From Wenzhouxiangella sp. XN24 (GTDB taxonomy: Bacteria > Pseudomonadota > Gammaproteobacteria > Steroidobacterales > XN24), in assembly GCF_011064545.1 (NCBI RefSeq), contig NZ_JAAMFG010000036.1:434001-498000 (forward strand): a stretch of DNA of 64,000 nt, given 5' to 3'. The position numbers were made by a program, and so were the translations under genes. Below are positions 1 to 64,000 of the stretch, in pieces. Position 1 is the stretch's first letter. Each line of letters starts with the position of its first letter. Below the pieces are notes generated by a model that searched no databases, was not told the DNA's origin, and was given only the letters and a program-made list of their open reading frames with translations.

Positions 1-174
1 GACGAACCCCCGGCCGGGATCTCGCTCGGGCAGCGCGTCCGCCACGCGTCATTCGGCGAGGGCGTGATCCTCAACCACGAGGGCCACGGCAGCCATGCCC
101 GGGTGCAGGTCAACTTCGAGCATGCGGGCCCGAAGTGGCTGGTGCTGGCCTACGCGCGGCTGGAAGTGATGTAA
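1..174 (+). CDS. uvrD: UvrD/Rep-type DNA helicase, C-terminal end (5' truncated)
   Basis: Only the last 57 residues are in the window, in frame from base 1 to a TAA at 172-174. The fragment has the typical tail of UvrD (helicase II): a GQRVRHASFGEG turn, a hydrophobic strand pattern with HARVQVNF, and a terminal KWLVLAYARLEVM. In the family this small beta-rich C-terminal domain is flexible and not part of the ATPase core; UvrD unwinds DNA in nucleotide excision and mismatch repair. The catalytic motifs lie outside the window, so UvrD rather than Rep is judged from the tail alone. trkA starts 36 bases downstream on the same strand. Confidence 0.85.
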   Translation, partial: DEPPAGISLGQRVRHASFGEGVILNHEGHGSHARVQVNFEHAGPKWLVLAYARLEVM

Positions 175-210
175 CATCGGCAGCGCCGCCCAGGCCGGAC
201 GACAAGCACT

Positions 211-1623
211 ATGAAAATCCTCATTCTCGGCGCGGGCACCGTCGGTTCCACGGCCGCCGAATCGCTTTCCGAGGAAAACGAGATCACCGTGGTGGACCTC
301 AACGGCCGCCACCTGCGGGAACTCCAGGACCGCCTCGACATCCGCACCGTCGAGGGACACGCCTCCCATCCGCGGGTGCTGGACCAGGCCGGCGCCGCGG
401 ACGCGGACATCCTCGTCGCGCTGACCGACAGCGACGAAACCAACATGATCGCCTGCCAGATCGCGTACAGCCTGTACCGCACGCCCGTGCGCATCGCGCG
501 CATCCGCGCCGCCGAGTACACCTCGCGCCAGGAACTGTTCACCACCAAGACGATTCCCGTGGACACGATCATCAGCCCCGAGCAGCTGGTCACCGAGCAC
601 ATCGAGCAGCTGATCCACTATCCCGGCGCCCACCAGGTGCTGGACTTCGCCGACGGCAAGGTGCGGCTCGTCGGCGTGATGGCGAAGGACGGCGGCCCCC
701 TGATCGGGCAGGAACTGCGGGAACTGCGCCGCCACATCCCGCACACCGACACGCGCGTCGCCGCCATCTATCGCCGCAGCGCGATCGCGCCGGTCGGCAA
801 CGAGGAGCCCGTCTACGAGACCATCCTGCCGGAAGGCGACACCGTCATCCGCGCCAACGACCTGGTGTTCTTCCTCGCGGCCCGCAAGGACATCCGCGTC
901 ATGATGAGCGAGCTGCTGAAGCTCGAGCATCCCGCGCGCAGCATCATCATCGCCGGCGGCGGGCACATCGGCTTCGAGCTGGCCCGGCGCCTGGAGAACA
1001 CCAACCGCGTGAAGGTCATCGAGCGGGACCACGACCGGGCGCGCTACATCGCTGAACGGCTGAAGCACGCCGTGGTGCTCACGGGCGACGCCGTCGACGA
1101 GAACCTGTTGATGGAAGAGAACATCGACAGGGTCGACGTATTCTGCGCGCTCACCAGCGCCGAGGAGGCCAACATCCTGTCCTCCTTTCTCGCCAAGCGC
1201 ATGGGCGCGTCGCGCGTGATCGCGCTGATCAACCGGCCGTCCTACGCGAAACTGGTCGAGGACCAGTACGTCGATATCGCCGTCTCGCCGCAGGAGATCA
1301 CGCTCAGCGCACTGCTGGCGAAAGTGCGCGGCATGCGCCTCGACGTCGGCCAGGTGCACGCCCTGCGCAGTGGCGCGGCCGAGGCAATCGAGGCCGTCGC
1401 ACACGGCGATACCCGGACCTCGCGCGTGGTGGGCAAGAGAGTGGAAGAAGTGCCGCTGCCGCCCGGCACCACCATCGGCGCGATCGTGCGCGACAACAAC
1501 GTCCTCATGGCGCACCGCACGACGGAGATCCAGGCCGAGGACCACGTCATCCTTTTCCTCACCGATCGCAGCCAGATCCCGGCGGTGGAAAAGTTGTTCC
1601 AGGTAAGCGTGACCTACACCTGA
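211..1623 (+). CDS. trkA: Trk potassium uptake system NAD-binding subunit TrkA
   Basis: This is the cytoplasmic regulatory subunit of the Trk K+ transporter; it binds NAD(H)/nucleotides and gates TrkH. The 470-residue length matches the double-RCK TrkA form of gammaproteobacteria. The first Rossmann domain opens with GAGTVG at residues 7-12 and an acidic end of strand 2 at D29; the second opens with GGGHIG at about 249-254. A TrkA-C type domain follows each. The ATG at 211 puts the Rossmann strand right at the N-terminus, as in homologues. trkH starts 16 bases downstream, so the two are very likely co-transcribed. Confidence 0.96.
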   Translation: MKILILGAGTVGSTAAESLSEENEITVVDLNGRHLRELQDRLDIRTVEGHASHPRVLDQAGAADADILVALTDSDETNMIACQIAYSLYRTPVRIARIRAAEYTSRQELFTTKTIPVDTIISPEQLVTEHIEQLIHYPGAHQVLDFADGKVRLVGVMAKDGGPLIGQELRELRRHIPHTDTRVAAIYRRSAIAPVGNEEPVYETILPEGDTVIRANDLVFFLAARKDIRVMMSELLKLEHPARSIIIAGGGHIGFELARRLENTNRVKVIERDHDRARYIAERLKHAVVLTGDAVDENLLMEENIDRVDVFCALTSAEEANILSSFLAKRMGASRVIALINRPSYAKLVEDQYVDIAVSPQEITLSALLAKVRGMRLDVGQVHALRSGAAEAIEAVAHGDTRTSRVVGKRVEEVPLPPGTTIGAIVRDNNVLMAHRTTEIQAEDHVILFLTDRSQIPAVEKLFQVSVTYT

Positions 1624-1639
1624 TGACGGACGGCGCGCG

Positions 1640-3169
1640 TTGAACATTCTCGTCGTCACGCGGATCCTCGGGCTGTTGCTCGCCCTGTTCAGCCTGACGA
1701 TGCTGCCGCCGGTGGCCGTCTCCTGGTTCTACAACGACGGCGCCTGGCTGGCATTCGCCCAAGCCTTCGCCATCATCCTGGCAACGGGACTCGCCATCTT
1801 CCTTCCGCTGCGCCGCCATCGTGCGGAACTGCGCATTCGCGACGGCTTCCTGGTGGTGGCGGGCTTCTGGGTGCTGCTCGGCCTCGCCGGCGCCATTCCC
1901 CTGCTGCTCGTCGAAATCCCGATCATGAGCTTCACGGAGGCCGTGTTCGAATCCGTCTCCGGTTTCACGACCACCGGTGCCACGGTGCTCGTGGGCCTCG
2001 ACACGCTGCCGCGCTCGGTGCTCTGGTACCGCCAGCAGACCCAGTGGTTCGGGGGGATGGGCATCATCGTCCTCGCCGTGGCGATCCTGCCCGTGCTGGG
2101 CGTCGGCGGCATGCAGCTGTACCGGGCCGAGACACCCGGGCCGATGAAGGACACCAAGCTGACGCCGCGCATCACGGAGACCGCGAAGGCCCTGTGGATC
2201 ACCTATGTCGGGCTCACGGCGGTGTGTGCGCTCTCGTACCGGCTCGCCGGCATGACATGGTTCGACGCCGTCTGCCACGCGTTTTCCTCTGTCGCAACGG
2301 CGGGGTTCTCGACCCACGACGCCAGCTTCGCGTATTTCGACAGCGCCCTGCTGGAATGGCTGGGCGCGCTGTTCATGTTTCTCGGCGCGACCAGCTTTGC
2401 GCTGCATTTTTACGCCATGCGCCGCGTCATTCCGGATATCCGCCTGGAGCGCGGCGCCGGCCTGCCGCGCTTTCGCTGGCCGCACCGCCGCAAGGTCTCC
2501 CTGGGCGCCGCCATCAACGGCTATTTCCAGGATCCCGAGTTCCGCGCCTTCATGCTCCTGCAGGCCGTGCTGATCGGCATCATTGCCGGCTACCTGGCCA
2601 TCAAGGGCCACCACACGCCGGGCGAATCCATGACCAAGGCCGTCTTCCAGTCCGTTTCGGTGGGCACCACCACCGGCTTCGCCTCGGCCGATTTTTCGGC
2701 CTGGCCGGGCGCCTTGCCGGTGTTGCTGATCCTGGCGAGCTTCATCGGCGGCTGCGCGGGGTCCACGGCCGGCGGGATGAAAGTGCTGCGCTGGCTGCTG
2801 ATCGTCAAGCAGGGCTGGCGCGAACTCGCGCGCCTCCTGCACCCGAACGCCGTGATGACCGTGCGCCTCGGCGAGCGCGCGGTGCCGACCCGCGTCGCCG
2901 AGGCGGTGTGGGGATTCTTCTCGGTCTACATCATCGTGTTCGGCTTCCTCATGGCGCTGATGATGTTCATCGGCCTCGACCAGATCACGGCGTTCTCGTC
3001 CATCGCGGCGACGCTGAACAACCTCGGCCCGGGCCTGGGCGAGGTGAGCTCGACTTTCGGCACCGTGCCGGAGGCCGCGCAGTGGGTCGGGATCCTGGCG
3101 ATGATTCTCGGGCGGCTCGAGATTTTCACGCTCCTCGTGCTGTTCACACCGGAATTCTGGCGGCGCTGA
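1640..3169 (+). CDS. trkH: Trk potassium uptake system membrane channel TrkH
   Basis: Integral inner-membrane K+ channel subunit of about 509 residues, with the repeated membrane-pore-membrane units of the Trk/Ktr/HKT superfamily. The first selectivity loop is visible as SGFTTTGAT at residues 107-115, and later pore loops include SVATAGFST, SVGTTTGF and a Leu-Gly-Pro-Gly loop near the C-terminus. The start is a TTG at 1640 directly after trkA; no better in-frame ATG lies close to the first membrane helix. TrkA (just upstream) is its cytoplasmic partner. The stop codon overlaps the next start by one base, which suggests translational coupling. Confidence 0.96.
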   Translation: MNILVVTRILGLLLALFSLTMLPPVAVSWFYNDGAWLAFAQAFAIILATGLAIFLPLRRHRAELRIRDGFLVVAGFWVLLGLAGAIPLLLVEIPIMSFTEAVFESVSGFTTTGATVLVGLDTLPRSVLWYRQQTQWFGGMGIIVLAVAILPVLGVGGMQLYRAETPGPMKDTKLTPRITETAKALWITYVGLTAVCALSYRLAGMTWFDAVCHAFSSVATAGFSTHDASFAYFDSALLEWLGALFMFLGATSFALHFYAMRRVIPDIRLERGAGLPRFRWPHRRKVSLGAAINGYFQDPEFRAFMLLQAVLIGIIAGYLAIKGHHTPGESMTKAVFQSVSVGTTTGFASADFSAWPGALPVLLILASFIGGCAGSTAGGMKVLRWLLIVKQGWRELARLLHPNAVMTVRLGERAVPTRVAEAVWGFFSVYIIVFGFLMALMMFIGLDQITAFSSIAATLNNLGPGLGEVSSTFGTVPEAAQWVGILAMILGRLEIFTLLVLFTPEFWRR

Positions 3170-3492
3170 TGCGAGCGGCGCTGGAGAAAATGCTGGCGAG
3201 CGGGCGGGACGATGCCGTGTTGAGATTTTCGCTCGGCAGCGCGTGTCTCAAGGAAGGCGACGCCTCGGCCGCCGCGGTCCACCTCCGCCGGGCGGTGGAG
3301 CACGATCCGGCCTATTCCGCAGCCTGGAAGCTGCTCGGCAAGGCGCTGCTGGAACTCGAGCGGGACGACGAAGCGGAGCGATGCTGGACGCTGGGGATTG
3401 CAGCGGCCGAGGACAAGGGCGATGTCCAGGCGGCGAAGGAAATGCGGGTGTTCCTGAAGCGCCTGCAGAAGTCCGGCGGGGACAAGGGCTGA
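3169..3492 (+). CDS. Small TPR-repeat protein
   Basis: A 107-residue soluble protein whose ATG overlaps the trkH stop (TGATG), so it is probably translated by coupling. It shows about two to three tetratricopeptide-like helices: a segment with FSLGSACLKEGD, then AVEHDPAYSAAWKLLGKALLEL, and a third helix pair with DEAERCWTLGI. TPRs bind other proteins; no enzyme motif is seen. Small TPR proteins of this type sit in several proteobacterial operons without assigned function. A link to Trk is suggested only by position. Confidence 0.8.
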   Translation: MRAALEKMLASGRDDAVLRFSLGSACLKEGDASAAAVHLRRAVEHDPAYSAAWKLLGKALLELERDDEAERCWTLGIAAAEDKGDVQAAKEMRVFLKRLQKSGGDKG

Positions 3493-3508
3493 CGGCGACC
3501 GCAAGCGC

Positions 3509-4504
3509 TCAGGCGGCGACGAGATGCGTGCAGAACTGCTCGGTGGCCCGTTCCCAGGTGTGTTCCAGCGCCTGGCGACGGCATGCCGCCCGATCCAGTT
3601 CCAGCGCGCCTCGCACCGCGGTCGCAAGATCCTCGTCGAGAATCCCGGTCTCGCCATGGCGCACGACGTCGCGCGGCCCGTCCACCGGATAGGCCGCCAC
3701 CGGCAGGCCGCAGGCCATGGCCTCGAGCAGCACGATGCCGAAGGTGTCGGTCCGGCTCGGGAACACGAAGACGTCGGCCGAAGCCAGGAGCGTCGCCAGT
3801 TCGACACCGTACTTCGGGCCGACGAAGTTGACCCCCGGCCAGGCCTGGCGGAACGAATCCAGCGCAGGGCCGCCGCCGACGACCCAGCGCGTCCCCGGCC
3901 CATCCAGCTGCAGGAAGGCCTCGATGTTCTTCTCCACGGCCACGCGTCCCAGGTACATCAGGTGGGGACCGGGTCCCGGCAGCGCATCGCGCCGTGCCGG
4001 GTGGAACAGGTCGGTGTCCACGCCTCGTCCCCACACCACCGGGCTGTGGAAGCCGCGCGAGGAGAGCTCCGCCTGCTGCGTCGTGGTGGGTACCAGCGTG
4101 CGCGCGCCGGCATCGTGGAACCAGCGCAGGACGCGCCAGGTCCACGCCAGCGGCACCGGCGCGCGGAGCCGCACGTACTCCGGGAAACGCGTGTGGAACG
4201 AGGTCGTGAACGTCTGTCCGCGCAGCCGGCACCAGCGTCGGCCGGCCAGGCCGATGGGGCCTTCGGTCGCGATGTGGACCGCGTCGGGCCGGAACTCGTC
4301 GAGGATGCGCCGGACCCGGGCCCAGGGCCACGCCGCCAGCCGGATCTCGGGATACGTCGGGCAAGGAAACGTGTGGAAGGGCAGCGGCGTGACCGCCCGT
4401 ACCTGGTGACCGGCGGCCTCCAGGCATCGTGTCGTCTCACCAAGGGTCCGGACCACTCCGTTGGTCTGGGGCAGCCAGGCATCCGAGACCAGCGCGATTT
4501 TCAT
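3509..4504 (-). CDS. Glycosyltransferase family 4 (mannosyltransferase-like)
   Basis: A 331-residue GT-B fold glycosyltransferase. The N-terminus MKIALVSDAWLPQTNGVV is typical of GDP-mannose-dependent alpha-mannosyltransferases of the MgtA/PimB type. The C-terminal donor-binding half has the strand HLMYLGRVAVEKNIEAF and the acidic donor motif around TDTFGIVLLEAMACGLPV. The ATG at 4504 overlaps the stop of the upstream phosphoesterase gene (ATGA), so the two are co-translated. This gene pair (COG2908 phosphoesterase plus GT4) suggests membrane glycolipid or lipopolysaccharide-related synthesis at the inner leaflet. The substrate is not known from sequence. Confidence 0.85.
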   Translation of the reverse strand: MKIALVSDAWLPQTNGVVRTLGETTRCLEAAGHQVRAVTPLPFHTFPCPTYPEIRLAAWPWARVRRILDEFRPDAVHIATEGPIGLAGRRWCRLRGQTFTTSFHTRFPEYVRLRAPVPLAWTWRVLRWFHDAGARTLVPTTTQQAELSSRGFHSPVVWGRGVDTDLFHPARRDALPGPGPHLMYLGRVAVEKNIEAFLQLDGPGTRWVVGGGPALDSFRQAWPGVNFVGPKYGVELATLLASADVFVFPSRTDTFGIVLLEAMACGLPVAAYPVDGPRDVVRHGETGILDEDLATAVRGALELDRAACRRQALEHTWERATEQFCTHLVAA

Positions 4505-5301
4505 GCCGCACTCTCCAGCGGCACCACCGCCTCTTCCCGCGCGCGGATTTCGGCCCAGTGCAACAGCTCGATGCGGCCGTCGCGGTGCTCGGCGAGTGCC
4601 GAACAGCTCTCCACCCAGTCGCCGTCGTTGCAATAAAGCACGCCGTCGACCATGCGCACTTCCGGGCGATGGATATGTCCGCAGACGAGGCCGTCCACCC
4701 CTTCCTGTCGGGCGGCGCGCACCACGGCATTCTCGAAATCGCCGATGTACTGCACGGCGTTCTTCACGCGATGCTTCAGGAAGGCCGCGAGCGACCAGTA
4801 CCCGTAGCCGAAATAACGCCGCACCGCGTTCAGATGACGATTCAGGGAGATCAACAGGTCGTATGCATGGCCGCCAAGCCGCGCCAGCCAGGGACTGCAG
4901 CGCACGACGCCGTCGAACTCGTCGCCATGCAATACCAGGAGCCGCCTGCCGTCCGCGGTGACGTGGATGCTGCGCTCCAGGATCTCCACGTTGCCGAAGA
5001 CGGTGCCGAGATGATCGCGGAACAGTTCGTCGTGATTGCCGGGCACGTACACGACACGCGTCCCGTGCCGCGCCATGCCGAGCACCGTCCGCAATACGTC
5101 GTTGTGCGCCTGGGGCCAGTACAGCCCTCGCCGCATGCTCCAGAAGTCTATGATGTCACCGACCAGGTAAAGCGTTTCGCAACGCACGGACCGAAGAAAA
5201 TCGAGCAGCATGTCGGCCTGGCAGCCGCGCGTTCCGAGGTGGATGTCGGAAATGAATAGCGTTCGGAAGGACATCGGGCGAATATTCTGCACTCCGGACA
5301 T
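4501..5301 (-). CDS. LpxH-like UDP-2,3-diacylglucosamine diphosphatase family metallophosphoesterase
   Basis: A calcineurin-like phosphoesterase of 266 residues, family COG2908. All metal-binding motifs are visible: D19-x-H21, G48-D49-x-x-D52, G88-N89-H90-D91, H125-G-D and G208-H-I-H211. LpxH of this family hydrolyses UDP-2,3-diacylglucosamine to lipid X in lipid A synthesis. The protein is somewhat longer than E. coli LpxH (240 residues), and the longer branch often pairs with a glycosyltransferase as here, so another nucleotide-lipid substrate is possible. The ATG at 5301 is chosen because GGAGG lies 6 bases upstream; an in-frame start 30 bases further out lacks such a site. Confidence 0.85.
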   Translation of the reverse strand: MSGVQNIRPMSFRTLFISDIHLGTRGCQADMLLDFLRSVRCETLYLVGDIIDFWSMRRGLYWPQAHNDVLRTVLGMARHGTRVVYVPGNHDELFRDHLGTVFGNVEILERSIHVTADGRRLLVLHGDEFDGVVRCSPWLARLGGHAYDLLISLNRHLNAVRRYFGYGYWSLAAFLKHRVKNAVQYIGDFENAVVRAARQEGVDGLVCGHIHRPEVRMVDGVLYCNDGDWVESCSALAEHRDGRIELLHWAEIRAREEAVVPLESAA

Positions 5302-5569
5302 GACTGACCTCCGCAGTTGACCCGCGGGCACAATGCGGCCGGGGGGTTACACGGACATCACCGCAACGTGACAGTCCCGTTGCTTGTCGCGTCCGGCGTC
5401 CCCGGACGAGGGGCCGGAATGGCTGAATCGCCGACAGAAGGGCTGGGTTCCCACTAAAAGCAAAGTTTTGATCGATGTGGATATATTAAGCGCTAACTGC
5501 CGATTTCTTCTCCCCCGAGTGGGATTCATGGGCCTTATGAGGACCGATAATGTCTTTTGGGGGTAGCTC
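5302..5569. other. Intergenic region with AT-rich stretch before dtd
   Basis: Divergent gap of 268 bases between the phosphoesterase gene (minus) and dtd (plus). The right half, about 5450-5560, is clearly richer in A+T than its surroundings. An open frame of up to 60 codons (TTG at 5384 to TAG at 5564-5566) ends three bases before the dtd ATG; its last 35 codons read like plausible protein (SKVLIDVDILSANCRFLL...), but I do not recognise it and it has no clear ribosome-binding site. It could be a leader peptide coupled to dtd, or nothing. The dtd promoter should lie here; I see no convincing -35/-10 pair. Confidence 0.4.
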
Positions 5570-6043
5570 ATGATCGGCCTGATCCAGCGCGTGACCCGCG
5601 CCTCGGTCCGGGTCGGGGACGACATCGTCGGCCAGATCGGGCCGGGCTTGCTGGCGCTGGTCGCCGTCGAGCGCGGCGACACCGAATCGCAGGCCGCGCG
5701 CCTCGCAGCCCGGATCGTCTCCTACCGGGTATTTGAGGACCCGGCGGGACGCATGAACCTGTCGCTCGCCGACACCGGCGGCGGGCTGTTACTCGTCTCC
5801 CAGTTCACTCTCGCCGCGGATACCCGCAAGGGCGCCCGGCCCAGCTTCGCGCCGGCGGCCGAGCCCGAGACCGGGCGCCGCCTGTTCGATCGCCTCGTGG
5901 CCGAGGCCCGGGCTTCCCACGGTCCGGTGGAGACGGGACGATTCGGCGCCCGCATGCAGGTATCGCTGGTCAATGACGGGCCCGTGACATTTTCCCTGCG
6001 GGTTGATCCAGATGTCGGCGAGCAGGGTATCCATAGCGTATGA
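5570..6043 (+). CDS. dtd: D-aminoacyl-tRNA deacylase (D-Tyr-tRNA(Tyr) deacylase)
   Basis: Removes D-amino acids wrongly attached to tRNA, a cytoplasmic proofreading enzyme that works as a homodimer. The N-terminus [15 protein letters not shown] and the two cross-subunit motifs are visible: SQFTLAAD near residue 77 and the Gly-cisPro motif in NDGPVTFSL near residue 135. At 157 residues it is slightly longer than E. coli Dtd (145). The ATG at 5570 follows a G-rich stretch that can act as a ribosome-binding site. tatA follows 51 bases downstream on the same strand. Confidence 0.95.
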
Positions 6044-6094
6044 TTGCGCCTCTGCCCAGCGATGCGGCTACCGGCCGCCAATTCGGAGGATCTC

Positions 6095-6337
6095 ATGGGT
6101 CTCGGTGGTATCAGTCTTTGGCAACTCCTGATCATCCTGCTGATCGTGGTGTTGATATTCGGCACCAAGCGCCTGAAAGGCATTGGCTCCGATCTCGGCG
6201 GCGCCGTGAAGGGCTTCCGCAACTCGATGCAGGACGGCGAAACGGACGCCAAGAAGGAACAGCTCCAGGACCAGCGCAAGGAGGATGCTGACTTCCCGGA
6301 GAACAAGGTGAAGGACAAGGATCAGAACGGAGCCTGA
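6095..6337 (+). CDS. tatA: Sec-independent protein translocase subunit TatA
   Basis: An 80-residue protein with the classic TatA plan: a short N-terminal membrane helix (about residues 5-20, [17 protein letters not shown]), the hinge FGTKRL, an amphipathic helix through LGGAVKGF, and a charged, disordered tail. TatA oligomers form the passage for folded proteins exported by the twin-arginine route. The ATG at 6095 is fixed by GGAGGA at 6085-6090. First gene of tatABC; tatB follows five bases after its stop. Confidence 0.95.
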
Positions 6338-6342
6338 GACCG

Positions 6343-6711
6343 GTGTTCGACATCGGCTTCTGGGAACTGTCGCTGATCATGCTGCTCGCCCTCCTCATCG
6401 TGGGCCCGGAGCGGCTGCCCGGCATGGTGAGCACGATCGGCAACTGGGCCGGCCGGGCCAAGTTCATGGCGCGCAGCCTGCGCATGCAGGTGGAACGCGA
6501 ACTCGCCCGGGAGGTCGAGGAAGCGAAACCCAAGGAGGAGGCCGCGAAGCCGGCGAAGTCGCCCCCCGCAGAACCGAAAACCCCGGTGCAGGAGGCTGCG
6601 GAAGCCGCCCAGGTCGCACAGGAAGAGGCGATGGAAAGTGCGCGCGCCAGGCAGCGCGACGTTCAAGAGACCGCGGAGAAACACGGCGATGACGGCAGCC
6701 AAAAGGACTGA
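6343..6711 (+). CDS. tatB: Sec-independent protein translocase subunit TatB
   Basis: A 122-residue single-span membrane protein with the TatB start FDIGFWELSLIMLLALLIVGPERLP: an N-terminal helix with the conserved acidic residue, the GPERLP hinge, then a long charged amphipathic and Ala/Glu/Lys/Pro-rich cytoplasmic tail. With TatC it forms the receptor for twin-arginine signal peptides. It starts with GTG at 6343; a GGAG lies about 10 bases upstream. The last 23 bases overlap tatC in another frame, so the two are probably translationally coupled. Confidence 0.94.
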   Translation: MFDIGFWELSLIMLLALLIVGPERLPGMVSTIGNWAGRAKFMARSLRMQVERELAREVEEAKPKEEAAKPAKSPPAEPKTPVQEAAEAAQVAQEEAMESARARQRDVQETAEKHGDDGSQKD

Positions 6712-7474
6712 GGGCCAGGGCGAAGGCACCCTCCTGTCCCATCTCGTCGAACTCCGCACCCGGGTGATGAGGATGGTGATCACCGTCCTCGTGCTGTTCG
6801 TCTGTCTCGCGCCGTTCGCCGACTTCATCTTCACGACGGTGGCGGGCCCGCTGATGGCGCGCCTGCCCGAAGGCACCAGCATGATCGCCACCCAGGTGGC
6901 GTCGCCGTTCCTGACCCCCTTCAAGCTGGCGCTCGCCGCGGCCGTGTTCCTCGCCATGCCGATGCTGCTCTACCAGACCTGGGCGTTCGTCGCGCCGGGA
7001 CTCTACAAGCAGGAACGCCGGCTGATCCTGCCGCTGATGGCGTCGAGCATCGTGCTGTTCTACGGCGGTGTAGCGTTCGCCTATTACGTGGTGTTCCCGC
7101 TGATGTTCTCGTTCTTCGCCGCGGCGACCCCGTCGGGCGTCGCGATGATGACCGACATCGCCGCGTACCTCGATTTCGTCCTCGCCCTGTTCTTCGCTTT
7201 CGGCCTCGCTTTCGAAGTGCCGGTTGCGACGGTCCTGGCCGTGTGGGCCGGCTTCACGACCCCGGAAAAACTCTCCAGGAAAAGACCCTTCGTGCTGTTG
7301 GGCGCCTTCGTCATGGGCATGCTCCTCACGCCGCCGGACATCATTTCCCAGACGCTGCTCGCCGTGCCGGTCTACATCCTGTTCGAGGCCGGCATCGTCA
7401 TGGCGCGCGTGATGGTCCCGGGGCACAAGGAAGTGGAGGCGCAACAGAAGGAACAGGAGCAGTCGGGGAGCTGA
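6689..7474 (+). CDS. tatC: Sec-independent protein translocase subunit TatC
   Basis: A 261-residue six-span inner-membrane protein. The N-terminal cytoplasmic motif LLSHLVELRTR and the loop YQTWAFVAPGLYKQERR are hallmarks of TatC and form the signal-peptide binding surface. The later segments with FAFGLAFEVPV and MGMLLTPPDIISQ also match the family. The ATG at 6689 lies inside the end of tatB. No terminator-like hairpin is seen in the 46-base gap to the convergent DUF1244 gene. Confidence 0.96.
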   Translation: MTAAKRTEGQGEGTLLSHLVELRTRVMRMVITVLVLFVCLAPFADFIFTTVAGPLMARLPEGTSMIATQVASPFLTPFKLALAAAVFLAMPMLLYQTWAFVAPGLYKQERRLILPLMASSIVLFYGGVAFAYYVVFPLMFSFFAAATPSGVAMMTDIAAYLDFVLALFFAFGLAFEVPVATVLAVWAGFTTPEKLSRKRPFVLLGAFVMGMLLTPPDIISQTLLAVPVYILFEAGIVMARVMVPGHKEVEAQQKEQEQSGS

Positions 7475-7520
7475 GCGGCCGACGGCGCAGACCAAAGAGC
7501 CGGCACCGCCGCGCCCGGGT

Positions 7521-7835
7521 TCAGGGCGTCGCTTTCTGCTCCGCGACGGCGAATTTCTCCAGCTGCTCGGGCGTGGCTTCGCGCTGGTGACGCTGCTTGT
7601 ATTCCGCGTACGGCATGCCATAAACGATCTCGCGCGCCTCGTCGTAGTCGAGCGTCACGCCGGCTTCGGCCGCCGCACCCGCATACCACTTCGACAGGCA
7701 GTTACGGCAGAAATACGCCAGGTTCATGAGGTCGAGGTTCTGCACCTCCGGATGGGCGCGCAGGTGGTCCACCAGCTTGCGGAACACCTGGGCCTCGATC
7801 TCCTGGCGCGTCTTCTCGTCGATCTCGTTTTTCAT
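7521..7835 (-). CDS. DUF1244 family protein
   Basis: A 104-residue soluble protein matching the DUF1244 family (Pfam PF06844). It is all-helical in appearance, with a conserved Cys pair in YFCRNCLSKWY (C43, C46) and an acidic/aromatic segment DYDEAREIVYGMPYAEYK. The Cys pair may bind metal or be redox-active, but no function is established. The ATG at 7835 is chosen because AGGAG lies 7 bases upstream; a TTG two codons earlier overlaps that spacing. The same AGGAGATTGCCGATG leader occurs before the DUF2214 gene at 15644. Confidence 0.85.
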   Translation of the reverse strand: MKNEIDEKTRQEIEAQVFRKLVDHLRAHPEVQNLDLMNLAYFCRNCLSKWYAGAAAEAGVTLDYDEAREIVYGMPYAEYKQRHQREATPEQLEKFAVAEQKATP

Positions 7836-7860
7836 CGGCAATCTCCTCTAAAGGGCTGGA

Positions 7861-7888
7861 TCCGACCACGCGCAGTTGCGTGGCCGGA
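7861..7888 (-). terminator. Hairpin between the M16 peptidase gene and the DUF1244 gene
   Basis: TCCG-A-CCACGC pairs with GCGTGG-C-CGGA around a six-base loop, giving ten base pairs broken by one A/C mismatch. On the minus strand it lies after the peptidase stop and before the DUF1244 start. No long T run follows, so it may be a weak or Rho-assisted terminator or only a stabilising 3' hairpin. Confidence 0.35.
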
Positions 7889-7913
7889 CCCGGGGTTTCG
7901 TCCTGCGCCCTGA

Positions 7914-10832
<2,919 letters not shown>

Positions 10833-10848
10833 GTCTGCTCTCCGTCAG

Positions 10849-10952
10849 CTAGTTCGAATGGTTTGGCGGCAACGCCTCGTGGGTCGCCGTAACGATCACC
10901 TGGTCGTCCACCGTGTGGTCCACGTTGATGCGGTCTTCCCCCCGTGGCTCAT
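10849..10952 (-). pseudogene. Possible small gene broken by a one-base shift in a G6 run
   Basis: On the minus strand an ATG at 10952 has AGGAG nine bases upstream, and a TATAAT lies further out at 11026-11021. The frame runs only 18 codons as written. Shifting by one base in the homopolymer at 10938-10943 (six Cs on the plus strand) gives MSHGGEDRINVDHTVDDQ and continues VIVTATHEALPPNHSN to TAG at 10849. The shifted product looks more protein-like (acidic, Val-rich) than the literal one. This may be a real frameshift, a sequencing error in a homopolymer, or chance. It would sit directly upstream of the M16 peptidase gene. I do not recognise the product. Confidence 0.25.
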
Positions 10953-11098
10953 GGCAAGGAACTCCTGCTCATTCTCTTTCGAATACCCGGAGCAGCGTCG
11001 CCGGAGCCGGACGCTGCGGCATTATAGCGGCAGCTCCGGATCCCCTGCGCAGCGGAGCGGCCGGGCAGTACAATGCGCGCTGTCGCCCCGGAAACAGC

Positions 11099-12010
11099 AT
11101 GGACACCACGCCGCCCCGCATCGCCCTGTTCGCCGCCTTCGCCATCGTCTACGTGGTCTGGGGCTCGACCTACCTGGCGATCGGCATCGCGGTGCAGGAC
11201 CTGCCGCCGGGCCTGCTGGCCGGGGTCCGCTTCATCATCGCCGGCCTGGTGCTCGGCGCCCTCGCGCTGTCGCGCGGCCAGCCACTGCCGCGATCCGCAG
11301 CGGACTGGCGCACCGCCGCCACGCTCGCGGTCGCCTTCATCGTGCTGGGCAACGGCGTCGTCACATGGGCGCAGCAATGGGTGCCCTCCAACCAGGCCGC
11401 GTTGATCATCGCGAGTTCCGCGCTGTTCACCGCCTGGTTCGGCACCTTCGGCCGGCGCGGCGTACCGCTCAGTCGGGCGACGAAAATCGGCCTGTTCGCC
11501 GGCCTGTGCGGCACGGCGCTGCTGGTCTGGCCGATGGACCCGGACGGTATGGCGCCGGACGCCGGGCTGCTGTGGCCAAAGGCCGCCATCGTCATGTCCA
11601 CGCTGGCCTGGTCATGGGGCGTCATGCACAGCCGCAACGCGATCGTGACGATGAAGCCGCTGATGTTCGTGGCCTGCCAGATGCTGGTGGGCGGCAGCAT
11701 CCTCACGGCCATAGGAATCGCCGACGGGCAGCTGGCGGAGTGGTCGTGGACCCTCGCGGGGATCGGCGGCCTGCTCTATCTCACGGTGTTCGGCTCGTGC
11801 ATCGCCTACGCCACCTACATGTGGCTGATCAACCAGACGTCGCCGGCACGAATCGGCACGATCGCCTACGTGAACCCGGCGATCGCGACCGCGCTCGGCT
11901 GGTGGCTGCTGGACGAATCGCTCAGTCCCTTGCAGCTCGGCGGCACGGCGATCATTCTCGCCAGCGTCGCCTGGGTGACGATCAGCGCGCGGGCCATCGG
12001 CCGACGCTAG
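11099..12010 (+). CDS. EamA/DMT superfamily transporter (YedA-like)
   Basis: A 303-residue inner-membrane protein with about ten hydrophobic helices arranged as two EamA repeats. The first contains FAIVYVVWGSTYLAIGIAV, the second MSTLAWSWGVMHSRNA and AYVNPAIATALGWWLLDE, both typical of drug/metabolite exporters of the YedA/RhaT kind. Substrates of such proteins are usually small metabolites or amino acids; none can be named here. The ATG at 11099 lies just before the first helix. A TACAAT hexamer at 11069-11074 could be its -10. Its TAG shares bases with the stop of the convergent gene (CTAG, 12007-12010). Confidence 0.88.
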   Translation: MDTTPPRIALFAAFAIVYVVWGSTYLAIGIAVQDLPPGLLAGVRFIIAGLVLGALALSRGQPLPRSAADWRTAATLAVAFIVLGNGVVTWAQQWVPSNQAALIIASSALFTAWFGTFGRRGVPLSRATKIGLFAGLCGTALLVWPMDPDGMAPDAGLLWPKAAIVMSTLAWSWGVMHSRNAIVTMKPLMFVACQMLVGGSILTAIGIADGQLAEWSWTLAGIGGLLYLTVFGSCIAYATYMWLINQTSPARIGTIAYVNPAIATALGWWLLDESLSPLQLGGTAIILASVAWVTISARAIGRR

Positions 12011-12384
12011 TCGCGGCGCATGACGATGACTTCGTAGCGCCCGCTCTCGCCGATGAAGGCCGAGCCCAGCCAGCTGAAAAAACTCACGAAGAGCGCACCG
12101 AATATCGCGCTCCAGAAACCACCGAGCGTGAAGCCCTCGAACAGCAGCGACACGAGACCCAGCATCATCGCGTTGACCACCAGCAGGAACAGGCCGAGCG
12201 TCACGATCGTCAAGGGCAACGTGAGCAATATGACCACCGGGCGGACGAAGGCATTGACGATGCCCAGCACGAGCGCAGCGCCGAGCACAGTCAATGTGCC
12301 GGCCAGTTGCATGCCCGGCACGATCAGGGCGGCCAGCCACAGCGATACCGCGGTGATCAGCATGCGGACGAGAAATCCGTTCAT
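12007..12384 (-). CDS. Phage holin family 4 / YvlD-like membrane protein
   Basis: A 125-residue protein with four hydrophobic helices and the family features ALVLGIVNAFVRPVVILLTLPLTIVTLGLF (split here: GIVNAFVRP, then LTLPLTIVTLGLF). This matches Pfam PF04020, named for phage holins but common in bacterial chromosomes without any phage nearby, and no phage genes are present here. The function is unknown; YvlD of Bacillus is linked to envelope stress (family knowledge). It overlaps the convergent exporter gene by four bases and starts ten bases after the stop of the upstream membrane-protein gene. Confidence 0.85.
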   Translation of the reverse strand: MNGFLVRMLITAVSLWLAALIVPGMQLAGTLTVLGAALVLGIVNAFVRPVVILLTLPLTIVTLGLFLLVVNAMMLGLVSLLFEGFTLGGFWSAIFGALFVSFFSWLGSAFIGESGRYEVIVMRRD

Positions 12385-12394
12385 GCGGCTCTCC

Positions 12395-13099
12395 TCAGGT
12401 CTTCAGAATCTGTTCCAGGTCGAGTTCCGTCAATCGCTGGATCCGGTGGAACAGGTACCAGAGCGTCGCGATCATTATGAGCATAGACGGTATGACGATG
12501 ACCGGGTAGGACAGGGCCGTCATGCGCCCGAGCTCCTCGTTGAACGCGGTCGTGCCGGGCTGGCTCTTCACGATCAGCTTCGCCAGGACGAAGTTCAACA
12601 CGGACGACAGGAAAAAAGAGCCGGCGAGCATCCAGGAGGCATGGACCAGGGTCTGGTCGAAGGCCGCACGGTTGCCGGCCCGGTCGAGCGCGGCGTCCAC
12701 GTCCGCCACGCGGATGACCTTGTCGTTGTACAGGAACGTCCGGATGATCGGAAAACGGGTGCGCAGCGACAGCAGGACGGCGATGCCGATGGTGGCGGGC
12801 ACCGCGGCTTCCTTGACCGCGATCCACTTCGGGTCGAGCGCCAGCAGCCCGATCCCGCCGGTCAGCAGGATGCTGACGAAGCCCAGGACCGACACGAAGT
12901 TCCACTCGCGCCGCCGCAGGAAATCGTAGATCCCGTAACCGAGCGGAAACGCCAGCGCCACCACCAGGCCGCCGACGGGGCCGAGCGCAGACGCCCCGGA
13001 AAATTTCATCAGGATCACCGCCGGAATCACGATATTGATTCCCAGCGAAGCCCAGACGTTTTCCTGTCGTGGCGGCGCCTTGCTCGTGCCGTCTTCCAT
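12395..13099 (-). CDS. VC0807 family polytopic membrane protein
   Basis: A 234-residue protein with about six hydrophobic helices. The pattern NIVIPAVILMKFS, then ALAFPLGYGIYDFLRRREWNFVSVLGF, LDPKWIAVKEAAVP and SFFLSSVLNFVLA, matches the VC0807 family, distantly like intracellular septation protein A. Function is unknown. The ATG at 13099 follows the ferritin-like gene stop by eight bases, so the two are one transcriptional unit. Its length is near that of an encapsulin shell protein, but the multiple membrane helices rule that out. Confidence 0.75.
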   Translation of the reverse strand: MEDGTSKAPPRQENVWASLGINIVIPAVILMKFSGASALGPVGGLVVALAFPLGYGIYDFLRRREWNFVSVLGFVSILLTGGIGLLALDPKWIAVKEAAVPATIGIAVLLSLRTRFPIIRTFLYNDKVIRVADVDAALDRAGNRAAFDQTLVHASWMLAGSFFLSSVLNFVLAKLIVKSQPGTTAFNEELGRMTALSYPVIVIPSMLIMIATLWYLFHRIQRLTELDLEQILKT

Positions 13100-13107
13100 G
13101 GGCGTGC

Positions 13108-13407
13108 TCAGTGCTCTTCGTCCCCGTGGCCGATCGGTCCCTCGGTGAACAACCTTTCCTTCAGTTCCTTGGAGAAATACGGATCGCGGCGGCGGATCCA
13201 TTCCAGGACCATCGCGGCGTGTTCCTTCTCCTCGTCACGATTGTGGATAAGAATGTCCCGGAGTTCGGGATCCTTGCACGCATCCGCACGCTGGTTATAC
13301 CAGTCCACGGCCTCGAGCTCTTCCATCAGCGACACGATGGCGCGATGCATATCGCGTGTTTCATCGGACAGGTCTCCGATGGCCTCGTGGTAACCCTCGC
13401 TTGCCAT
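13108..13407 (-). CDS. EncFtn-type encapsulin-associated ferritin-like protein
   Basis: A 99-residue two-helix ferritin-like protein that closely resembles the encapsulated ferritin of Rhodospirillum rubrum. The ferroxidase residues are in place: E30 in MEELEAVDWY, and E60 and H63 in DEEKEHA; the entry-site acids correspond to E29 and E32, with W36 and Y37 next to them. In the family two subunits meet to form an Fe2 site, the annular decamer oxidises Fe(II), and the encapsulin shell stores the iron. Here the C-terminus ends soon after LFTEGPIGHGDEEH, without the usual targeting tail, and no encapsulin gene is adjacent. GGAGAT lies upstream of the ATG at 13407. Confidence 0.85.
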   Translation of the reverse strand: MASEGYHEAIGDLSDETRDMHRAIVSLMEELEAVDWYNQRADACKDPELRDILIHNRDEEKEHAAMVLEWIRRRDPYFSKELKERLFTEGPIGHGDEEH

Positions 13408-13464
13408 GTCATCTCCTTGCGTAGTTCGTCAATGGGCCCTGCCTATGATATCGCCAAGCCGCCT

Positions 13465-14364
13465 TCAGTAGACGATCGGCACGAAGTTCCGTTCCTCGAT
13501 CGGCGGACGCTCGTAAGGATCATGTTCGACGCGCGGCGGCAACGACGGGGGATCCGGCATGACGTCCTCGTAAGGAACCGACGACAGCAGGTGCGAGATG
13601 CAATTGAGGCGTGCGCGGCGCTTGTCGTCCGCCGGGATCATCCACCAGGGGGCTTCGGGAATATCGGCGAACTCCAGCATGTCGTCCTTGGCCCGCGAAT
13701 ACTCGCGATACAGGCGACGTGATTCGAGATCCATCGGCGAGAGTTTCCAGCGTTTCTCCGCGCTGTGGATGCGGGCCTGGAAACGCCGCTCCTGCTCCTC
13801 GTCGCTGACCGAGAACCAGTACTTGATCAGCAGGATGCCGGAACGCACCAGCATCCGCTCGAACTCGGGCACTGCCCGCGCGAACTCGAGGTATTCCTCG
13901 TGGTCGCAAAAGCCCATCACCCGTTCCACGAGGGCCCTGTTGTACCAGCTGCGATCGAACAGCACGATCTCGCCGCCGGTCGGCAGGTGCGAGACGTAGC
14001 GCTGGAAATACCACTGGCCTCGCTCCCGGTCGGTTGGAGTGGGGAGCGCCGCGATCCGGCACACGCGCGGGTTGAGCTTCTCCGTGATCCGCTTGATCGC
14101 CCCGCCCTTGCCCGCCGCATCGCGACCTTCGAAGATCACGACGAGCTTGAGCTTCTTGTGCCGCACCCACTCCTGGAGCTTCACGAGCTCGATCTGCAGG
14201 GTGGCGAGTTCCCCCTCGTAAGCCTTGCGCTTCAGGCGGCCTTCCCGCGTGTACCAGCCTTTCGGATGACCGGGCGGCGGCGCATAGACGCTTCCCGGCG
14301 TGTGCACCGGACAGAGCGCTGCGCCGGAATCGACTGCTTTATTCTTGTTTTCCTGTTTCTTCAT
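13465..14364 (-). CDS. ppk2: Polyphosphate kinase 2 family protein
   Basis: A 299-residue PPK2 (class I-like, single-domain) enzyme that transfers phosphate between polyphosphate and nucleoside diphosphates, usually making GTP or ATP from polyP. The Walker A loop is GRDAAGKGG at residues 80-88 and the Walker B-like motif FDRSWYNR at 136-143. The lid region carries ERGQWYFQRYV. The first 35 residues are an extra, low-complexity extension. The ATG at 14364 lies 26 bases inside the end of the upstream ComB-like gene, so the two overlap in different frames. Confidence 0.92.
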   Translation of the reverse strand: MKKQENKNKAVDSGAALCPVHTPGSVYAPPPGHPKGWYTREGRLKRKAYEGELATLQIELVKLQEWVRHKKLKLVVIFEGRDAAGKGGAIKRITEKLNPRVCRIAALPTPTDRERGQWYFQRYVSHLPTGGEIVLFDRSWYNRALVERVMGFCDHEEYLEFARAVPEFERMLVRSGILLIKYWFSVSDEEQERRFQARIHSAEKRWKLSPMDLESRRLYREYSRAKDDMLEFADIPEAPWWMIPADDKRRARLNCISHLLSSVPYEDVMPDPPSLPPRVEHDPYERPPIEERNFVPIVY

Positions 14365-15145
14365 CTCTCTTTCCAGTCAGCGCCCCCGGGGCGGGGAGGT
14401 CCTCACCACTATAGCGTTCGCCCGAGATTCGGGCGGTTTCCGGCACCGGCACGGGCGCCAGGCAGAGGCGCCCCTTCTCATCGCGCCCGCGCCGCAGCAC
14501 GAAAGGCCAGGCGGACAGCTGCAGGCATGCGTCGAAATCCTCCGCCGGGAACCAGGGCCGCGCCGGATCGAAAAACTTGGCGCCGGACGGGTCCGCACGC
14601 AAGCGCCGACGGATCGGCTCGAGATCGGGCGCCTCGCCCCGCAGGCCGGCCGTGAGAAACTCGGCGCAGGCCTCGTCCTCGGCCGTCCTCTCGCTGCCGT
14701 TCCATCCCATGCACACCAGCGAGATGCGGGGCGGCGCGCGATTCCGGAGCCAGGCGATGATGGCGGGCGCATTCACGAAGCTGCCGGTGATGACTTCCTC
14801 CGCCTGGCCCGCTGCCAGCAGTCCCTGGATGCCGGCGCTGGTGCGCAACGCGAGTCGCCGGCCGGCCAGGTCGGCCCGACGCATGGCGGCGGGGGAATTC
14901 GAATAATCGAAGCCCGGCAGCGGCCGGCCGTCGCGCTCACCGGCCAGCAGCAGGGCCGGGTCTGCCGCCTTCATCGCCAGCGCCTCCTCGGGCGTACCCA
15001 CCGGAAAGAGGGTGGCGGCGCCCTGCATGAACGCGTAGGGCGCAAGGCTGAACGCCCGGAACACGTCGATGATCACGGCGACCCCCCGGGCACGCACCGC
15101 GCCGTCGAGCAGGTGCAGCACGCGGATCTCCGGAGTCGTGTTCAC
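14339..15145 (-). CDS. ComB-like 2-phosphosulfolactate phosphatase family protein
   Basis: A 268-residue protein of the ComB family (2-phosphosulfolactate phosphatase, the second step of archaeal coenzyme M synthesis from sulfite and PEP). Family signs are the N-terminal strand VAVIIDVFRAFS, followed by TSAGIQGLLAAG and the loop VCMGWNGSERTAEDEACAEFL. Many bacteria carry ComB homologues without coenzyme M; no ComA or ComC is in the window, so the real substrate here is unknown. Its 3' end overlaps ppk2 by 26 bases. The start at 15145 places the first strand near residue 20. Confidence 0.8.
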   Translation of the reverse strand: MNTTPEIRVLHLLDGAVRARGVAVIIDVFRAFSLAPYAFMQGAATLFPVGTPEEALAMKAADPALLLAGERDGRPLPGFDYSNSPAAMRRADLAGRRLALRTSAGIQGLLAAGQAEEVITGSFVNAPAIIAWLRNRAPPRISLVCMGWNGSERTAEDEACAEFLTAGLRGEAPDLEPIRRRLRADPSGAKFFDPARPWFPAEDFDACLQLSAWPFVLRRGRDEKGRLCLAPVPVPETARISGERYSGEDLPAPGALTGKRDEETGKQE

Positions 15146-15191
15146 CGGGTCGGCCGAAACCGGGATGACCGACGGCGGGTCGGTGCCCTGC

Positions 15192-15644
15192 TCAGAACCA
15201 GAAGCCGCGCGCCATCATCGCCCCGAGCAACGGAAGCAGGATGAGGATCAACAACTGGATCCGGATGGCCATCAGGAGGCGGCGTCCCTCGGCATCGCCG
15301 AGCGACGGGGCGGTTCCCGACTTCAGGGCCCGCCGCCAGCCGATGAACTTGATAGCGGGATAGATCCAGACCAGGGCCATCACGATGAACAGGGTGAACT
15401 TCGTATGGAACGCGCCGTTCTGCATGTAGAAGGCGATGCCTTTGCCGCCGTGAGACAGCCGCGCCAGGCCGGTGATCAGCACCACCAGCAGCGATACACC
15501 ATAAACAAGGTCGACGACGACGATCTTGCGCGCCGTCGCGAGGTCCGGCCGCGGCGAGAACAGGAGGTGCTCGGCCACCAGTGCGGCAGCGAGAAACATC
15601 ATGGCCAGATAATGCAGCCAGGCCAGCGTCAACACCCCGGTCAT
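15192..15644 (-). CDS. DUF2214 family membrane protein
   Basis: A 150-residue inner-membrane protein with four hydrophobic helices (near residues 5-24, 42-60, 78-97 and 126-145) and the family motif LHYLAMMFLAAALVAEH, matching DUF2214 (PF09980). Function unknown. The ATG at 15644 has GAGGAG 7 bases upstream; the leader is almost identical to that of the DUF1244 gene at 7835, which may be coincidence of good ribosome-binding sites. Confidence 0.8.
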   Translation of the reverse strand: MTGVLTLAWLHYLAMMFLAAALVAEHLLFSPRPDLATARKIVVVDLVYGVSLLVVLITGLARLSHGGKGIAFYMQNGAFHTKFTLFIVMALVWIYPAIKFIGWRRALKSGTAPSLGDAEGRRLLMAIRIQLLILILLPLLGAMMARGFWF

Positions 15645-15684
15645 CGGCAATCTCCTCGGTCAGTGGCACGGAAAACGCAACAGC

Positions 15685-16773
15685 CTAAACCACTTCGGGC
15701 TGCGGGGCCTCGTTTTCGACCGGGGCGGCGGCCCGGCCTTGCTTGTCGGCATACATCGCGCGATCCGCAGCGGCGATCAGCGCGCGTGCTTCCTGGCCAT
15801 CGAAGGGAAAACTGGCGGCGCCGACGCTGACCGACAGGCGGAGCATCCGCCCCGAGACCTCGATGGAGCAACGCTCCACCGCGGAACGGACCCGGTGCAT
15901 GACCCGCCTGGCGTGCTCGGCGTCGGTCTCGGCCAGGAGCACGACAAACTCGTCGCCGCCCAGGCGCGCTGCGGCATCCGTCGTGCGGATCAGGCGCGCG
16001 ATGACGTTGGCAAAGAGAATGATCGCGCGATCGCCGGTCTCGTGGCCGAAGCTGTCGTTGATCTGCTTGAGGCCGTCGAGGTCCATGACGATGATCGAGT
16101 AGCTGCGATGATGGCGGATGGCGCGCTCGTGCTCCTGGCGGTGCAGGCGCGAGAACGCCCGCAGGTTCGACAGGCCCGTCAACTCGTCGGTCTCCGACAG
16201 GGTCCGGATGCGCTGCTTGGCGGTGTCGATCTCGTGGGCCAGCAGGGCCGTCACGTAGGCGACAAGGATGAACGGCGCGAGGCTGATGCCGAATTCGAGG
16301 ATTTCATGGCCCGCCGGCAGGTTGGCCGGGTCGCGCAGCAGGCCGGCCAGCAGGAAGCCCGTCACGCTGAGCACGGTGGCGAGCAGGGTGGGCCAGCGGC
16401 CCAGGGCCAGCGCGGCGATGATTACCGGCAACAGGTAGAGGGCCAGCAACAGGCTCGGATGCGTCCGGACCGAAAACAGGAACACCGTGATGAAGACGAT
16501 CATCACCAGCAACTCGACGCCTACCTTGGCATGGGTTTCGCGGCGGAACCGCGGCAACAGCCGCAAGCTGACCTGGAAAACGACGTAGATGCCGGATGCC
16601 ACGGCCAGCAACCCGGGACGGAACAGTTCGCTGCCGGGGACGACGACATAGAGCGCGGCCAGGGCCAGCAGGAGCCACGCGCCGTCCGAGGTGTTGCGCG
16701 CGAGGCCACGGAACTCGGTCTGCTCCACGGGCGCATCCCGGTCCTTGGAAAGCAGCTGCAGCAACGAGGGCAT
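15685..16773 (-). CDS. Membrane-bound diguanylate cyclase (GGDEF)
   Basis: A 362-residue protein: five to six membrane helices in residues 30-180, a short linker, then a GGDEF domain. The catalytic loop is GGDEF at 272-276. The inhibitory product site RTTD (263-266) lies exactly five residues before it, so the enzyme should be active and feedback-inhibited by c-di-GMP. Other family motifs, DELTGLSNLRAF and MDLDGLKQINDSFGHETGD, are intact. The membrane part is not a recognised sensor to me. It stands alone between the DUF2214 and ctpA genes on the same strand. Confidence 0.93.
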   Translation of the reverse strand: MPSLLQLLSKDRDAPVEQTEFRGLARNTSDGAWLLLALAALYVVVPGSELFRPGLLAVASGIYVVFQVSLRLLPRFRRETHAKVGVELLVMIVFITVFLFSVRTHPSLLLALYLLPVIIAALALGRWPTLLATVLSVTGFLLAGLLRDPANLPAGHEILEFGISLAPFILVAYVTALLAHEIDTAKQRIRTLSETDELTGLSNLRAFSRLHRQEHERAIRHHRSYSIIVMDLDGLKQINDSFGHETGDRAIILFANVIARLIRTTDAAARLGGDEFVVLLAETDAEHARRVMHRVRSAVERCSIEVSGRMLRLSVSVGAASFPFDGQEARALIAAADRAMYADKQGRAAAPVENEAPQPEVV

Positions 16774-16830
16774 CGACGTTCAGGTCCCGGGAGACGAGGG
16801 TGGAAAATCAGGCGCCCGGCACATGGCGGC

Positions 16831-18051
16831 TTATCGTTTGCGCACTTCGGGCGGCAGCGCGGTGGCGCCGTAGGCCACCCGGCGGCCGTGCAGGCTCGCT
16901 ACCGCCGAGAGCAGTTGGGCGTCCTGGCCTTCGGCGCCGAGCGGTTCGACGACGAGGTCCGGCGTGATGCCGCGGCTCTGGATCGAGCGCCCCGAAGGTG
17001 TGAAATAGCGCGACGTGGTCAACTTGATGGCCCGGCCGTCGGACAGCGGCATGATGGTCTGCACGGAACCCTTGCCGAACGTCGATTCGCCGACGATGGC
17101 GGCCCGGCGATGATCCTGCAGCGCCCCGGCCACGATCTCCGCGGCGGACGCGGAGCCACCGTTCACGAGCACGCTCAGCGGCGCTCCTGCGAGGCGGTCG
17201 CCCGGCCGGGCTTCCATGCGGAAGCGGGCATCCTGCGTTCTTCCCTCGGCAGAGACGATCAGGCCGCTGTCGAGAAAGATATCGGCCACGCGGACCGCGG
17301 CGTCGAGCACCCCGCCCGGATTGTTGCGCAGGTCGAGCACCAGGCCGGGCAGGGGCCCGCCGACCTGGTCCTCCAGGGACTGCAGCGCCGCTGCCAGGTC
17401 GCCGGGTGTCGCATCGGTGAAGTGACTGATTCTTGCGTAGGCTTCGCCGCCGGCCAGGATTTCGGCGCGCACGCTGCGCACGCTGACCGGCCCCCGCCGC
17501 AATTCGACCAGCAACGCATCGGGCTGGCCCTCGCGCAGGACTCCCAGTGTCACCGGCGTGCCGACCGGCCCTCGCATGCGCTCGATCGTGTCATCGAGGT
17601 CGGCGCCGCTCACGGGCATCCCGTCCACCGAAAAGATCACGTCGCCCGCGACGATCCCCGCGGCGGCGGCCGGACCCCCGTCGATGGGCGCCACGACCAC
17701 GATGCTGCCGGTCGCGGCGGACACCTCGATCCCGATACCGGAATAACTCCCGCTGGTATTCACCCGCACGTCGCGGTACTGGCCCGGATCCAGGAACGCC
17801 GAATGCGGATCGAGGTCCGCGATCATGCCGCGGATCGCCGCCTCGATCAGGTCGTGATCCTCGACCCGGTCCACATAGTCGCGCTTCACGCGCTCGATGA
17901 CCTCTGCGAGCAGCCTGGCGTCGTCCCACGGGAGGGACGACTCTGCGCTGGTCTCCCGCTCGGCGAGCACGAGCGGCGCCAGGCCGACGGAAAGACCCAG
18001 CACGACGCCGAGCCAGACCGCCAATAATCCGCGCAGTACCAGGGCCTTCAT
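16831..18051 (-). CDS. S41 family C-terminal processing peptidase (CtpA/Prc-like)
   Basis: A 406-residue periplasmic serine protease. Residues 1-30 form a signal peptide or anchor; a PDZ domain spans about 95-185 (SGIGIEV to LREGQPDALL). The catalytic Ser/Lys dyad is S302 in GGSASAAE and K327 in FGKGSVQ, with Q331 following, at the same spacing as Prc S430/K455/Q459. Such enzymes trim C-termini of envelope proteins and control peptidoglycan hydrolases. The upstream neighbour on the same strand is envC, an activator of such hydrolases; this CtpA-EnvC pairing is common in proteobacteria. Confidence 0.93.
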   Translation of the reverse strand: MKALVLRGLLAVWLGVVLGLSVGLAPLVLAERETSAESSLPWDDARLLAEVIERVKRDYVDRVEDHDLIEAAIRGMIADLDPHSAFLDPGQYRDVRVNTSGSYSGIGIEVSAATGSIVVVAPIDGGPAAAAGIVAGDVIFSVDGMPVSGADLDDTIERMRGPVGTPVTLGVLREGQPDALLVELRRGPVSVRSVRAEILAGGEAYARISHFTDATPGDLAAALQSLEDQVGGPLPGLVLDLRNNPGGVLDAAVRVADIFLDSGLIVSAEGRTQDARFRMEARPGDRLAGAPLSVLVNGGSASAAEIVAGALQDHRRAAIVGESTFGKGSVQTIMPLSDGRAIKLTTSRYFTPSGRSIQSRGITPDLVVEPLGAEGQDAQLLSAVASLHGRRVAYGATALPPEVRKR

Positions 18052-18249
18052 TGCTCCGTCCGGGCAGTGTCCAACGGCTGAAAATAACAGAAATCAGCGG
18101 CTGCGGCGGCAATGCGCTCGGCGCTCGCGCTGACCCGGGCCAGGAGAAGAGCGGGGAACGACCGGCGGCTGAACGAGATCCCAGCCAACTGGATAAAGTA
18201 TTTTGTATACCAAACGCTCTACAGGAATGTTTTTAAAGGAGTTTATGCG

Positions 18250-19404
18250 CTATCTGCCAGCCGGCTGAAGCCACGCAGCGGGGTTTTCCGGCTGCGCACC
18301 GTTGCGAATCTCGAAATACAGGCCTGCCGCATCGCGGCCGCCGCTGTCGCCGACCTCGCCGAGCACCTCGCCGACCTCGACCCAGTCACCGACGGCGCGA
18401 TAGAGCACCTCGCTGTGGCCATACAGGCTCATGAAGCCGTCTCCGTGCTCGAGCACGAGGAGCAGGCCGAGACCCGGCAGCCAGTCCGCATAGGCGACGC
18501 GGCCGTGCCAGACGGCCTGGATCTCGGCGCCGCGCGGGGCGGCGATCAACACCCCGTTGGACGGCGGCCCTTCCCCCCGCCGTTCGCCGAAACGCCGGGA
18601 GAGAGGCCCTTTCACCGGCCATTCGAGACGCCCGCGCTGCCCGGTGAAGGGCGCCACGTCCGGCATCGCCAGGTCGGCCACCGCCGCACGCAACTCGTCG
18701 AGCAGCGCCTCGAGCCCCGCGGCTTCTTCGCGCAGCCGGGCCGCGACCTGGTCCTGTCGCGCCACGTCTGCATCGAGCTCGGCCAGTGCCTGCGCGCGGA
18801 CGGCTCGCGCCGCATCGAGCGCGGCCACGGCCGCCGCCTGGCGCGTTTCGGCCGCCGCCAGGCGCCGGCGAGCCTCGTCGAGTTGCGTGCCGACGGCCGC
18901 GAGTTCGGCGAGTCGTTCGCGCAACCGCTCGACGCGTGCCGCGCGGTCGCGCGCGAAGTAGCCGTACCACGTTGCCATGCGTCCGAGCTCCCCGGGATCC
19001 TGCTGGCTGAGCAGGAGGCGTAACCGCGGTTCGCCGCCCGTCATCCAGGCCGCGCGCAACTCCGCCGCCAGCGCTTCCGTGTCGGCCTCCAGCCCGGCGG
19101 CCAGCTCCGCACGCTGCGCGGCCAGTTCATCGCGCCGTGTCTCGAGCACACTGCGCTCACGGCGCGTCTCCCGCAAGGCCCGCGACTGGGCCGCCACGGC
19201 TTTTTCCGCATCGCGCAGCGCTTCCGAAGCCTCGTCGCGGCGCGCCATGGCCTGCCGCTGTGCCTCCTCGATCGTCGCGATGCGCGCTTGCAGCGTTTCC
19301 AGCTGGCGGCTGATCTCGGCCTCGCGGTCACTCGCAACCGCGGGAATCGTGGCGCCAGGGAAGGCCAGCAGGAGCACGAGCAGGAAGCGGAGCGGAGTTT
19401 TCAC
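18250..19404 (-). CDS. envC: Murein hydrolase activator EnvC (LytM/M23 domain)
   Basis: A 384-residue exported protein: signal peptide (1-24), a long Glu/Arg/Ala-rich coiled coil (about 25-250), and a C-terminal LytM fold starting at LEWPVKGPLSRRFG. The fold retains HGDGFMSLYGH but lacks the normal first zinc ligand (SNGV where active enzymes have HxGxD), as in EnvC, which activates the amidases AmiA/AmiB during septation rather than cutting murein itself. The 198-base gap to ctpA contains an AT-rich patch (about 18185-18245) and no clear gene; it may hold the ctpA promoter. Confidence 0.9.
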   Translation of the reverse strand: MKTPLRFLLVLLLAFPGATIPAVASDREAEISRQLETLQARIATIEEAQRQAMARRDEASEALRDAEKAVAAQSRALRETRRERSVLETRRDELAAQRAELAAGLEADTEALAAELRAAWMTGGEPRLRLLLSQQDPGELGRMATWYGYFARDRAARVERLRERLAELAAVGTQLDEARRRLAAAETRQAAAVAALDAARAVRAQALAELDADVARQDQVAARLREEAAGLEALLDELRAAVADLAMPDVAPFTGQRGRLEWPVKGPLSRRFGERRGEGPPSNGVLIAAPRGAEIQAVWHGRVAYADWLPGLGLLLVLEHGDGFMSLYGHSEVLYRAVGDWVEVGEVLGEVGDSGGRDAAGLYFEIRNGAQPENPAAWLQPAGR

Positions 19405-19461
19405 GGTCGCCCGAGTTTAGGGGATGGGCGGAATCGGGCAAGACCAGACGGCGTAAGCAGG

Positions 19462-19467
19462 TATAAT
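19462..19467 (+). promoter_or_regulatory. Candidate -10 box for the yibN-grxC-secB-gpsA genes
   Basis: A perfect TATAAT lies 31 bases before the ATG at 19498, in the divergent gap to envC. No good -35 is seen at the normal distance, so the assignment rests on the -10 and its position. Confidence 0.45.
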
Positions 19468-19497
19468 TGCCGGCTTCCCTCCCGGACCAGGGCTCTC

Positions 19498-19947
19498 ATG
19501 GATTCCATACTGCAATACGCCGCAAGCCACCCGTTCCTGTTCGGCGGCATGCTGCTCATGTTCGTGGTCGTGTTCGCCTACGAAATGCGCCTCGCGGGGC
19601 GCAAGGGCGCCGATGTCACGCCGCCCGAAGCGGTCGCCCTGATCAATGCGGGCGCGCAGCCGGTGGACATCCGCTCGCCGGCCCAGTTCGAGAAGGCGCA
19701 TCTTCTCGACGCGAAAAACGTGCCGCTCGCCGACCTCGAGCAGCACCTGCCGGCGCTGGAGAAGCTCAAGGAGCGCGGCATCCTGCTGTACTGCGACAAC
19801 GGCTCCGCCTCGGTCGGCGCGGTCCGGAAACTGGCCGAACGCGGCATCACGACGGCGCGCAGCCTCCGCGGCGGGCTGAACGCCTGGCAAGGCGAGAACC
19901 TCCCGGTCTTCGCGGGGAGGAAGCAACGCAAGAAGGACGCGTCCTGA
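19498..19947 (+). CDS. yibN: Membrane-anchored rhodanese-like protein (YibN)
   Basis: A 149-residue protein with one N-terminal membrane helix (about 11-29) and a cytoplasmic rhodanese domain. The active-site Cys is C99 in LLYCDNGSAS. Rhodaneses carry sulfur as a persulfide. The order yibN-grxC-secB-gpsA is conserved from E. coli through many gammaproteobacteria; YibN has been linked to membrane-protein insertion factors, but its sulfur substrate is unknown. The stop overlaps the grxC start by one base. Confidence 0.9.
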   Translation: MDSILQYAASHPFLFGGMLLMFVVVFAYEMRLAGRKGADVTPPEAVALINAGAQPVDIRSPAQFEKAHLLDAKNVPLADLEQHLPALEKLKERGILLYCDNGSASVGAVRKLAERGITTARSLRGGLNAWQGENLPVFAGRKQRKKDAS

Positions 19948-20207
19948 TGCGCCCGGTGCTCGTTTACGCGTCCCGTTACTGTGGCTGGTGCACGCGAGCG
20001 ATCGCATTGCTCGAGGCCAAGGGCGTGACGCCCGATATCGTCCTCGTGGATACGGACCGGGCCCAGCGGCGCATAATGGAAGAGCGCAGCGGGCGGCGTA
20101 CCGTGCCGCAGGTGTTCATCGGCGAGCGACATATCGGGGGGTTCGACGACCTGTACGCGCTGGACGCCGCCGGACGGCTCGACGAGGCGCTCGAGGCGGA
20201 GCAATAG
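19947..20207 (+). CDS. grxC: Glutaredoxin 3
   Basis: An 86-residue thioredoxin-fold glutaredoxin that reduces disulfides and glutathione adducts with glutathione. The active site is C12-G-W-C15 rather than the usual CPYC; the cis-Pro loop TVPQVFIGERHIGG is normal. The dithiol is intact, so activity is expected with perhaps altered redox potential. Its ATG overlaps the yibN stop (TGATG). Confidence 0.94.
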   Translation: MRPVLVYASRYCGWCTRAIALLEAKGVTPDIVLVDTDRAQRRIMEERSGRRTVPQVFIGERHIGGFDDLYALDAAGRLDEALEAEQ

Positions 20208-20283
20208 ACGATCCGGGTCGCCATCGGCCCGCTTACCGCACAACTCTTTTCAGAACCGATACAACGACTTTCAAGGAGCTTTC

Positions 20284-20781
20284 ATGGCCGAGCAGAAAAC
20301 CGACGGCATCGATACGAATCCCGTCACCGTGGCTTTGCAGCGCGTTTACGTGAAGGACAGCTCCTTCGAGGCGCCGAACAGCCCCGCCATCTTTTCCGGC
20401 GAATGGCGTCCCAACGTCTCGCTGAACATCGCCACCAAGACCAGCGAACTCGGCGACGGTGCCTACGAGGCGGTCCTCAGCCTGACGACGGAAGCCAAGC
20501 AGGGCGACAAGACGGCCTTCCTGATCGAGGTGGAGCAGGCCGGCGTGTTCATCCTCAAGGGACTACAGGCGGAAGACCTGCAGCGCGCGCTGATCACTTT
20601 CTGCCCCCAGCAGCTCTATCCCTATGCCCGGGAAGTGGTTGCAGACATGTCCACCAAGGGGGGGTTCCCGGCGCTGCAGCTGCAGCCTGTGAACTTCGAC
20701 GCCGTGGCGGCCGAGGCCATCCGCCGGCAGCAGCAGGAACAACCCGCACAGCCGGACGCGGCACCCGAAGCCAGCCACTGA
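20284..20781 (+). CDS. secB: Protein-export chaperone SecB
   Basis: A 165-residue acidic, tetrameric cytoplasmic chaperone that holds preproteins unfolded and hands them to SecA. The family patterns VYVKDSSFEAPNSP, LSLTTEAKQGDKTAFL and FCPQQLYPYAREVVADMSTKGGFPALQLQPVNF are split but clear. The ATG at 20284 has AAGGAG about five bases upstream. The C-terminal tail (QQQEQPAQPDAAPEASH) is a normal variable end. gpsA starts seven bases after the stop. Confidence 0.96.
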   Translation: MAEQKTDGIDTNPVTVALQRVYVKDSSFEAPNSPAIFSGEWRPNVSLNIATKTSELGDGAYEAVLSLTTEAKQGDKTAFLIEVEQAGVFILKGLQAEDLQRALITFCPQQLYPYAREVVADMSTKGGFPALQLQPVNFDAVAAEAIRRQQQEQPAQPDAAPEASH

Positions 20782-20788
20782 TCCGGCC

Positions 20789-21814
20789 ATGGGCGAGACC
20801 GGAGAAGCACAGGCGATCGCGGTCATCGGCGCCGGCTCCTGGGGTACGGCGCTGGCCATCCAGTTCGCCCGCAGCGGGCGCCCGACCCTGCTATGGGGCC
20901 GCGCCGAGGACGACCCGGCCTCCATAGAGGCGGCGCGCGAGAACGTGCGCTATCTCCCGGGGGCGAAATTTCCTCCCAGCCTGCATGCCCTGGCCGACCT
21001 CGAGGAGGTTCTCGGGCAGGCGCAGGTGCTCGTCGTCGCCGTGCCCAGCCATGCGTTCCGCGCCGTGCTCACGCGCATGAAGCCGCTCCTCAAGCCCGGC
21101 ACCCGCCTCGCGTGGGCGACGAAGGGTTTCGAACTCGAAACGGGCAAGCTGCCCCACCAGGTCGCCAGGGAAGTTCTCGGCAGCGACACCGCGATGGCGG
21201 TCCTGTCCGGCCCGACCTTCGCGCGCGAGGTCGGCATGGGGCTCCCGACGGCCATGACCATTGCTTCGAACGACGCGGAATACGCGCTGCAACTGGCGGA
21301 GAACCTCTCGGGGGAATCCTTCCGGGCCTACACCTCGACCGACATCATCGGGGTCGAAGTCGGGGGCGCCGTGAAGAACGTCCTCGCGATCGGCGCGGGC
21401 ATCTGCGACGGGCTGGGATTCGGCGCCAACACCCGCGTGGCGATGATCACCCGCGGCCTGGTCGAAATGACACGCCTCGGCGCGGCGCTCGGCGCGGAGC
21501 CGGCGACCTTCATGGGCCTCGCGGGGATGGGCGACCTGGTCCTGACCTGCACCGACGACCAGTCCCGCAACCGCCGCATGGGGCTCGCTCTGGCGGCCGG
21601 CAAGACGATCAAGGAAGCGGAACACGAGATCAAGCAGGTCGTCGAAGGGGTCCTCGCCGCCCGTGCAGTCCATCGGGTCGCTGCGGAGGCGGGCATCGAG
21701 ATGCCCATCTGCGAGCAGATCTACCGCATTCTCTACGAGGGGGCCGAGCCGCAGGCCGCGGTCGTCGCCCTGATGAAACGCGAGCTCAAATCGGAGTTCG
21801 CCCCGGGCGGTTGA
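20789..21814 (+). CDS. gpsA: NAD(P)-dependent glycerol-3-phosphate dehydrogenase
   Basis: Makes sn-glycerol 3-phosphate from dihydroxyacetone phosphate for phospholipid synthesis. The 341-residue length is normal. The Rossmann loop is GAGSWG at 14-19; the dimer/catalytic region has SGPTFAREVGMGLPTA and the conserved Lys in VGGAVKNVLAIGAG. It ends an apparent operon with yibN, grxC and secB. The convergent trmL gene follows after 35 bases, without an obvious terminator. Confidence 0.96.
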   Translation: MGETGEAQAIAVIGAGSWGTALAIQFARSGRPTLLWGRAEDDPASIEAARENVRYLPGAKFPPSLHALADLEEVLGQAQVLVVAVPSHAFRAVLTRMKPLLKPGTRLAWATKGFELETGKLPHQVAREVLGSDTAMAVLSGPTFAREVGMGLPTAMTIASNDAEYALQLAENLSGESFRAYTSTDIIGVEVGGAVKNVLAIGAGICDGLGFGANTRVAMITRGLVEMTRLGAALGAEPATFMGLAGMGDLVLTCTDDQSRNRRMGLALAAGKTIKEAEHEIKQVVEGVLAARAVHRVAAEAGIEMPICEQIYRILYEGAEPQAAVVALMKRELKSEFAPGG

Positions 21815-21849
21815 GACGGCGCCTTACCGGGGAACGACGACCCGACGGA

Positions 21850-22335
21850 TCAACCCGGGCTGGCGTCATCGTCCGCGGGCATCGCGAAACCCAGCTGCCG
21901 CCAGGCCTCGTACACGGCGACCGCCACCGCGTTGGACAGGTTCAGGCTGCGGTTCCCCGCGCGCATGGGGATGGTCAGCCGCCGGTCGGCCGGCGCCTGC
22001 GCCATGATCTCGGGCGGCAATCCGCGCGTCTCGGGCCCGAAGAGCAAGGCGTCGCCCGGGGCGAAATGCGCCGCCGCATAGGACTGTGTCGCCCGCGCCG
22101 AGAAGGCCCACAGTCGCGGCTCGCCCAGCGCCTCCAGGCAATCCTCCAGGGCGCCGAAGCTGCGCACCCTCGCGAACTCGTGGTAATCGAGGCCCGCCCG
22201 CCGCAGCCGCGGCTCGTCCAGGGCGAAGCCCAGCGGCTCCACCAGTGACAACGAGGCCCCCGTGTTGGCGCAGAGGCGTATGATATTGCCCGTGTTCGGC
22301 GGGATCTCCGGCTGCCAGAGAATCACGTGGAACAT
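21850..22335 (-). CDS. trmL: tRNA (cytidine(34)-2'-O)-methyltransferase TrmL
   Basis: A 161-residue SPOUT-fold methyltransferase that methylates the wobble base ribose of tRNA-Leu isoacceptors. The N-terminus [18 protein letters not shown], the middle GPETRGLP and the knot motif [19 protein letters not shown] are diagnostic. The ATG at 22335 is used because the conserved protein begins with this Met. Divergent from pyrD, whose ATG lies 21 bases away, so the two must have overlapping promoters. Confidence 0.94.
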
Positions 22336-22356
22336 GGGAACCGACCTGGAGCAGGC

Positions 22357-23331
22357 ATGACGGTGGACACGGACAAGAACCCCCTGGCGCTGGATTTCTG
22401 CGGCATGCATTTCGCCTCGCCGATCGTCCTGCTATCCGGCTGCGTGGGCTTCGGCGAAGAGTACACGCGGGTGGCGGGCTTCTCCAATCGGGACGCCGGC
22501 GCGATCGTGCTCAAGGGCACGACCGGCGGCGCGCGGCTGGGCAATCCGGCGCATCGCATCTACGAGACGCCCCGCGGCATGCTGAACGCCATCGGCCTGC
22601 AGAATCCCGGCGCCACTGCGGTGGTACAGGACATTCTCCCGACGCTCGACTTCTCGGAGACGCGATTCATCGCCAATGTCAGCGGCTCGACGATCGAGGA
22701 ATACGTCGCCGTGACCCGCCTGTTCGACGATTCTCCCATCGACGGCATCGAGATCAACATTTCCTGCCCGAACGTGAAAGAAGGCGGCGTGGCCTTCGGC
22801 AACTACCCGGACATGTCGGCGAAAGTCGTGGCCGCGTGCCGGCGGGTCACTTCCAAGCCGCTGATCACCAAGCTGTCGCCGAACCAGACGGACATCCAGG
22901 AGAATGCGCGACGCTGCATCGAGGCCGGTACCGACGCGTTCGCCGTGATCAACACGGTGATGGGCATGGCCATCGACGCGGAACGCCGCATGCCGGTCAT
23001 CGGCAATGTGCAGGGCGGCCTCTCGGGCCCGGCCATCAAGCCGATCGCCCTGCTCAAGGTTCACCAGGTCCACCAGGTCGCCGCGCCGCATGGTGTGCCG
23101 ATCATCGGCCAGGGCGGGATCGTTTCCGCGCGCGATGCGCTGGAATTCATCATCGCCGGCGCTTCGGCCGTCGGGATCGGCACCGCGCTGTTCTACGATC
23201 CACTGGTGTGCAGCAAGATCAACGCAGGGATCTGCGAATACCTGCAACGCCACGGCTTCGACTCGATCGGTGAGCTCGTCGGCACGCTGCAACTGCCTGG
23301 CGTGCCCCGCATTTCGCAGGCGGCCGGCTAG
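22357..23331 (+). CDS. pyrD: Dihydroorotate dehydrogenase, class 1B-type catalytic subunit
   Basis: A 324-residue FMN enzyme of pyrimidine synthesis. The start [26 protein letters not shown] and the motif [15 protein letters not shown] match class 1B (NAD-linked) PyrD; the catalytic base is Cys137, where class 2 enzymes use Ser. The C-terminal FMN phosphate site is seen in [27 protein letters not shown]. Class 1B normally works with the iron-sulfur/FAD subunit PyrK, which is not in the window. Most gammaproteobacteria use the membrane class 2 enzyme, so the class is unusual. GGAG precedes the ATG at 22357. Confidence 0.9.
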
Positions 23332-23376
23332 GCACGCCGTGCCCCGCTGGCGCGCCCGGAGCGCGCGACGATCCCG

Positions 23377-24774
23377 CTAGAGGTCGTCCAGTCCGAGTTC
23401 CCGGATCTTGCGCGCCAGCGTGTTACGTCCCCAGCCCAGGAGGCGGGCGGCGTTCTGCCGGCGCCCGCCGGCATGGTCCATCGCTACACGGATCAGGGTG
23501 CGCTCGAATTCCGGCAACGCGTCTTCCAGCAACGGGCCCGCGCCCGCCTCGAGCTGGAGCCTCGCCCAGGTCGCGAGACCGTCGTGCCACTTCTGGGCGC
23601 GCGGCTGCGGCGGTGCGGCGCCGAACTCGGCAGGCAGGTCGGAGACCCTTATTTCACGTCCCGGCGCCACCACGGTCAGGCGCCGACAGGTGTTCACCAG
23701 CTGGCGCACGTTCCCCGGCCAGTCGAATGCGACGAACTGCGTCAGCACCTCGGGAGAGAGCGTTTTCGCCGGCACCGCCAGTTCGTCCGCGGCCTTGCGC
23801 AGGTAGTGCTCGAGCAGCAGAGGGATGTCCTCCCGGCGCTCGCGCAACGGCGGGATGCGGATCCGCATGACATTCAGGCGATGGTAGAGATCCTCCCTGA
23901 ACCGCCCTTCCGTCACGCCCCTGGCGAGATCCTGGTTGGTCGCGGCGATCACCCGGACGTCCACGCGCACGGGGACCTGGCCCCCGACGCGGTAGAACTC
24001 GCCCTCAGCCAGGACGCGCAGCAGGCGCGTCTGCAGCGCGGCCGACATGTCCCCGATCTCGTCGAGGAACAGTGTGCCGCCGTCCGCCTGCTCGAAGCGG
24101 CCCGTGCGCCGCGCTTCCGCACCGGTGAATGCGCCCTTCTCGTGACCGAACAGCTCTGATTCGAGCAGTTCCGCCGGGATGGCGGCCGTGTTCAGCGCCA
24201 CGAAGGCACGTGCAGAGCGGGGGCTGTGCTGATGGAGTGCGCGTGCCACGAGTTCCTTGCCCGTGCCCGATTCGCCGGTGATCAGCACGGTCATGCTGGA
24301 GCCGGACAGGCGACCGATGGCGCGAAAGACCTCCTGCATCGCCGCGGCCTGGCCGATCAGGCTGGGCAGCGCCGGACGCTCGGGCTCCTGGCGCGCGGCG
24401 CCGCGCTCCAGCCCTGCGCGGCGCACCAGCTCGACGGCCTGGTCGATATCGAAGGGCTTCGGCAGGTACTCGAAGGCACCACCCTGGTAAGCGGCGACGG
24501 CGCTGTCGAGGTCGGAATGGGCCGTGATCACGATCACGGGCAGCTCCGGCCAGTCGGCCTGCAGGAGGGCGAGCAGTGCGAGGCCGTCGGGGCCGGGCAT
24601 GCGGATGTCCGTGACCAGCACGTCCGGGCAGCCATGCGCCAGCGCTTCGAGCGCGGGCGAAGCGCTGTCGAAGCCACGGCTCGAAAGGCCGGCCTGTTCC
24701 ATGGCGCGTTCCAGCACCCAGCGGATGCCCTCGTCGTCATCGACGATCCATACCTCGAGGGGGTCGTGGGTCAA
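23377..24774 (-). CDS. ntrC: Nitrogen regulatory response regulator NtrC
   Basis: A 465-residue sigma-54 activator. Receiver domain 1-120 with phospho-acceptor D56 and the acidic pocket D12-D14; AAA+ domain from about 140 with Walker A GESGTGKE (167-174) and the sigma-54 contact loop GAFTGA (214-219); C-terminal Fis-type helix-turn-helix ([21 protein letters not shown]). The start is a TTG at 24774 that overlaps the ntrB stop (TTGA), so NtrC is translated by coupling to NtrB. Two sites fitting its consensus lie before glnA (28118-28166). Confidence 0.95.
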
Positions 24775-25859
24775 CTCGGTTCCTCCGTGATCGGAAACAG
24801 CATGCGGAAAACGGTGCGCCCCGGCCGGCTGGAGTACTCGATCAGCCCGCCGTGGCGGTTCACGAGCTCCTGGGCCACCGCGAGACCCAGCCCGCTGCCG
24901 CCGGGGCGCCCCGTCACCAGCGGATAAAAAAGCGTCTCGCGCAGGGCCTCCGGCACGCCCGGCCCATCGTCCTCGATTTCCACGCAGGCGCCCAGCCGGA
25001 ACCGGCGATGCCCGATGGTTTCATTGCTGACCACGCGCGTGCGAAACACGATGCGTCCCCGGCCCTCGAGCGCGCCGAGCGCATTGCGCGCCAGGTTGAG
25101 CATGGCCTGGATGACGAGGTCCCGGTCGAGTTGCAGCGGCGGAAGACTGGGATCGTAATCCCGTTCGACCCGCAACTCCGGGCCGCTCTCGGCCACGATG
25201 AGCTGGCGCACGTGTTCGAGTTGCTCGTGGATGTTCAACAGGCGCTTGCGTGCGGCGCGGGCCGGCCCCAGGAGCGCGGTGGTCAGCCCGACGAGGCGAT
25301 CGGATTCCCGGATGATCAATGCCGTGTAGTCCTTCTGGGCGGGTGACTCGAGCTGCCGTTCCAGCAGCTGCGCGGCGCCGCGGATGCCGCCGAGCGGATT
25401 GCGCAATTCGTGCGCCAGCTGGCGCACCATGCTGCGGCTCGCCTCGAGCTGGGCGAGCAGGGCTTTTTCCCGGTCGATCCGGAGACGCCGGCTGGCATCC
25501 GCCATCTCCAGCAACAGTTCGTGGGCGCCATCCGAATTTTCGAAAACCGTCAGGGCACAGTCCAGGGCGAGGTCCGGTTCGCCGCCCGCACGCGCCGCGA
25601 TGACCACTTCGCGGGGCGCGAAGCCCTGGCCCGTATCGCGAACCCGCGCCAGCAGCGGCGTGATGATGCCGAGGCCGGGCACCACCTCGGGAAGGACGCG
25701 GCCGGCCAGTTGCTGGCGGCTCACGCCCAGCAGTTGCTCCGCCGCCGGGTTCGCGTAGCGCACGTCGAGGCCGGCGCCAAGAATGACGACGCCGGTCGTG
25801 AGGTTCTCGAGATAGTCACCGCGGGGAGGCGTGGCCGTGCTCTCAGCCGCCCGGCCCAC
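24771..25859 (-). CDS. ntrB: Nitrogen regulation sensor histidine kinase NtrB
   Basis: A 362-residue cytoplasmic kinase like E. coli NtrB (349). A PAS domain (about 14-120, GVVILGAGLDVRYANPAAEQLLG) is followed by the phospho-acceptor H150 in RQLAHELRNPLGGIRGAAQLL and an ATPase domain with LNLARNALGAL and GSGLGLAVAQELV. It phosphorylates or dephosphorylates NtrC under PII control. I choose the GTG at 25859, because it places the PAS domain as in homologues; the open frame continues upstream but there overlaps the DUF4124 gene. That start gives a 17-base overlap with DUF4124. Confidence 0.92.
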   Translation of the reverse strand: MGRAAESTATPPRGDYLENLTTGVVILGAGLDVRYANPAAEQLLGVSRQQLAGRVLPEVVPGLGIITPLLARVRDTGQGFAPREVVIAARAGGEPDLALDCALTVFENSDGAHELLLEMADASRRLRIDREKALLAQLEASRSMVRQLAHELRNPLGGIRGAAQLLERQLESPAQKDYTALIIRESDRLVGLTTALLGPARAARKRLLNIHEQLEHVRQLIVAESGPELRVERDYDPSLPPLQLDRDLVIQAMLNLARNALGALEGRGRIVFRTRVVSNETIGHRRFRLGACVEIEDDGPGVPEALRETLFYPLVTGRPGGSGLGLAVAQELVNRHGGLIEYSSRPGRTVFRMLFPITEEPS

Positions 25860-26406
25860 GCGACGGGCTGGGGCGGTTCGGGTTTTGCAGGGACGCCTGC
25901 TGGACGTAGAAGACGACGGTGCCGCTCGAGACGAGTTCACGACCGCGCTCGTCCTCGATGGAGGCGCGCAGGCGATGCTCGCCGCGATACACCTCGTCCA
26001 GCGTGAACTGGGTGGACTGGGGAACATTCTCGACGCGCTGTTCGTCCAGGTAGACCTGCAAACGGTGGCCCTCGCGTAATGCCGGCTCCATGCGCAGGCG
26101 CACGTTGAGTTCGCCACGGATATTCCACAGCATTTCGCCTTCCTCGGGAGACACGATGGCGAGCTGTGAATAGCTGCCGGTATCCTGTCCGGCGCTCTCT
26201 CTTGCGGTTTCGGGCTCGGCCGGCGCGGCCTCCACGCGCGGTGCCGTGAAGGTCTGCACGGGGGCGAGCTCGACACGCTCGGCGCCGGGCTGCGGGCGAT
26301 CGGAGAAGTGCACGACGCCGCGCTCGTCCACCCAGCGCCACATTTCCTTCGCCACCGCCGACTGGAGCGCAAGCGTCAACAGCAGGGCCATCCACATCCA
26401 GCGCAT
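25843..26406 (-). CDS. DUF4124 domain exported protein
   Basis: A 187-residue secreted protein: signal peptide (MRWMWMALLLTLALQSAVA), then the short DUF4124 motif WRWVDERGVVHFSDRPQPGAE at residues about 23-43, a linker, and a second beta-rich domain (IVSPEEGEMLWNIRGELNVRLRMEP to SSGTVVFYVQQ). Such proteins lie next to glnA-ntrBC in many gammaproteobacteria; their role is unknown. It overlaps the ntrB start by 17 bases and is separated from glnA by a strong terminator, so it probably leads the ntrBC transcript. Confidence 0.88.
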   Translation of the reverse strand: MRWMWMALLLTLALQSAVAKEMWRWVDERGVVHFSDRPQPGAERVELAPVQTFTAPRVEAAPAEPETARESAGQDTGSYSQLAIVSPEEGEMLWNIRGELNVRLRMEPALREGHRLQVYLDEQRVENVPQSTQFTLDEVYRGEHRLRASIEDERGRELVSSGTVVFYVQQASLQNPNRPSPSRGPGG

Positions 26407-26465
26407 CGCACATTCTCCAGGAACCGCCCGAACCCCTAGCATAGCGGTGCGACCGGCCGCCTGAC

Positions 26466-26504
26466 AAAAAAGCGGGCGGCGGGATGGCTCCCGCCGCCCG
26501 AAAA
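26466..26504 (-). terminator. Rho-independent terminator after glnA
   Basis: A perfect 12-bp GC stem (26473-26484 with 26489-26500) and a four-base loop are followed on the minus strand by a run of six Ts (26471-26466). It lies 17 bases after the glnA stop and before the DUF4124 gene, so glnA is mainly a separate transcript and ntrBC need readthrough or their own promoter. Confidence 0.92.
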
Positions 26505-26520
26505 GCGTCCTCCAGACTCG

Positions 26521-27930
26521 TCAGACGCTGTAATACATGTCGAACTCGACGGGATGCGTCGTCATGCGCAGGCGCAGGACGTCGGCCGTCTTGAGGCTGA
26601 TGTAGGCATCGATCAGGTCGTCGGTGAAGACCCCTCCGGCCGTCAGGAAGCCGCGGTCGGCATCGAGCGCATTGAGCGCTTCCTCGAGTGAATAACAGAC
26701 CTCGGGGATGCTCTTCGACTCTTCCGCCGGCAGGTCGTAGAGGTCCTTGTCCATCGGATCGCCCGGGTGAATACGATTCTGGATACCGTCCAGGCCGGCC
26801 ATCATCATCGCGGCGAAGGCGAAATACGGGTTCGCCGTCGAATCCGGGAAACGCACCTCGATACGACGCCCTTTCGGGTTGGGGATGTACGGGATGCGGA
26901 TCGAGGCCGAGCGGTTACGCGCGGAGTAAGCCAGCTTGACCGGCGCTTCGAAGCCGGGGACCAGGCGCTTGTAGCTGTTGGTCGAAGGGTTCGTGAACGC
27001 GTTCAGCGCGCGTGCATGCTTGATGATGCCGCCGATGAAATAGAGCGCCGTTTCGGACAGGCCGCCGTATTCCTCGCCGGTGAACAGGTTCTTGCCGTCC
27101 TTGGCCAGCGACATGTGGACATGCATGCCGTTGCCGTTGTCGCCGACCAGCGGCTTGGGCATGAAGGTGGCCGTCTTGCCGTAACCCTGCGCCACGTTCA
27201 TGACGATGTACTTGAGCTTCTGCACTTCGTCGGCTTTTTTCACCAGCGAATTGAAGGCCACGCCGATTTCGCACTGGCCGGCTGTCGCCACCTCGTGATG
27301 GTGCACTTCGGGATCGAGCCCCATGTCCTCGAGCACGAGGCACATGGCGGAGCGTATGTCGTGCAGCGAATCCACCGGGGGCACCGGGAAGTAGCCGCCC
27401 TTGATGGTCGGGCGGTGGCCGAAGTTGCCGTCCGGATAGATCTTCTCGGAATTCCAGCCCGCCTCGGAAGAGTCGATCTGGTAGGAGACGCCTTTCATCT
27501 CCGAACTCCAGCGCACGTCGTCGAAAATGAAGAACTCATTCTCGGGACCGAAATAGGCCACGTCGGCGATGCCCGTGGACTTCAGGTAGGCCTCGGCGCG
27601 CAGCGCAAGGGAGCGGGGGTCGCGTTCGTAGCCCTGCATGGTGGACGGTTCGACCACGTTGCAGGTGATGTTGATCGTCGTGTCTTCCGAAAAAGGATCG
27701 ACGACGGCCGTCGCCGGATCCGGCATGAGAATCATGTCGGACTCGTTGATGCTCTTCCATCCCGCGATGGAAGAACCGTCGAACATCTTGCCTTCCTCGA
27801 ACATGTCGGCATCGACCTTGCTCGCCGGCAGGGTTACATGCTGCTCCTTGCCCTTGGTGTCGGTGAAGCGCAGGTCCACGAAGGCGACCTCCTTTTCACT
27901 CATGAGCTCGAGCACGTCTTTCGCTTTCAT
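26521..27930 (-). CDS. glnA: Type I glutamine synthetase
   Basis: ATP-dependent amidation of glutamate to glutamine; a cytoplasmic dodecamer. At 469 residues it has exactly the E. coli length. Visible motifs are [16 protein letters not shown] near residue 50, the metal/substrate region [11 protein letters not shown] near 265, and the adenylylation Tyr in [11 protein letters not shown] (near residue 397), so ATase control is expected. GGAGGA lies eight bases before the ATG at 27930. A sigma-54 promoter with two NtrC sites lies upstream. Confidence 0.98.
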
Positions 27931-28028
27931 CAGGTCATTCCTCCGAGTCTGGATGCGATGGGGCCCGTCTCCCCGGACTGGATGCCGGGGTTCGGCGGGC
28001 GAACTGGGAACTGGTCTTCATGTTGCGA

Positions 28029-28044
28029 TGCAGGAACCGTGCCA
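28029..28044 (-). promoter_or_regulatory. Sigma-54 promoter of glnA
   Basis: TGGCACGGTTCCTGCA on the minus strand matches the -24/-12 consensus TGGCACG-N4-TTGCA with one change (CTGC). The -12 C at 28030 places the start of transcription near 28018, leaving a leader of about 88 bases before glnA. Confidence 0.88.
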
Positions 28045-28117
28045 GCCGACCCTCCGGCGGCGGCGCATGACAATTCAAGCGCTTGGGCTCCGGGCGGGTC
28101 ATCGGGCGCCCGCAGAG

Positions 28118-28134
28118 CGCACCAGCCTGGTGCG
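28118..28134 (-). promoter_or_regulatory. NtrC binding site 1
   Basis: CGCAC-CAGCCTG-GTGCG is a near-perfect dyad of the NtrC form TGCAC-N7-GTGCA. Its centre at 28126 lies at -108 from the predicted glnA start, the same position as the strong site in E. coli glnAp2. Confidence 0.8.
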
Positions 28135-28149
28135 TCACGGCGGATCCTC

Positions 28150-28166
28150 TGCACCAGAATAGCTCG
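28150..28166 (-). promoter_or_regulatory. NtrC binding site 2 (half-conserved)
   Basis: One half, TGCAC, is perfect and the other (GCTCG) is degenerate. The centre at 28158 lies at -140, 32 bases (three helical turns) from site 1, again as in E. coli. Cooperative binding would explain the weak second half. Confidence 0.6.
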
Positions 28167-28190
28167 CGCCGGCGGCGTGTGGCGCTGAGT

Positions 28191-28196
28191 TATACT
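28191..28196 (+). promoter_or_regulatory. Candidate -10 box of glyQ
   Basis: TATACT lies 34 bases before the glyQ start at 28225. I see no clear -35. The NtrC sites for glnA lie just upstream of it, so the two promoters share the gap. Confidence 0.4.
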
Positions 28197-28224
28197 TGCG
28201 CGCTTCGCCAGCATGGGGACAGCC

Positions 28225-29157
28225 ATGGCCGCCGCGGAACTCGGCACGCCGCCCGCCACCTTCCAGGATCTGCTGCTCGAGCTGCAACGCTACTGGGCCG
28301 GGGCCGGCTGCGTCCTGATGCAACCCCTCGACCTCGAAGTCGGCGCCGGAACCTTCCATCCGGCGACGTTCCTGCGCGCCATCGGTCCGGAACCGTGGAG
28401 CGCCGCGTACGTGCAGCCCTGCCGCCGCCCCACCGACGGACGCTACGGCGACAACCCCTTCCGCCTGCAGCACTATTACCAGTTCCAGGTCGTCATCAAG
28501 CCCTCGCCGCTGGAAATCCAGGAGCTCTACCTCGGGTCGCTCCGCGCGCTGGGCATCGACCCGCGGCTGCACGACATCCGTTTCGTCGAGGACAACTGGG
28601 AATCGCCGACGCTCGGCGCATGGGGCCTCGGCTGGGAAGTCTGGCTCAACGGCATGGAGATCACGCAGTTCACCTATTTCCAGCAGGTCGGCGGCCTGGA
28701 CTGCCGCCCTGTGACCGGCGAGATCACCTACGGCCTCGAGCGGATCGCCATGGTGTTGCAGGGCGTGGACAGCGTATTCGATCTCTGCTGGTCCGACGGG
28801 CCGCTGGGCCGGGTGACCTATCGCGACGTCTACCACCAGAACGAGGTGGAAATGTCGCACTACAATTTCGAGCAGGCCGACGTCGCGGTGTTGTTCAGGC
28901 AGTTCGACGAACACGAAACGGCCTGTGAATCGCTGCTGGCCGACGGGCTCGCCTTGCCCGCCTACGAGCAGGTCCTGAAAGCCTCCCACGCATTCAACCT
29001 GCTCGACGCTCGCCGCGCGATCTCGGTGACGGAGCGCCAGCGTTTCATCCTCCGCGTGCGCGCCATGGCGCGCGGCGTAGCGTCGTCTTACTACGCCTCG
29101 CGCGAAGCACTCGGCTTCCCCATGGTCCAGGCCGCGACGGGAGGCACGCATGACTGA
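28225..29157 (+). CDS. glyQ: Glycine--tRNA ligase alpha subunit
   Basis: Catalytic subunit of the bacterial alpha2-beta2 glycyl-tRNA synthetase. About 310 residues; the family signature [25 protein letters not shown] (split) is followed by [35 protein letters not shown] and [14 protein letters not shown]. Two ATGs are possible: 28213 and 28225. I prefer 28225, because GGGGA lies five bases before it and the -10 box would leave almost no leader for 28213. It overlaps glyS by eight bases. Confidence 0.96.
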
Positions 29158-31234
29158 ACGCGCGGATTTCCTGGTCGAACTCGGCACCGAGGAGTTGCCG
29201 CCCAAGGCCCTGCCTGCGCTGTCGGCGGCGTTTCGCGACGGCCTCGTGGCGCGGCTCGCGGAGGCCCGTCTCGGTCACGGGGATGTCGAGGCTTTCGCCA
29301 CCCCCCGGCGGCTGGCCCTGAAAGTGCGACGCCTCGAAACGCGCCAGGCGGACCAGGCCGTTGCCTTGCGGGGACCCCCGATGCGGGTGGCGCGAGTCGA
29401 CGGCGCGTGGACGCGGGCGGCGGAGAAGTTCGCCGCCTCGGCCGGCGTAGACTGCGACGCGCTGGTGGAACAGGAAGAGGCCAAGGGAAGCTACGTCTAC
29501 GCACACAAGACGGAGACGGGCGCCGCGGCGGCGACGCTGTTGCCGGGACTGGTCGAAAGCGCGCTGGCGGCGTTGCCGGTGCCGCGCCGGATGCGCTGGG
29601 GCGCAGCCGAGGCGGAGTTCGTCCGCCCGGTGCACTGGCTGGTCATGCTCCTCGGGCCGGACGTCGTCGCCTGCTCCATGTACGGCATCGAAGCGGGGCG
29701 GCACACGCGCGGCCACCGCTTCATGGCACCGACGCCGATCGAACTCGCCGGGCCCGACGATTACCCGGGGCGGCTCGAGGACGAAGGTTACGTGGTGCCG
29801 TGTTTCGAGACCCGGAGAACGCGGATCCGCGACCAGGCCGAGACGGCCGCGGCCGAGCACGGCGAGCGTCTCGTGCTCGATCCAGCGCTGCTGGACGAAG
29901 TGACGGCGCTGGTCGAGTGGCCGGTGCCGGTGGTCGGGGCGTTCGAGGAACGCTTCCTGGCCCTGCCCGAAGAAGTGCTGATCGCCACCCTGCAGGATCA
30001 CCAGCGCTATTTTCCGCTGCGACGCGCCGATGGCCGCCTGGCGCCACGGTTCATCACCATCAGCAACCTGGAAAGCGCCTCCCCGGAAGTGATCCGGCAC
30101 GGCAACGAGCGCGTGGTCCGGCCACGACTCGCGGATGCCGCGTTTTTCTGGGCGCAGGATCGCAAGGCGCCGCTGGCCGAGCGCGAAGCGCTGCTGGACA
30201 ACGTCGTGTTCCAGGAAAAGCTGGGCAGCACCGGCGCCAGGAGCCGGCGGGTCGCCGCGCTCGCCGTGCAGATGGCCGAGCGCCTCGGCGAGGACCCCGC
30301 TGCGGTACGGCGCGCGGCACGGCTCGCCAAGTGCGACCTCGTGACGGCGATGGTGGGCGAGTTCCCGGAGTTACAGGGCACGATGGGGCGCTACTACGCG
30401 CTTGCGGACGGCGAGGACCCCGATATCGCTGCAGCGATCGAGGCGCAGTACCTGCCGCGCTTCGCCGGCGATCGGCTGCCCGCGACACGCACCGGGCAAT
30501 TGCTGGCGCTTGCCGACAAGCTCGACACGGTGGCCGGGATTTTCGCCATCGGCCAGCGGCCGACGGGGAATCGCGATCCTTTCGGGGTGCGGCGTGCCGC
30601 GCTGGGGATACTGCGGATCCTCGTCGAGTGCGAGCTCGACCTCGACATGCCTGCGCTCGTGGCCCAAGCGGCCGCGGCGCAACCGGTCCCCGGCGGCGAC
30701 GCCGGAGAGATCGTGGAGTTCCTGCTCGATCGGCTGCGCGGCTATTACGTGGACGGCGGCGCTCCGGTCATCGTCGGGCTGGACGTATTCAATGCCGTCC
30801 AGGCACGTCAGCCGGCCTCGCTGGTGGATTTCCACCAGCGACTGGTGGCCGTCCTCGAGTTCACCCGGCTCGACGCCGCGACGGCGCTGGCCGCGGCCAA
30901 CAAGCGTATCGCGAACATCCTGCGCCAGGCCGAGGGCGGTGTATCGGGAGCGGTCGATCGGGGCTTGCTGCGCGAGCCGGCGGAGCAGGCGCTCGACAGC
31001 CAGGTGCGCGAACTGGCTGCGGAAGTGACGCCGCTCGTCACGGCCCGTCGTTATCGGGAAGCGCTGGAAAGGCTGGCTACGCTGCGGCCTGCGGTGGACC
31101 GCTTTTTCGATGACGTGCTGGTGATGGACCCGGACCCGGACTTGCGGGCCAACCGGCTCGCGCTGCTGGCCAGTTTGCAGGGCCTGTTCATGGGCATCGC
31201 GGATGTGTCGAGAATCGGCTCGACCGGCGGCTGA
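29150..31234 (+). CDS. glyS: Glycine--tRNA ligase beta subunit
   Basis: The 694-residue partner of GlyQ, carrying the tRNA-binding parts. The N-terminus [17 protein letters not shown] is diagnostic; HDIG-like and B3/4-like central regions follow ([26 protein letters not shown]), then the catalytic helper [21 protein letters not shown] and a C-terminal anticodon-binding domain. Start ATG at 29150 lies inside glyQ, so the subunits are translated together. plsC follows after 15 bases. Confidence 0.97.
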
Positions 31235-31249
31235 CTGCGGGGTGGGCCG

Positions 31250-31999
31250 GTGACCTGGTTGCGGTCACTGTTGTACACGACCGTGCTGTTCCTGTCGGTG
31301 CCGGTGCACGCGACCGCAGTGCTGCTGGTGGCACCGTTCGGCCACCGCGCCTCGTATCGCGTCGCGGTAAACTGGGCCGAGGTGAACCTGTGGCTGCTGG
31401 ACAAGTTGTGCGGGCTGCGATTCGAGGTCGAAGGTCGCGAGCACATTCCTGCTGCCCCGTGCATCCTGTACTGGAAGCACGAATCGGTCTTCGAGACGAT
31501 GGCCGGAGCGCTGCTGTTTCCGCCGCAGACCTGGGTGGTCAAGCGCGAACTCATGTGGGTGCCGTTCTTCGGCTGGGGGCTGGCGGCCCTGCGCCCGATC
31601 GCCATCAACCGACAAGCCCGGCGCAGGGCAGTCCGGCAGGTCATCGAACAGGGGCGGCAGCGGCTCGCAGACGGCCTGTTCGTGGTCATCTACCCGGAAG
31701 GCACGCGGGTCCGGCCGGGCCATGAACGCCGCTTCGGCATCAGCGGCGCCGCGCTGGCCAAGTCCGCCGGCGTACCGATCGTCCCTGTGGCCCATAACGC
31801 CGGCGACTTCTGGCCGCGGCGCAGTTTCCTCAAGGCCCCGGGAGTCATCAAGGTCGTGATCGGCCCACCGATCGACACGGCCGAGCGCTCGCACGAGGAG
31901 ATCACGCGCCTGGGGCGGGAGTGGATCGAGACGACCATGGATCGCATCAGTCCGGCGCGCCAGGCGCGAGGAACGGCGGCCCGGGCGCTGGCGGAATGA
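31250..31999 (+). CDS. plsC: 1-acyl-sn-glycerol-3-phosphate acyltransferase (PlsC family)
   Basis: A 249-residue membrane-bound acyltransferase making phosphatidic acid. One N-terminal helix (about 4-30) precedes the catalytic motif H77-ESVF-E82, the HX4E variant of HX4D common in this branch, and the substrate motif PEGTR (149-153). Start GTG at 31250. It follows glyS closely and so may be transcribed with it. Its own substrate preference cannot be read from sequence. Confidence 0.9.
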   Translation: MTWLRSLLYTTVLFLSVPVHATAVLLVAPFGHRASYRVAVNWAEVNLWLLDKLCGLRFEVEGREHIPAAPCILYWKHESVFETMAGALLFPPQTWVVKRELMWVPFFGWGLAALRPIAINRQARRRAVRQVIEQGRQRLADGLFVVIYPEGTRVRPGHERRFGISGAALAKSAGVPIVPVAHNAGDFWPRRSFLKAPGVIKVVIGPPIDTAERSHEEITRLGREWIETTMDRISPARQARGTAARALAE

Positions 32000-32211
32000 T
32001 TGTATACAGTATGCGGGGGCGCTAACGTCCGTAAACGTGCGGCGTATTCAGGGGATCATGGGGATAAAAATCGAATATCCGGACGATTCTCCGCGGGGCA
32101 GGAAAGCGTTGGTGCGCCCCGAGGCCGTAAGCGAACCATAATCCGGCGCGAAGAATGAGACGATCGACCGGGCCAGTCTCAAGGGACATGCCGGCGGTGA
32201 GGCCGGTGCAA

Positions 32212-32217
32212 TATAAT
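32212..32217 (+). promoter_or_regulatory. Candidate -10 box of the 2OG oxygenase gene
   Basis: A perfect TATAAT lies 39 bases before the ATG at 32256. The hexamer at the -35 distance is poor. The rest of the 256-base gap after plsC shows no gene I can support. Confidence 0.45.
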
Positions 32218-32255
32218 CGTTGCCGACCCGGGCACCCATTTGAACGGCGGTCAGG

Positions 32256-32945
32256 ATGATCAATAACGCGTTGGATTTCGAACCCTGGCGGCGGAAGCTG
32301 CGGGAGACCGGCCGGATCCAGATTCCCGGTTTCCTCCAGCCCGAAGTCGCCGAATGGCTGTGGCGGTGCCTGGCCAATGACGTGCCTTGGGCGACAGCGG
32401 TGCGCGGCGAAGCGGAGCGTCCTGCGCAACCCGGTAGTGATGAAGACCAGGCGATCATCAACGCCGCCGGGCAGACCGCCCGCGAGGGATTTCACTTTGT
32501 TTACGACCGCTACCAGGTGGTCAAGGCACTCAAGGCGGGCGGCGATCCCGAGTTTCCCACCCACCAGGTGCTGGGATTTTTCAACGCCCCGCAGTTCCTG
32601 GAATTCATCAGGTCATTCACCGGCAATTCGCACCTCAAGCTCGTCGGGGCACAAGCGACCCGCTACCGGCCGGGACATTTCCTGCGGCAACACGACGACA
32701 GCCAGGACGAGGAAGGTCGCCGCTATGCCTACGTCCTCAACCTGTCCAAAGACTGGCAGCCGGACTGGGGCGGGCTGCTGCAGTTTCCCGGGGCGGACGG
32801 GCAGGTGGCGGAGACCTTTGTGCCGCGCTGGAACTCCCTCAGCCTGTTCAAGGTGCCAACGCCTCATTTCGTTACCCAGGTCATGCCCTGGGCGAAGGGC
32901 TTCCGCTATGGCATCACCGGCTGGTGGTACGGGAGTCAGGCGTAA
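32256..32945 (+). CDS. 2-oxoglutarate/Fe(II)-dependent oxygenase (prolyl hydroxylase-like)
   Basis: A 229-residue double-stranded beta-helix dioxygenase. The iron ligands are H146 and D148 (RQHDDSQD) and H204 (TPHFVTQV); R217 in KGFRYGITGWW fits the 2OG-binding Arg. The motif YRPGHFLRQHDD with the downstream WGGLLQFP is typical of the prolyl 4-hydroxylase/Ofd1-like branch, whose members hydroxylate proteins such as ribosomal subunits or EF-Tu. The substrate is unknown here. It stands alone, with its own candidate promoter. Confidence 0.85.
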   Translation: MINNALDFEPWRRKLRETGRIQIPGFLQPEVAEWLWRCLANDVPWATAVRGEAERPAQPGSDEDQAIINAAGQTAREGFHFVYDRYQVVKALKAGGDPEFPTHQVLGFFNAPQFLEFIRSFTGNSHLKLVGAQATRYRPGHFLRQHDDSQDEEGRRYAYVLNLSKDWQPDWGGLLQFPGADGQVAETFVPRWNSLSLFKVPTPHFVTQVMPWAKGFRYGITGWWYGSQA

Positions 32946-33060
32946 CGGTCGCCTGGCCGCGGCGAAGCCTGCTTGCGCCACTAGTTTTGCGCCTTTGTCA
33001 AGCATGTGCTAGTAATGTCTCCCTGCGCTGTTGCGTTTGCTCGTAGCGGAGGGCTGAGCG

Positions 33061-33531
33061 ATGGACATCCGGGTCAAGATTATCGCTGCTTTACTGGCGA
33101 CGCTCGCTTCGTCACAGGTCCTGGCCTGTGGGGACAGCCTGTACAGGGTCGGGCAAGGTGTCTCCTACCGGGTCTACACAGCGCCTCTGCCGGGCAACGT
33201 CCTGGTGTATGGCCACTCCGAAGGCGCCCAGGAACTCGCGGAAGCGCTCGCCATGGCCGGCCACGGGGTCAGGCTGGTGGACAATCAGCTCGAGCTCAGC
33301 GCCGTGCTTGCCGGGGGCGGCTACGATGTCGTGATCGCGCCCTACCGAGACCACGAGGCGGTGGAAGTCAGCAAGGCATCGTCCAAGGTGGACTTCCTGC
33401 CCGTGGCCGTCAACGCGAGCGAGCGTGAGATTGCCAGCCAAAGTTACGCCAAGGTCATGGTCGCCGACCGGGACGAGATCAAGCACTACCTCAGGGCGAT
33501 CCACGAGTCGCTGCGGCGCTCGGAAATCTAG
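33061..33531 (+). CDS. Exported protein of unknown function
   Basis: A 156-residue protein with an N-terminal signal sequence ending in SSQVLAC, a possible lipobox (Cys23), or a normal signal peptide cut just before it. The mature part alternates short beta strands and helices (VLVYGHSEG, GVRLVDNQLELSAVL, YDVVIAPYRDH, VDFLPVAVNASE), like a small alpha/beta receiver-type or binding fold, but no catalytic motif is visible. I do not recognise the family. It is 32 bases upstream of an outer-membrane barrel gene, so the two are probably an operon. Start ATG at 33061. Confidence 0.7.
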   Translation: MDIRVKIIAALLATLASSQVLACGDSLYRVGQGVSYRVYTAPLPGNVLVYGHSEGAQELAEALAMAGHGVRLVDNQLELSAVLAGGGYDVVIAPYRDHEAVEVSKASSKVDFLPVAVNASEREIASQSYAKVMVADRDEIKHYLRAIHESLRRSEI

Positions 33532-33563
33532 ACCCGGATCGCTTTCGGGGAGCGCCACAAGCG

Positions 33564-34535
33564 ATGCCTTCCGTGTTCTCCGATTGCCAACAGCCTTTCC
33601 GCCTGGCCGCGCTCGGCGCGGCCGGGCTGCTCTTCGCGGCGGCCCCGGCATCCGCGGGCCAGTCGAAGGGTGATGCGAGCCTGCGGATCGAGTACCAGTA
33701 CATACGGACCGGCGATTTCTACGACGACTCCGCCCTCTTTCAGTCGGGCGGCGACGTCGGCACCACCGACTCCCATGTCCTGCTGCTTTCCGGGGACTAC
33801 GCACTCGGGCCGCGGTGGAACGTTTTCGCCAGCCTGCCCTACATCCAGAAACAGCACCAGGGCACGGGGCCGCATGACTTCAGCGAGTTCGTGAATTTCG
33901 ACCCGCCGGACCGCACGCTCGTGGATGACGGCGACTATCACGGGGGGTTCCAGGACCTGACGGTCGGCGTGCGCTACCTGGCCCTGGAAGGGCCGCTGAG
34001 CGTGTCACCCTTTATCTCGTACGGTGTCCCCACGACCGATTATCCTTTCTACGGCAAGGCGATCATCGGTCCGAATCTCTGGCGGATTCCTGTCGGCGTC
34101 GACATCGGCTTCCAGCCTTATTTCTCCGACTGGTATTTCAGCGGGAGCGTCGCCTACGTGATCAGCGAGAAATCGCTCGGGGTGGACGTCAACCACTGGC
34201 TGCTGTTCGGCTCGGCCGGTTATTACTTCACGCCGAGATTTTTTGCCAGCGTGTTCGTCTCCTACAAGAACACGCCCAACGGGCTGCGGATGCCGCAGGA
34301 CATCACGGACGACCCGCTCTACCAGGACCCGGCGGACTTCGATACGGCGATCTGGTGGCAACACGACCGGTTGCTCGCGCACCGCTACACGAATGTCGGC
34401 CTCGGCGCCGATTACGTCCTCAGCCGAAAGCACGTTGTTTCGTTCCATTACTACACGTCGGTGTACGCGGACCAGTCGAACGAGATCGACAATGCGGTGA
34501 CCCTCGGTATCACCCGCTTCTTCGGCCGCGACTGA
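33564..34535 (+). CDS. Outer-membrane beta-barrel protein
   Basis: A 323-residue protein with a signal peptide (cut near ASA-G at about residue 32) and a body made of alternating aromatic strands (LRIEYQYIRTGDFYDD, NVFASLPYIQKQH, VGVDIGFQPYFSDWYFSGSVAYV, FASVFVSYKN, HVVSFHYYTSVYADQ). It ends in ...LGITRFFGRD, with an aromatic pair close to but not at the C-terminus. The style resembles transporter-like barrels of the PF13557 kind. It follows the exported unknown protein. Its TGA abuts the stop of the convergent TPR gene with no bases between. Confidence 0.75.
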   Translation: MPSVFSDCQQPFRLAALGAAGLLFAAAPASAGQSKGDASLRIEYQYIRTGDFYDDSALFQSGGDVGTTDSHVLLLSGDYALGPRWNVFASLPYIQKQHQGTGPHDFSEFVNFDPPDRTLVDDGDYHGGFQDLTVGVRYLALEGPLSVSPFISYGVPTTDYPFYGKAIIGPNLWRIPVGVDIGFQPYFSDWYFSGSVAYVISEKSLGVDVNHWLLFGSAGYYFTPRFFASVFVSYKNTPNGLRMPQDITDDPLYQDPADFDTAIWWQHDRLLAHRYTNVGLGADYVLSRKHVVSFHYYTSVYADQSNEIDNAVTLGITRFFGRD

Positions 34536-36617
34536 TCAGGGTGCCTCTGCAAAAGCCGCCAGGGTGGCGGGCAGTCGCTCGCGGAGCCCGCGCCGGCGCG
34601 CCTCCGTATGGCGCAGCACGTCCTGGTAGGCGGGCTCGTCGGCAAGCTGCTGGACGCAGTGTGAATCGCGCAGCAGGGACTCCCACGGCAACTCCGGGCT
34701 GTTCTTGATCAGTGCGAGTCGGTCGAGGCTTGCTTCGGTCCGGCCGTGGAGCGCCTCTATGCAGCCGATGTGGAAGTGGTACCACCAACTGGTGTTGTGT
34801 CCCACGTGGAACCTGTCTACCGCGAGCGCCAGCCGGCGTGCGGTTTCCTCCTCTCCTGCCGCGGCCAGCGCATCGATCAGGATAAAAAAGCCCAAGTGGT
34901 CGCCGACGGTCCGGCTCGTATTGTCGAGTACGATGTCGGGCTGGCCGGTCGTGCTCAGGATACGGATGGCCCCCGCGTGATTGCCGGTTGCATGATAGGC
35001 AAAAGCGAGCAGGTATCGCGCCGAGATGTCGTCAGGATGCTCGATCATCTGCAGTTCTGCCAGGTCGATCAGCGCCTCGTAACGCCGCATCAGGAATAGC
35101 AGGCCGAGGCTGGGCTCGGGCTCGAGCGCCAGCGTGGCCTCGAAGTCGCCGAGAACGCCGTACAGCTCGGCCAGCCGGCCGCGGTGGTCCGGGTTGTCGG
35201 GTTCGGCGTCCCTGGCGCGCAGGGTCCAGGCGATCGCCTGGTCGACGTTGCCCATGAGTTCCTGCAACCGGCCGACCAGGCGATAGGCTTCCACCCCGTC
35301 GAACAGCTCGATCACGCGGCGCATGATGAGCTGCACCTGCTCCACCTGGCCCTCTTTCCCGTAGTACTCGCCAAGCGCCGCGTGGCGCGACAAGGACAGC
35401 GGGTCGAGCGCCACCGCCCGCTCGAGCAGTTCCGGCAAGCCGCCCCGGTCGTACTGGAGCCAGTGCCATTCGGCGTAGTTGTGCAGCGCGTCCACGTTGT
35501 TGCTGTTGAGTTCCACGGCCCGTTCGAAAGCGGGGCCGGCTTCCGGGAGTCCCCGCGCCCAGTAGTAGAGACCCACCGTGTTCTGCACTTCCGACAAACC
35601 GGGGTCGAGCGCAAGCGCCCTGAAGATCGGCGCCTCGGCGCCGTCGAGGTCGCCCAGGTACAGGAGAGCGGCTCCCAACCGGGCGTGCGCCAGTGCCGAC
35701 TCCGGATCGGCCTCGCTGGCCTGGCGGTACAGCTCGACGGCCTGCACCAGCAGGCCCTCATCCACCGTCTCGCGATTCCGGACCTGCTGCTCGTAATGCC
35801 GCGCGAGCAGCATCATTTCGTGGGCGGAAGCATCCCGGGTCGCCGGGCGGGCCAGCTCGTAGCTGCCGTCCGGCAGCACCAGCCCCGCCACGGCACGCAC
35901 GATCTCCTGCTGGATGTTCACCAGTTCGGCCGGACTCCGCTCGTAGGTCTGCGACCAGAGCGCCAGGCCGGTGCGACCCTCGATCAGCTGCACGGAGATC
36001 CTCAATCGGCTTCCCTGGCGGCGCATGCTGCCCTCCACCAGGCTGGCCACACCCAGCTTCTCCGACGCGGCCTGGGCCCCGAGGCCCTGCTGGCGCGCAA
36101 CGACGGAGGAGGAGCGGGCCGCCACCCGGATCCCCGGCACCTGTCCGAGCTGGTCGCGCAACTCGTCACTGAGGCCGTCGCCCAGGTACGCGTCACCCGG
36201 GTCCGGTCCCGTGTTCTCGAAAGGCAGCACGGCGATGCTGTTCGGCGCGACGGAAACCGGAGCCGTCCGGTCGACACGCGACTCGAGTCCCGGCGTGATG
36301 AGGAAGAACAAACCCGCGGTTCCGGCGAGCAAGAGGACCAAAGCGCCGATGATCGTGGCCTTGCCCCGCCGGCTGGATACGACCGTGCGCTCCAGGCCCT
36401 CGGACGTGAGATCGAAGGTCCAGGCGAGGAACATCGCCACCGGGAACCCCATGACGAAGGCAATGACAGCGACCGTCGCCACCCACTGAGGCAGGAACAA
36501 CTGCTCGACGACAGTGACCGTGACCTCCACGACGCCCCAGGCGACGGCGAAATAGATCGCCGCGGACTGGATGACCTTCCGCTTGCGGAGTTCAGCGAAA
36601 AACGAGCTCCCCGGCAT
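34536..36617 (-). CDS. TolB-like/TPR membrane protein
   Basis: A 693-residue protein: a short cytoplasmic start (FFAELRKRKVIQSAAIYFAVAWGVVEV) leading into two membrane helices (about 17-60), a third helix near 87-107, then a TolB-like/FlgO-type N-domain (SIAVLPFENTGPDPGDAYLGDGLSDELRDQLG) and many TPR repeats from about residue 235. Such proteins often accompany adenylate cyclase or CadC-like regulators; no cyclase or DNA-binding domain is present. Outer-face scaffolding or signal assembly is a guess. A 7-bp inverted repeat (36620-36626 with 36645-36651) lies over its start region. Divergent from the related gene at 36900. Confidence 0.8.
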   Translation of the reverse strand: MPGSSFFAELRKRKVIQSAAIYFAVAWGVVEVTVTVVEQLFLPQWVATVAVIAFVMGFPVAMFLAWTFDLTSEGLERTVVSSRRGKATIIGALVLLLAGTAGLFFLITPGLESRVDRTAPVSVAPNSIAVLPFENTGPDPGDAYLGDGLSDELRDQLGQVPGIRVAARSSSVVARQQGLGAQAASEKLGVASLVEGSMRRQGSRLRISVQLIEGRTGLALWSQTYERSPAELVNIQQEIVRAVAGLVLPDGSYELARPATRDASAHEMMLLARHYEQQVRNRETVDEGLLVQAVELYRQASEADPESALAHARLGAALLYLGDLDGAEAPIFRALALDPGLSEVQNTVGLYYWARGLPEAGPAFERAVELNSNNVDALHNYAEWHWLQYDRGGLPELLERAVALDPLSLSRHAALGEYYGKEGQVEQVQLIMRRVIELFDGVEAYRLVGRLQELMGNVDQAIAWTLRARDAEPDNPDHRGRLAELYGVLGDFEATLALEPEPSLGLLFLMRRYEALIDLAELQMIEHPDDISARYLLAFAYHATGNHAGAIRILSTTGQPDIVLDNTSRTVGDHLGFFILIDALAAAGEEETARRLALAVDRFHVGHNTSWWYHFHIGCIEALHGRTEASLDRLALIKNSPELPWESLLRDSHCVQQLADEPAYQDVLRHTEARRRGLRERLPATLAAFAEAP

Positions 36618-36784
36618 GGCCTCTCGCGCCTGTCGTGCTGCTGTCGAGAGGCGAAGGATAAACGCGATTCGGCTAATTGTGGACTTGGGTGTTCCAACGG
36701 CCTGATTCCGTCGGGACCTGTCGAAGGTGCCCGCGTCGGCGAGGGGCGGGCAGCTGCGAACAGGTGCTTTGTATTTCTTCTACT

Positions 36785-36816
36785 CGGATGAGCGTCTCGA
36801 GGCCCGGGCGTTGCAA
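36785..36816. repeat. 32-base near-copy of an internal gyrB segment
   Basis: This stretch matches gyrB bases 39839-39870 at 30 of 32 positions in the same orientation, including 16 identical bases in a row. Read on the minus strand both encode PLQ(R/G)PGLETLIR. The flanks do not align, and the stretch lies in the 282-base gap between the two divergent TPR genes, which otherwise shows no gene I can support. Confidence 0.5.
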
Positions 36817-36899
36817 GGGATGCACTCCTATGGCCCGGATGCTTGCGAAGTGTTGCGGAAGCAGGGAGACTCAGCCGGCTGCAGGAGCGGGACCAGCCT

Positions 36900-39020
36900 G
36901 TGGATAAAACGTTTTTCATTCGTCTGCGCCGGCGCAAGGTGGTCCAGTGGGGGCTGGGCTACCTGGCATTCGCGTGGATGCTGGTCCAGGTGTTCGACCT
37001 GGTCGGGCAGCAGTTCGACTGGCCGACGCCGATGCTGCGCGCAATCACGGCGTTGCTTGGCTTTGGTTTATTGCCCGCCCTGGTGATTTCCTGGTACCAC
37101 GGCGAGAAAGGCGCGCAGCAAGTCACCCGGCAGGAGTCGGCGATCCTTCTTGTGCTGTTCGCGGCGGGCGGCGTACTGGCGTGGTGGATTGCTCAGCCGC
37201 GGACGACCGAGCCGACCGAACTGGCCATGCCGGCCAACTTCAGTCCGACGCGCATCGCGGTGCTGCCGTTCGAGGATTTCAGCCCGGACGGCAGCCAGCG
37301 CTTTTTGGGTGACGGCATCGCTGAAACGTTGCTGCGGGTGTTCACCCGGGTGGAGGCGTTGCAAGTGATCGCGCGAACCTCCGCCTTCGCCTATCGCGGC
37401 CGGGACATTGCGACGATCGCCCGCGACCTCGAGGTGGGGACGGTACTCGAAGGCAGCGTGCAGCGGGTGGACGACCGGCTGCGCATCGTGGCGCAGCTGG
37501 TCCGGACCAGCGACCAGGTGCCGTTGTGGTCGCTGACCTTCGATCGCCAGGCCGGCGATATCTTCGCGATCCAGGACGAAATCGCCGGGCAGGTTATCGA
37601 GGCTTTGCTCAACACCGCCGACCTCGGCATCGAGCAGGGCACGCTGGCTCGCACTGACTCGCGGGTCTATGACCTGTACCTCGAGGGCCGCGAGCTGTGG
37701 CAGACCGGCGAGCCCGATGCAGTCCGCCGCGCGGTCGAGTTGCTCGAGCAGGCGGTCGAGCTGGACCCCGGTTACGGACCCGCGCACTCGGAACTTGCGT
37801 CCGCACGGTATTCACTCATCGGAACGGGGGACGTGACGCGTCCGCAGGTCCGGCCTCGCATCGAGGCCGGCATCGCCCGCGCCCTCGAGATCGATCCTAG
37901 GGATGCGCAAGCCTACGCCATCCGGGGGCGCTGGCTGCTGGACGAGTGGCAGGTGGCCGCCGGGCGCCGCGATCTCGAACGCGCTGTCGCGCTGCGCCCC
38001 AACGATGCGAGATACCTGGCGTGGCTCGGGCTCAGTTTTCATCGCGTGGGCCTGGTGGAAAGCGCGGGCACGTATTACCGGCGCGCCTTGGAACTCGACC
38101 CGATGCATCTCTACGCGCGCACGCGCGTCGTGGAGCAGCTGAGCTGGACGGACGCCGAAGCAGCGCTGGTGCTGGCCCGGCAGACAGTCCGCCTGTTCCC
38201 CGACGCCACCGACAGCTGGCGCTGGCTGATCAACACGCATGAGCGCCGAGGGGACACTGCGGCAGCCGTGCTGGCGGCCGTCGACGCGCTCGATCATGTC
38301 GAGAACAAGGGCCTGTTTGTGAACAGCATCGCGGCAAGCTTCAACTCGCTGGGTAAATACGATCTCGCGGACCGGTGGAAGGCCCGCGCTGAGTCGCTCT
38401 TCGGCCCGGTGGAGGACAGCCTGCCTTGGATCATCCGGCGGGGTGAGCTGGAGCGCCTGCCCGCCTGGGCGGAACAGTTCAGACAGCGCGCCGGGCAGTC
38501 CGTCCTCGCGCAACTCCAGATGGGCCGGGCCCTGGTCGGCACCGGGCGATATGAGGAGGCCCTGGAGGTGCTGGATCGCGTCGTCCGGGAGGGCCCGGAC
38601 CTCGGCGACTTCGAGAATGTCAGCTGGGTGCACCTGGAATCGCCGAGCCTGCTTGCCGGACTCGCGCGCCGGACTGGCGACGCCCAGCGCGCCGTCGTTC
38701 TCGACCAGGCGGTCCAGGCCGTGATCGCTCACTTCGTCGACAGCTGGCCCGAAGGCGAGGATGAGCACATGTTCCGGCTCGACGTGGCCATGGGACGCGT
38801 GGAGTCGGCCGCCGCCCGCCTCGAGGCGCCTTTCGCGCGCCGCATGTCCTGGCAACACCCGATCGAGAAGCTCGACTGGTACGCCGAGCTGCGGGCCACC
38901 GCAGCCGGGCGCCGCTTTGTCGAACGCATGCGCGCTGAGCGCGCCGGACAGTTGGATCGGCTGCGCGCAGCGGGAATCCGGTGGTTGTTCGAGCCGGAGG
39001 CCTGGCCGCCGACGCCGTGA
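36900..39020 (+). CDS. TolB-like/TPR membrane protein
   Basis: A 706-residue relative of the divergent neighbour: VDKTFFIRLRRRKVVQWGLGYLAFAWMLVQVFDLV starts the membrane part (split across the first helix), a second helix ends near GLLPALVISWYHG, a third near residue 83-98, then a TolB-like domain (RIAVLPFEDFSPDGSQRFLGDGIAETLL) and TPR repeats (AVELDPGYGPAH, ALEIDPRDAQAYAIRG, ALELDPMHLYAR). Start GTG at 36900 is the best match to the neighbour's N-terminus. The C-terminal part (from about 550) looks helical and TPR-like but more divergent. Function unknown. Confidence 0.8.
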   Translation: MDKTFFIRLRRRKVVQWGLGYLAFAWMLVQVFDLVGQQFDWPTPMLRAITALLGFGLLPALVISWYHGEKGAQQVTRQESAILLVLFAAGGVLAWWIAQPRTTEPTELAMPANFSPTRIAVLPFEDFSPDGSQRFLGDGIAETLLRVFTRVEALQVIARTSAFAYRGRDIATIARDLEVGTVLEGSVQRVDDRLRIVAQLVRTSDQVPLWSLTFDRQAGDIFAIQDEIAGQVIEALLNTADLGIEQGTLARTDSRVYDLYLEGRELWQTGEPDAVRRAVELLEQAVELDPGYGPAHSELASARYSLIGTGDVTRPQVRPRIEAGIARALEIDPRDAQAYAIRGRWLLDEWQVAAGRRDLERAVALRPNDARYLAWLGLSFHRVGLVESAGTYYRRALELDPMHLYARTRVVEQLSWTDAEAALVLARQTVRLFPDATDSWRWLINTHERRGDTAAAVLAAVDALDHVENKGLFVNSIAASFNSLGKYDLADRWKARAESLFGPVEDSLPWIIRRGELERLPAWAEQFRQRAGQSVLAQLQMGRALVGTGRYEEALEVLDRVVREGPDLGDFENVSWVHLESPSLLAGLARRTGDAQRAVVLDQAVQAVIAHFVDSWPEGEDEHMFRLDVAMGRVESAAARLEAPFARRMSWQHPIEKLDWYAELRATAAGRRFVERMRAERAGQLDRLRAAGIRWLFEPEAWPPTP

Positions 39021-39081
39021 GACATGCCGACCTACAGTTTCGCGGAACGGCTTCCTGGCTGGCGATGAGCTCGAAACCGGT

Positions 39082-39093
39082 CCTTTGCAAAGG
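39082..39093. repeat. 12-base palindrome between the TPR gene and gyrB
   Basis: CCTTTGCAAAGG is a perfect palindrome in the 160-base convergent gap. It is too short to call an operator or terminator. Confidence 0.4.
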
Positions 39094-39180
39094 TGCGCGT
39101 GAAACGTGCGCCGACGAGCCCGTCTCAGCAGCGAATGCGTGTGCCGTGACACCACTCAGGGACGATCAACACGCCTCGGG

Positions 39181-41625
<2,445 letters not shown>

Positions 41626-42684
41626 TTATACCACCCGGACGACCTCTCCCTGTTCCACGTGGAACACGGCCTCCGGCGTCAGCCCTGGGAGGCTGCCCGG
41701 ATCCAGCGACGTCACGAACACCTGGAACGGCATCTCCCCGATCAGGGTCAGCAAACGTTCGCACCGGTCCGCATCCAGTTCGGCCGCGGGATCGTCGACC
41801 AGCAGGACGCCGCGGTCGTCCCAGTAAGGGGCCAGGAGCTGCGCCTGCCCGAGGACCAGGGCCGCCGCCACCAGTTTCTGCTGGCCCCTGGACACCCAGC
41901 CCCGGGCCTTGTGCCCGTCCAACAGCAAGGACAGCTCAGCGCGATGGGGGCCAATCTGTGTGGTGCCGGCCTTGCGATCCCGCTCCCGATGCTCCGCCAG
42001 CGCCGACGAGAGCGTCGTCCCCAATGGCTGGCCGGGCCGATATTCCAGACCGAGCGGCGTACCGAGCAGGCGTTCCGCGGCAGCGTTCACGGGCGCTGCC
42101 AGTTGCGCCACGGCCTCCGCACGGTAACGGTCCAGCGCCGTGCCGCTTTCGCCGAGCGCCTGTTCCCACGGTTGAATCATCGAATCGGGCTGGCGCGAAC
42201 GCAATGCCGCGTTCCGTTGCCGCAGGGCACGTTGATATTTTCGCCAGGTCTCGAGGAACTCATGTTCCACGTGGAACGTCGCCCAGTCGATATAGCGCCT
42301 GCGCTCGCCCGGTCCTTCCTGGACCAACCGGTGAATCTCCGGGTCCATCACCTGGATTGGTAAAAGGCTCGCCAGTTCCGCGAGTTGCGTCACGGGCTCC
42401 CCGGCCGCCCGCGCCGTCCACCCGTCCTTGCTCACCTCGATACCGACCGAGCGGCCATCGCCAAGCCTGCCCACGACCTGCAACTCGGCGGCCGTCTCCC
42501 GGATCATCGCCTGTTTACGCGCAGCCCTGAATGAGCGGCCCCGTCCCAGGAGAAACATCGCCTCCAGCAGGCTGGTCTTCCCCGAAGCATTGGGCCCGAC
42601 CACCACGTTGACGCCCGCCGACGGCTCGAGGTCTGCCCGGTCGAAACATCGGAATCCGCTGATCGAGAGGCGCTTCAGCCCCAT
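41626..42684 (-). CDS. recF: DNA replication and repair protein RecF
   Basis: An SMC-like ATPase of 352 residues that helps RecOR load RecA at gaps. Walker A is GPNASGKTS (30-38); the ABC signature region lies near VSRGQQKLVAAALVLGQA and the Walker B is LLVDDPAAELD. The ATG at 42684 lies eight bases after the dnaN stop, so the genes are co-transcribed. Length is close to E. coli RecF (357). Confidence 0.96.
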   Translation of the reverse strand: MGLKRLSISGFRCFDRADLEPSAGVNVVVGPNASGKTSLLEAMFLLGRGRSFRAARKQAMIRETAAELQVVGRLGDGRSVGIEVSKDGWTARAAGEPVTQLAELASLLPIQVMDPEIHRLVQEGPGERRRYIDWATFHVEHEFLETWRKYQRALRQRNAALRSRQPDSMIQPWEQALGESGTALDRYRAEAVAQLAAPVNAAAERLLGTPLGLEYRPGQPLGTTLSSALAEHRERDRKAGTTQIGPHRAELSLLLDGHKARGWVSRGQQKLVAAALVLGQAQLLAPYWDDRGVLLVDDPAAELDADRCERLLTLIGEMPFQVFVTSLDPGSLPGLTPEAVFHVEQGEVVRVV

Positions 42685-42692
42685 CGCGCAGA

Positions 42693-43793
42693 CTAGAGCC
42701 GCATCGGCATCACCACGTACTTGCAGTCCCGCCGTTCCGGATCCTGGATCAGGCAACTGCTTGCGGAATCCCGGAACTCGAGCCGGACCGACTCGGCGTC
42801 GAGCGCGCGCAAGGCCGCGATGAGGTATTCGACGTTGAAACCGATCTGCATCTCGGGGCCTTCGTACTGGACCTCGATCTCTTCCTCCGCCTCTTCCTGC
42901 TCGGGATTGTGCGCCTGGACGACCACGCTGCCCGCTTTCAGCTCCACGCGCACGCCTTTGTACTTCTCGTTCGCCAGGATCCTGATCCGATTCAGGCCGT
43001 CGGCAAGCAATACCCGGTCGGCGAGCATCGGCGCTTCGCTCTGTTTCGGGATCACGCGATCGTAATCAGGGAAGCGGCCGTCGATCAGCTTCGAGGTCAG
43101 GCGGATACCACCGAGCGCGACGCGCAGGTGATTGGTGCCGATCTCCAACGTGCATTCGCCGTCCTCGCGGATCAGCCGCTGCAATTCCAGCACGCCTTTG
43201 CGCGGCAGGATGACCTGTTGGGGCGTCGAATCGGCTTCCGCCACCGTCAGTTCGCACAACGCGAGGCGATGCCCGTCCGTGGCTACACTTCGCACGATCG
43301 GCCCCGCGATCTCCAGCAGCATGCCGTTCAGGTAATAGCGGACGTCCTGGTTCGCCATGGAGAACTGCGTTTTCTCGATCAGGCGTCTCAACTGTGCCTG
43401 TGGGAGGACCACCTGCTGTTGTGCGTTGATGTCTTCGACCGTGGGAAACTCCTCGGCCGGCAAAGTGGACAAGGTGAAGCGGCTTCGCCCGGAACGGACC
43501 GTCACCTTGTCACCCGAGAGGGTGAATACCACCGATGCTCCATCCGGCAGCGCCCGACAGATGTCCAGCAGTTTCCGTCCCGGCACAGTGATCTCGCCGC
43601 CCGTGTCGACTGTCACATCAACCGAAGCGACCAGCTCGACCTCCAGGTCGGTGGCCGTCACCGCCAGGCCGGCCCCTTCTTTTGCGACCAGAAGGATATT
43701 GGCCAGTACCGGCATGGTCTGTCGTCTTTCGACCACACCGATGACGGCCTGGAGCGGTTCGAGCAAGGTCTCTCTGGGGGCGCTGAACTTCAT
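42693..43793 (-). CDS. dnaN: DNA polymerase III beta sliding clamp
   Basis: The ring-shaped processivity clamp, 366 residues as in E. coli, with three repeated clamp domains. Visible segments are MKFSAPRETLLEPLQAVIGVVERRQTMPVLANI (in pieces), LPAEEFPTV, and the C-terminal peptide-binding groove ending YVVMPMRL. The ATG at 43793 has AGGTGG about four bases upstream. It is separated from dnaA by a 219-base gap that looks like the origin. Confidence 0.98.
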   Translation of the reverse strand: MKFSAPRETLLEPLQAVIGVVERRQTMPVLANILLVAKEGAGLAVTATDLEVELVASVDVTVDTGGEITVPGRKLLDICRALPDGASVVFTLSGDKVTVRSGRSRFTLSTLPAEEFPTVEDINAQQQVVLPQAQLRRLIEKTQFSMANQDVRYYLNGMLLEIAGPIVRSVATDGHRLALCELTVAEADSTPQQVILPRKGVLELQRLIREDGECTLEIGTNHLRVALGGIRLTSKLIDGRFPDYDRVIPKQSEAPMLADRVLLADGLNRIRILANEKYKGVRVELKAGSVVVQAHNPEQEEAEEEIEVQYEGPEMQIGFNVEYLIAALRALDAESVRLEFRDSASSCLIQDPERRDCKYVVMPMRL

Positions 43794-44012
43794 CGGTCCA
43801 CCTGTAGGCAATTAAATTAGATGGTTTATAGAGAATTTACTGTTGTTACTGTTAATGGGCTCCATTCTTGTGGATAAACCCTGTTTACTCAATAATTTCA
43901 TATGATTACGAGGAACCGAACCTTGTGTTCACCCGGCCTCCGAAGCACTTGCCATCCTGTGGACGAACTGTGGATAGTTTGCTGTCATGAAGTTATCCAC
44001 ATGTTGTCCACA
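43794..44012. other. Candidate chromosomal replication origin (oriC) between dnaA and dnaN
   Basis: Five DnaA-box-like 9-mers fall in 219 bases: perfect boxes at 43869-43877 (TGTGGATAA) and 43993-44001 (TTATCCACA), and near-boxes at 43969-43977 (TGTGGATAG), 44004-44012 (TTGTCCACA) and 43959-43967 (TGTGGACGA). Next to them, 43808-43860 and 43880-43915 are very AT-rich for this genome; the first holds a tandem 9-mer TTACTGTTG/TTACTGTTA at 43837-43854, which fits an unwinding element. The site also contains the dnaN promoter. Xanthomonas and one of the two Pseudomonas origin-like regions use the same position. Confidence 0.75.
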
Positions 44013-45386
44013 TCAAGCCGTCAACGTTCTCAACAGGTTTGCGTAATCTTCCCGCATTCGCATGTCGGTTTCACGTAAATCCTTGATTCTTTTGCAGGCG
44101 TGCAGGACCGTCGTATGGTCCTTCCCGCCGAAGGCATCGCCGATTTCCGGATAGCTCCGCTCCGTAAGCTCCTTCGCGAGCGACATGGCCACCTGGCGAG
44201 GTCTCGCGACCGCGCGATTGCGGCGCTTCGACATGAGATCGGCCACCCGGATCTTGTAGTACTGCGCTACCGTCTTCTGGATGTTCTCGATGGTGACCAG
44301 GCGATCCTGCAGCGACAAGAGGTCGCCGAGCGCTTTCTTCGCAAAATCCATGGTGATCTCGCGATCGAGAAAACGCGAGGTCGCGATCACACGGCGCAAC
44401 GCGCCTTCGAGTTCCCGGACATTGGAGCGGATCCGCTTGGCGATCAGGAAGGCGACCTCCGAGGGCAGGGTGACGCCTTCGAAACTCGCTTTTTTCATCA
44501 GGATGGCGACACTCGTTTCGAGCTCCGGTGCCTCGATCGCCACGGTGAGTCCCCACCCGAATCGCGTCTTCAGGCGATCCTCGAGGCCGTCTACCTCCTT
44601 GGGGTACCGGTCGCATGACAACACGATCTGCTGGCGTTCCTCGAACAAGGCGTTGAAAGTGTGGAAGAATTCTTCCTGGGAGCGCTCCTTCCCGGCAAAA
44701 AACTGGATGTCGTCGATCAGCAGTGCATTGAGCGAACGGTAGCTGCGCTTGAACTCGTCGATGCGGTTGTTCTGCAGTGCGCGGACCATGTCGCTGACAA
44801 AGCGTTCCGAATGGACGTACGCCACGCGCGCGCCCGGGTTCTCCCGGAGGATACTGTTGCCGATGGCATGCATCAGATGCGTCTTGCCCAGCCCCACCCC
44901 ACCATATAAGAAAAGGGGGTTGTAGGACCCGCCCGGATTGACGGCCACCTGGAAGGCGCCCGCGCGGGCCAGCTGGTTGCTCTTGCCCTCCACGAAGCTC
45001 TCGAAGGTGAAATCGGGGTTCAGCCGCGCGCCGGTGACGAAATCCGTCGGCGCCGCCGGCGCATTGCGACCCGCGGGGGCGGCCGGCCGCACCGGCGCCA
45101 CCAGCGGGGCCGTGTTGCCGCCCACCCGTGTGCCGACATCGATGGAGACATCGAACGGGCGCCGGTTCGCGCTCTCCTCACCTGTCAGCTCGCGGATGCG
45201 CGCCAGGCAATTCTGGCGCAGCCAGGTCACGACGTACGGGTTGGGCGCGAGCAGGCGCAGGGCTTCGCCATCGCTCACGGCCTGCAACGGCGCGACGTAT
45301 GTGTTGAACTGGTCCGGAGACAGTTCACTGCGAAGCCTGTTGAGACATTGGTGCCAGACGGCCGCCACGTTGCGTCCTGCGTTCAT
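44013..45386 (-). CDS. dnaA: Chromosomal replication initiator DnaA
   Basis: A 457-residue AAA+ initiator. Domain I (1-80) begins with [26 protein letters not shown]; a Pro/Ala-rich linker follows; Walker A is GGVGLGKTH (162-170); the DnaA signature and domain IV DNA-binding helix are in the C-terminal part ([36 protein letters not shown], split). It melts oriC and loads DnaB. The ATG at 45386 opens the dnaA-dnaN-recF-gyrB series. Its promoter should lie in the 180-base gap to rpmH. Confidence 0.98.
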
Positions 45387-45428
45387 CGGATCCCGGGAGG
45401 CTCTGCAGTCTATCTTGCCGGGCCCGGG

Positions 45429-45437
45429 TTATCCACA
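45429..45437 (+). promoter_or_regulatory. DnaA box in the rpmH-dnaA gap
   Basis: A single perfect TTATCCACA, 43 bases before the dnaA start. One box alone suggests autoregulation of dnaA rather than an origin. Confidence 0.65.
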
Positions 45438-45471
45438 GGCCGGCGGCCGCCTGGGCGGCGACCGAATCCGG

Positions 45472-45500
45472 TTGACACCCTGCCGGGGCCCACGTACGAT
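45472..45500 (+). promoter_or_regulatory. Sigma-70 promoter of rpmH
   Basis: TTGACA at 45472-45477 and TACGAT at 45495-45500 are 17 bases apart. Transcription would start near 45507, giving a leader of about 60 bases to rpmH. Confidence 0.8.
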
Positions 45501-45566
45501 TCCCCGTCTTTTTGGCGGGACTCGGACCGAGCCGCCAACGGCCCCCTCTCGGACGGAAACAGTACG

Positions 45567-45701
45567 ATGAAACGCACCTATCAACCGAGCAATCTGCGAC
45601 GGAAACGGACGCACGGATTCCGTGCCCGCATGGCTACCAAGAATGGTCGGCTGGTGCTGTCCCGCCGGCGCGCCAAGGGCCGCGCCCGCCTCGCAGTCTG
45701 A
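45567..45701 (+). CDS. rpmH: 50S ribosomal protein L34
   Basis: A 44-residue, very basic protein ([18 protein letters not shown] at the start, then [19 protein letters not shown]) with the exact family plan. It begins the rpmH-rnpA-yidD-yidC-mnmE series. The ATG at 45567 follows GGACGG-AAAC. Confidence 0.97.
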
Positions 45702-45747
45702 ACTTCCGGCTGCGGGTCCGCCTGCCAGGCACCGAGCAGTCGATCCC

Positions 45748-46116
45748 GTGCCGTCGCTGGCGTTCACCCGGGCCCAGCGCCTGCTGAAGCCCGAACAGTT
45801 CACCCGCGTATTCAGGACAGGCCGTCGCCGCGGCGACGCATGTTTCACGGTCATCGCCACCAGCGGCCCCGGCCCTTCCGCCCGCCTGGGCCTCGCGGTT
45901 TCGAAGAAAGTCTCGAAATCGGCCGTGCAACGCAACCGGATCAAGCGTCTCGTGAGAGAATCCTTCCGCAAACACGGTGCAGACTACGGCAAACTCGACA
46001 TCGTCGTCATGGCGCGACCGGGCGCCGCGGGCTGCGATAATGCCGCGCTCACCAACAGCATCGACACTTTGCTAGAACGGACGGCCCGCTTATGCGACGC
46101 ATCGCGATCTTCCTGA
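45748..46116 (+). CDS. rnpA: Ribonuclease P protein component
   Basis: A 122-residue basic protein that helps the RNase P RNA mature tRNA 5' ends. The core [19 protein letters not shown] and the RNR motif [16 protein letters not shown] are clear. The start is a GTG at 45748, which puts the conserved region at residue 4; the frame is open further upstream but that part overlaps rpmH. It overlaps yidD by 25 bases. Confidence 0.93.
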
Positions 46117-46343
46117 TTCGCGGCTACCAGCTGCTGCTCAGTCCTTTGCTGGGCAATCATTGCCGCTTCGATCCGACGTGCTCGAGTTACGCCATCCAGG
46201 CGATTCGTGATCATGGCACCCTGCGGGGCGGCTGGCTGGCAGCGCGTCGCATCGGCCGTTGCCACCCCTGGGGCGGTCACGGATACGATCCCGTTCCGCC
46301 GGAGGCTTCGTCCGCCGAGACTTTCCGGGGCACTCATGGATAA
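46092..46343 (+). CDS. yidD: Membrane protein insertion efficiency factor YidD
   Basis: An 83-residue protein with the family core [28 protein letters not shown] (in two parts) and [12 protein letters not shown]. It is thought to bind the membrane by an amphipathic helix and to help YidC. It overlaps rnpA upstream by 25 bases and yidC downstream by eight, so the three are coupled. Confidence 0.95.
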
Positions 46344-48012
46344 CCAGCGCGTCTTTCTCTGGATCGCACTGGCGCTCATCGTCTGGCTGAATTACGCGGC
46401 CTTCGTCCAGTACCAGCGCCCCGCAGCCGAACAGTCCCCTGCCGCGACCGACGAACGGCTGGAGGGGGACGCCCCGGCGTTACCGAGTGAGACCACCATC
46501 GGGCCGGCACCGGCGGATGAAGCGATCCCGCTGCCGCCGGGCACCGGCGCCGCTGCGCCGGCCGATACGGCTGATACCTCTGCCCCGGGTGAGCGCCGCA
46601 TCCAGGTCCGCACGGACGTTCTGGACCTCGAGATCTCGTTGCGCGGCGGGGATCTCGTCAAGGCGCTGCTGCCCGAGTACCCCGTCAACAAGGACGCCCC
46701 GGACATCCCGGTCCAGCTGCTCGATCCTTCGGCGGACAGCCTGTACGTTTTTCGTACCGGGCTGACGGCCACTGCGCCGGAGACCTCGACGCGTCCGGAC
46801 ACGCTGTTCGTCGCACCGGCCATGGAATACGTCCTCGATGCCGGCCAGGAAACACTGGAGATTCCCCTGACGGCGGTGCTGGACAACGGGGTCACCGTCA
46901 CGAAGATCTACCGCTTCACGCGCGGCAGCTACGCGGTGGAGCTCGAGCAGCAGATCGAGAACGCGGGCGAGCAGCCCTGGACGGGTGCGAGCTACCTGCA
47001 GATCCGTCGCATGCATAACCCGCCGGGGCGCGGCCTGACCAACGTCGACAGCTACTCTTTCCAGGGGCCGGTCACCTTCAATGGCGAGAAATACGAGAAA
47101 CTCGACGTCGGCGATCTCGCCAGGACCCGCGAGTCCTTTACGACCGCCGCGGGGTGGATCGCGTCCATCGAGCACCACTTCCTGACGGCCGCCGTGCCGA
47201 ATGGCCGGGCGGAGATTTCCGCCGCCGCGACGCCCGCCGGGCTGTACACGATTACGGCCGTGCGCATGCCCGAGACCGTCGCGCCGGGCCAGGCCGACAG
47301 CTTCCGCGACCAGTTGTTCGTGGGGCCCAAGCTGCAGGACCAGCTGGAGGCCACGGCGCCGAGGCTGCGGCTCACCGTGGACTACGGCTGGCTGACCGTC
47401 ATCTCGCAACCCCTGTTCTGGGTGTTGTCGAAAATTCATGGTCTCGTCGGCAACTGGGGCTGGGCGATCGTCCTGATGACCCTGCTGATCAAGCTGGTGT
47501 TCTACAAGCTGTCGGAAACCAGCGGCAAGTCGATGGCCAAGATGCGCAAGTTGCAGCCGCGCATGAAGTCGCTGCAGGAACGCTACGCCGACGATCGACA
47601 GAAGCTGTCGCAGGCGATGATGGAGCTGTACAAAAAAGAGAAGGTGAATCCGGCCGCCGGGTGCCTGCCGATTCTCGTGCAGATGCCGGTCTTCCTGGCG
47701 CTCTACTGGGTGCTGCTCGAGAGCGTGGAGATGCGCCAGGCGCCGTTCATGCTGTGGATCGACGACTTGTCCACCCGGGATCCTTTTTTCATCCTGCCGC
47801 TCGCCATGGGCGTGACGATGTTCATCCAGCAGAAGCTGAACCCCGCGCCGCCCGATCCGATCCAGGCGAAGATCATGCAGGTGTTGCCGGTCGTGTTCAC
47901 GGTGTTCTTCGCGTTCTTCCCTGCCGGCCTCGTGCTGTACTGGTTCGTCAACAACCTGCTGGCGATTCTCCAGCAATGGCACATCAACAAGGTGGTGGAA
48001 CGCGGCGGCTGA
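46336..48012 (+). CDS. yidC: Membrane protein insertase YidC
   Basis: A 558-residue insertase: an N-terminal helix (about 5-22), a Pro/Ala-rich linker, a large periplasmic beta domain (about 85-340), then five membrane helices with the hydrophilic groove ([61 protein letters not shown]). It inserts membrane proteins alone or with SecYEG. Start ATG at 46336 overlaps yidD. The acidic linker is typical of the Gram-negative form. Confidence 0.97.
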
Positions 48013-48079
48013 ACGTCTCCCGGGGTCGGGCATCGTACCGATCCTGCGTCCATTAGCCCCGGCGGCGCCGGACAACGAC

Positions 48080-49495
48080 ATGGCCCTACACGCGGACAGC
48101 GACACCATCGTGGCGTGCGCCACGCCCCCCGGGCGGGGCGGCGTGGCGATCGTCCGCCTCTCCGGCCCGCGCGCCTGCGCACTGGCGGAGAGCGTCGCCG
48201 GCAGGCTTCCCCCGGCGCGCCAGGCTGTCTTGCGGGCACTGCGAGACCTCGACGGCGGGTTGATCGATCGCGGCCTCGTGCTCTGGTTCCAGGCGCCCCA
48301 CTCGTTCACCGGTGAGGACGTGGTCGAGTTCCAGGTGCACGGCAGCCCGGTCGTCGTCGAAATGCTGCTACGCGCCCTGGCGCACCGGGGGGCACGTGCG
48401 GCGGACCCCGGCGAGTTTTCACAGCGCGCGTTTCTCAACGGCCGCATGGACCTCGCCCAGGCGGAGGCCGTTGCGGATCTCGTGGCCAGCGCCTCGGCAG
48501 AAGGCGCGCGGGCGGCGATACGCTCACTCGAAGGCGAGCTTTCCGCCGGCGTCACCGCGCTGATCGACGGGCTGGCCGCATGCCGGGCGCGCCTCGAGGC
48601 GGGGCTGGATTTCCCGGAAGAAGGGGTCGACGAGTTCAGCGATCCCGGACTCGATGCGGAGCTCGGGCGCCTGCTCGCTGCGATCGACGGGCTGCGCGAG
48701 TCGGCGGCCCGTGGCCGGGTGTTGCGCGACGGCATGACGCTGGTGATCGCGGGCGCGCCGAACGTCGGTAAATCCAGCCTTCTGAACCGCCTCGCGGGCT
48801 ACGAGGCGGCGATCGTCACGGAGCTTCCGGGCACGACGCGCGACCTGGTGAGGGAGGACATCCTCATCGACGGCATGCCGGTCCGCGTGGTGGACACGGC
48901 CGGCCTGCGCGCCAGCGATGACCGCGTCGAGGCCGAAGGCATGCGTCGCGCACATGCCGCCATGCAGGCCGCGGACCTGGTGCTGCTGGTGAGGGAGGCC
49001 GGAGACGACACGGCGTCCGGGTCGGCGGAGACTCCGCTCCCCGGGCGCGGGCAGGGGGAGCCGGGCGAGGCTGCGACTGATCCCGGGACAGCGGCGTTGC
49101 CGGAGGGTATCCCGGTGCTGCACATTCGCAACAAGATCGACCTCGCCGGGCAGCCTGCCGGCGAGGCGGAAGACGTTGCCGGCATCCATGTCATTCATCT
49201 CTCCGCGCTGACCGGGGACGGCCTGGAGCTGCTGCGCGAACATCTCAAGCGCGTGGCCGGCTACACCGGCGAGGCGGGCGGCGCCTGTTCGGCCCGCGGG
49301 CGCCATCTCGTGGCGCTCGATCGCGGCAGGCATCACCTCGACACCGCCCGCACTGCGCTGCTGGAGGGCGCGACGGCGGAACTCGCCGCCGAGGACCTGC
49401 GCCTCGCCCAGCAGGCGCTCGGGGAGATCACCGGCGAAGTGACGACGGAGGACCTCCTCGGACGGATTTTCAGCGAGTTTTGTATCGGCAAATGA
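48080..49495 (+). CDS. mnmE: tRNA uridine-5-carboxymethylaminomethyl(34) synthesis GTPase MnmE
   Basis: A 471-residue G protein that with MnmG modifies U34 of several tRNAs. The N-terminal folate-binding domain begins TIVACATPPGRGGVAIVRLSG; the G domain has GAPNVGKSS (225-233), DTAG and NKID; the C-terminus is the catalytic FCIGK. Between the DTAG and NKID motifs the domain carries a Gly/Pro/Glu-rich insert of about 25 residues (ASGSAETPLPGRGQGEPGEA) not seen in E. coli. mnmG is in the same window at 56865, not adjacent. Confidence 0.96.
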   Translation: MALHADSDTIVACATPPGRGGVAIVRLSGPRACALAESVAGRLPPARQAVLRALRDLDGGLIDRGLVLWFQAPHSFTGEDVVEFQVHGSPVVVEMLLRALAHRGARAADPGEFSQRAFLNGRMDLAQAEAVADLVASASAEGARAAIRSLEGELSAGVTALIDGLAACRARLEAGLDFPEEGVDEFSDPGLDAELGRLLAAIDGLRESAARGRVLRDGMTLVIAGAPNVGKSSLLNRLAGYEAAIVTELPGTTRDLVREDILIDGMPVRVVDTAGLRASDDRVEAEGMRRAHAAMQAADLVLLVREAGDDTASGSAETPLPGRGQGEPGEAATDPGTAALPEGIPVLHIRNKIDLAGQPAGEAEDVAGIHVIHLSALTGDGLELLREHLKRVAGYTGEAGGACSARGRHLVALDRGRHHLDTARTALLEGATAELAAEDLRLAQQALGEITGEVTTEDLLGRIFSEFCIGK

Positions 49496-49538
49496 TTCGC
49501 ACGTAGACTCTCCGGGGAAAACGGCGCCGGGTCGGACG

Positions 49539-52500
49539 ATGCCGCGGCGCCCCGCCCACCGAGACGAAACCACCACGAGGCCGGGCGGTTCGCCGCCGCA
49601 TATGACCGAAGAGACGAGACTCTCCAGCCTCCCGGACCCCGGCCTGCCGCTCGCCGGGGCAGCGAGCTCCCCCGCCGCGGCTGCGCTCAGCCTGGGTGCG
49701 GCGGTGGTTCTCGCGGGCCTGCTGCTCATCTCGCTGTCGCCGGGCTGGTTGTTGCCGCAAGGCCTGCCGGTCGGCGCGCCCCGGCCGACGGCGCTGCTGG
49801 TGCTGGTCTTCTTGTCCGTCGGCATCACGGCGCTGGTCCGGGGCCGTCACCTGCTGCAGCGGATTTGCGGCATGGCGGGGCTCATCGTCGTCGGCCTCGC
49901 CGGCCTGCACTGGGCTACCTCCGAAACGACATCGATCGGCCCGCCGGGCGTCTTCGGTACCCCGTTGATCGCGCTTCCCTGGATGGTCATCCTCGCCCTC
50001 GGCTGCGGCATGCTGTTCCTCGCGTCGCTCGGCGGGATGCGGCCGTACCGCGGCACCGTCGCCTGGGCATCCGGGCTGGTGCTGCTGGCGGCCAGCATCG
50101 TGATCGCCTCGGACAACCTGCTCGGGCTCGGCGCCATCGGCTGGCAGGTGTCTCCGCTCGGCAGCGTGGTCGTTATCCTGATCGCGGCTGCCCTGACCGC
50201 GGCGCTGTTGCTGCAGGGAAAATGCGAGATCGGGAGCGATGTGCGCCTGTCCGGCCCGAGCGTCGCGGGACTCGGCACCGGCCTCCTGGCAGGCGTGATC
50301 TGGCTGGGCCTCGTGCATGAGCTGCAGCTCGACGAGGCCCGGGTCGCCGAGCGCTCGACAGCGGGTACGCGCGCCCTGGCCACCGAACTGGTCACCCTGA
50401 AGACCGAGGCATTGCAACGCCTGGCATGGCGGGTGGAGCGTGCGCCGCCGGCTGAGCGGGAGGCGGTGTTCCTGGACGAAGGACAACGGTATCTCGACGA
50501 CACGCGGGCGATCGCCGGGCTGGCCTGGCTCGACCGGGGCGGCGATGTCGTCCATGCCCTGTCCAAAGCGGACGGCGACGCGTGGCGGATCGTTCTCCCC
50601 GACCAGGATCCGCGCATGGCGGCTGCCCGTGCGCGCGCCGCTACGACCGGCCGTCCCGCTTTGAGTGCACCGATGGAGATGGGCCGCGGCTACACCGGCG
50701 CGCAACTGGTGTTGCCCCTGGCGTCGGGACAACTCGCGGGCCAGGCGCTGGTCGCCGCCGTGCGTTTCGCTCCGTTGTTCGAGGCACTCGCCGCGGGGGA
50801 ATCGGTCAGGATCACGGATGACGGGCAGGCCCTGTTCATGGCCGGCAACGCGGCCGTCGGCTCGGTCGCCGCCACCACGCTCGACGTCCACGGCCGGCGC
50901 TGGCAGATCGAGGCGCGCCCGCCGCCGTCGCGCCACATCGCGGAGGTGCTCCCGGAACTCGTGCTCGTTGCCGGCCTGTTCACGGCGGGATTTCTTGCGG
51001 CGGCATTGCTGCTGGCCCGCCGCGCCCGCCAGAGCGCCCTGCGCACCCAGGAGCATTTCGACCGTTACCAGGCGGCGAGCGAGGCGCTCGAGGCCTCCAA
51101 GCGGGGCATCGTGCAGGCGCTCGAGATCACCAGCGATGCCGTCGTGATCCTCGATCACGACTGGCGTTACGTATATGCCAACCCGATGGCGACCATCCTC
51201 ATGCATCGCTCGACGCATGAGCTCGTCGGAAAAACCGCGCTGGAAGTCTTCCCGGAGCTCGGGTCCAGCGGCTTCGCCACCATGTTTGAAAACGCGATGG
51301 CCAGGCGCGAAGCGGGTCACCGGGAGGATTATTTCGCGCCGCTGGGAACCTGGCTGGAGGTGCGCGTCCACCCTCATCCCGAAGGGATCGTCATTTATTT
51401 CCGCGACGTGAGCGAGCGCCGCCAGGCGTTCGACCGCGTCGTACGCAGCGAACAACTGCTGGTGCGCGCTCAGAAAGTGGCTCGCCTGGGAGCCTGGGAG
51501 CTCGATCTCGGCACGAGCCGCATGACCTGGAGCGAGCAGGTGCGGGACATGTTCGGCCTGGGAACGGAAGGATCAAGCGGCACCTTCGAGGCTTTTCTCG
51601 AGCTCGTCCATCCGGACGATCGCGACTATGTCGCGAGCTTGCGCACCAGCGTCGCGGAGGGACGGGACAGCATCGACGCCAAGCACCGCATCCTCCATCG
51701 CGACGGCACGGTGCACTGGATTCACGAACGGGCCGAGCGAACCGAGGCCCCGGATGGCTCGGCCATCCTGGCGGGCACGGCCCAGGACATCACCGAGCTC
51801 CAGGCGGGCCGCGAGGCGATCGTGGCCCGGGACCGCTTTTTCGAATTGTCCATCGACATGTTCTGCATCGCCGGGATGGATGGCTACTTCCGCCAGGTGA
51901 ACCCCGCTTTTTCCCGCGTGCTCGGGCATTCCGCCGACGTGTTGCTGGCCGAGCCGTGGATCAATTTCGTGCATCCCGACGACGTCGCTGCCACGCAGGA
52001 TGCCCGGCTCTCGTTGCAGCAGGGCCGCAGGATCTTCAGTTTCGAAAACCGCTTCCGCTGCGCGGATGGCGCCTACCGCTGGCTGTCCTGGGTATCGATG
52101 CCCGTCGGCGAGATGATGTACGGGGTCGCGCGGGACGTGACCGAGAGTCGTCGGATGGAGGCGTCTTTGCGACGCGCCTTGGACGACCTGCAAAGCCGGA
52201 ACCGTGAGCTCGAGGAGTTCGCTTTTGTTGCGTCGCATGATCTGCAGGAGCCCCTGCGCAAGATCCGCACTTTTTCCGACCGGCTGGTGAGCACGGCGCC
52301 GGCCGGCCTCGACGAGCAGGCGCGGGATTACCTCGCGCGGATCACGGCTGCGTCGCGGCGGATGCAGGTGTTGATCGATGACCTGTTGTCGTATTCCCGC
52401 ATCAGCACCCGGGCGAAGCCTTTCGGCCAGGTGCCGCTGGCCGAAGTGGTGGCCGAGGCGCTGGCCGATCTCGACACGCGGATCGATGAGACCGGCGCAC

Positions 52501-52928
52501 GGGTCATCGTGGAGGATCTGCCGGTCATCGAGGCGGATCGCAGCCAATTGCGCCAGGTGATGCACAACCTGCTGGCAAACAGCCTCAAGTTCACGGCGGC
52601 GGGGCGGGCGCCGCGTGTCCGCGTACATGCGGAGCGGTCGGACGAAGAGAACGCCCCGGGCGTCGTACGGGTGATCGTCGAGGACAATGGCATCGGTTTC
52701 GATATGCAGTATGCTGAAAGAATATTTTCACCGTTCCAGCGCCTGCACGGGCGCAGCATGTACCGCGGTACCGGCATGGGCCTGGCGATCGTGCGGCGCA
52801 TCGTCGAACGCCACGGCGGGCGGATCACCGCCCGGGGCATGCCCGGACAAGGCGCGGTTTTCTCGATGATGCTGCCGCTCGTGCAGGCAGGCGAAGACCG
52901 CTCCGGCGTCACCCAGGAGGCGTCATGA
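49539..52928 (+). CDS. CHASE/PAS-domain hybrid-free sensor histidine kinase
   Basis: A 1129-residue kinase: seven or so N-terminal membrane helices (about 48-235), an extracytoplasmic CHASE-like part (about 260-460, LDEARVAERSTAGTRALATEL), another helix near 475-492, three PAS domains (about 530-640, 650-750, 765-870; the second and third with PAC-like ends), then HisKA with the phospho-acceptor H900 in FVASHDLQEPLRKIRTF and an ATPase domain (MHNLLANSLKFTAAGRAPRV, GTGMGLAIVRRIV). The DLQEP form is typical of phytochrome-like/COG4251 kinases paired with Rcp1 regulators, as here. Starts at 49539 or ATG 49602 are possible; neither has a strong ribosome-binding site. Confidence 0.9.
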   Translation: MPRRPAHRDETTTRPGGSPPHMTEETRLSSLPDPGLPLAGAASSPAAAALSLGAAVVLAGLLLISLSPGWLLPQGLPVGAPRPTALLVLVFLSVGITALVRGRHLLQRICGMAGLIVVGLAGLHWATSETTSIGPPGVFGTPLIALPWMVILALGCGMLFLASLGGMRPYRGTVAWASGLVLLAASIVIASDNLLGLGAIGWQVSPLGSVVVILIAAALTAALLLQGKCEIGSDVRLSGPSVAGLGTGLLAGVIWLGLVHELQLDEARVAERSTAGTRALATELVTLKTEALQRLAWRVERAPPAEREAVFLDEGQRYLDDTRAIAGLAWLDRGGDVVHALSKADGDAWRIVLPDQDPRMAAARARAATTGRPALSAPMEMGRGYTGAQLVLPLASGQLAGQALVAAVRFAPLFEALAAGESVRITDDGQALFMAGNAAVGSVAATTLDVHGRRWQIEARPPPSRHIAEVLPELVLVAGLFTAGFLAAALLLARRARQSALRTQEHFDRYQAASEALEASKRGIVQALEITSDAVVILDHDWRYVYANPMATILMHRSTHELVGKTALEVFPELGSSGFATMFENAMARREAGHREDYFAPLGTWLEVRVHPHPEGIVIYFRDVSERRQAFDRVVRSEQLLVRAQKVARLGAWELDLGTSRMTWSEQVRDMFGLGTEGSSGTFEAFLELVHPDDRDYVASLRTSVAEGRDSIDAKHRILHRDGTVHWIHERAERTEAPDGSAILAGTAQDITELQAGREAIVARDRFFELSIDMFCIAGMDGYFRQVNPAFSRVLGHSADVLLAEPWINFVHPDDVAATQDARLSLQQGRRIFSFENRFRCADGAYRWLSWVSMPVGEMMYGVARDVTESRRMEASLRRALDDLQSRNRELEEFAFVASHDLQEPLRKIRTFSDRLVSTAPAGLDEQARDYLARITAASRRMQVLIDDLLSYSRISTRAKPFGQVPLAEVVAEALADLDTRIDETGARVIVEDLPVIEADRSQLRQVMHNLLANSLKFTAAGRAPRVRVHAERSDEENAPGVVRVIVEDNGIGFDMQYAERIFSPFQRLHGRSMYRGTGMGLAIVRRIVERHGGRITARGMPGQGAVFSMMLPLVQAGEDRSGVTQEAS

Positions 52929-53389
52929 CCGAATCCACCGCGCCCATCACGATCCTGCTGGTAGACGACGACGCCGACGACCGGGACCTGGCGCGCGAAG
53001 CCTTCGCCGAAAGCCACCTGCGCAATGATCTGCATTGCGTGGAGAGCGGGGAAGAGATGCTGGCTTACCTCCGTCGGGAAGGGAAATACGTCGACCCGGC
53101 CATTTCTCCGACGCCCGGCATCGTGTTGCTCGATTTGAACATGCCTGGACTCGGGGGGCGCGAGGCGCTGGAAACGATGAAAGGTGATCCCGCACTGCGG
53201 CATATTCCGGTTATCGTCATGACCACTTCGAAAGCCGATGAGGACATCCTCAATTCGTACCAGAACGGGGCCAATTCCTACATCACCAAGCCCGTGACCT
53301 TCGAGGGGCTCGTGAACGTCGTGAAAGGGCTGCAGCGATACTGGCTGCAGATCGTCGAACTTCCGACGGATCCGGCGAACGAAAAATGA
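52925..53389 (+). CDS. Rcp1-type single-domain response regulator
   Basis: A 154-residue receiver with the acidic pocket DDDADDRD, phospho-acceptor D70 in IVLLDLNMPGLGG, and Lys in SYITKPVTFEGLV. The extra residues in the middle (around DPAISPTPG) are characteristic of the Rcp1 type that accepts phosphate from COG4251 kinases. The start overlaps the kinase stop (ATGA) and its end overlaps the next gene (ATGA), so all three are co-translated. Confidence 0.92.
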   Translation: MTESTAPITILLVDDDADDRDLAREAFAESHLRNDLHCVESGEEMLAYLRREGKYVDPAISPTPGIVLLDLNMPGLGGREALETMKGDPALRHIPVIVMTTSKADEDILNSYQNGANSYITKPVTFEGLVNVVKGLQRYWLQIVELPTDPANEK

Positions 53390-55500
53390 GTTCTCCCCCG
53401 ATCCGTGTCCTCGTGATCGACGACGACGAGGAAGACGCGATGATCATCGCGGACATGCTGCATGACGATCCGGAAGCATCGTTCGTGGTCGAGCAGTGCA
53501 CGCTGCCGCAGCAATACTGGCCATCGGTCGCCGCGCAGCAGCACGACATCTATCTCGTCGACTACCGGCTTGGGCCCGAAAGCGGCCTCGAGTTGATCCG
53601 GCGGGCCGCGCGCGAAGGCATTACACGCCCCATGATCCTGTTGACCGGCCAGGGCGGCGACGGCGTCGATCAGCTCGCGCTCAAGGCCGGGGCCGCCGAC
53701 TATCTCGTCAAGGGCCACGCCGATTTCACGCAGTTCGCCAGGGCGATCCGCTACGCTATCGAGCGCGGCGAATACATCGGCCGCCTGGCGGCCAGCGAGA
53801 GCCAGTACCGTCACCTCTTCGAACGCAGCCCGGTGCCCCTGCTCCTGCTCGAGCCCGTCGGACTGAAATTCGTCGCGGTGAACGATGCCGCGGCCCAGCA
53901 ACTCGGGTTCTCCAAGGACGAGTTGCTCGAGCAATCGCTGCCCTCGTTGTTCGCGCCCGGCGAACTGGAGCGTTACCTCGGCCTGAAAGACACGTGGCCA
54001 AGAGGCTATTTCGAGGCCGGTGTCTGGAGCTTCCTGCGCAAGAACGGTTCGGTGATGCATGCGGATGTGGTACGCCATGAACTCGACCTCGAGGGCATGA
54101 CCGGCAAGCTGATCCTGGCACGCGACGTCACCGACAAGGTCGAAACACAGGAGAAACTGCGCGAGCAGTCTGCGGCGCTGGCGCGTGCCGCCACCCACGA
54201 CCGTCTCACTGGCCTGGTGCAGCTGGAGACTTTCGAGGCGCGCTTCGCGGCGATGGTGACAGAGGCGGTCGCCAACGAAACCCCGTTGGCGCTGTACTTC
54301 ATCGACCTCGATCGCTTTCACACCGTCAACGAGACACTCGGGCCGGCGGCCGGCGACAGCCTGCTGGTGACGGTCGCCCAGCGGCTCCGGGAAGCCTTTC
54401 CCCCCGACTCGCTGTTCGGGCGCTTCGCGGGCGACGAATTCATCGTCGCGGTGGCGCTCGATGCGGCGACGCCGGAACCCGAGGCCTTTGCCGGCCTGGC
54501 GCGTGCCGTGATCGCCGCGCCGGTCGAGACCGGCGACTACAGCCTGTACCCGAGTTGCAGCATCGGCATCGCAATCTGTCCTGATCACGGCGACGAGTTG
54601 TCGAGCCTGCTGCGCCTGGCGGAGGCGGCGATGATGCGGGCCAAGGCCTACGGTCGAAATCGGACACAGATGTTCGATGCCCGCATGGGCCGTGAATTGC
54701 AGGACCGCCTGGCTATCGGGGCACGCCTCCGGCGTGCCGTGCAGAGCGATGAGCTCGATTTGCACTACCAGCCGTTCTTCGACGCATTGACCGGGCGCCT
54801 TGCAGGCTTCGAGGCCCTGGCGCGCTGGGACAGTCCGGAGCTCGGCATGGTTTCGCCAGGTCGTTTCATTCCCGTGGCCGAGCAGCTGGGCCTGATCCTG
54901 GATATCGGGCGCTGGGTTCTCAACGAGGCCTGCCGCCAGATGCGCAGCTGGCGCGACGCGGGCATGCCGCTGTTGCCCGTCGCAGTGAACGTCAGCGCGG
55001 TACAGTTGCAACAGGAGGATTTCTCGCCCTACGTCGCGGCGCTCATGCGTCGTTACCGCCTTCCGGAGGGTGCCATCGAGATCGAGATGACCGAGTCGGC
55101 GTTGCTGGTCAATCCGGAGCAGGTCGTCGCCAACCTGCAAGCGCTGCGCCACGCCGGCGTGCGTCTTTCGATCGACGATTTCGGCACCGGCTTCTCGAGT
55201 CTCTCCTACCTGAAGCAGCTGGCGATCGCCAAGCTCAAGATCGACCGTTCCTTCGTCATCGGCCTGCCGGAGAATGCGAACGATGCCGCGATCGCCAACA
55301 CGATCGTCACCATCGCGCACCAGTTGGGCATGACGGTCACGGCGGAGGGCGTCGAAACGTCATCGCAGCGCGAGTTTCTCTGTGGCCTGGGGTGCGAGTA
55401 CCTGCAAGGCTATCTGCTCGGCCGACCCTTGCCCGCCGACCAGGCTGAGCAGCTGATGCGCCAAGGTGGAGCGCCTCGGTCTAGTCTCCCGACGGACTGA
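53386..55500 (+). CDS. REC-PAS-GGDEF-EAL cyclic-di-GMP protein
   Basis: A 704-residue four-domain regulator. Receiver (1-130) with D59; PAS (about 140-255); GGDEF with the active-site loop AGDEF at 348-352 (A for the first G) and EAL with E476-A-L plus DDFGTGFSSLSYLK and AEGVET, which look intact. The likely net activity is phosphodiesterase, with the weak GGDEF as a GTP sensor (inference from family behaviour). It is the output of the kinase/Rcp1 locus; D59 is probably phosphorylated by the upstream kinase. It overlaps the convergent gene by 20 bases. Confidence 0.93.
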   Translation: MSSPPIRVLVIDDDEEDAMIIADMLHDDPEASFVVEQCTLPQQYWPSVAAQQHDIYLVDYRLGPESGLELIRRAAREGITRPMILLTGQGGDGVDQLALKAGAADYLVKGHADFTQFARAIRYAIERGEYIGRLAASESQYRHLFERSPVPLLLLEPVGLKFVAVNDAAAQQLGFSKDELLEQSLPSLFAPGELERYLGLKDTWPRGYFEAGVWSFLRKNGSVMHADVVRHELDLEGMTGKLILARDVTDKVETQEKLREQSAALARAATHDRLTGLVQLETFEARFAAMVTEAVANETPLALYFIDLDRFHTVNETLGPAAGDSLLVTVAQRLREAFPPDSLFGRFAGDEFIVAVALDAATPEPEAFAGLARAVIAAPVETGDYSLYPSCSIGIAICPDHGDELSSLLRLAEAAMMRAKAYGRNRTQMFDARMGRELQDRLAIGARLRRAVQSDELDLHYQPFFDALTGRLAGFEALARWDSPELGMVSPGRFIPVAEQLGLILDIGRWVLNEACRQMRSWRDAGMPLLPVAVNVSAVQLQQEDFSPYVAALMRRYRLPEGAIEIEMTESALLVNPEQVVANLQALRHAGVRLSIDDFGTGFSSLSYLKQLAIAKLKIDRSFVIGLPENANDAAIANTIVTIAHQLGMTVTAEGVETSSQREFLCGLGCEYLQGYLLGRPLPADQAEQLMRQGGAPRSSLPTD

Positions 55501-56707
55501 TCGAGATCACCTTGGCATCGCGTGAACCGCGGCGCGCCGTTTTCTCTGTGAAGACCTGGTCGCGACCGGAGTTCTTCGCCCGGTAGAGCGCGTCGTCGGC
55601 TCGACGCAAGCACTGCTCCACGGTTTCGCCGTGGCGGTAGATGGCGATTCCCGCCGAAAAAGTCACCCGGATGCCCTGCTCGAAATGCTCGGTCGCAAGG
55701 GCCGTGCGCAGCCGGCTGGCGCACAGGCGGGCACCTTCCAGGCCGGTCTCGGGCAACAGGGCGATGAATTCCTCGCCGCCGAAGCGGCCGAAGGCGTTGG
55801 CCCGCCGACCGGGCGAGATCACGTCCGCCGCGCGCATTTCGCGCCGCGCGATTTCCGCGAACTTGGTGAGCACCCGATCCCCGGCGATGTGGCCGTAGCG
55901 ATCATTGATGCTCTTGAAATGGTCCAGATCGAAAATGATGATCGCGAAGGGCGCATGGCGATGCTCGGAGCGGGCGCGCTCTTCCTCGAGTGCGTTCATG
56001 ATGTAACGGCGGTTGTAGGCCCAGGTGAGATGATCGCGATCCGCGATGCGGCGGGCGTCCTTGACGTGCTGCTGCAACGCGAGGTTCTGCTTGCGCAGTC
56101 GGGCGCGCAAGTCGGCCACGTGAGTGCCGAAAAAAGTGCACCACAGGAGGCAGGAGGCCAGGACCAGGAAGCGCATGAACTCCTGGAAATAATTGATTTC
56201 GACGTCGCGGATGGCGAGATCCGTCGCGACCACCACGGCGTAGCCGGCCATCGCGATGGCCGTCAGCATGAAAAACCTGCGTCGATCCAGGCGGAAAATG
56301 CCGAACAGCATGATGACGACGTAAACCACGATCATCAGGCTGCGGTCGGTGTGCGAGGCGCCGATGACGATCAGCACCCAGAACATGGCGACCAGCACCT
56401 GCGGGAAAGTCAGGGACGGATCTTCGTAGAGCAGACTGCGGCCGGAACGTAGCAGGTACCAGAAAACGAGATTCGAGAGCACGACGCCGCTCAACGCGGT
56501 CGCGAGCAGCGCGGGCGGCATGACGATCAGTCCGCCCAGCCAGGCGATCACCGCGATCCCGCCCCACAGCGCATAGGACGCCACCGCCATGTAAAAGCGG
56601 CGCAACCGCACACGGTGGCGCGTATCCATGGCCGCGGCCGGGTCGTCGTGCTCGCGGTCCTGGGGCGAGGTGCCCAATAGGGTGATCTCCTGCGACGGGC
56701 CGGGCAC
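55481..56707 (-). CDS. Membrane-bound diguanylate cyclase (GGEEF)
   Basis: A 408-residue protein: six membrane helices (about 38-205), a short coiled linker, then a GGDEF domain with intact DHLTWAYNRRYIMN, FDLDHFKSINDRYGH and catalytic GGEEF. The I-site motif RAAD is present but lies 14 residues before GGEEF instead of the usual five, because of an insert (ISPGRRANAF), so product inhibition may be lost. The start is GTG at 56707 or a TTG at 56677 with AGGAG nine bases upstream; the latter may be right. Convergent with the REC-PAS-GGDEF-EAL gene. Confidence 0.9.
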   Translation of the reverse strand: MPGPSQEITLLGTSPQDREHDDPAAAMDTRHRVRLRRFYMAVASYALWGGIAVIAWLGGLIVMPPALLATALSGVVLSNLVFWYLLRSGRSLLYEDPSLTFPQVLVAMFWVLIVIGASHTDRSLMIVVYVVIMLFGIFRLDRRRFFMLTAIAMAGYAVVVATDLAIRDVEINYFQEFMRFLVLASCLLWCTFFGTHVADLRARLRKQNLALQQHVKDARRIADRDHLTWAYNRRYIMNALEEERARSEHRHAPFAIIIFDLDHFKSINDRYGHIAGDRVLTKFAEIARREMRAADVISPGRRANAFGRFGGEEFIALLPETGLEGARLCASRLRTALATEHFEQGIRVTFSAGIAIYRHGETVEQCLRRADDALYRAKNSGRDQVFTEKTARRGSRDAKVISISPSGD

Positions 56708-56864
56708 CTTGGGAACCCGGGCGATGGAGCATGCCTCAGTGCCGCGCTTGGCGCTGTGACTGGATTCTCAGAACCTCGACCACGTCCCCGGTTTCTTGCT
56801 GAACTCTTTGCGCCACCGCGGTTATCATGGCCGGAGAGTCACGGGGCCTCCCCGGGAGCGGCGC

Positions 56865-58757
56865 ATGGAGCATCCTGAAATCTTCGACGTCATCGTCGTC
56901 GGTGGCGGCCACGCCGGCACCGAGGCGGCGCTTGCCGCCGCGCGGATGGGCGCCCGCACCCTGCTGCTGACGCAGAACATCGAGACACTCGGGCAAATGA
57001 GTTGCAACCCGGCCATCGGTGGCATCGGCAAGGGGCACCTGGCCCGGGAGATCGATGCGCTCGGCGGCGCCATGGCGCGCGCCGCGGATGCCGCCGGGAT
57101 CCACTTCCGCACGCTGAACGCCCGCAAGGGCCCTGCGGTGCGCGCGACCCGGGCACAGGCCGACCGCGCCCTTTACCGCGGTGCCATCCGGCGCCTGGTC
57201 GAGTCGCAGGCCAACCTGGTGCTGTTCCAGCAGGATGTGGTGGATCTCGTTGTGGCGGGCGAGCGTGTCGGGGGCGTCGTGACGGCGATGGGGCTGGTGT
57301 TCCGCGCCGACGCCGTCGTGTTGACCGTCGGCACCTTCCTGGGCGGGCGCATCCACGTCGGGGAGTCGAGTCACGCCGCCGGGCGGGCCGGCGACCCGCC
57401 GGCGAATCGCCTGGCGGCCCGGCTGCGCGAAATGGCGTTGCGCGTCGGCCGGTTGAAAACGGGGACGCCGCCGCGGCTCGATGCGCGCAGTCTCGATTTC
57501 GACCGCATGCGGGAGCAGCCGGGCGACTCGCCGCGCCCGGTGTTCAGTTTTCTCGGCCGGCCGTCCGATCATCCGCGCCAGGTGCCCTGCTGGATCACCT
57601 CGACCACGGAACGCACGCACGACATCATCCGTGCGGCATTGCATCGCTCCCCCATGTACAGCGGCAGCATCGCCGGCGTCGGGCCCCGCTACTGTCCGTC
57701 GGTCGAAGACAAGGTCACGCGATTCGCCGACAAGACGTCGCACCAGGTGTTCGTCGAGCCCGAGGGGCTCGAGACCCGGGAGGTCTACCCGAACGGGATT
57801 TCGACCAGCCTGCCTTTCGACGTGCAGCTGGAACTCGTGCGCAGCATCCCCGGCTTCGAGGCCGCGCACATCACGCGCCCCGGTTACGCCATCGAGTACG
57901 ACTACTTCGATCCGCGGGATCTCAGGCCGAGCCTGGAGACACGGGCGCTGCGCGGGCTTTTTTTCGCCGGGCAGATCAATGGCACGACCGGCTACGAGGA
58001 GGCCGCGGCGCAGGGACTGCTGGCCGGAATCAATGCCGTGCGGGACGTCCGGGACGAGCCGGCATGGGTCCCCGGACGCCACGAGGCCTATCTCGGCGTG
58101 CTGGTGGACGACCTGGTCACCCGCGGCACGGCCGAACCCTACCGGATGTTCACCAGTCGTGCCGAGTACCGGCTGCTGCTGCGGGAAGACAATGCCGATG
58201 AGCGCCTGACACCGCGGGGACGCGAACTGGGCCTCGTCGATGACCGGCGCTGGAAGGCGTTCGCGGATCGCCAGGCTGCTATAGAGGCGGAAACGGCACG
58301 GCTTGCGGCCTGCCTCGTGCGCCCCGCTGCGCTCACGGCCGCGGAAGCCGCGGCTTTTCCCGGCGGGCCCCCGTCGCGGGAGATCCGGGCGCTGGAGTTG
58401 CTGCGTCGTCCAGAGGTCGGCTATGCCGACCTGGTCGGTCTCGGCTGTGTCGGCGATGCCGGCACATTGCCGGGGATCGGTGCGCAGATCGAGGTGCGCG
58501 CCCGGTACGAGGGTTACATCCGGCGCCAGCAACAGGAGATCGAGCGGCAGCGCCGCCAGGAGAGCGCCATGCTTCCGGACGCCCTCGATTATCACGAGGT
58601 GCGGGGACTGTCTAACGAGGTACGGCAGAAACTGCTCGACGCGCGACCCGCGACCCTGGGCCAGGCTGCGCGCCTGCCCGGCGTGACCCCCGCCGCCGTG
58701 TCGTTGCTCATGGTGCACCTGAAGCGCCACGGGCGGCCCGACGGCGAGGTGGCCTGA
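56865..58757 (+). CDS. mnmG: tRNA uridine-5-carboxymethylaminomethyl(34) synthesis enzyme MnmG
   Basis: A 630-residue FAD enzyme, partner of MnmE; E. coli MnmG has 629. The FAD loop is GGGHAG at 13-18, the signature [14 protein letters not shown] follows near 45, and [23 protein letters not shown] near 370 is diagnostic. The ATG at 56865 starts the conserved region. An old name is gidA, usually close to the origin. It is followed by three binding-protein genes with only four bases between. Confidence 0.97.
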
Positions 58758-58761
58758 GGCC

Positions 58762-60417
58762 ATGCCGCCGCACGGCGCAAGCCTCCGGCGCGGCATTGCG
58801 AAGAGCTTCGCACTTTGCGCGGCCGGCCTGGCCTTGCTCTCGCTGTCCGCCTGCAACCCGCCGGAGAGTCCCGAAGGCATCCAGATGAAGCCGGGCGTCC
58901 AGGTGTTGAAGCGCGGCAACGGCGCCGAACCGGTCACGCTGGACCCGCACCGCGCGGTGTCCGTGCCGGCCATGAACATATTGCGCGACCTGTTCGAGGG
59001 CCTCGTCGCCACCGCGGCCGACGGCACCTCGATCCCCGGTGCGGCCGCGCGGTGGGAAACGAGTATCGACGGCCTGCAGTGGCGCTTCGAACTGCGGCGC
59101 GATGCGCGGTGGTCGAACGGGGAGCGTGTCACGGCGGCGGACTTCGTGGCAGGGTTGCGCCGGGCGCTCGACCCGGCAACCGGATCGGCCACGGCCGGCC
59201 TGCTTGCGCCGATCCTGAATGCGCGTGCGATTATGACCGGGCGCCTGCCGCCGGACCAGCTCGGCGTCGAAGCGCCGGACGAGTACACGGTCGTGGTGAA
59301 GCTTGCGGCGGCCACCCCGTGGTTGCCGGAGCTGCTCAGCCATCCGGTCAGCGCGCCGCTGTACCGCCCCGGCTATGAGAAACATGGGGACGATTTCGCG
59401 GTGCCCGGCCGGATGGTAAGCAACGGACCCTTCCATCTGTCCGAGTGGCAACCGGGGCAATTCGTGAAATTGTCCGCCAACCACAACTATCCCAGGCGCC
59501 AGGACATCGCGATCGACGCGGTGATCTATTACCCGATCGAGAACCAGGACATCGAGCTCGAGCGCTTCGAGGCCGGCGAGCTTCACTGGACCGCGGACGT
59601 GCCACATCACCGCCTCGGCTGGCTGGAGCGACGCCGCGCCGATGAACTCGTCATCACGCCGCGCATGGCCATCACCTGGCTCGGCTTCAACGTGACGCGG
59701 CCGCCATTCGAAGCCGCGCCCGGGCTGCGGCGTGCGCTGGCCATGGCGGTGGACAGGGACCTGATCGTGCGTGCGGTCACCGGGGCGGGAGAGATGCAGG
59801 CTTACGGCTGGGTGCCGCCGATGGACGGCTACGAACTGCAGGTGCCGGACTGGGCGGAGTTGCCGCGCAACGAACAGGTCGAGCAGGCGCGCGGCCTGTA
59901 TGCCGCCGCCGGGTTCAGCGCGGAGGCCCCGCTCGAACTGGAGCTGCTTTATCCCGCCGGGCTGAACAACCGCCGCCTGGCGATCGCGGTCGCGGCCATG
60001 TGGCGTGATGCTTTCGGCGTGCGCACCCGGCTTCGCGAGGAGCCTTTCGTCGAGTTCCTCGAGTCGCGCGCCGACACCGGCACCACCATGGTGTTCCGGT
60101 CCGGCTGGGCCGCGGACTATGCGGATCCCTACAGTTTTCTCGGCCTGTTCGACAGCGAGACCGGCGCCAGCGACACCGGGTGGCGCAACGTCGCCTACGA
60201 TGAATTGCTGCAGGCCTCCCTGCAGGCGCTCAATCCGCGCCGCCGGCTGACCCTGCTCGCCGAGGCCGAGCGCCTGTTGCTGGAGGATCAGCCCGTCGTC
60301 CCGCTGTACTTCGACGTGCGGCGCCGTCTCGTGAGGCCCGAGGTGCGGGGCTGGAAACCCAACCCGATGGACCTGCACCCGAGCCGCCATTTCTACCTCG
60401 CGGTGGCGGAGCAATGA
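58762..60417 (+). CDS. Peptide ABC transporter substrate-binding lipoprotein (OppA family), copy 1
   Basis: A 551-residue SBP_bac_5 protein with a lipoprotein signal (lipobox LSAC, Cys31). The body shows LKRGNGAEPVTLDPHRAVSVPAM, ERVTAADFVAGLRRALDP and FLGLFDSETGASDTG, all typical of oligopeptide-binding proteins that deliver peptides to a membrane permease. Start ATG at 58762, four bases after mnmG. Its TGA overlaps the next start (ATGA). No permease or ATPase gene is in the window. Confidence 0.93.
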   Translation: MPPHGASLRRGIAKSFALCAAGLALLSLSACNPPESPEGIQMKPGVQVLKRGNGAEPVTLDPHRAVSVPAMNILRDLFEGLVATAADGTSIPGAAARWETSIDGLQWRFELRRDARWSNGERVTAADFVAGLRRALDPATGSATAGLLAPILNARAIMTGRLPPDQLGVEAPDEYTVVVKLAAATPWLPELLSHPVSAPLYRPGYEKHGDDFAVPGRMVSNGPFHLSEWQPGQFVKLSANHNYPRRQDIAIDAVIYYPIENQDIELERFEAGELHWTADVPHHRLGWLERRRADELVITPRMAITWLGFNVTRPPFEAAPGLRRALAMAVDRDLIVRAVTGAGEMQAYGWVPPMDGYELQVPDWAELPRNEQVEQARGLYAAAGFSAEAPLELELLYPAGLNNRRLAIAVAAMWRDAFGVRTRLREEPFVEFLESRADTGTTMVFRSGWAADYADPYSFLGLFDSETGASDTGWRNVAYDELLQASLQALNPRRRLTLLAEAERLLLEDQPVVPLYFDVRRRLVRPEVRGWKPNPMDLHPSRHFYLAVAEQ

Positions 60418-62069
60418 GTATGAACATGCGGTTGCGCCAGACCGGGATGCTGCTGGCTTCCATCGCGCTGGCGTTCGCGAGCGGTTGCGGGCCCGGGCCC
60501 CAGTCGCCCGACACCGATGCGGTCCCCGCGGAGCGCGAATCGCCCGCCGAAATCGTCCTGCGTCGCGCCAACGGGCCTGAGCCCGACACGCTCGATCCGC
60601 AGCGCGCCGAGGACGAGACGAGCCGGGATATCATTCGCGATCTCTACGAAGGGCTCGTAGGCGAAACGGCGTCCGGCGACCTCGTACCGGGAGCGGCCGA
60701 GTCCTGGGAAGTGTCTCCCGACGGTCTCGCATGGACGTTCGTCCTGCGGCCCGACGGCCGCTGGTCGAACGGCGATCCGGTGGTGGCGGCCGACTTCGTG
60801 GCCGGACTCCGGCGTGCGGTCGATCCGGCGACGGCCAATTCGAGCGCGTCCCTGCTGGCGCCGCTGGACGGGGCGCTCGAGATCATCGCCGGTGACCGGC
60901 CGCCCGACACGCTGGGCGCGGAAGCGCTGGACGATCGGCGCCTGGTGCTGCGACTCCACAGCCCGACACCCTACCTGCTCGGCCTGCTCACCCACCCCGT
61001 CACTTTCCCGGTGCATGGTCCGAGCCTGGTTGCGCACGGCGCGCAGTTCGCACGCCCCGGCCGGCAGGTCTCCAACGGCCCCTACCGTCTCGACGAGTGG
61101 GTCGTGCAGAGCCACGTGCAGCTGCGGCGCAACACCTACTTCCGCGAGCGACCGCAGATCGACGTGGTGCGCTATTACACTTTCGACACGCCGGAGGCTG
61201 CCCTGAATCGCTACCGCGCCGGGGAGCTGGACCTGACAGTGCAGTTTCCGATGGCGCGTTTCCAGTGGCTGCGCGAGAACCTGCCGGACGAATTGCATAC
61301 CGCTCCTGCACTGTCCACGCAGTTCTGGCTGTTCAACACCGTGCGCGCACCCACCGACGACCTGCGGGTTCGTGAGGCCCTTTCCATGGCGGTCGACCGG
61401 GACAAGATCACGCGCCTGGTGACAGGCCTCGGCGATCATCCCGCGTACGGCCTGGTGCCTCCCGGCGTCGCGAATTACAGCGCACAATCCTTTCCGTGGC
61501 GCGACTGGCCCATGGCCGAACGGGTCGCCCACGCGCGCGCACGCCTGGCCGAAGCCGGTTACGGGCCGGAGCGGCCCCTGCGGGTCGAAGTGCACTACAA
61601 CACCGACGAAAACCTGCGCCGGGTGGCGGCTGCCGTGGCGTCCATGTGGCGCGAGCACCTTGGTGTCGAGACCACGCTATACAACGAGGAATTTCGCGTC
61701 ATGCTGAACCGGCGCAAGCAGCCGGACGCCTGGCAGATCCTGCGCCTGGCCTGGCGGGGCGACTATAACGACGCGTCCAATTTTCTCGAGGCCTTGTCGA
61801 TCAACGGCGCAGTGAGTGACACGGGCTTCGATGACCCGGAGTACGAACGCCTCCTCGCCGCCGCCTCGGCGGAGAATAATCCGGCGGGTCGGCGTGCGCT
61901 GCTGGAGGAAGCCGAGCGGCGCATGCTTGCGGCGTATCCCATCCTGCCGATCTACCATCCGGTCGGGAAGATCCTCATCAAGCCATGGGTGACCGGGTTC
62001 GCGCCCAACGTCCTCGTGCGCAACTATTCGCGGCACCTGTCGATCGACGTCGTGCAGCGAGGCCACTGA
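60414..62069 (+). CDS. Peptide ABC transporter substrate-binding lipoprotein (OppA family), copy 2
   Basis: A paralogue of the previous gene, again 551 residues, with a lipobox ASGC (Cys25) and the segments ANGPEPDTLDPQRAEDETS, PVVAADFVAGLRRAVDP and LEALSINGAVSDTGFDD. Sequence resemblance to copies 1 and 3 is plain along the whole length but moderate, so the duplication is old. The start overlaps copy 1 by four bases. Confidence 0.92.
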   Translation: MSMNMRLRQTGMLLASIALAFASGCGPGPQSPDTDAVPAERESPAEIVLRRANGPEPDTLDPQRAEDETSRDIIRDLYEGLVGETASGDLVPGAAESWEVSPDGLAWTFVLRPDGRWSNGDPVVAADFVAGLRRAVDPATANSSASLLAPLDGALEIIAGDRPPDTLGAEALDDRRLVLRLHSPTPYLLGLLTHPVTFPVHGPSLVAHGAQFARPGRQVSNGPYRLDEWVVQSHVQLRRNTYFRERPQIDVVRYYTFDTPEAALNRYRAGELDLTVQFPMARFQWLRENLPDELHTAPALSTQFWLFNTVRAPTDDLRVREALSMAVDRDKITRLVTGLGDHPAYGLVPPGVANYSAQSFPWRDWPMAERVAHARARLAEAGYGPERPLRVEVHYNTDENLRRVAAAVASMWREHLGVETTLYNEEFRVMLNRRKQPDAWQILRLAWRGDYNDASNFLEALSINGAVSDTGFDDPEYERLLAAASAENNPAGRRALLEEAERRMLAAYPILPIYHPVGKILIKPWVTGFAPNVLVRNYSRHLSIDVVQRGH

Positions 62070-62070
62070 A

Positions 62071-63684
62071 TTGCGTCGCGGCGGCGTCCTGGGCGTAGTG
62101 CTTGCCCTCGCCGTGGTCGCCGGCGGCGCATGGTTCGCGCTGCAGCCGGCGCCGGATACGGAGAGATCGGTATCGACCGATGCACCGGTCGAATTCGTGC
62201 GTGGCAACAGTGCGGACCCGGAGTCGCTCGACCCCTTGTACGCGCGCAGCGAGCCCGCGCTGAATATCATGCGGGACCTGCACGAGGGGCTGGTCTCGCT
62301 GGACGCCGCGGGGACGCCGGTGCCCGGCGCCGCACAGCGCTGGACAGAGTCGGCGGACGGGCTGGCCTGGCGTTTCGAGATCGATCCTGCGGCACGGTGG
62401 TCGGATGGCCGGCCGGTGGTCGCGGCGGATTTCGTCACGACCTTCCGGGCCCTTGGCGATCCCGCCCTGGCCTCGCCGCACGGTGCATTGTTCCTCTCGG
62501 TCGAGGGCATGGCCGATGCGCTCGCGGGCCGCGCCGCACCTTCGGACATCGGGGTCTCCGCCGTTGCAGACGACCGGCTCGAGATCCGTCTTGCGGCGCC
62601 CGTGCCATGGTTGCCCGCCTTGCTCGCGCATCCCGCCGCTGCACCGCGGCGCAGCGACGTGCCCAACGACGGCCAGGTCTCGAGCGGCCCGTTCCTGCTC
62701 GGGGACCGCGTGCCCGGTTCCCATGTGCTGTTGCTGCGCAATCCGGCCTACCGTGACGCTGCCGGGGTGGCCATCGAGCAGGTCCGCTACCTTTCGCTGG
62801 ACGACCAGGCCAGCGAGCTGTCGCGCTACCGGGCCGGCGAGATCGACATGACCTACACCGTGCCGGTTTCCCGCGTGCCCTGGTTGCGCGAGCACCTGCC
62901 GGATGAGTTTCGCGTCAGCCCCTATCTCGCGGTGTATTTCTACGGCCTGAATACGCGCCGTCCCCCGCTCGACGACCCGCGGGTACGCCGCGCCCTGTCG
63001 CTGGCCATCGACCGCGACCTGATTGCGAGCCGGATCACGGGTGCGGGCGAGCAACCTGCCTGCACGCTGGTCCCGCCCGTGATGCCGGGCTACCCGTCTC
63101 CGGCGGACCCGACCTGCGAGGCCCGGCGCCGCGACCGTATCCAGCGCGCGCTGGCCTTGCTGGCGGAGGCCGGGTTCGGCCCGGACCGGCCGCTGGAGCT
63201 CGAGATCCGCTACAACACCGGTGAGCTGCACGACCGGGTGGCCGTGGCGGTCGGTGCAATGTGGCAGGAGGGCCTGGGCGTGAAGACGCGGCTGGTCGGC
63301 GAAGAGTTTCGCGTGCTGCTGGACAACGTGCGACTGGGCGAAGTGACGCAGGTTTACCGGGGCAGCTGGATCGCCGATTTCGCGGCGCCCGAGAGCTTCC
63401 TCCACATCCTCGCCGGGGACAACCCGGTCAATGGCACAGGCTGGGCCGACGAGCGATACGACGCGCTGCTGGCCGCCGCGCGGATGGCGGATGACGAGCT
63501 TGCGCGGATGACGGCGCTCGCCGCGGCCGAAGCGCGCGCGCTGGAGGCCACGCCGCTGATGCCGCTGTTTTTCTACGTCAGCAAGAAGCTGGTCAAGCCG
63601 CACGTCTGCGGCATCGTGGACAATCCCCTGAACGTCCACCCCAGCCGCTATGTCAGCTTCTGCCGCGAGGCTACTTCGACTTGA
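62071..63684 (+). CDS. Peptide ABC transporter substrate-binding protein (OppA family), copy 3
   Basis: A 537-residue third paralogue starting with TTG at 62071, one base after copy 2. Motifs VRGNSADPESLDPLYARSEP, PVVAADFVTTFRALGDP and LHILAGDNPVNGTGWAD match the family. Its N-terminus (GVLGVVLALAVVAGGAWFALQ) has a hydrophobic helix but no lipobox Cys, so this copy should be membrane-anchored or secreted, not lipidated. Its end overlaps the convergent SIMPL gene by 14 bases. Confidence 0.9.
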   Translation: MRRGGVLGVVLALAVVAGGAWFALQPAPDTERSVSTDAPVEFVRGNSADPESLDPLYARSEPALNIMRDLHEGLVSLDAAGTPVPGAAQRWTESADGLAWRFEIDPAARWSDGRPVVAADFVTTFRALGDPALASPHGALFLSVEGMADALAGRAAPSDIGVSAVADDRLEIRLAAPVPWLPALLAHPAAAPRRSDVPNDGQVSSGPFLLGDRVPGSHVLLLRNPAYRDAAGVAIEQVRYLSLDDQASELSRYRAGEIDMTYTVPVSRVPWLREHLPDEFRVSPYLAVYFYGLNTRRPPLDDPRVRRALSLAIDRDLIASRITGAGEQPACTLVPPVMPGYPSPADPTCEARRRDRIQRALALLAEAGFGPDRPLELEIRYNTGELHDRVAVAVGAMWQEGLGVKTRLVGEEFRVLLDNVRLGEVTQVYRGSWIADFAAPESFLHILAGDNPVNGTGWADERYDALLAAARMADDELARMTALAAAEARALEATPLMPLFFYVSKKLVKPHVCGIVDNPLNVHPSRYVSFCREATST

Positions 63685-64000
63685 TCTCGAAGCTCGCGGT
63701 GACGCTGGCCGAGATCCGGATCAGGCCCGGCTGGTAGGTCTCTGCGCCGCTCGCCATGTCGGCTTCCGCCATCGCCATGCGCGCGAGGGGACGCGGCCCC
63801 GGCCCGCTCAGGCCGCCATCTATGCGGACCGGCTCACCCGCCTGGACGCCCAGCGCCCGCGCCATGACCTCGGCCCGGCCGCGGGCATCGCGTGCCGCGG
63901 CGGCGAGCGCCTCGTTCTCCAGGGCCTCGCGCCGCGAAGTGTCGAAGGCCGGCGGCGAAGCTTCGGTGACGCCGAGCTCGAGTGCGCGCTCGGCCAGCTC
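63671..64000 (-). CDS. SIMPL domain (DUF541) protein, 5' truncated
   Basis: The C-terminal 109 residues of a periplasmic SIMPL/DUF541 protein: LAERALELGVTEASPPAFD, then REALENEALAAAARDARGRAEV, ending LIRISASVTASFEIKSK. The family forms beta-alpha shells and includes oxidative-stress proteins (E. coli YggE). The N-terminus and any signal peptide lie beyond the window edge. Convergent with the third binding-protein gene, overlapping it by 14 bases. Confidence 0.8.
   Translation of the reverse strand, partial: ELAERALELGVTEASPPAFDTSRREALENEALAAAARDARGRAEVMARALGVQAGEPVRIDGGLSGPGPRPLARMAMAEADMASGAETYQPGLIRISASVTASFEIKSK

Follow-up and report, generated by a model that had tools for sequence, protein, structure and literature searches.

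The dnaA locus and its DnaA boxes

The 64,000-nucleotide stretch of DNA analyzed here (referred to as the window) contains the genes rpmH, dnaA and dnaN, which are separated by two intergenic gaps (Table 1). The gap between dnaA and dnaN is the proposed chromosomal replication origin, oriC. It harbors five DnaA-like boxes, two of which are perfect, two of which deviate at one position and one at two positions. The two perfect boxes are found in opposite orientations with 115 bases between them, while one of the single-mismatch boxes (TTGTCCACA) touches the stop codon of dnaA. These features had been described in the initial annotation, as had a tandem 9-mer at positions 43837-43854, which upon alignment with relatives is read as a degenerate DnaA-trio tract. 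The same annotation had assigned a single box to the gap between rpmH and dnaA (45387-45566), and one perfect box is indeed found there.

Boxes with at most one mismatch number 10 in the window, compared to 2.9 expected from shuffled sequences (none of 100 shuffles reached 10), and four of the ten fall inside the dnaA-dnaN gap. Nowhere else in the 400 kb of contig examined are boxes packed as closely as here, with four such boxes in 220 bp compared to two in the runner-up; i.e., the gap displays the above-chance cluster of DnaA boxes that is characteristic of a DnaA-dependent origin.

Table 1. Positions of genes and sequence elements around dnaA in the window
Feature	Position	Strand	Remark
dnaN (beta clamp)	42693..43793	-	start at 43793
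dnaA-dnaN gap, proposed oriC	43794..44012		219 bp
Predicted unwinding element	43809..43908		lowest duplex stability of any 100 bp in the 400 kb examined (nearest-neighbour energies)
Match to model R1	43834..43907 (C36:477834-477907)	-	sole match in own genome at E ≤ 10; E 4.2e-6, 28.4 bits
Degenerate DnaA-trio tract TTAACAGTAACAACAGTA	43838..43855	-	
Spacer, R1-like box to trio tract	43856..43868	-	13 nt, length conserved
Perfect DnaA box TTATCCACA, R1-like	43869..43877	-	beside unwinding element
IHF-like site TAATCATATGAAA	43896..43908	-	7/9 defined positions of YAANNNNTTGATW
DnaA-like box TCGTCCACA	43958..43966	-	two mismatches
DnaA box CTATCCACA	43969..43977	-	one mismatch; faces boxes at 43993 and 44004
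Perfect DnaA box TTATCCACA	43993..44001	+	distal group
DnaA box TTGTCCACA	44004..44012	+	one mismatch; abuts dnaA stop
dnaA	44013..45386	-	stop codon begins at 44013
Perfect DnaA box, rpmH-dnaA gap	45429..45437	+	single; probable dnaA autoregulation
rpmH	45567..45701	+	

An A+T-rich, unstable element adjoins the boxes of the dnaA-dnaN gap. Using 50-bp windows, the gap is the second least stable site in 400 kb, and its duplex energy per 100 bp is -116 kcal/mol compared to -158 kcal/mol for the rpmH-dnaA gap, as calculated from published nearest-neighbour values. No GATC site, the target in SeqA sequestration, was found in 43794-44012, and there was no Rfam match within 43000-46000.

Along the strand of dnaA, the elements of the gap are arranged in the order IHF-like site, 18 nt, DnaA box, 13 nt, DnaA-trio tract (the IHF consensus is WATCAAnnnnTTR in the accessible part of PMC10380432). 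Both IHF subunits are encoded in the window's own genome, with scores above curated cut-offs. A trio test on the window's own gap gave 2/5, which is no better than shuffled sequences, and the assignments of both the trio tract and the IHF site depend on the alignment with relatives. When a composite score for the entire module was calculated for both strands of the 400 kb, the dnaA-dnaN gap was the only place with a score of at least 17 (it scored 19).

GC skew

Because the genome is divided into 37 contigs, GC skew was determined from 400 kb of the contig that carries the window (C36:117645-517644) and from pieces of relatives. The window is found near the right end of this contig (517,644 bp). 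The cumulative skew reaches its minimum in yidC (window position 47311), in neither of the two gaps and 3.3 kb away from that between dnaA and dnaN; the trough is flat, with only 39 kb remaining to the right. Least-squares change points are found to the left of the gap, at C36:457645 or C36:392645 (distances of 20 and 85 kb), and the contrast between left and right is weak (p 0.03, 61 versus 8 blocks). In a relative of the same genus (G002) the 400-kb minimum (C28:643670) is also found about 3.3 kb from the dnaA-dnaN gap, on the same side as in the window.

For two members of the order with a complete chromosome, 20 stretches each were sampled. In one of these (G033) the skew changes sign between 2.655 and 2.790 Mb, i.e., within 135 kb, which brackets dnaA at 2.687 Mb. 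In the other (G052), where dnaA is found at 3.463 of 3.467 Mb, the skew is negative ahead of dnaA, is still -0.013 at 5-25 kb past the gene and is positive by 0.175 Mb, which places the sign change no farther than about 180 kb from dnaA, although the samples do not strictly bracket the gene. A single-contig genome of the same family (G006, 80% complete) displayed no skew minimum at dnaA and is uninformative.

The skew check proposed in the initial annotation thus points to the neighbourhood (to some 3 kb in two congeneric genomes, but only at scales of up to 180 kb in the order), with the change points on the window's contig 20 and 85 kb away, and does not extend to the choice of gap: the two gaps are 1.4 kb apart, so that GC skew is unable to tell them apart.

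Gap classes and conservation of the module among relatives

A total of 110 dnaA loci were compared, 30 from the order of the window, its own genome included, and 80 from named records. Both dnaA and dnaN could be placed in 109 of these (the exception is L106). The length of the dnaA-dnaN gap falls into two classes, with 52 loci at 184-317 bp and 57 loci at 0-96 bp. Of the 52 long gaps, 49 contain one or more boxes with no more than one mismatch (the exceptions are L025, L053 and L058, the last being a long gap without a box in Salinicola). In the short class, one of the 57 dnaA-dnaN gaps contains such a box; here, boxes are mostly found on the rpmH side, where the rpmH-dnaA gap is mostly 400-700 bp long and often richer in boxes.

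In a DnaA tree that was built quickly and is unrooted, one group of 53 rows comprises 51 of the 52 loci with a long gap, and the trait requires 4 changes compared to a mean of 36.5 with shuffled labels; because the tree is unrooted, it does not give the direction of relocation. One of the long gaps (L053, 197 bp) originates from a contig labelled as a Klebsiella pneumoniae MAG, but its DnaA groups with the window's order, i.e., this is likely a mislabelled bin.

When aligned on the strand of dnaA, most long gaps display an IHF-like motif, 18 nt, a box, 13 nt and repeats similar to CTAATAATAAT, which are the DnaA-trio motif. The same-genus relative L003 carries AATAACAGTAATA, a trio of Alteromonadales according to the accessible part of PMC7174414. 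The full trio score of 5/5 was obtained for 9 of 51 distinct gaps and for none of 1020 shuffled sequences, where the score is strand-symmetric and therefore uninformative on direction. A spacing of exactly 13 nt between box and tract was found in 17 of 33 gaps, i.e., those of the 51 in which the best box has at most two mismatches. In the relatives, trio tract and DnaA box keep a fixed spacing. When the IHF consensus was searched for independently of the boxes, perfect matches were obtained in 11 of the 51 gaps, compared to 9 of 1040 composition-shuffled sequences, and in 1 of 51 gaps on the other strand. Nine of the 11 matches are found at gap position 101-105; an IHF site at a fixed distance, beyond R1 as seen from the DUE, is conserved in relatives. 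In two relatives of the same genus (L003 and L004) the R1-like box is decayed, while the alignment is read as retaining the IHF-like motif, both spacings and the trios.

The loci with a long gap often also carry a box on the rpmH side. At least one perfect box is found there in 35 of the 52 loci, mostly 50-125 bp ahead of dnaA and in one orientation, which looks like a conserved box of the dnaA promoter. Alternatively, this recurrence could reflect a bipartite origin in which both gaps act jointly through a loop across dnaA. Such an arrangement would resemble that of B. subtilis, where two box regions flank dnaA (PMC13220808, accessible part), and it overlaps with the explanation preferred here, as the dnaA-dnaN part would still be the one that opens. 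We consider it rather unlikely: usually there is one box on the rpmH side, 17 of the 52 loci harbor no perfect box, the rpmH-dnaA gap of the window lacks an unstable element, and autoregulation of dnaA is a simpler account of the box.

Searches with model R1

A sequence-only model of the module (model R1, 77 positions) was built from 26 training loci, with the window and its genus left out. In the window's own genome (3.29 Mb, 37 contigs) its sole match is found in the dnaA-dnaN gap (Table 1); in the rpmH-dnaA gap of the window there was no match even at E ≤ 10.

The absence of a match on the rpmH side bears on a second alternative, according to which the origin is of the Pseudomonas type and resides in the rpmH-dnaA gap, while the boxes between dnaA and dnaN merely titrate DnaA or regulate dnaN. 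This location is compatible with the skew, offers a perfect box, would make dnaA co-directional with its replication fork, and is the side on which genomes with short gaps mostly carry their boxes. Nevertheless, in these genomes the dnaA-dnaN gap is shorter than 100 bp and the rpmH-dnaA gap has the larger size and, often, the higher box number given above, while the rpmH-dnaA gap of the window is stable, has an A+T content of only 31% and contains a single box. An oriC at this position was rejected on the basis of composition, box number and the absent R1 match, and we regard it as very improbable.

In the order, a best match at E ≤ 0.01 was found in 38 of 59 genomes (the window's own included), with 21 genomes having none. 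In 37 of the 38 genomes the best match adjoins the 3' end of dnaA; 18 of these 37 genomes contributed to the training of R1 and 19 did not. In the 38th genome (G031) the best dnaA match is only E 2.6e-6. At the level of the class, 89 of 185 genomes gave a match at E ≤ 0.01 and 96 did not. In 54 of the 89 genomes, which include the window's own genome and one training genome (G012), the best match is located 3' of dnaA, no more than 500 bp away, and in every case shares the strand of this gene; other class genomes may overlap with eight named training loci. In 8 of the 89 the best match lies 5' of dnaA at a distance of up to 1500 bp and is invariably on the opposite strand. The remaining best matches are located on another contig (13) or farther away on the contig of dnaA (6), and in 8 genomes a position of dnaA is absent among the matches listed.

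In all 62 best matches that are adjacent to dnaA in the class, the unwinding end points away from this gene. The orientation rule is broken by a second match in G095 (E 0.0036), which shares the strand of dnaA although it lies 50 bp 5' of the gene. In a 624-kb set of 59 loci, all seven matches below E 0.001 are opposite to dnaA and weaker ones are found on both strands, e.g., that of L114 (E 0.008) on the strand of dnaA.

Twenty of the 27 best matches that are not beside a listed dnaA were inspected, i.e., all but those of G077, G088, G095, G099, G112, G154 and G231. Three of them (L248, L261 and L275) are dnaA-dnaN gaps, one (L282) is found between rpmH and dnaA and is opposite to dnaA, three (L276, L278 and L286) reside ahead of rpmH with dnaA not close by, and one (L281) ahead of mnmG. 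At L254 and L289 (G116:C37) the module is kept next to dnaN, while dnaA is found on a different contig; on the far side of the module are genes that resemble those of sigma-54 activators. Several of the 20 matches adjoin unrelated genes (pgi, mlaE and a lipase gene, dapF and glyA, an ankyrin gene, a ketoacyl synthase gene, priA) and may be false. A strong match of this group (L273, G135:C11, E 3.7e-8) is located upstream of a phosphoglucose isomerase gene and close to the end of its contig; G135 itself gave no dnaA match at E ≤ 1e-40. One bin contains two distinct dnaA genes, each with its own module match (G003:C98 and G003:C165), and is probably a mixture of two organisms.

Another pair of perfect, inverted boxes is found 73 kb from the gap (C36:404508), and it gives substance to a third alternative, in which the gap is only the promoter of dnaN and a DnaA-regulated leader, while the origin is elsewhere, e.g., at this pair. 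The site has no R1 match and fewer boxes than the dnaA-dnaN gap, and in the two complete chromosomes of the order the skew changes sign at dnaA or within the distance given above. This alternative is the least credible of those considered. The pair itself (L034:1501-1530, C36:404508-404530) consists of two perfect boxes that face each other across 5 bases, with an adjoining near-box, and is flanked by genes that, by reading only, we take to be rpmE and hemW. In another genome (G239, L272) the IHF-to-box part only of model R1 matches upstream of priA, so that a DnaA/IHF site could be a conserved feature of the rpmE-priA region.

Placement of the probable origin and proposed mechanism

On the basis of sequence data we take the dnaA-dnaN gap to be, with a probability of about 0.9, the site at which replication of the chromosome starts. 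This assignment, which agrees with the choice of gap made in the initial annotation, is supported by the box cluster, the duplex instability and the sole R1 match. The dnaA-dnaN gap is chosen over the rpmH-dnaA gap because the conserved IHF-18-box-13-trio module is found there, and its order, spacing, instability, conservation and uniqueness under model R1 are all seen in the data. Relatives likewise have a long, box-bearing dnaA-dnaN gap; the proposed origin is ordinary in kind and its location is common. The weak points are the degenerate trios and the IHF site with 7/9 positions here, and the decayed R1-like box in two relatives of the genus.

The layout along the strand of dnaA would be that of distal boxes by the dnaA stop, an IHF-like bend site, the R1-like box, the spacer, the trios and dnaN. 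By analogy with work on E. coli and B. subtilis (accessible parts of PMC10380432, PMC6669920 and PMC13220808), protein binding, bending, opening and origin activity can be predicted as follows. DnaA-ATP would occupy the distal boxes (43958-44012) and the R1-like box at 43869, and IHF would bend the DNA near 43896-43908, bringing the two groups of DnaA together. The duplex would then open over the trio tract (43838-43855), where DnaA would retain one of the strands, and the helicase would be loaded.

What is gained is that the origin is placed and that a count of boxes is turned into a searchable module that singles out one site in a 3.3-Mb genome. Our literature search, with most subscription journals outside its reach, found no statement on the spacing of the module or on the split in location, and novelty is unproven.

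Comparison with known origins

The oriC of E. coli K-12 has the same order, orientation and spacing as the gap of the window, i.e., IHF site, 18 nt, R1, 13 nt and trio-like CTAATA. On the mioC-to-mnmG strand (L240) it reads CAGGTTGTTGATC, 18 nt, TTATCCACA, 13 nt, CTAATAAG, where CAGGTTGTTGATC is the reverse complement of GATCAACAACCTG, the IHF site of E. coli oriC (PMC4285127, accessible part). For the 13-bp spacer of E. coli, length is more important than sequence, and changes by 1-2 bp are damaging (PMC8235120, accessible part). Model R1 matches the box-to-trio part of E. coli oriC with E 0.0015 (624-kb set, 59 loci); the other perfect box of E. coli also scores 18, so that the composite score is not specific there. 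The two origins differ in location, that of E. coli being found between mnmG and mioC. The E. coli origin, which has a short trio stretch, also contains eleven GATC sites (PMC10380432, accessible part), compared to none in the gap of the window.

The geometry shared with E. coli oriC suggests a portable ancestral core. As judged from these sequences, the IHF-R1-DUE core of E. coli may be an old, relocated module rather than an enterobacterial invention. More specifically, the IHF-18-R1-13-trio arrangement could be an ancestral gammaproteobacterial dnaA-dnaN module that later reached mnmG and the rpmH-dnaA gap as one unit of unchanged spacing, a reading to which we assign slightly less than even odds. 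It is about as tentative to propose, as part of the same reading, that the unwinding end faces away from dnaA wherever the module stays beside this gene. The direction of movement is one that we infer, with an unrooted DnaA tree and a comparison confined to genomes and loci of the class Gammaproteobacteria.

In the accessible parts of two earlier papers the IHF site is considered to be a later addition in E. coli, the origin of which diverged from the ancestral system (PMC6669920), and IHF bending is suggested to remove the need for trios (PMC13220808). These ideas become testable, as an IHF site and trios co-occur at a fixed spacing in many dnaA-dnaN gaps. If the ancestral reading is true, IHF and trio tracts would long have worked together in a single mechanism rather than replacing each other.

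B. subtilis resembles the window in the dnaA-dnaN location, in a box placed by the trios and in distal boxes that possibly loop (PMC6669920, accessible part). It differs in that the window has an IHF-like site and the 13-nt spacer, while B. subtilis is without IHF (PMC13220808, accessible part).

Among the Gammaproteobacteria, Chromohalobacter (L067, E 5e-9) and Marinobacter (L099, E 9e-8) harbor the module in the rpmH-dnaA gap, 5' of dnaA and, unlike the window, on the opposite strand. R1 matches at Pseudomonas loci are weak or absent. In SAR86 (L111-L114) the dnaA-dnaN gap is 0-3 bp and the rpmH-dnaA gap is short; at one of these loci a module is found between mnmE and mnmG (L113:1370-1435, E 4e-8), as if the origin resided at an E. 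coli-like place.

The arrangement in the window had initially been described as Xanthomonas-like. The origin of Xanthomonas reportedly has a dnaA-dnaN-type location, and the description holds for the location, as seen in the Luteibacter gaps: L115 and L117 have a dnaA-dnaN gap of 213-214 bp with two boxes and are similar to the window in location and length. Their box and trio tract are weaker, with module scores of 16 and 14 compared to 19. As a label, however, it is too narrow, because 54 of the 89 class genomes with a match are alike in this respect and the internal layout resembles that of E. coli.
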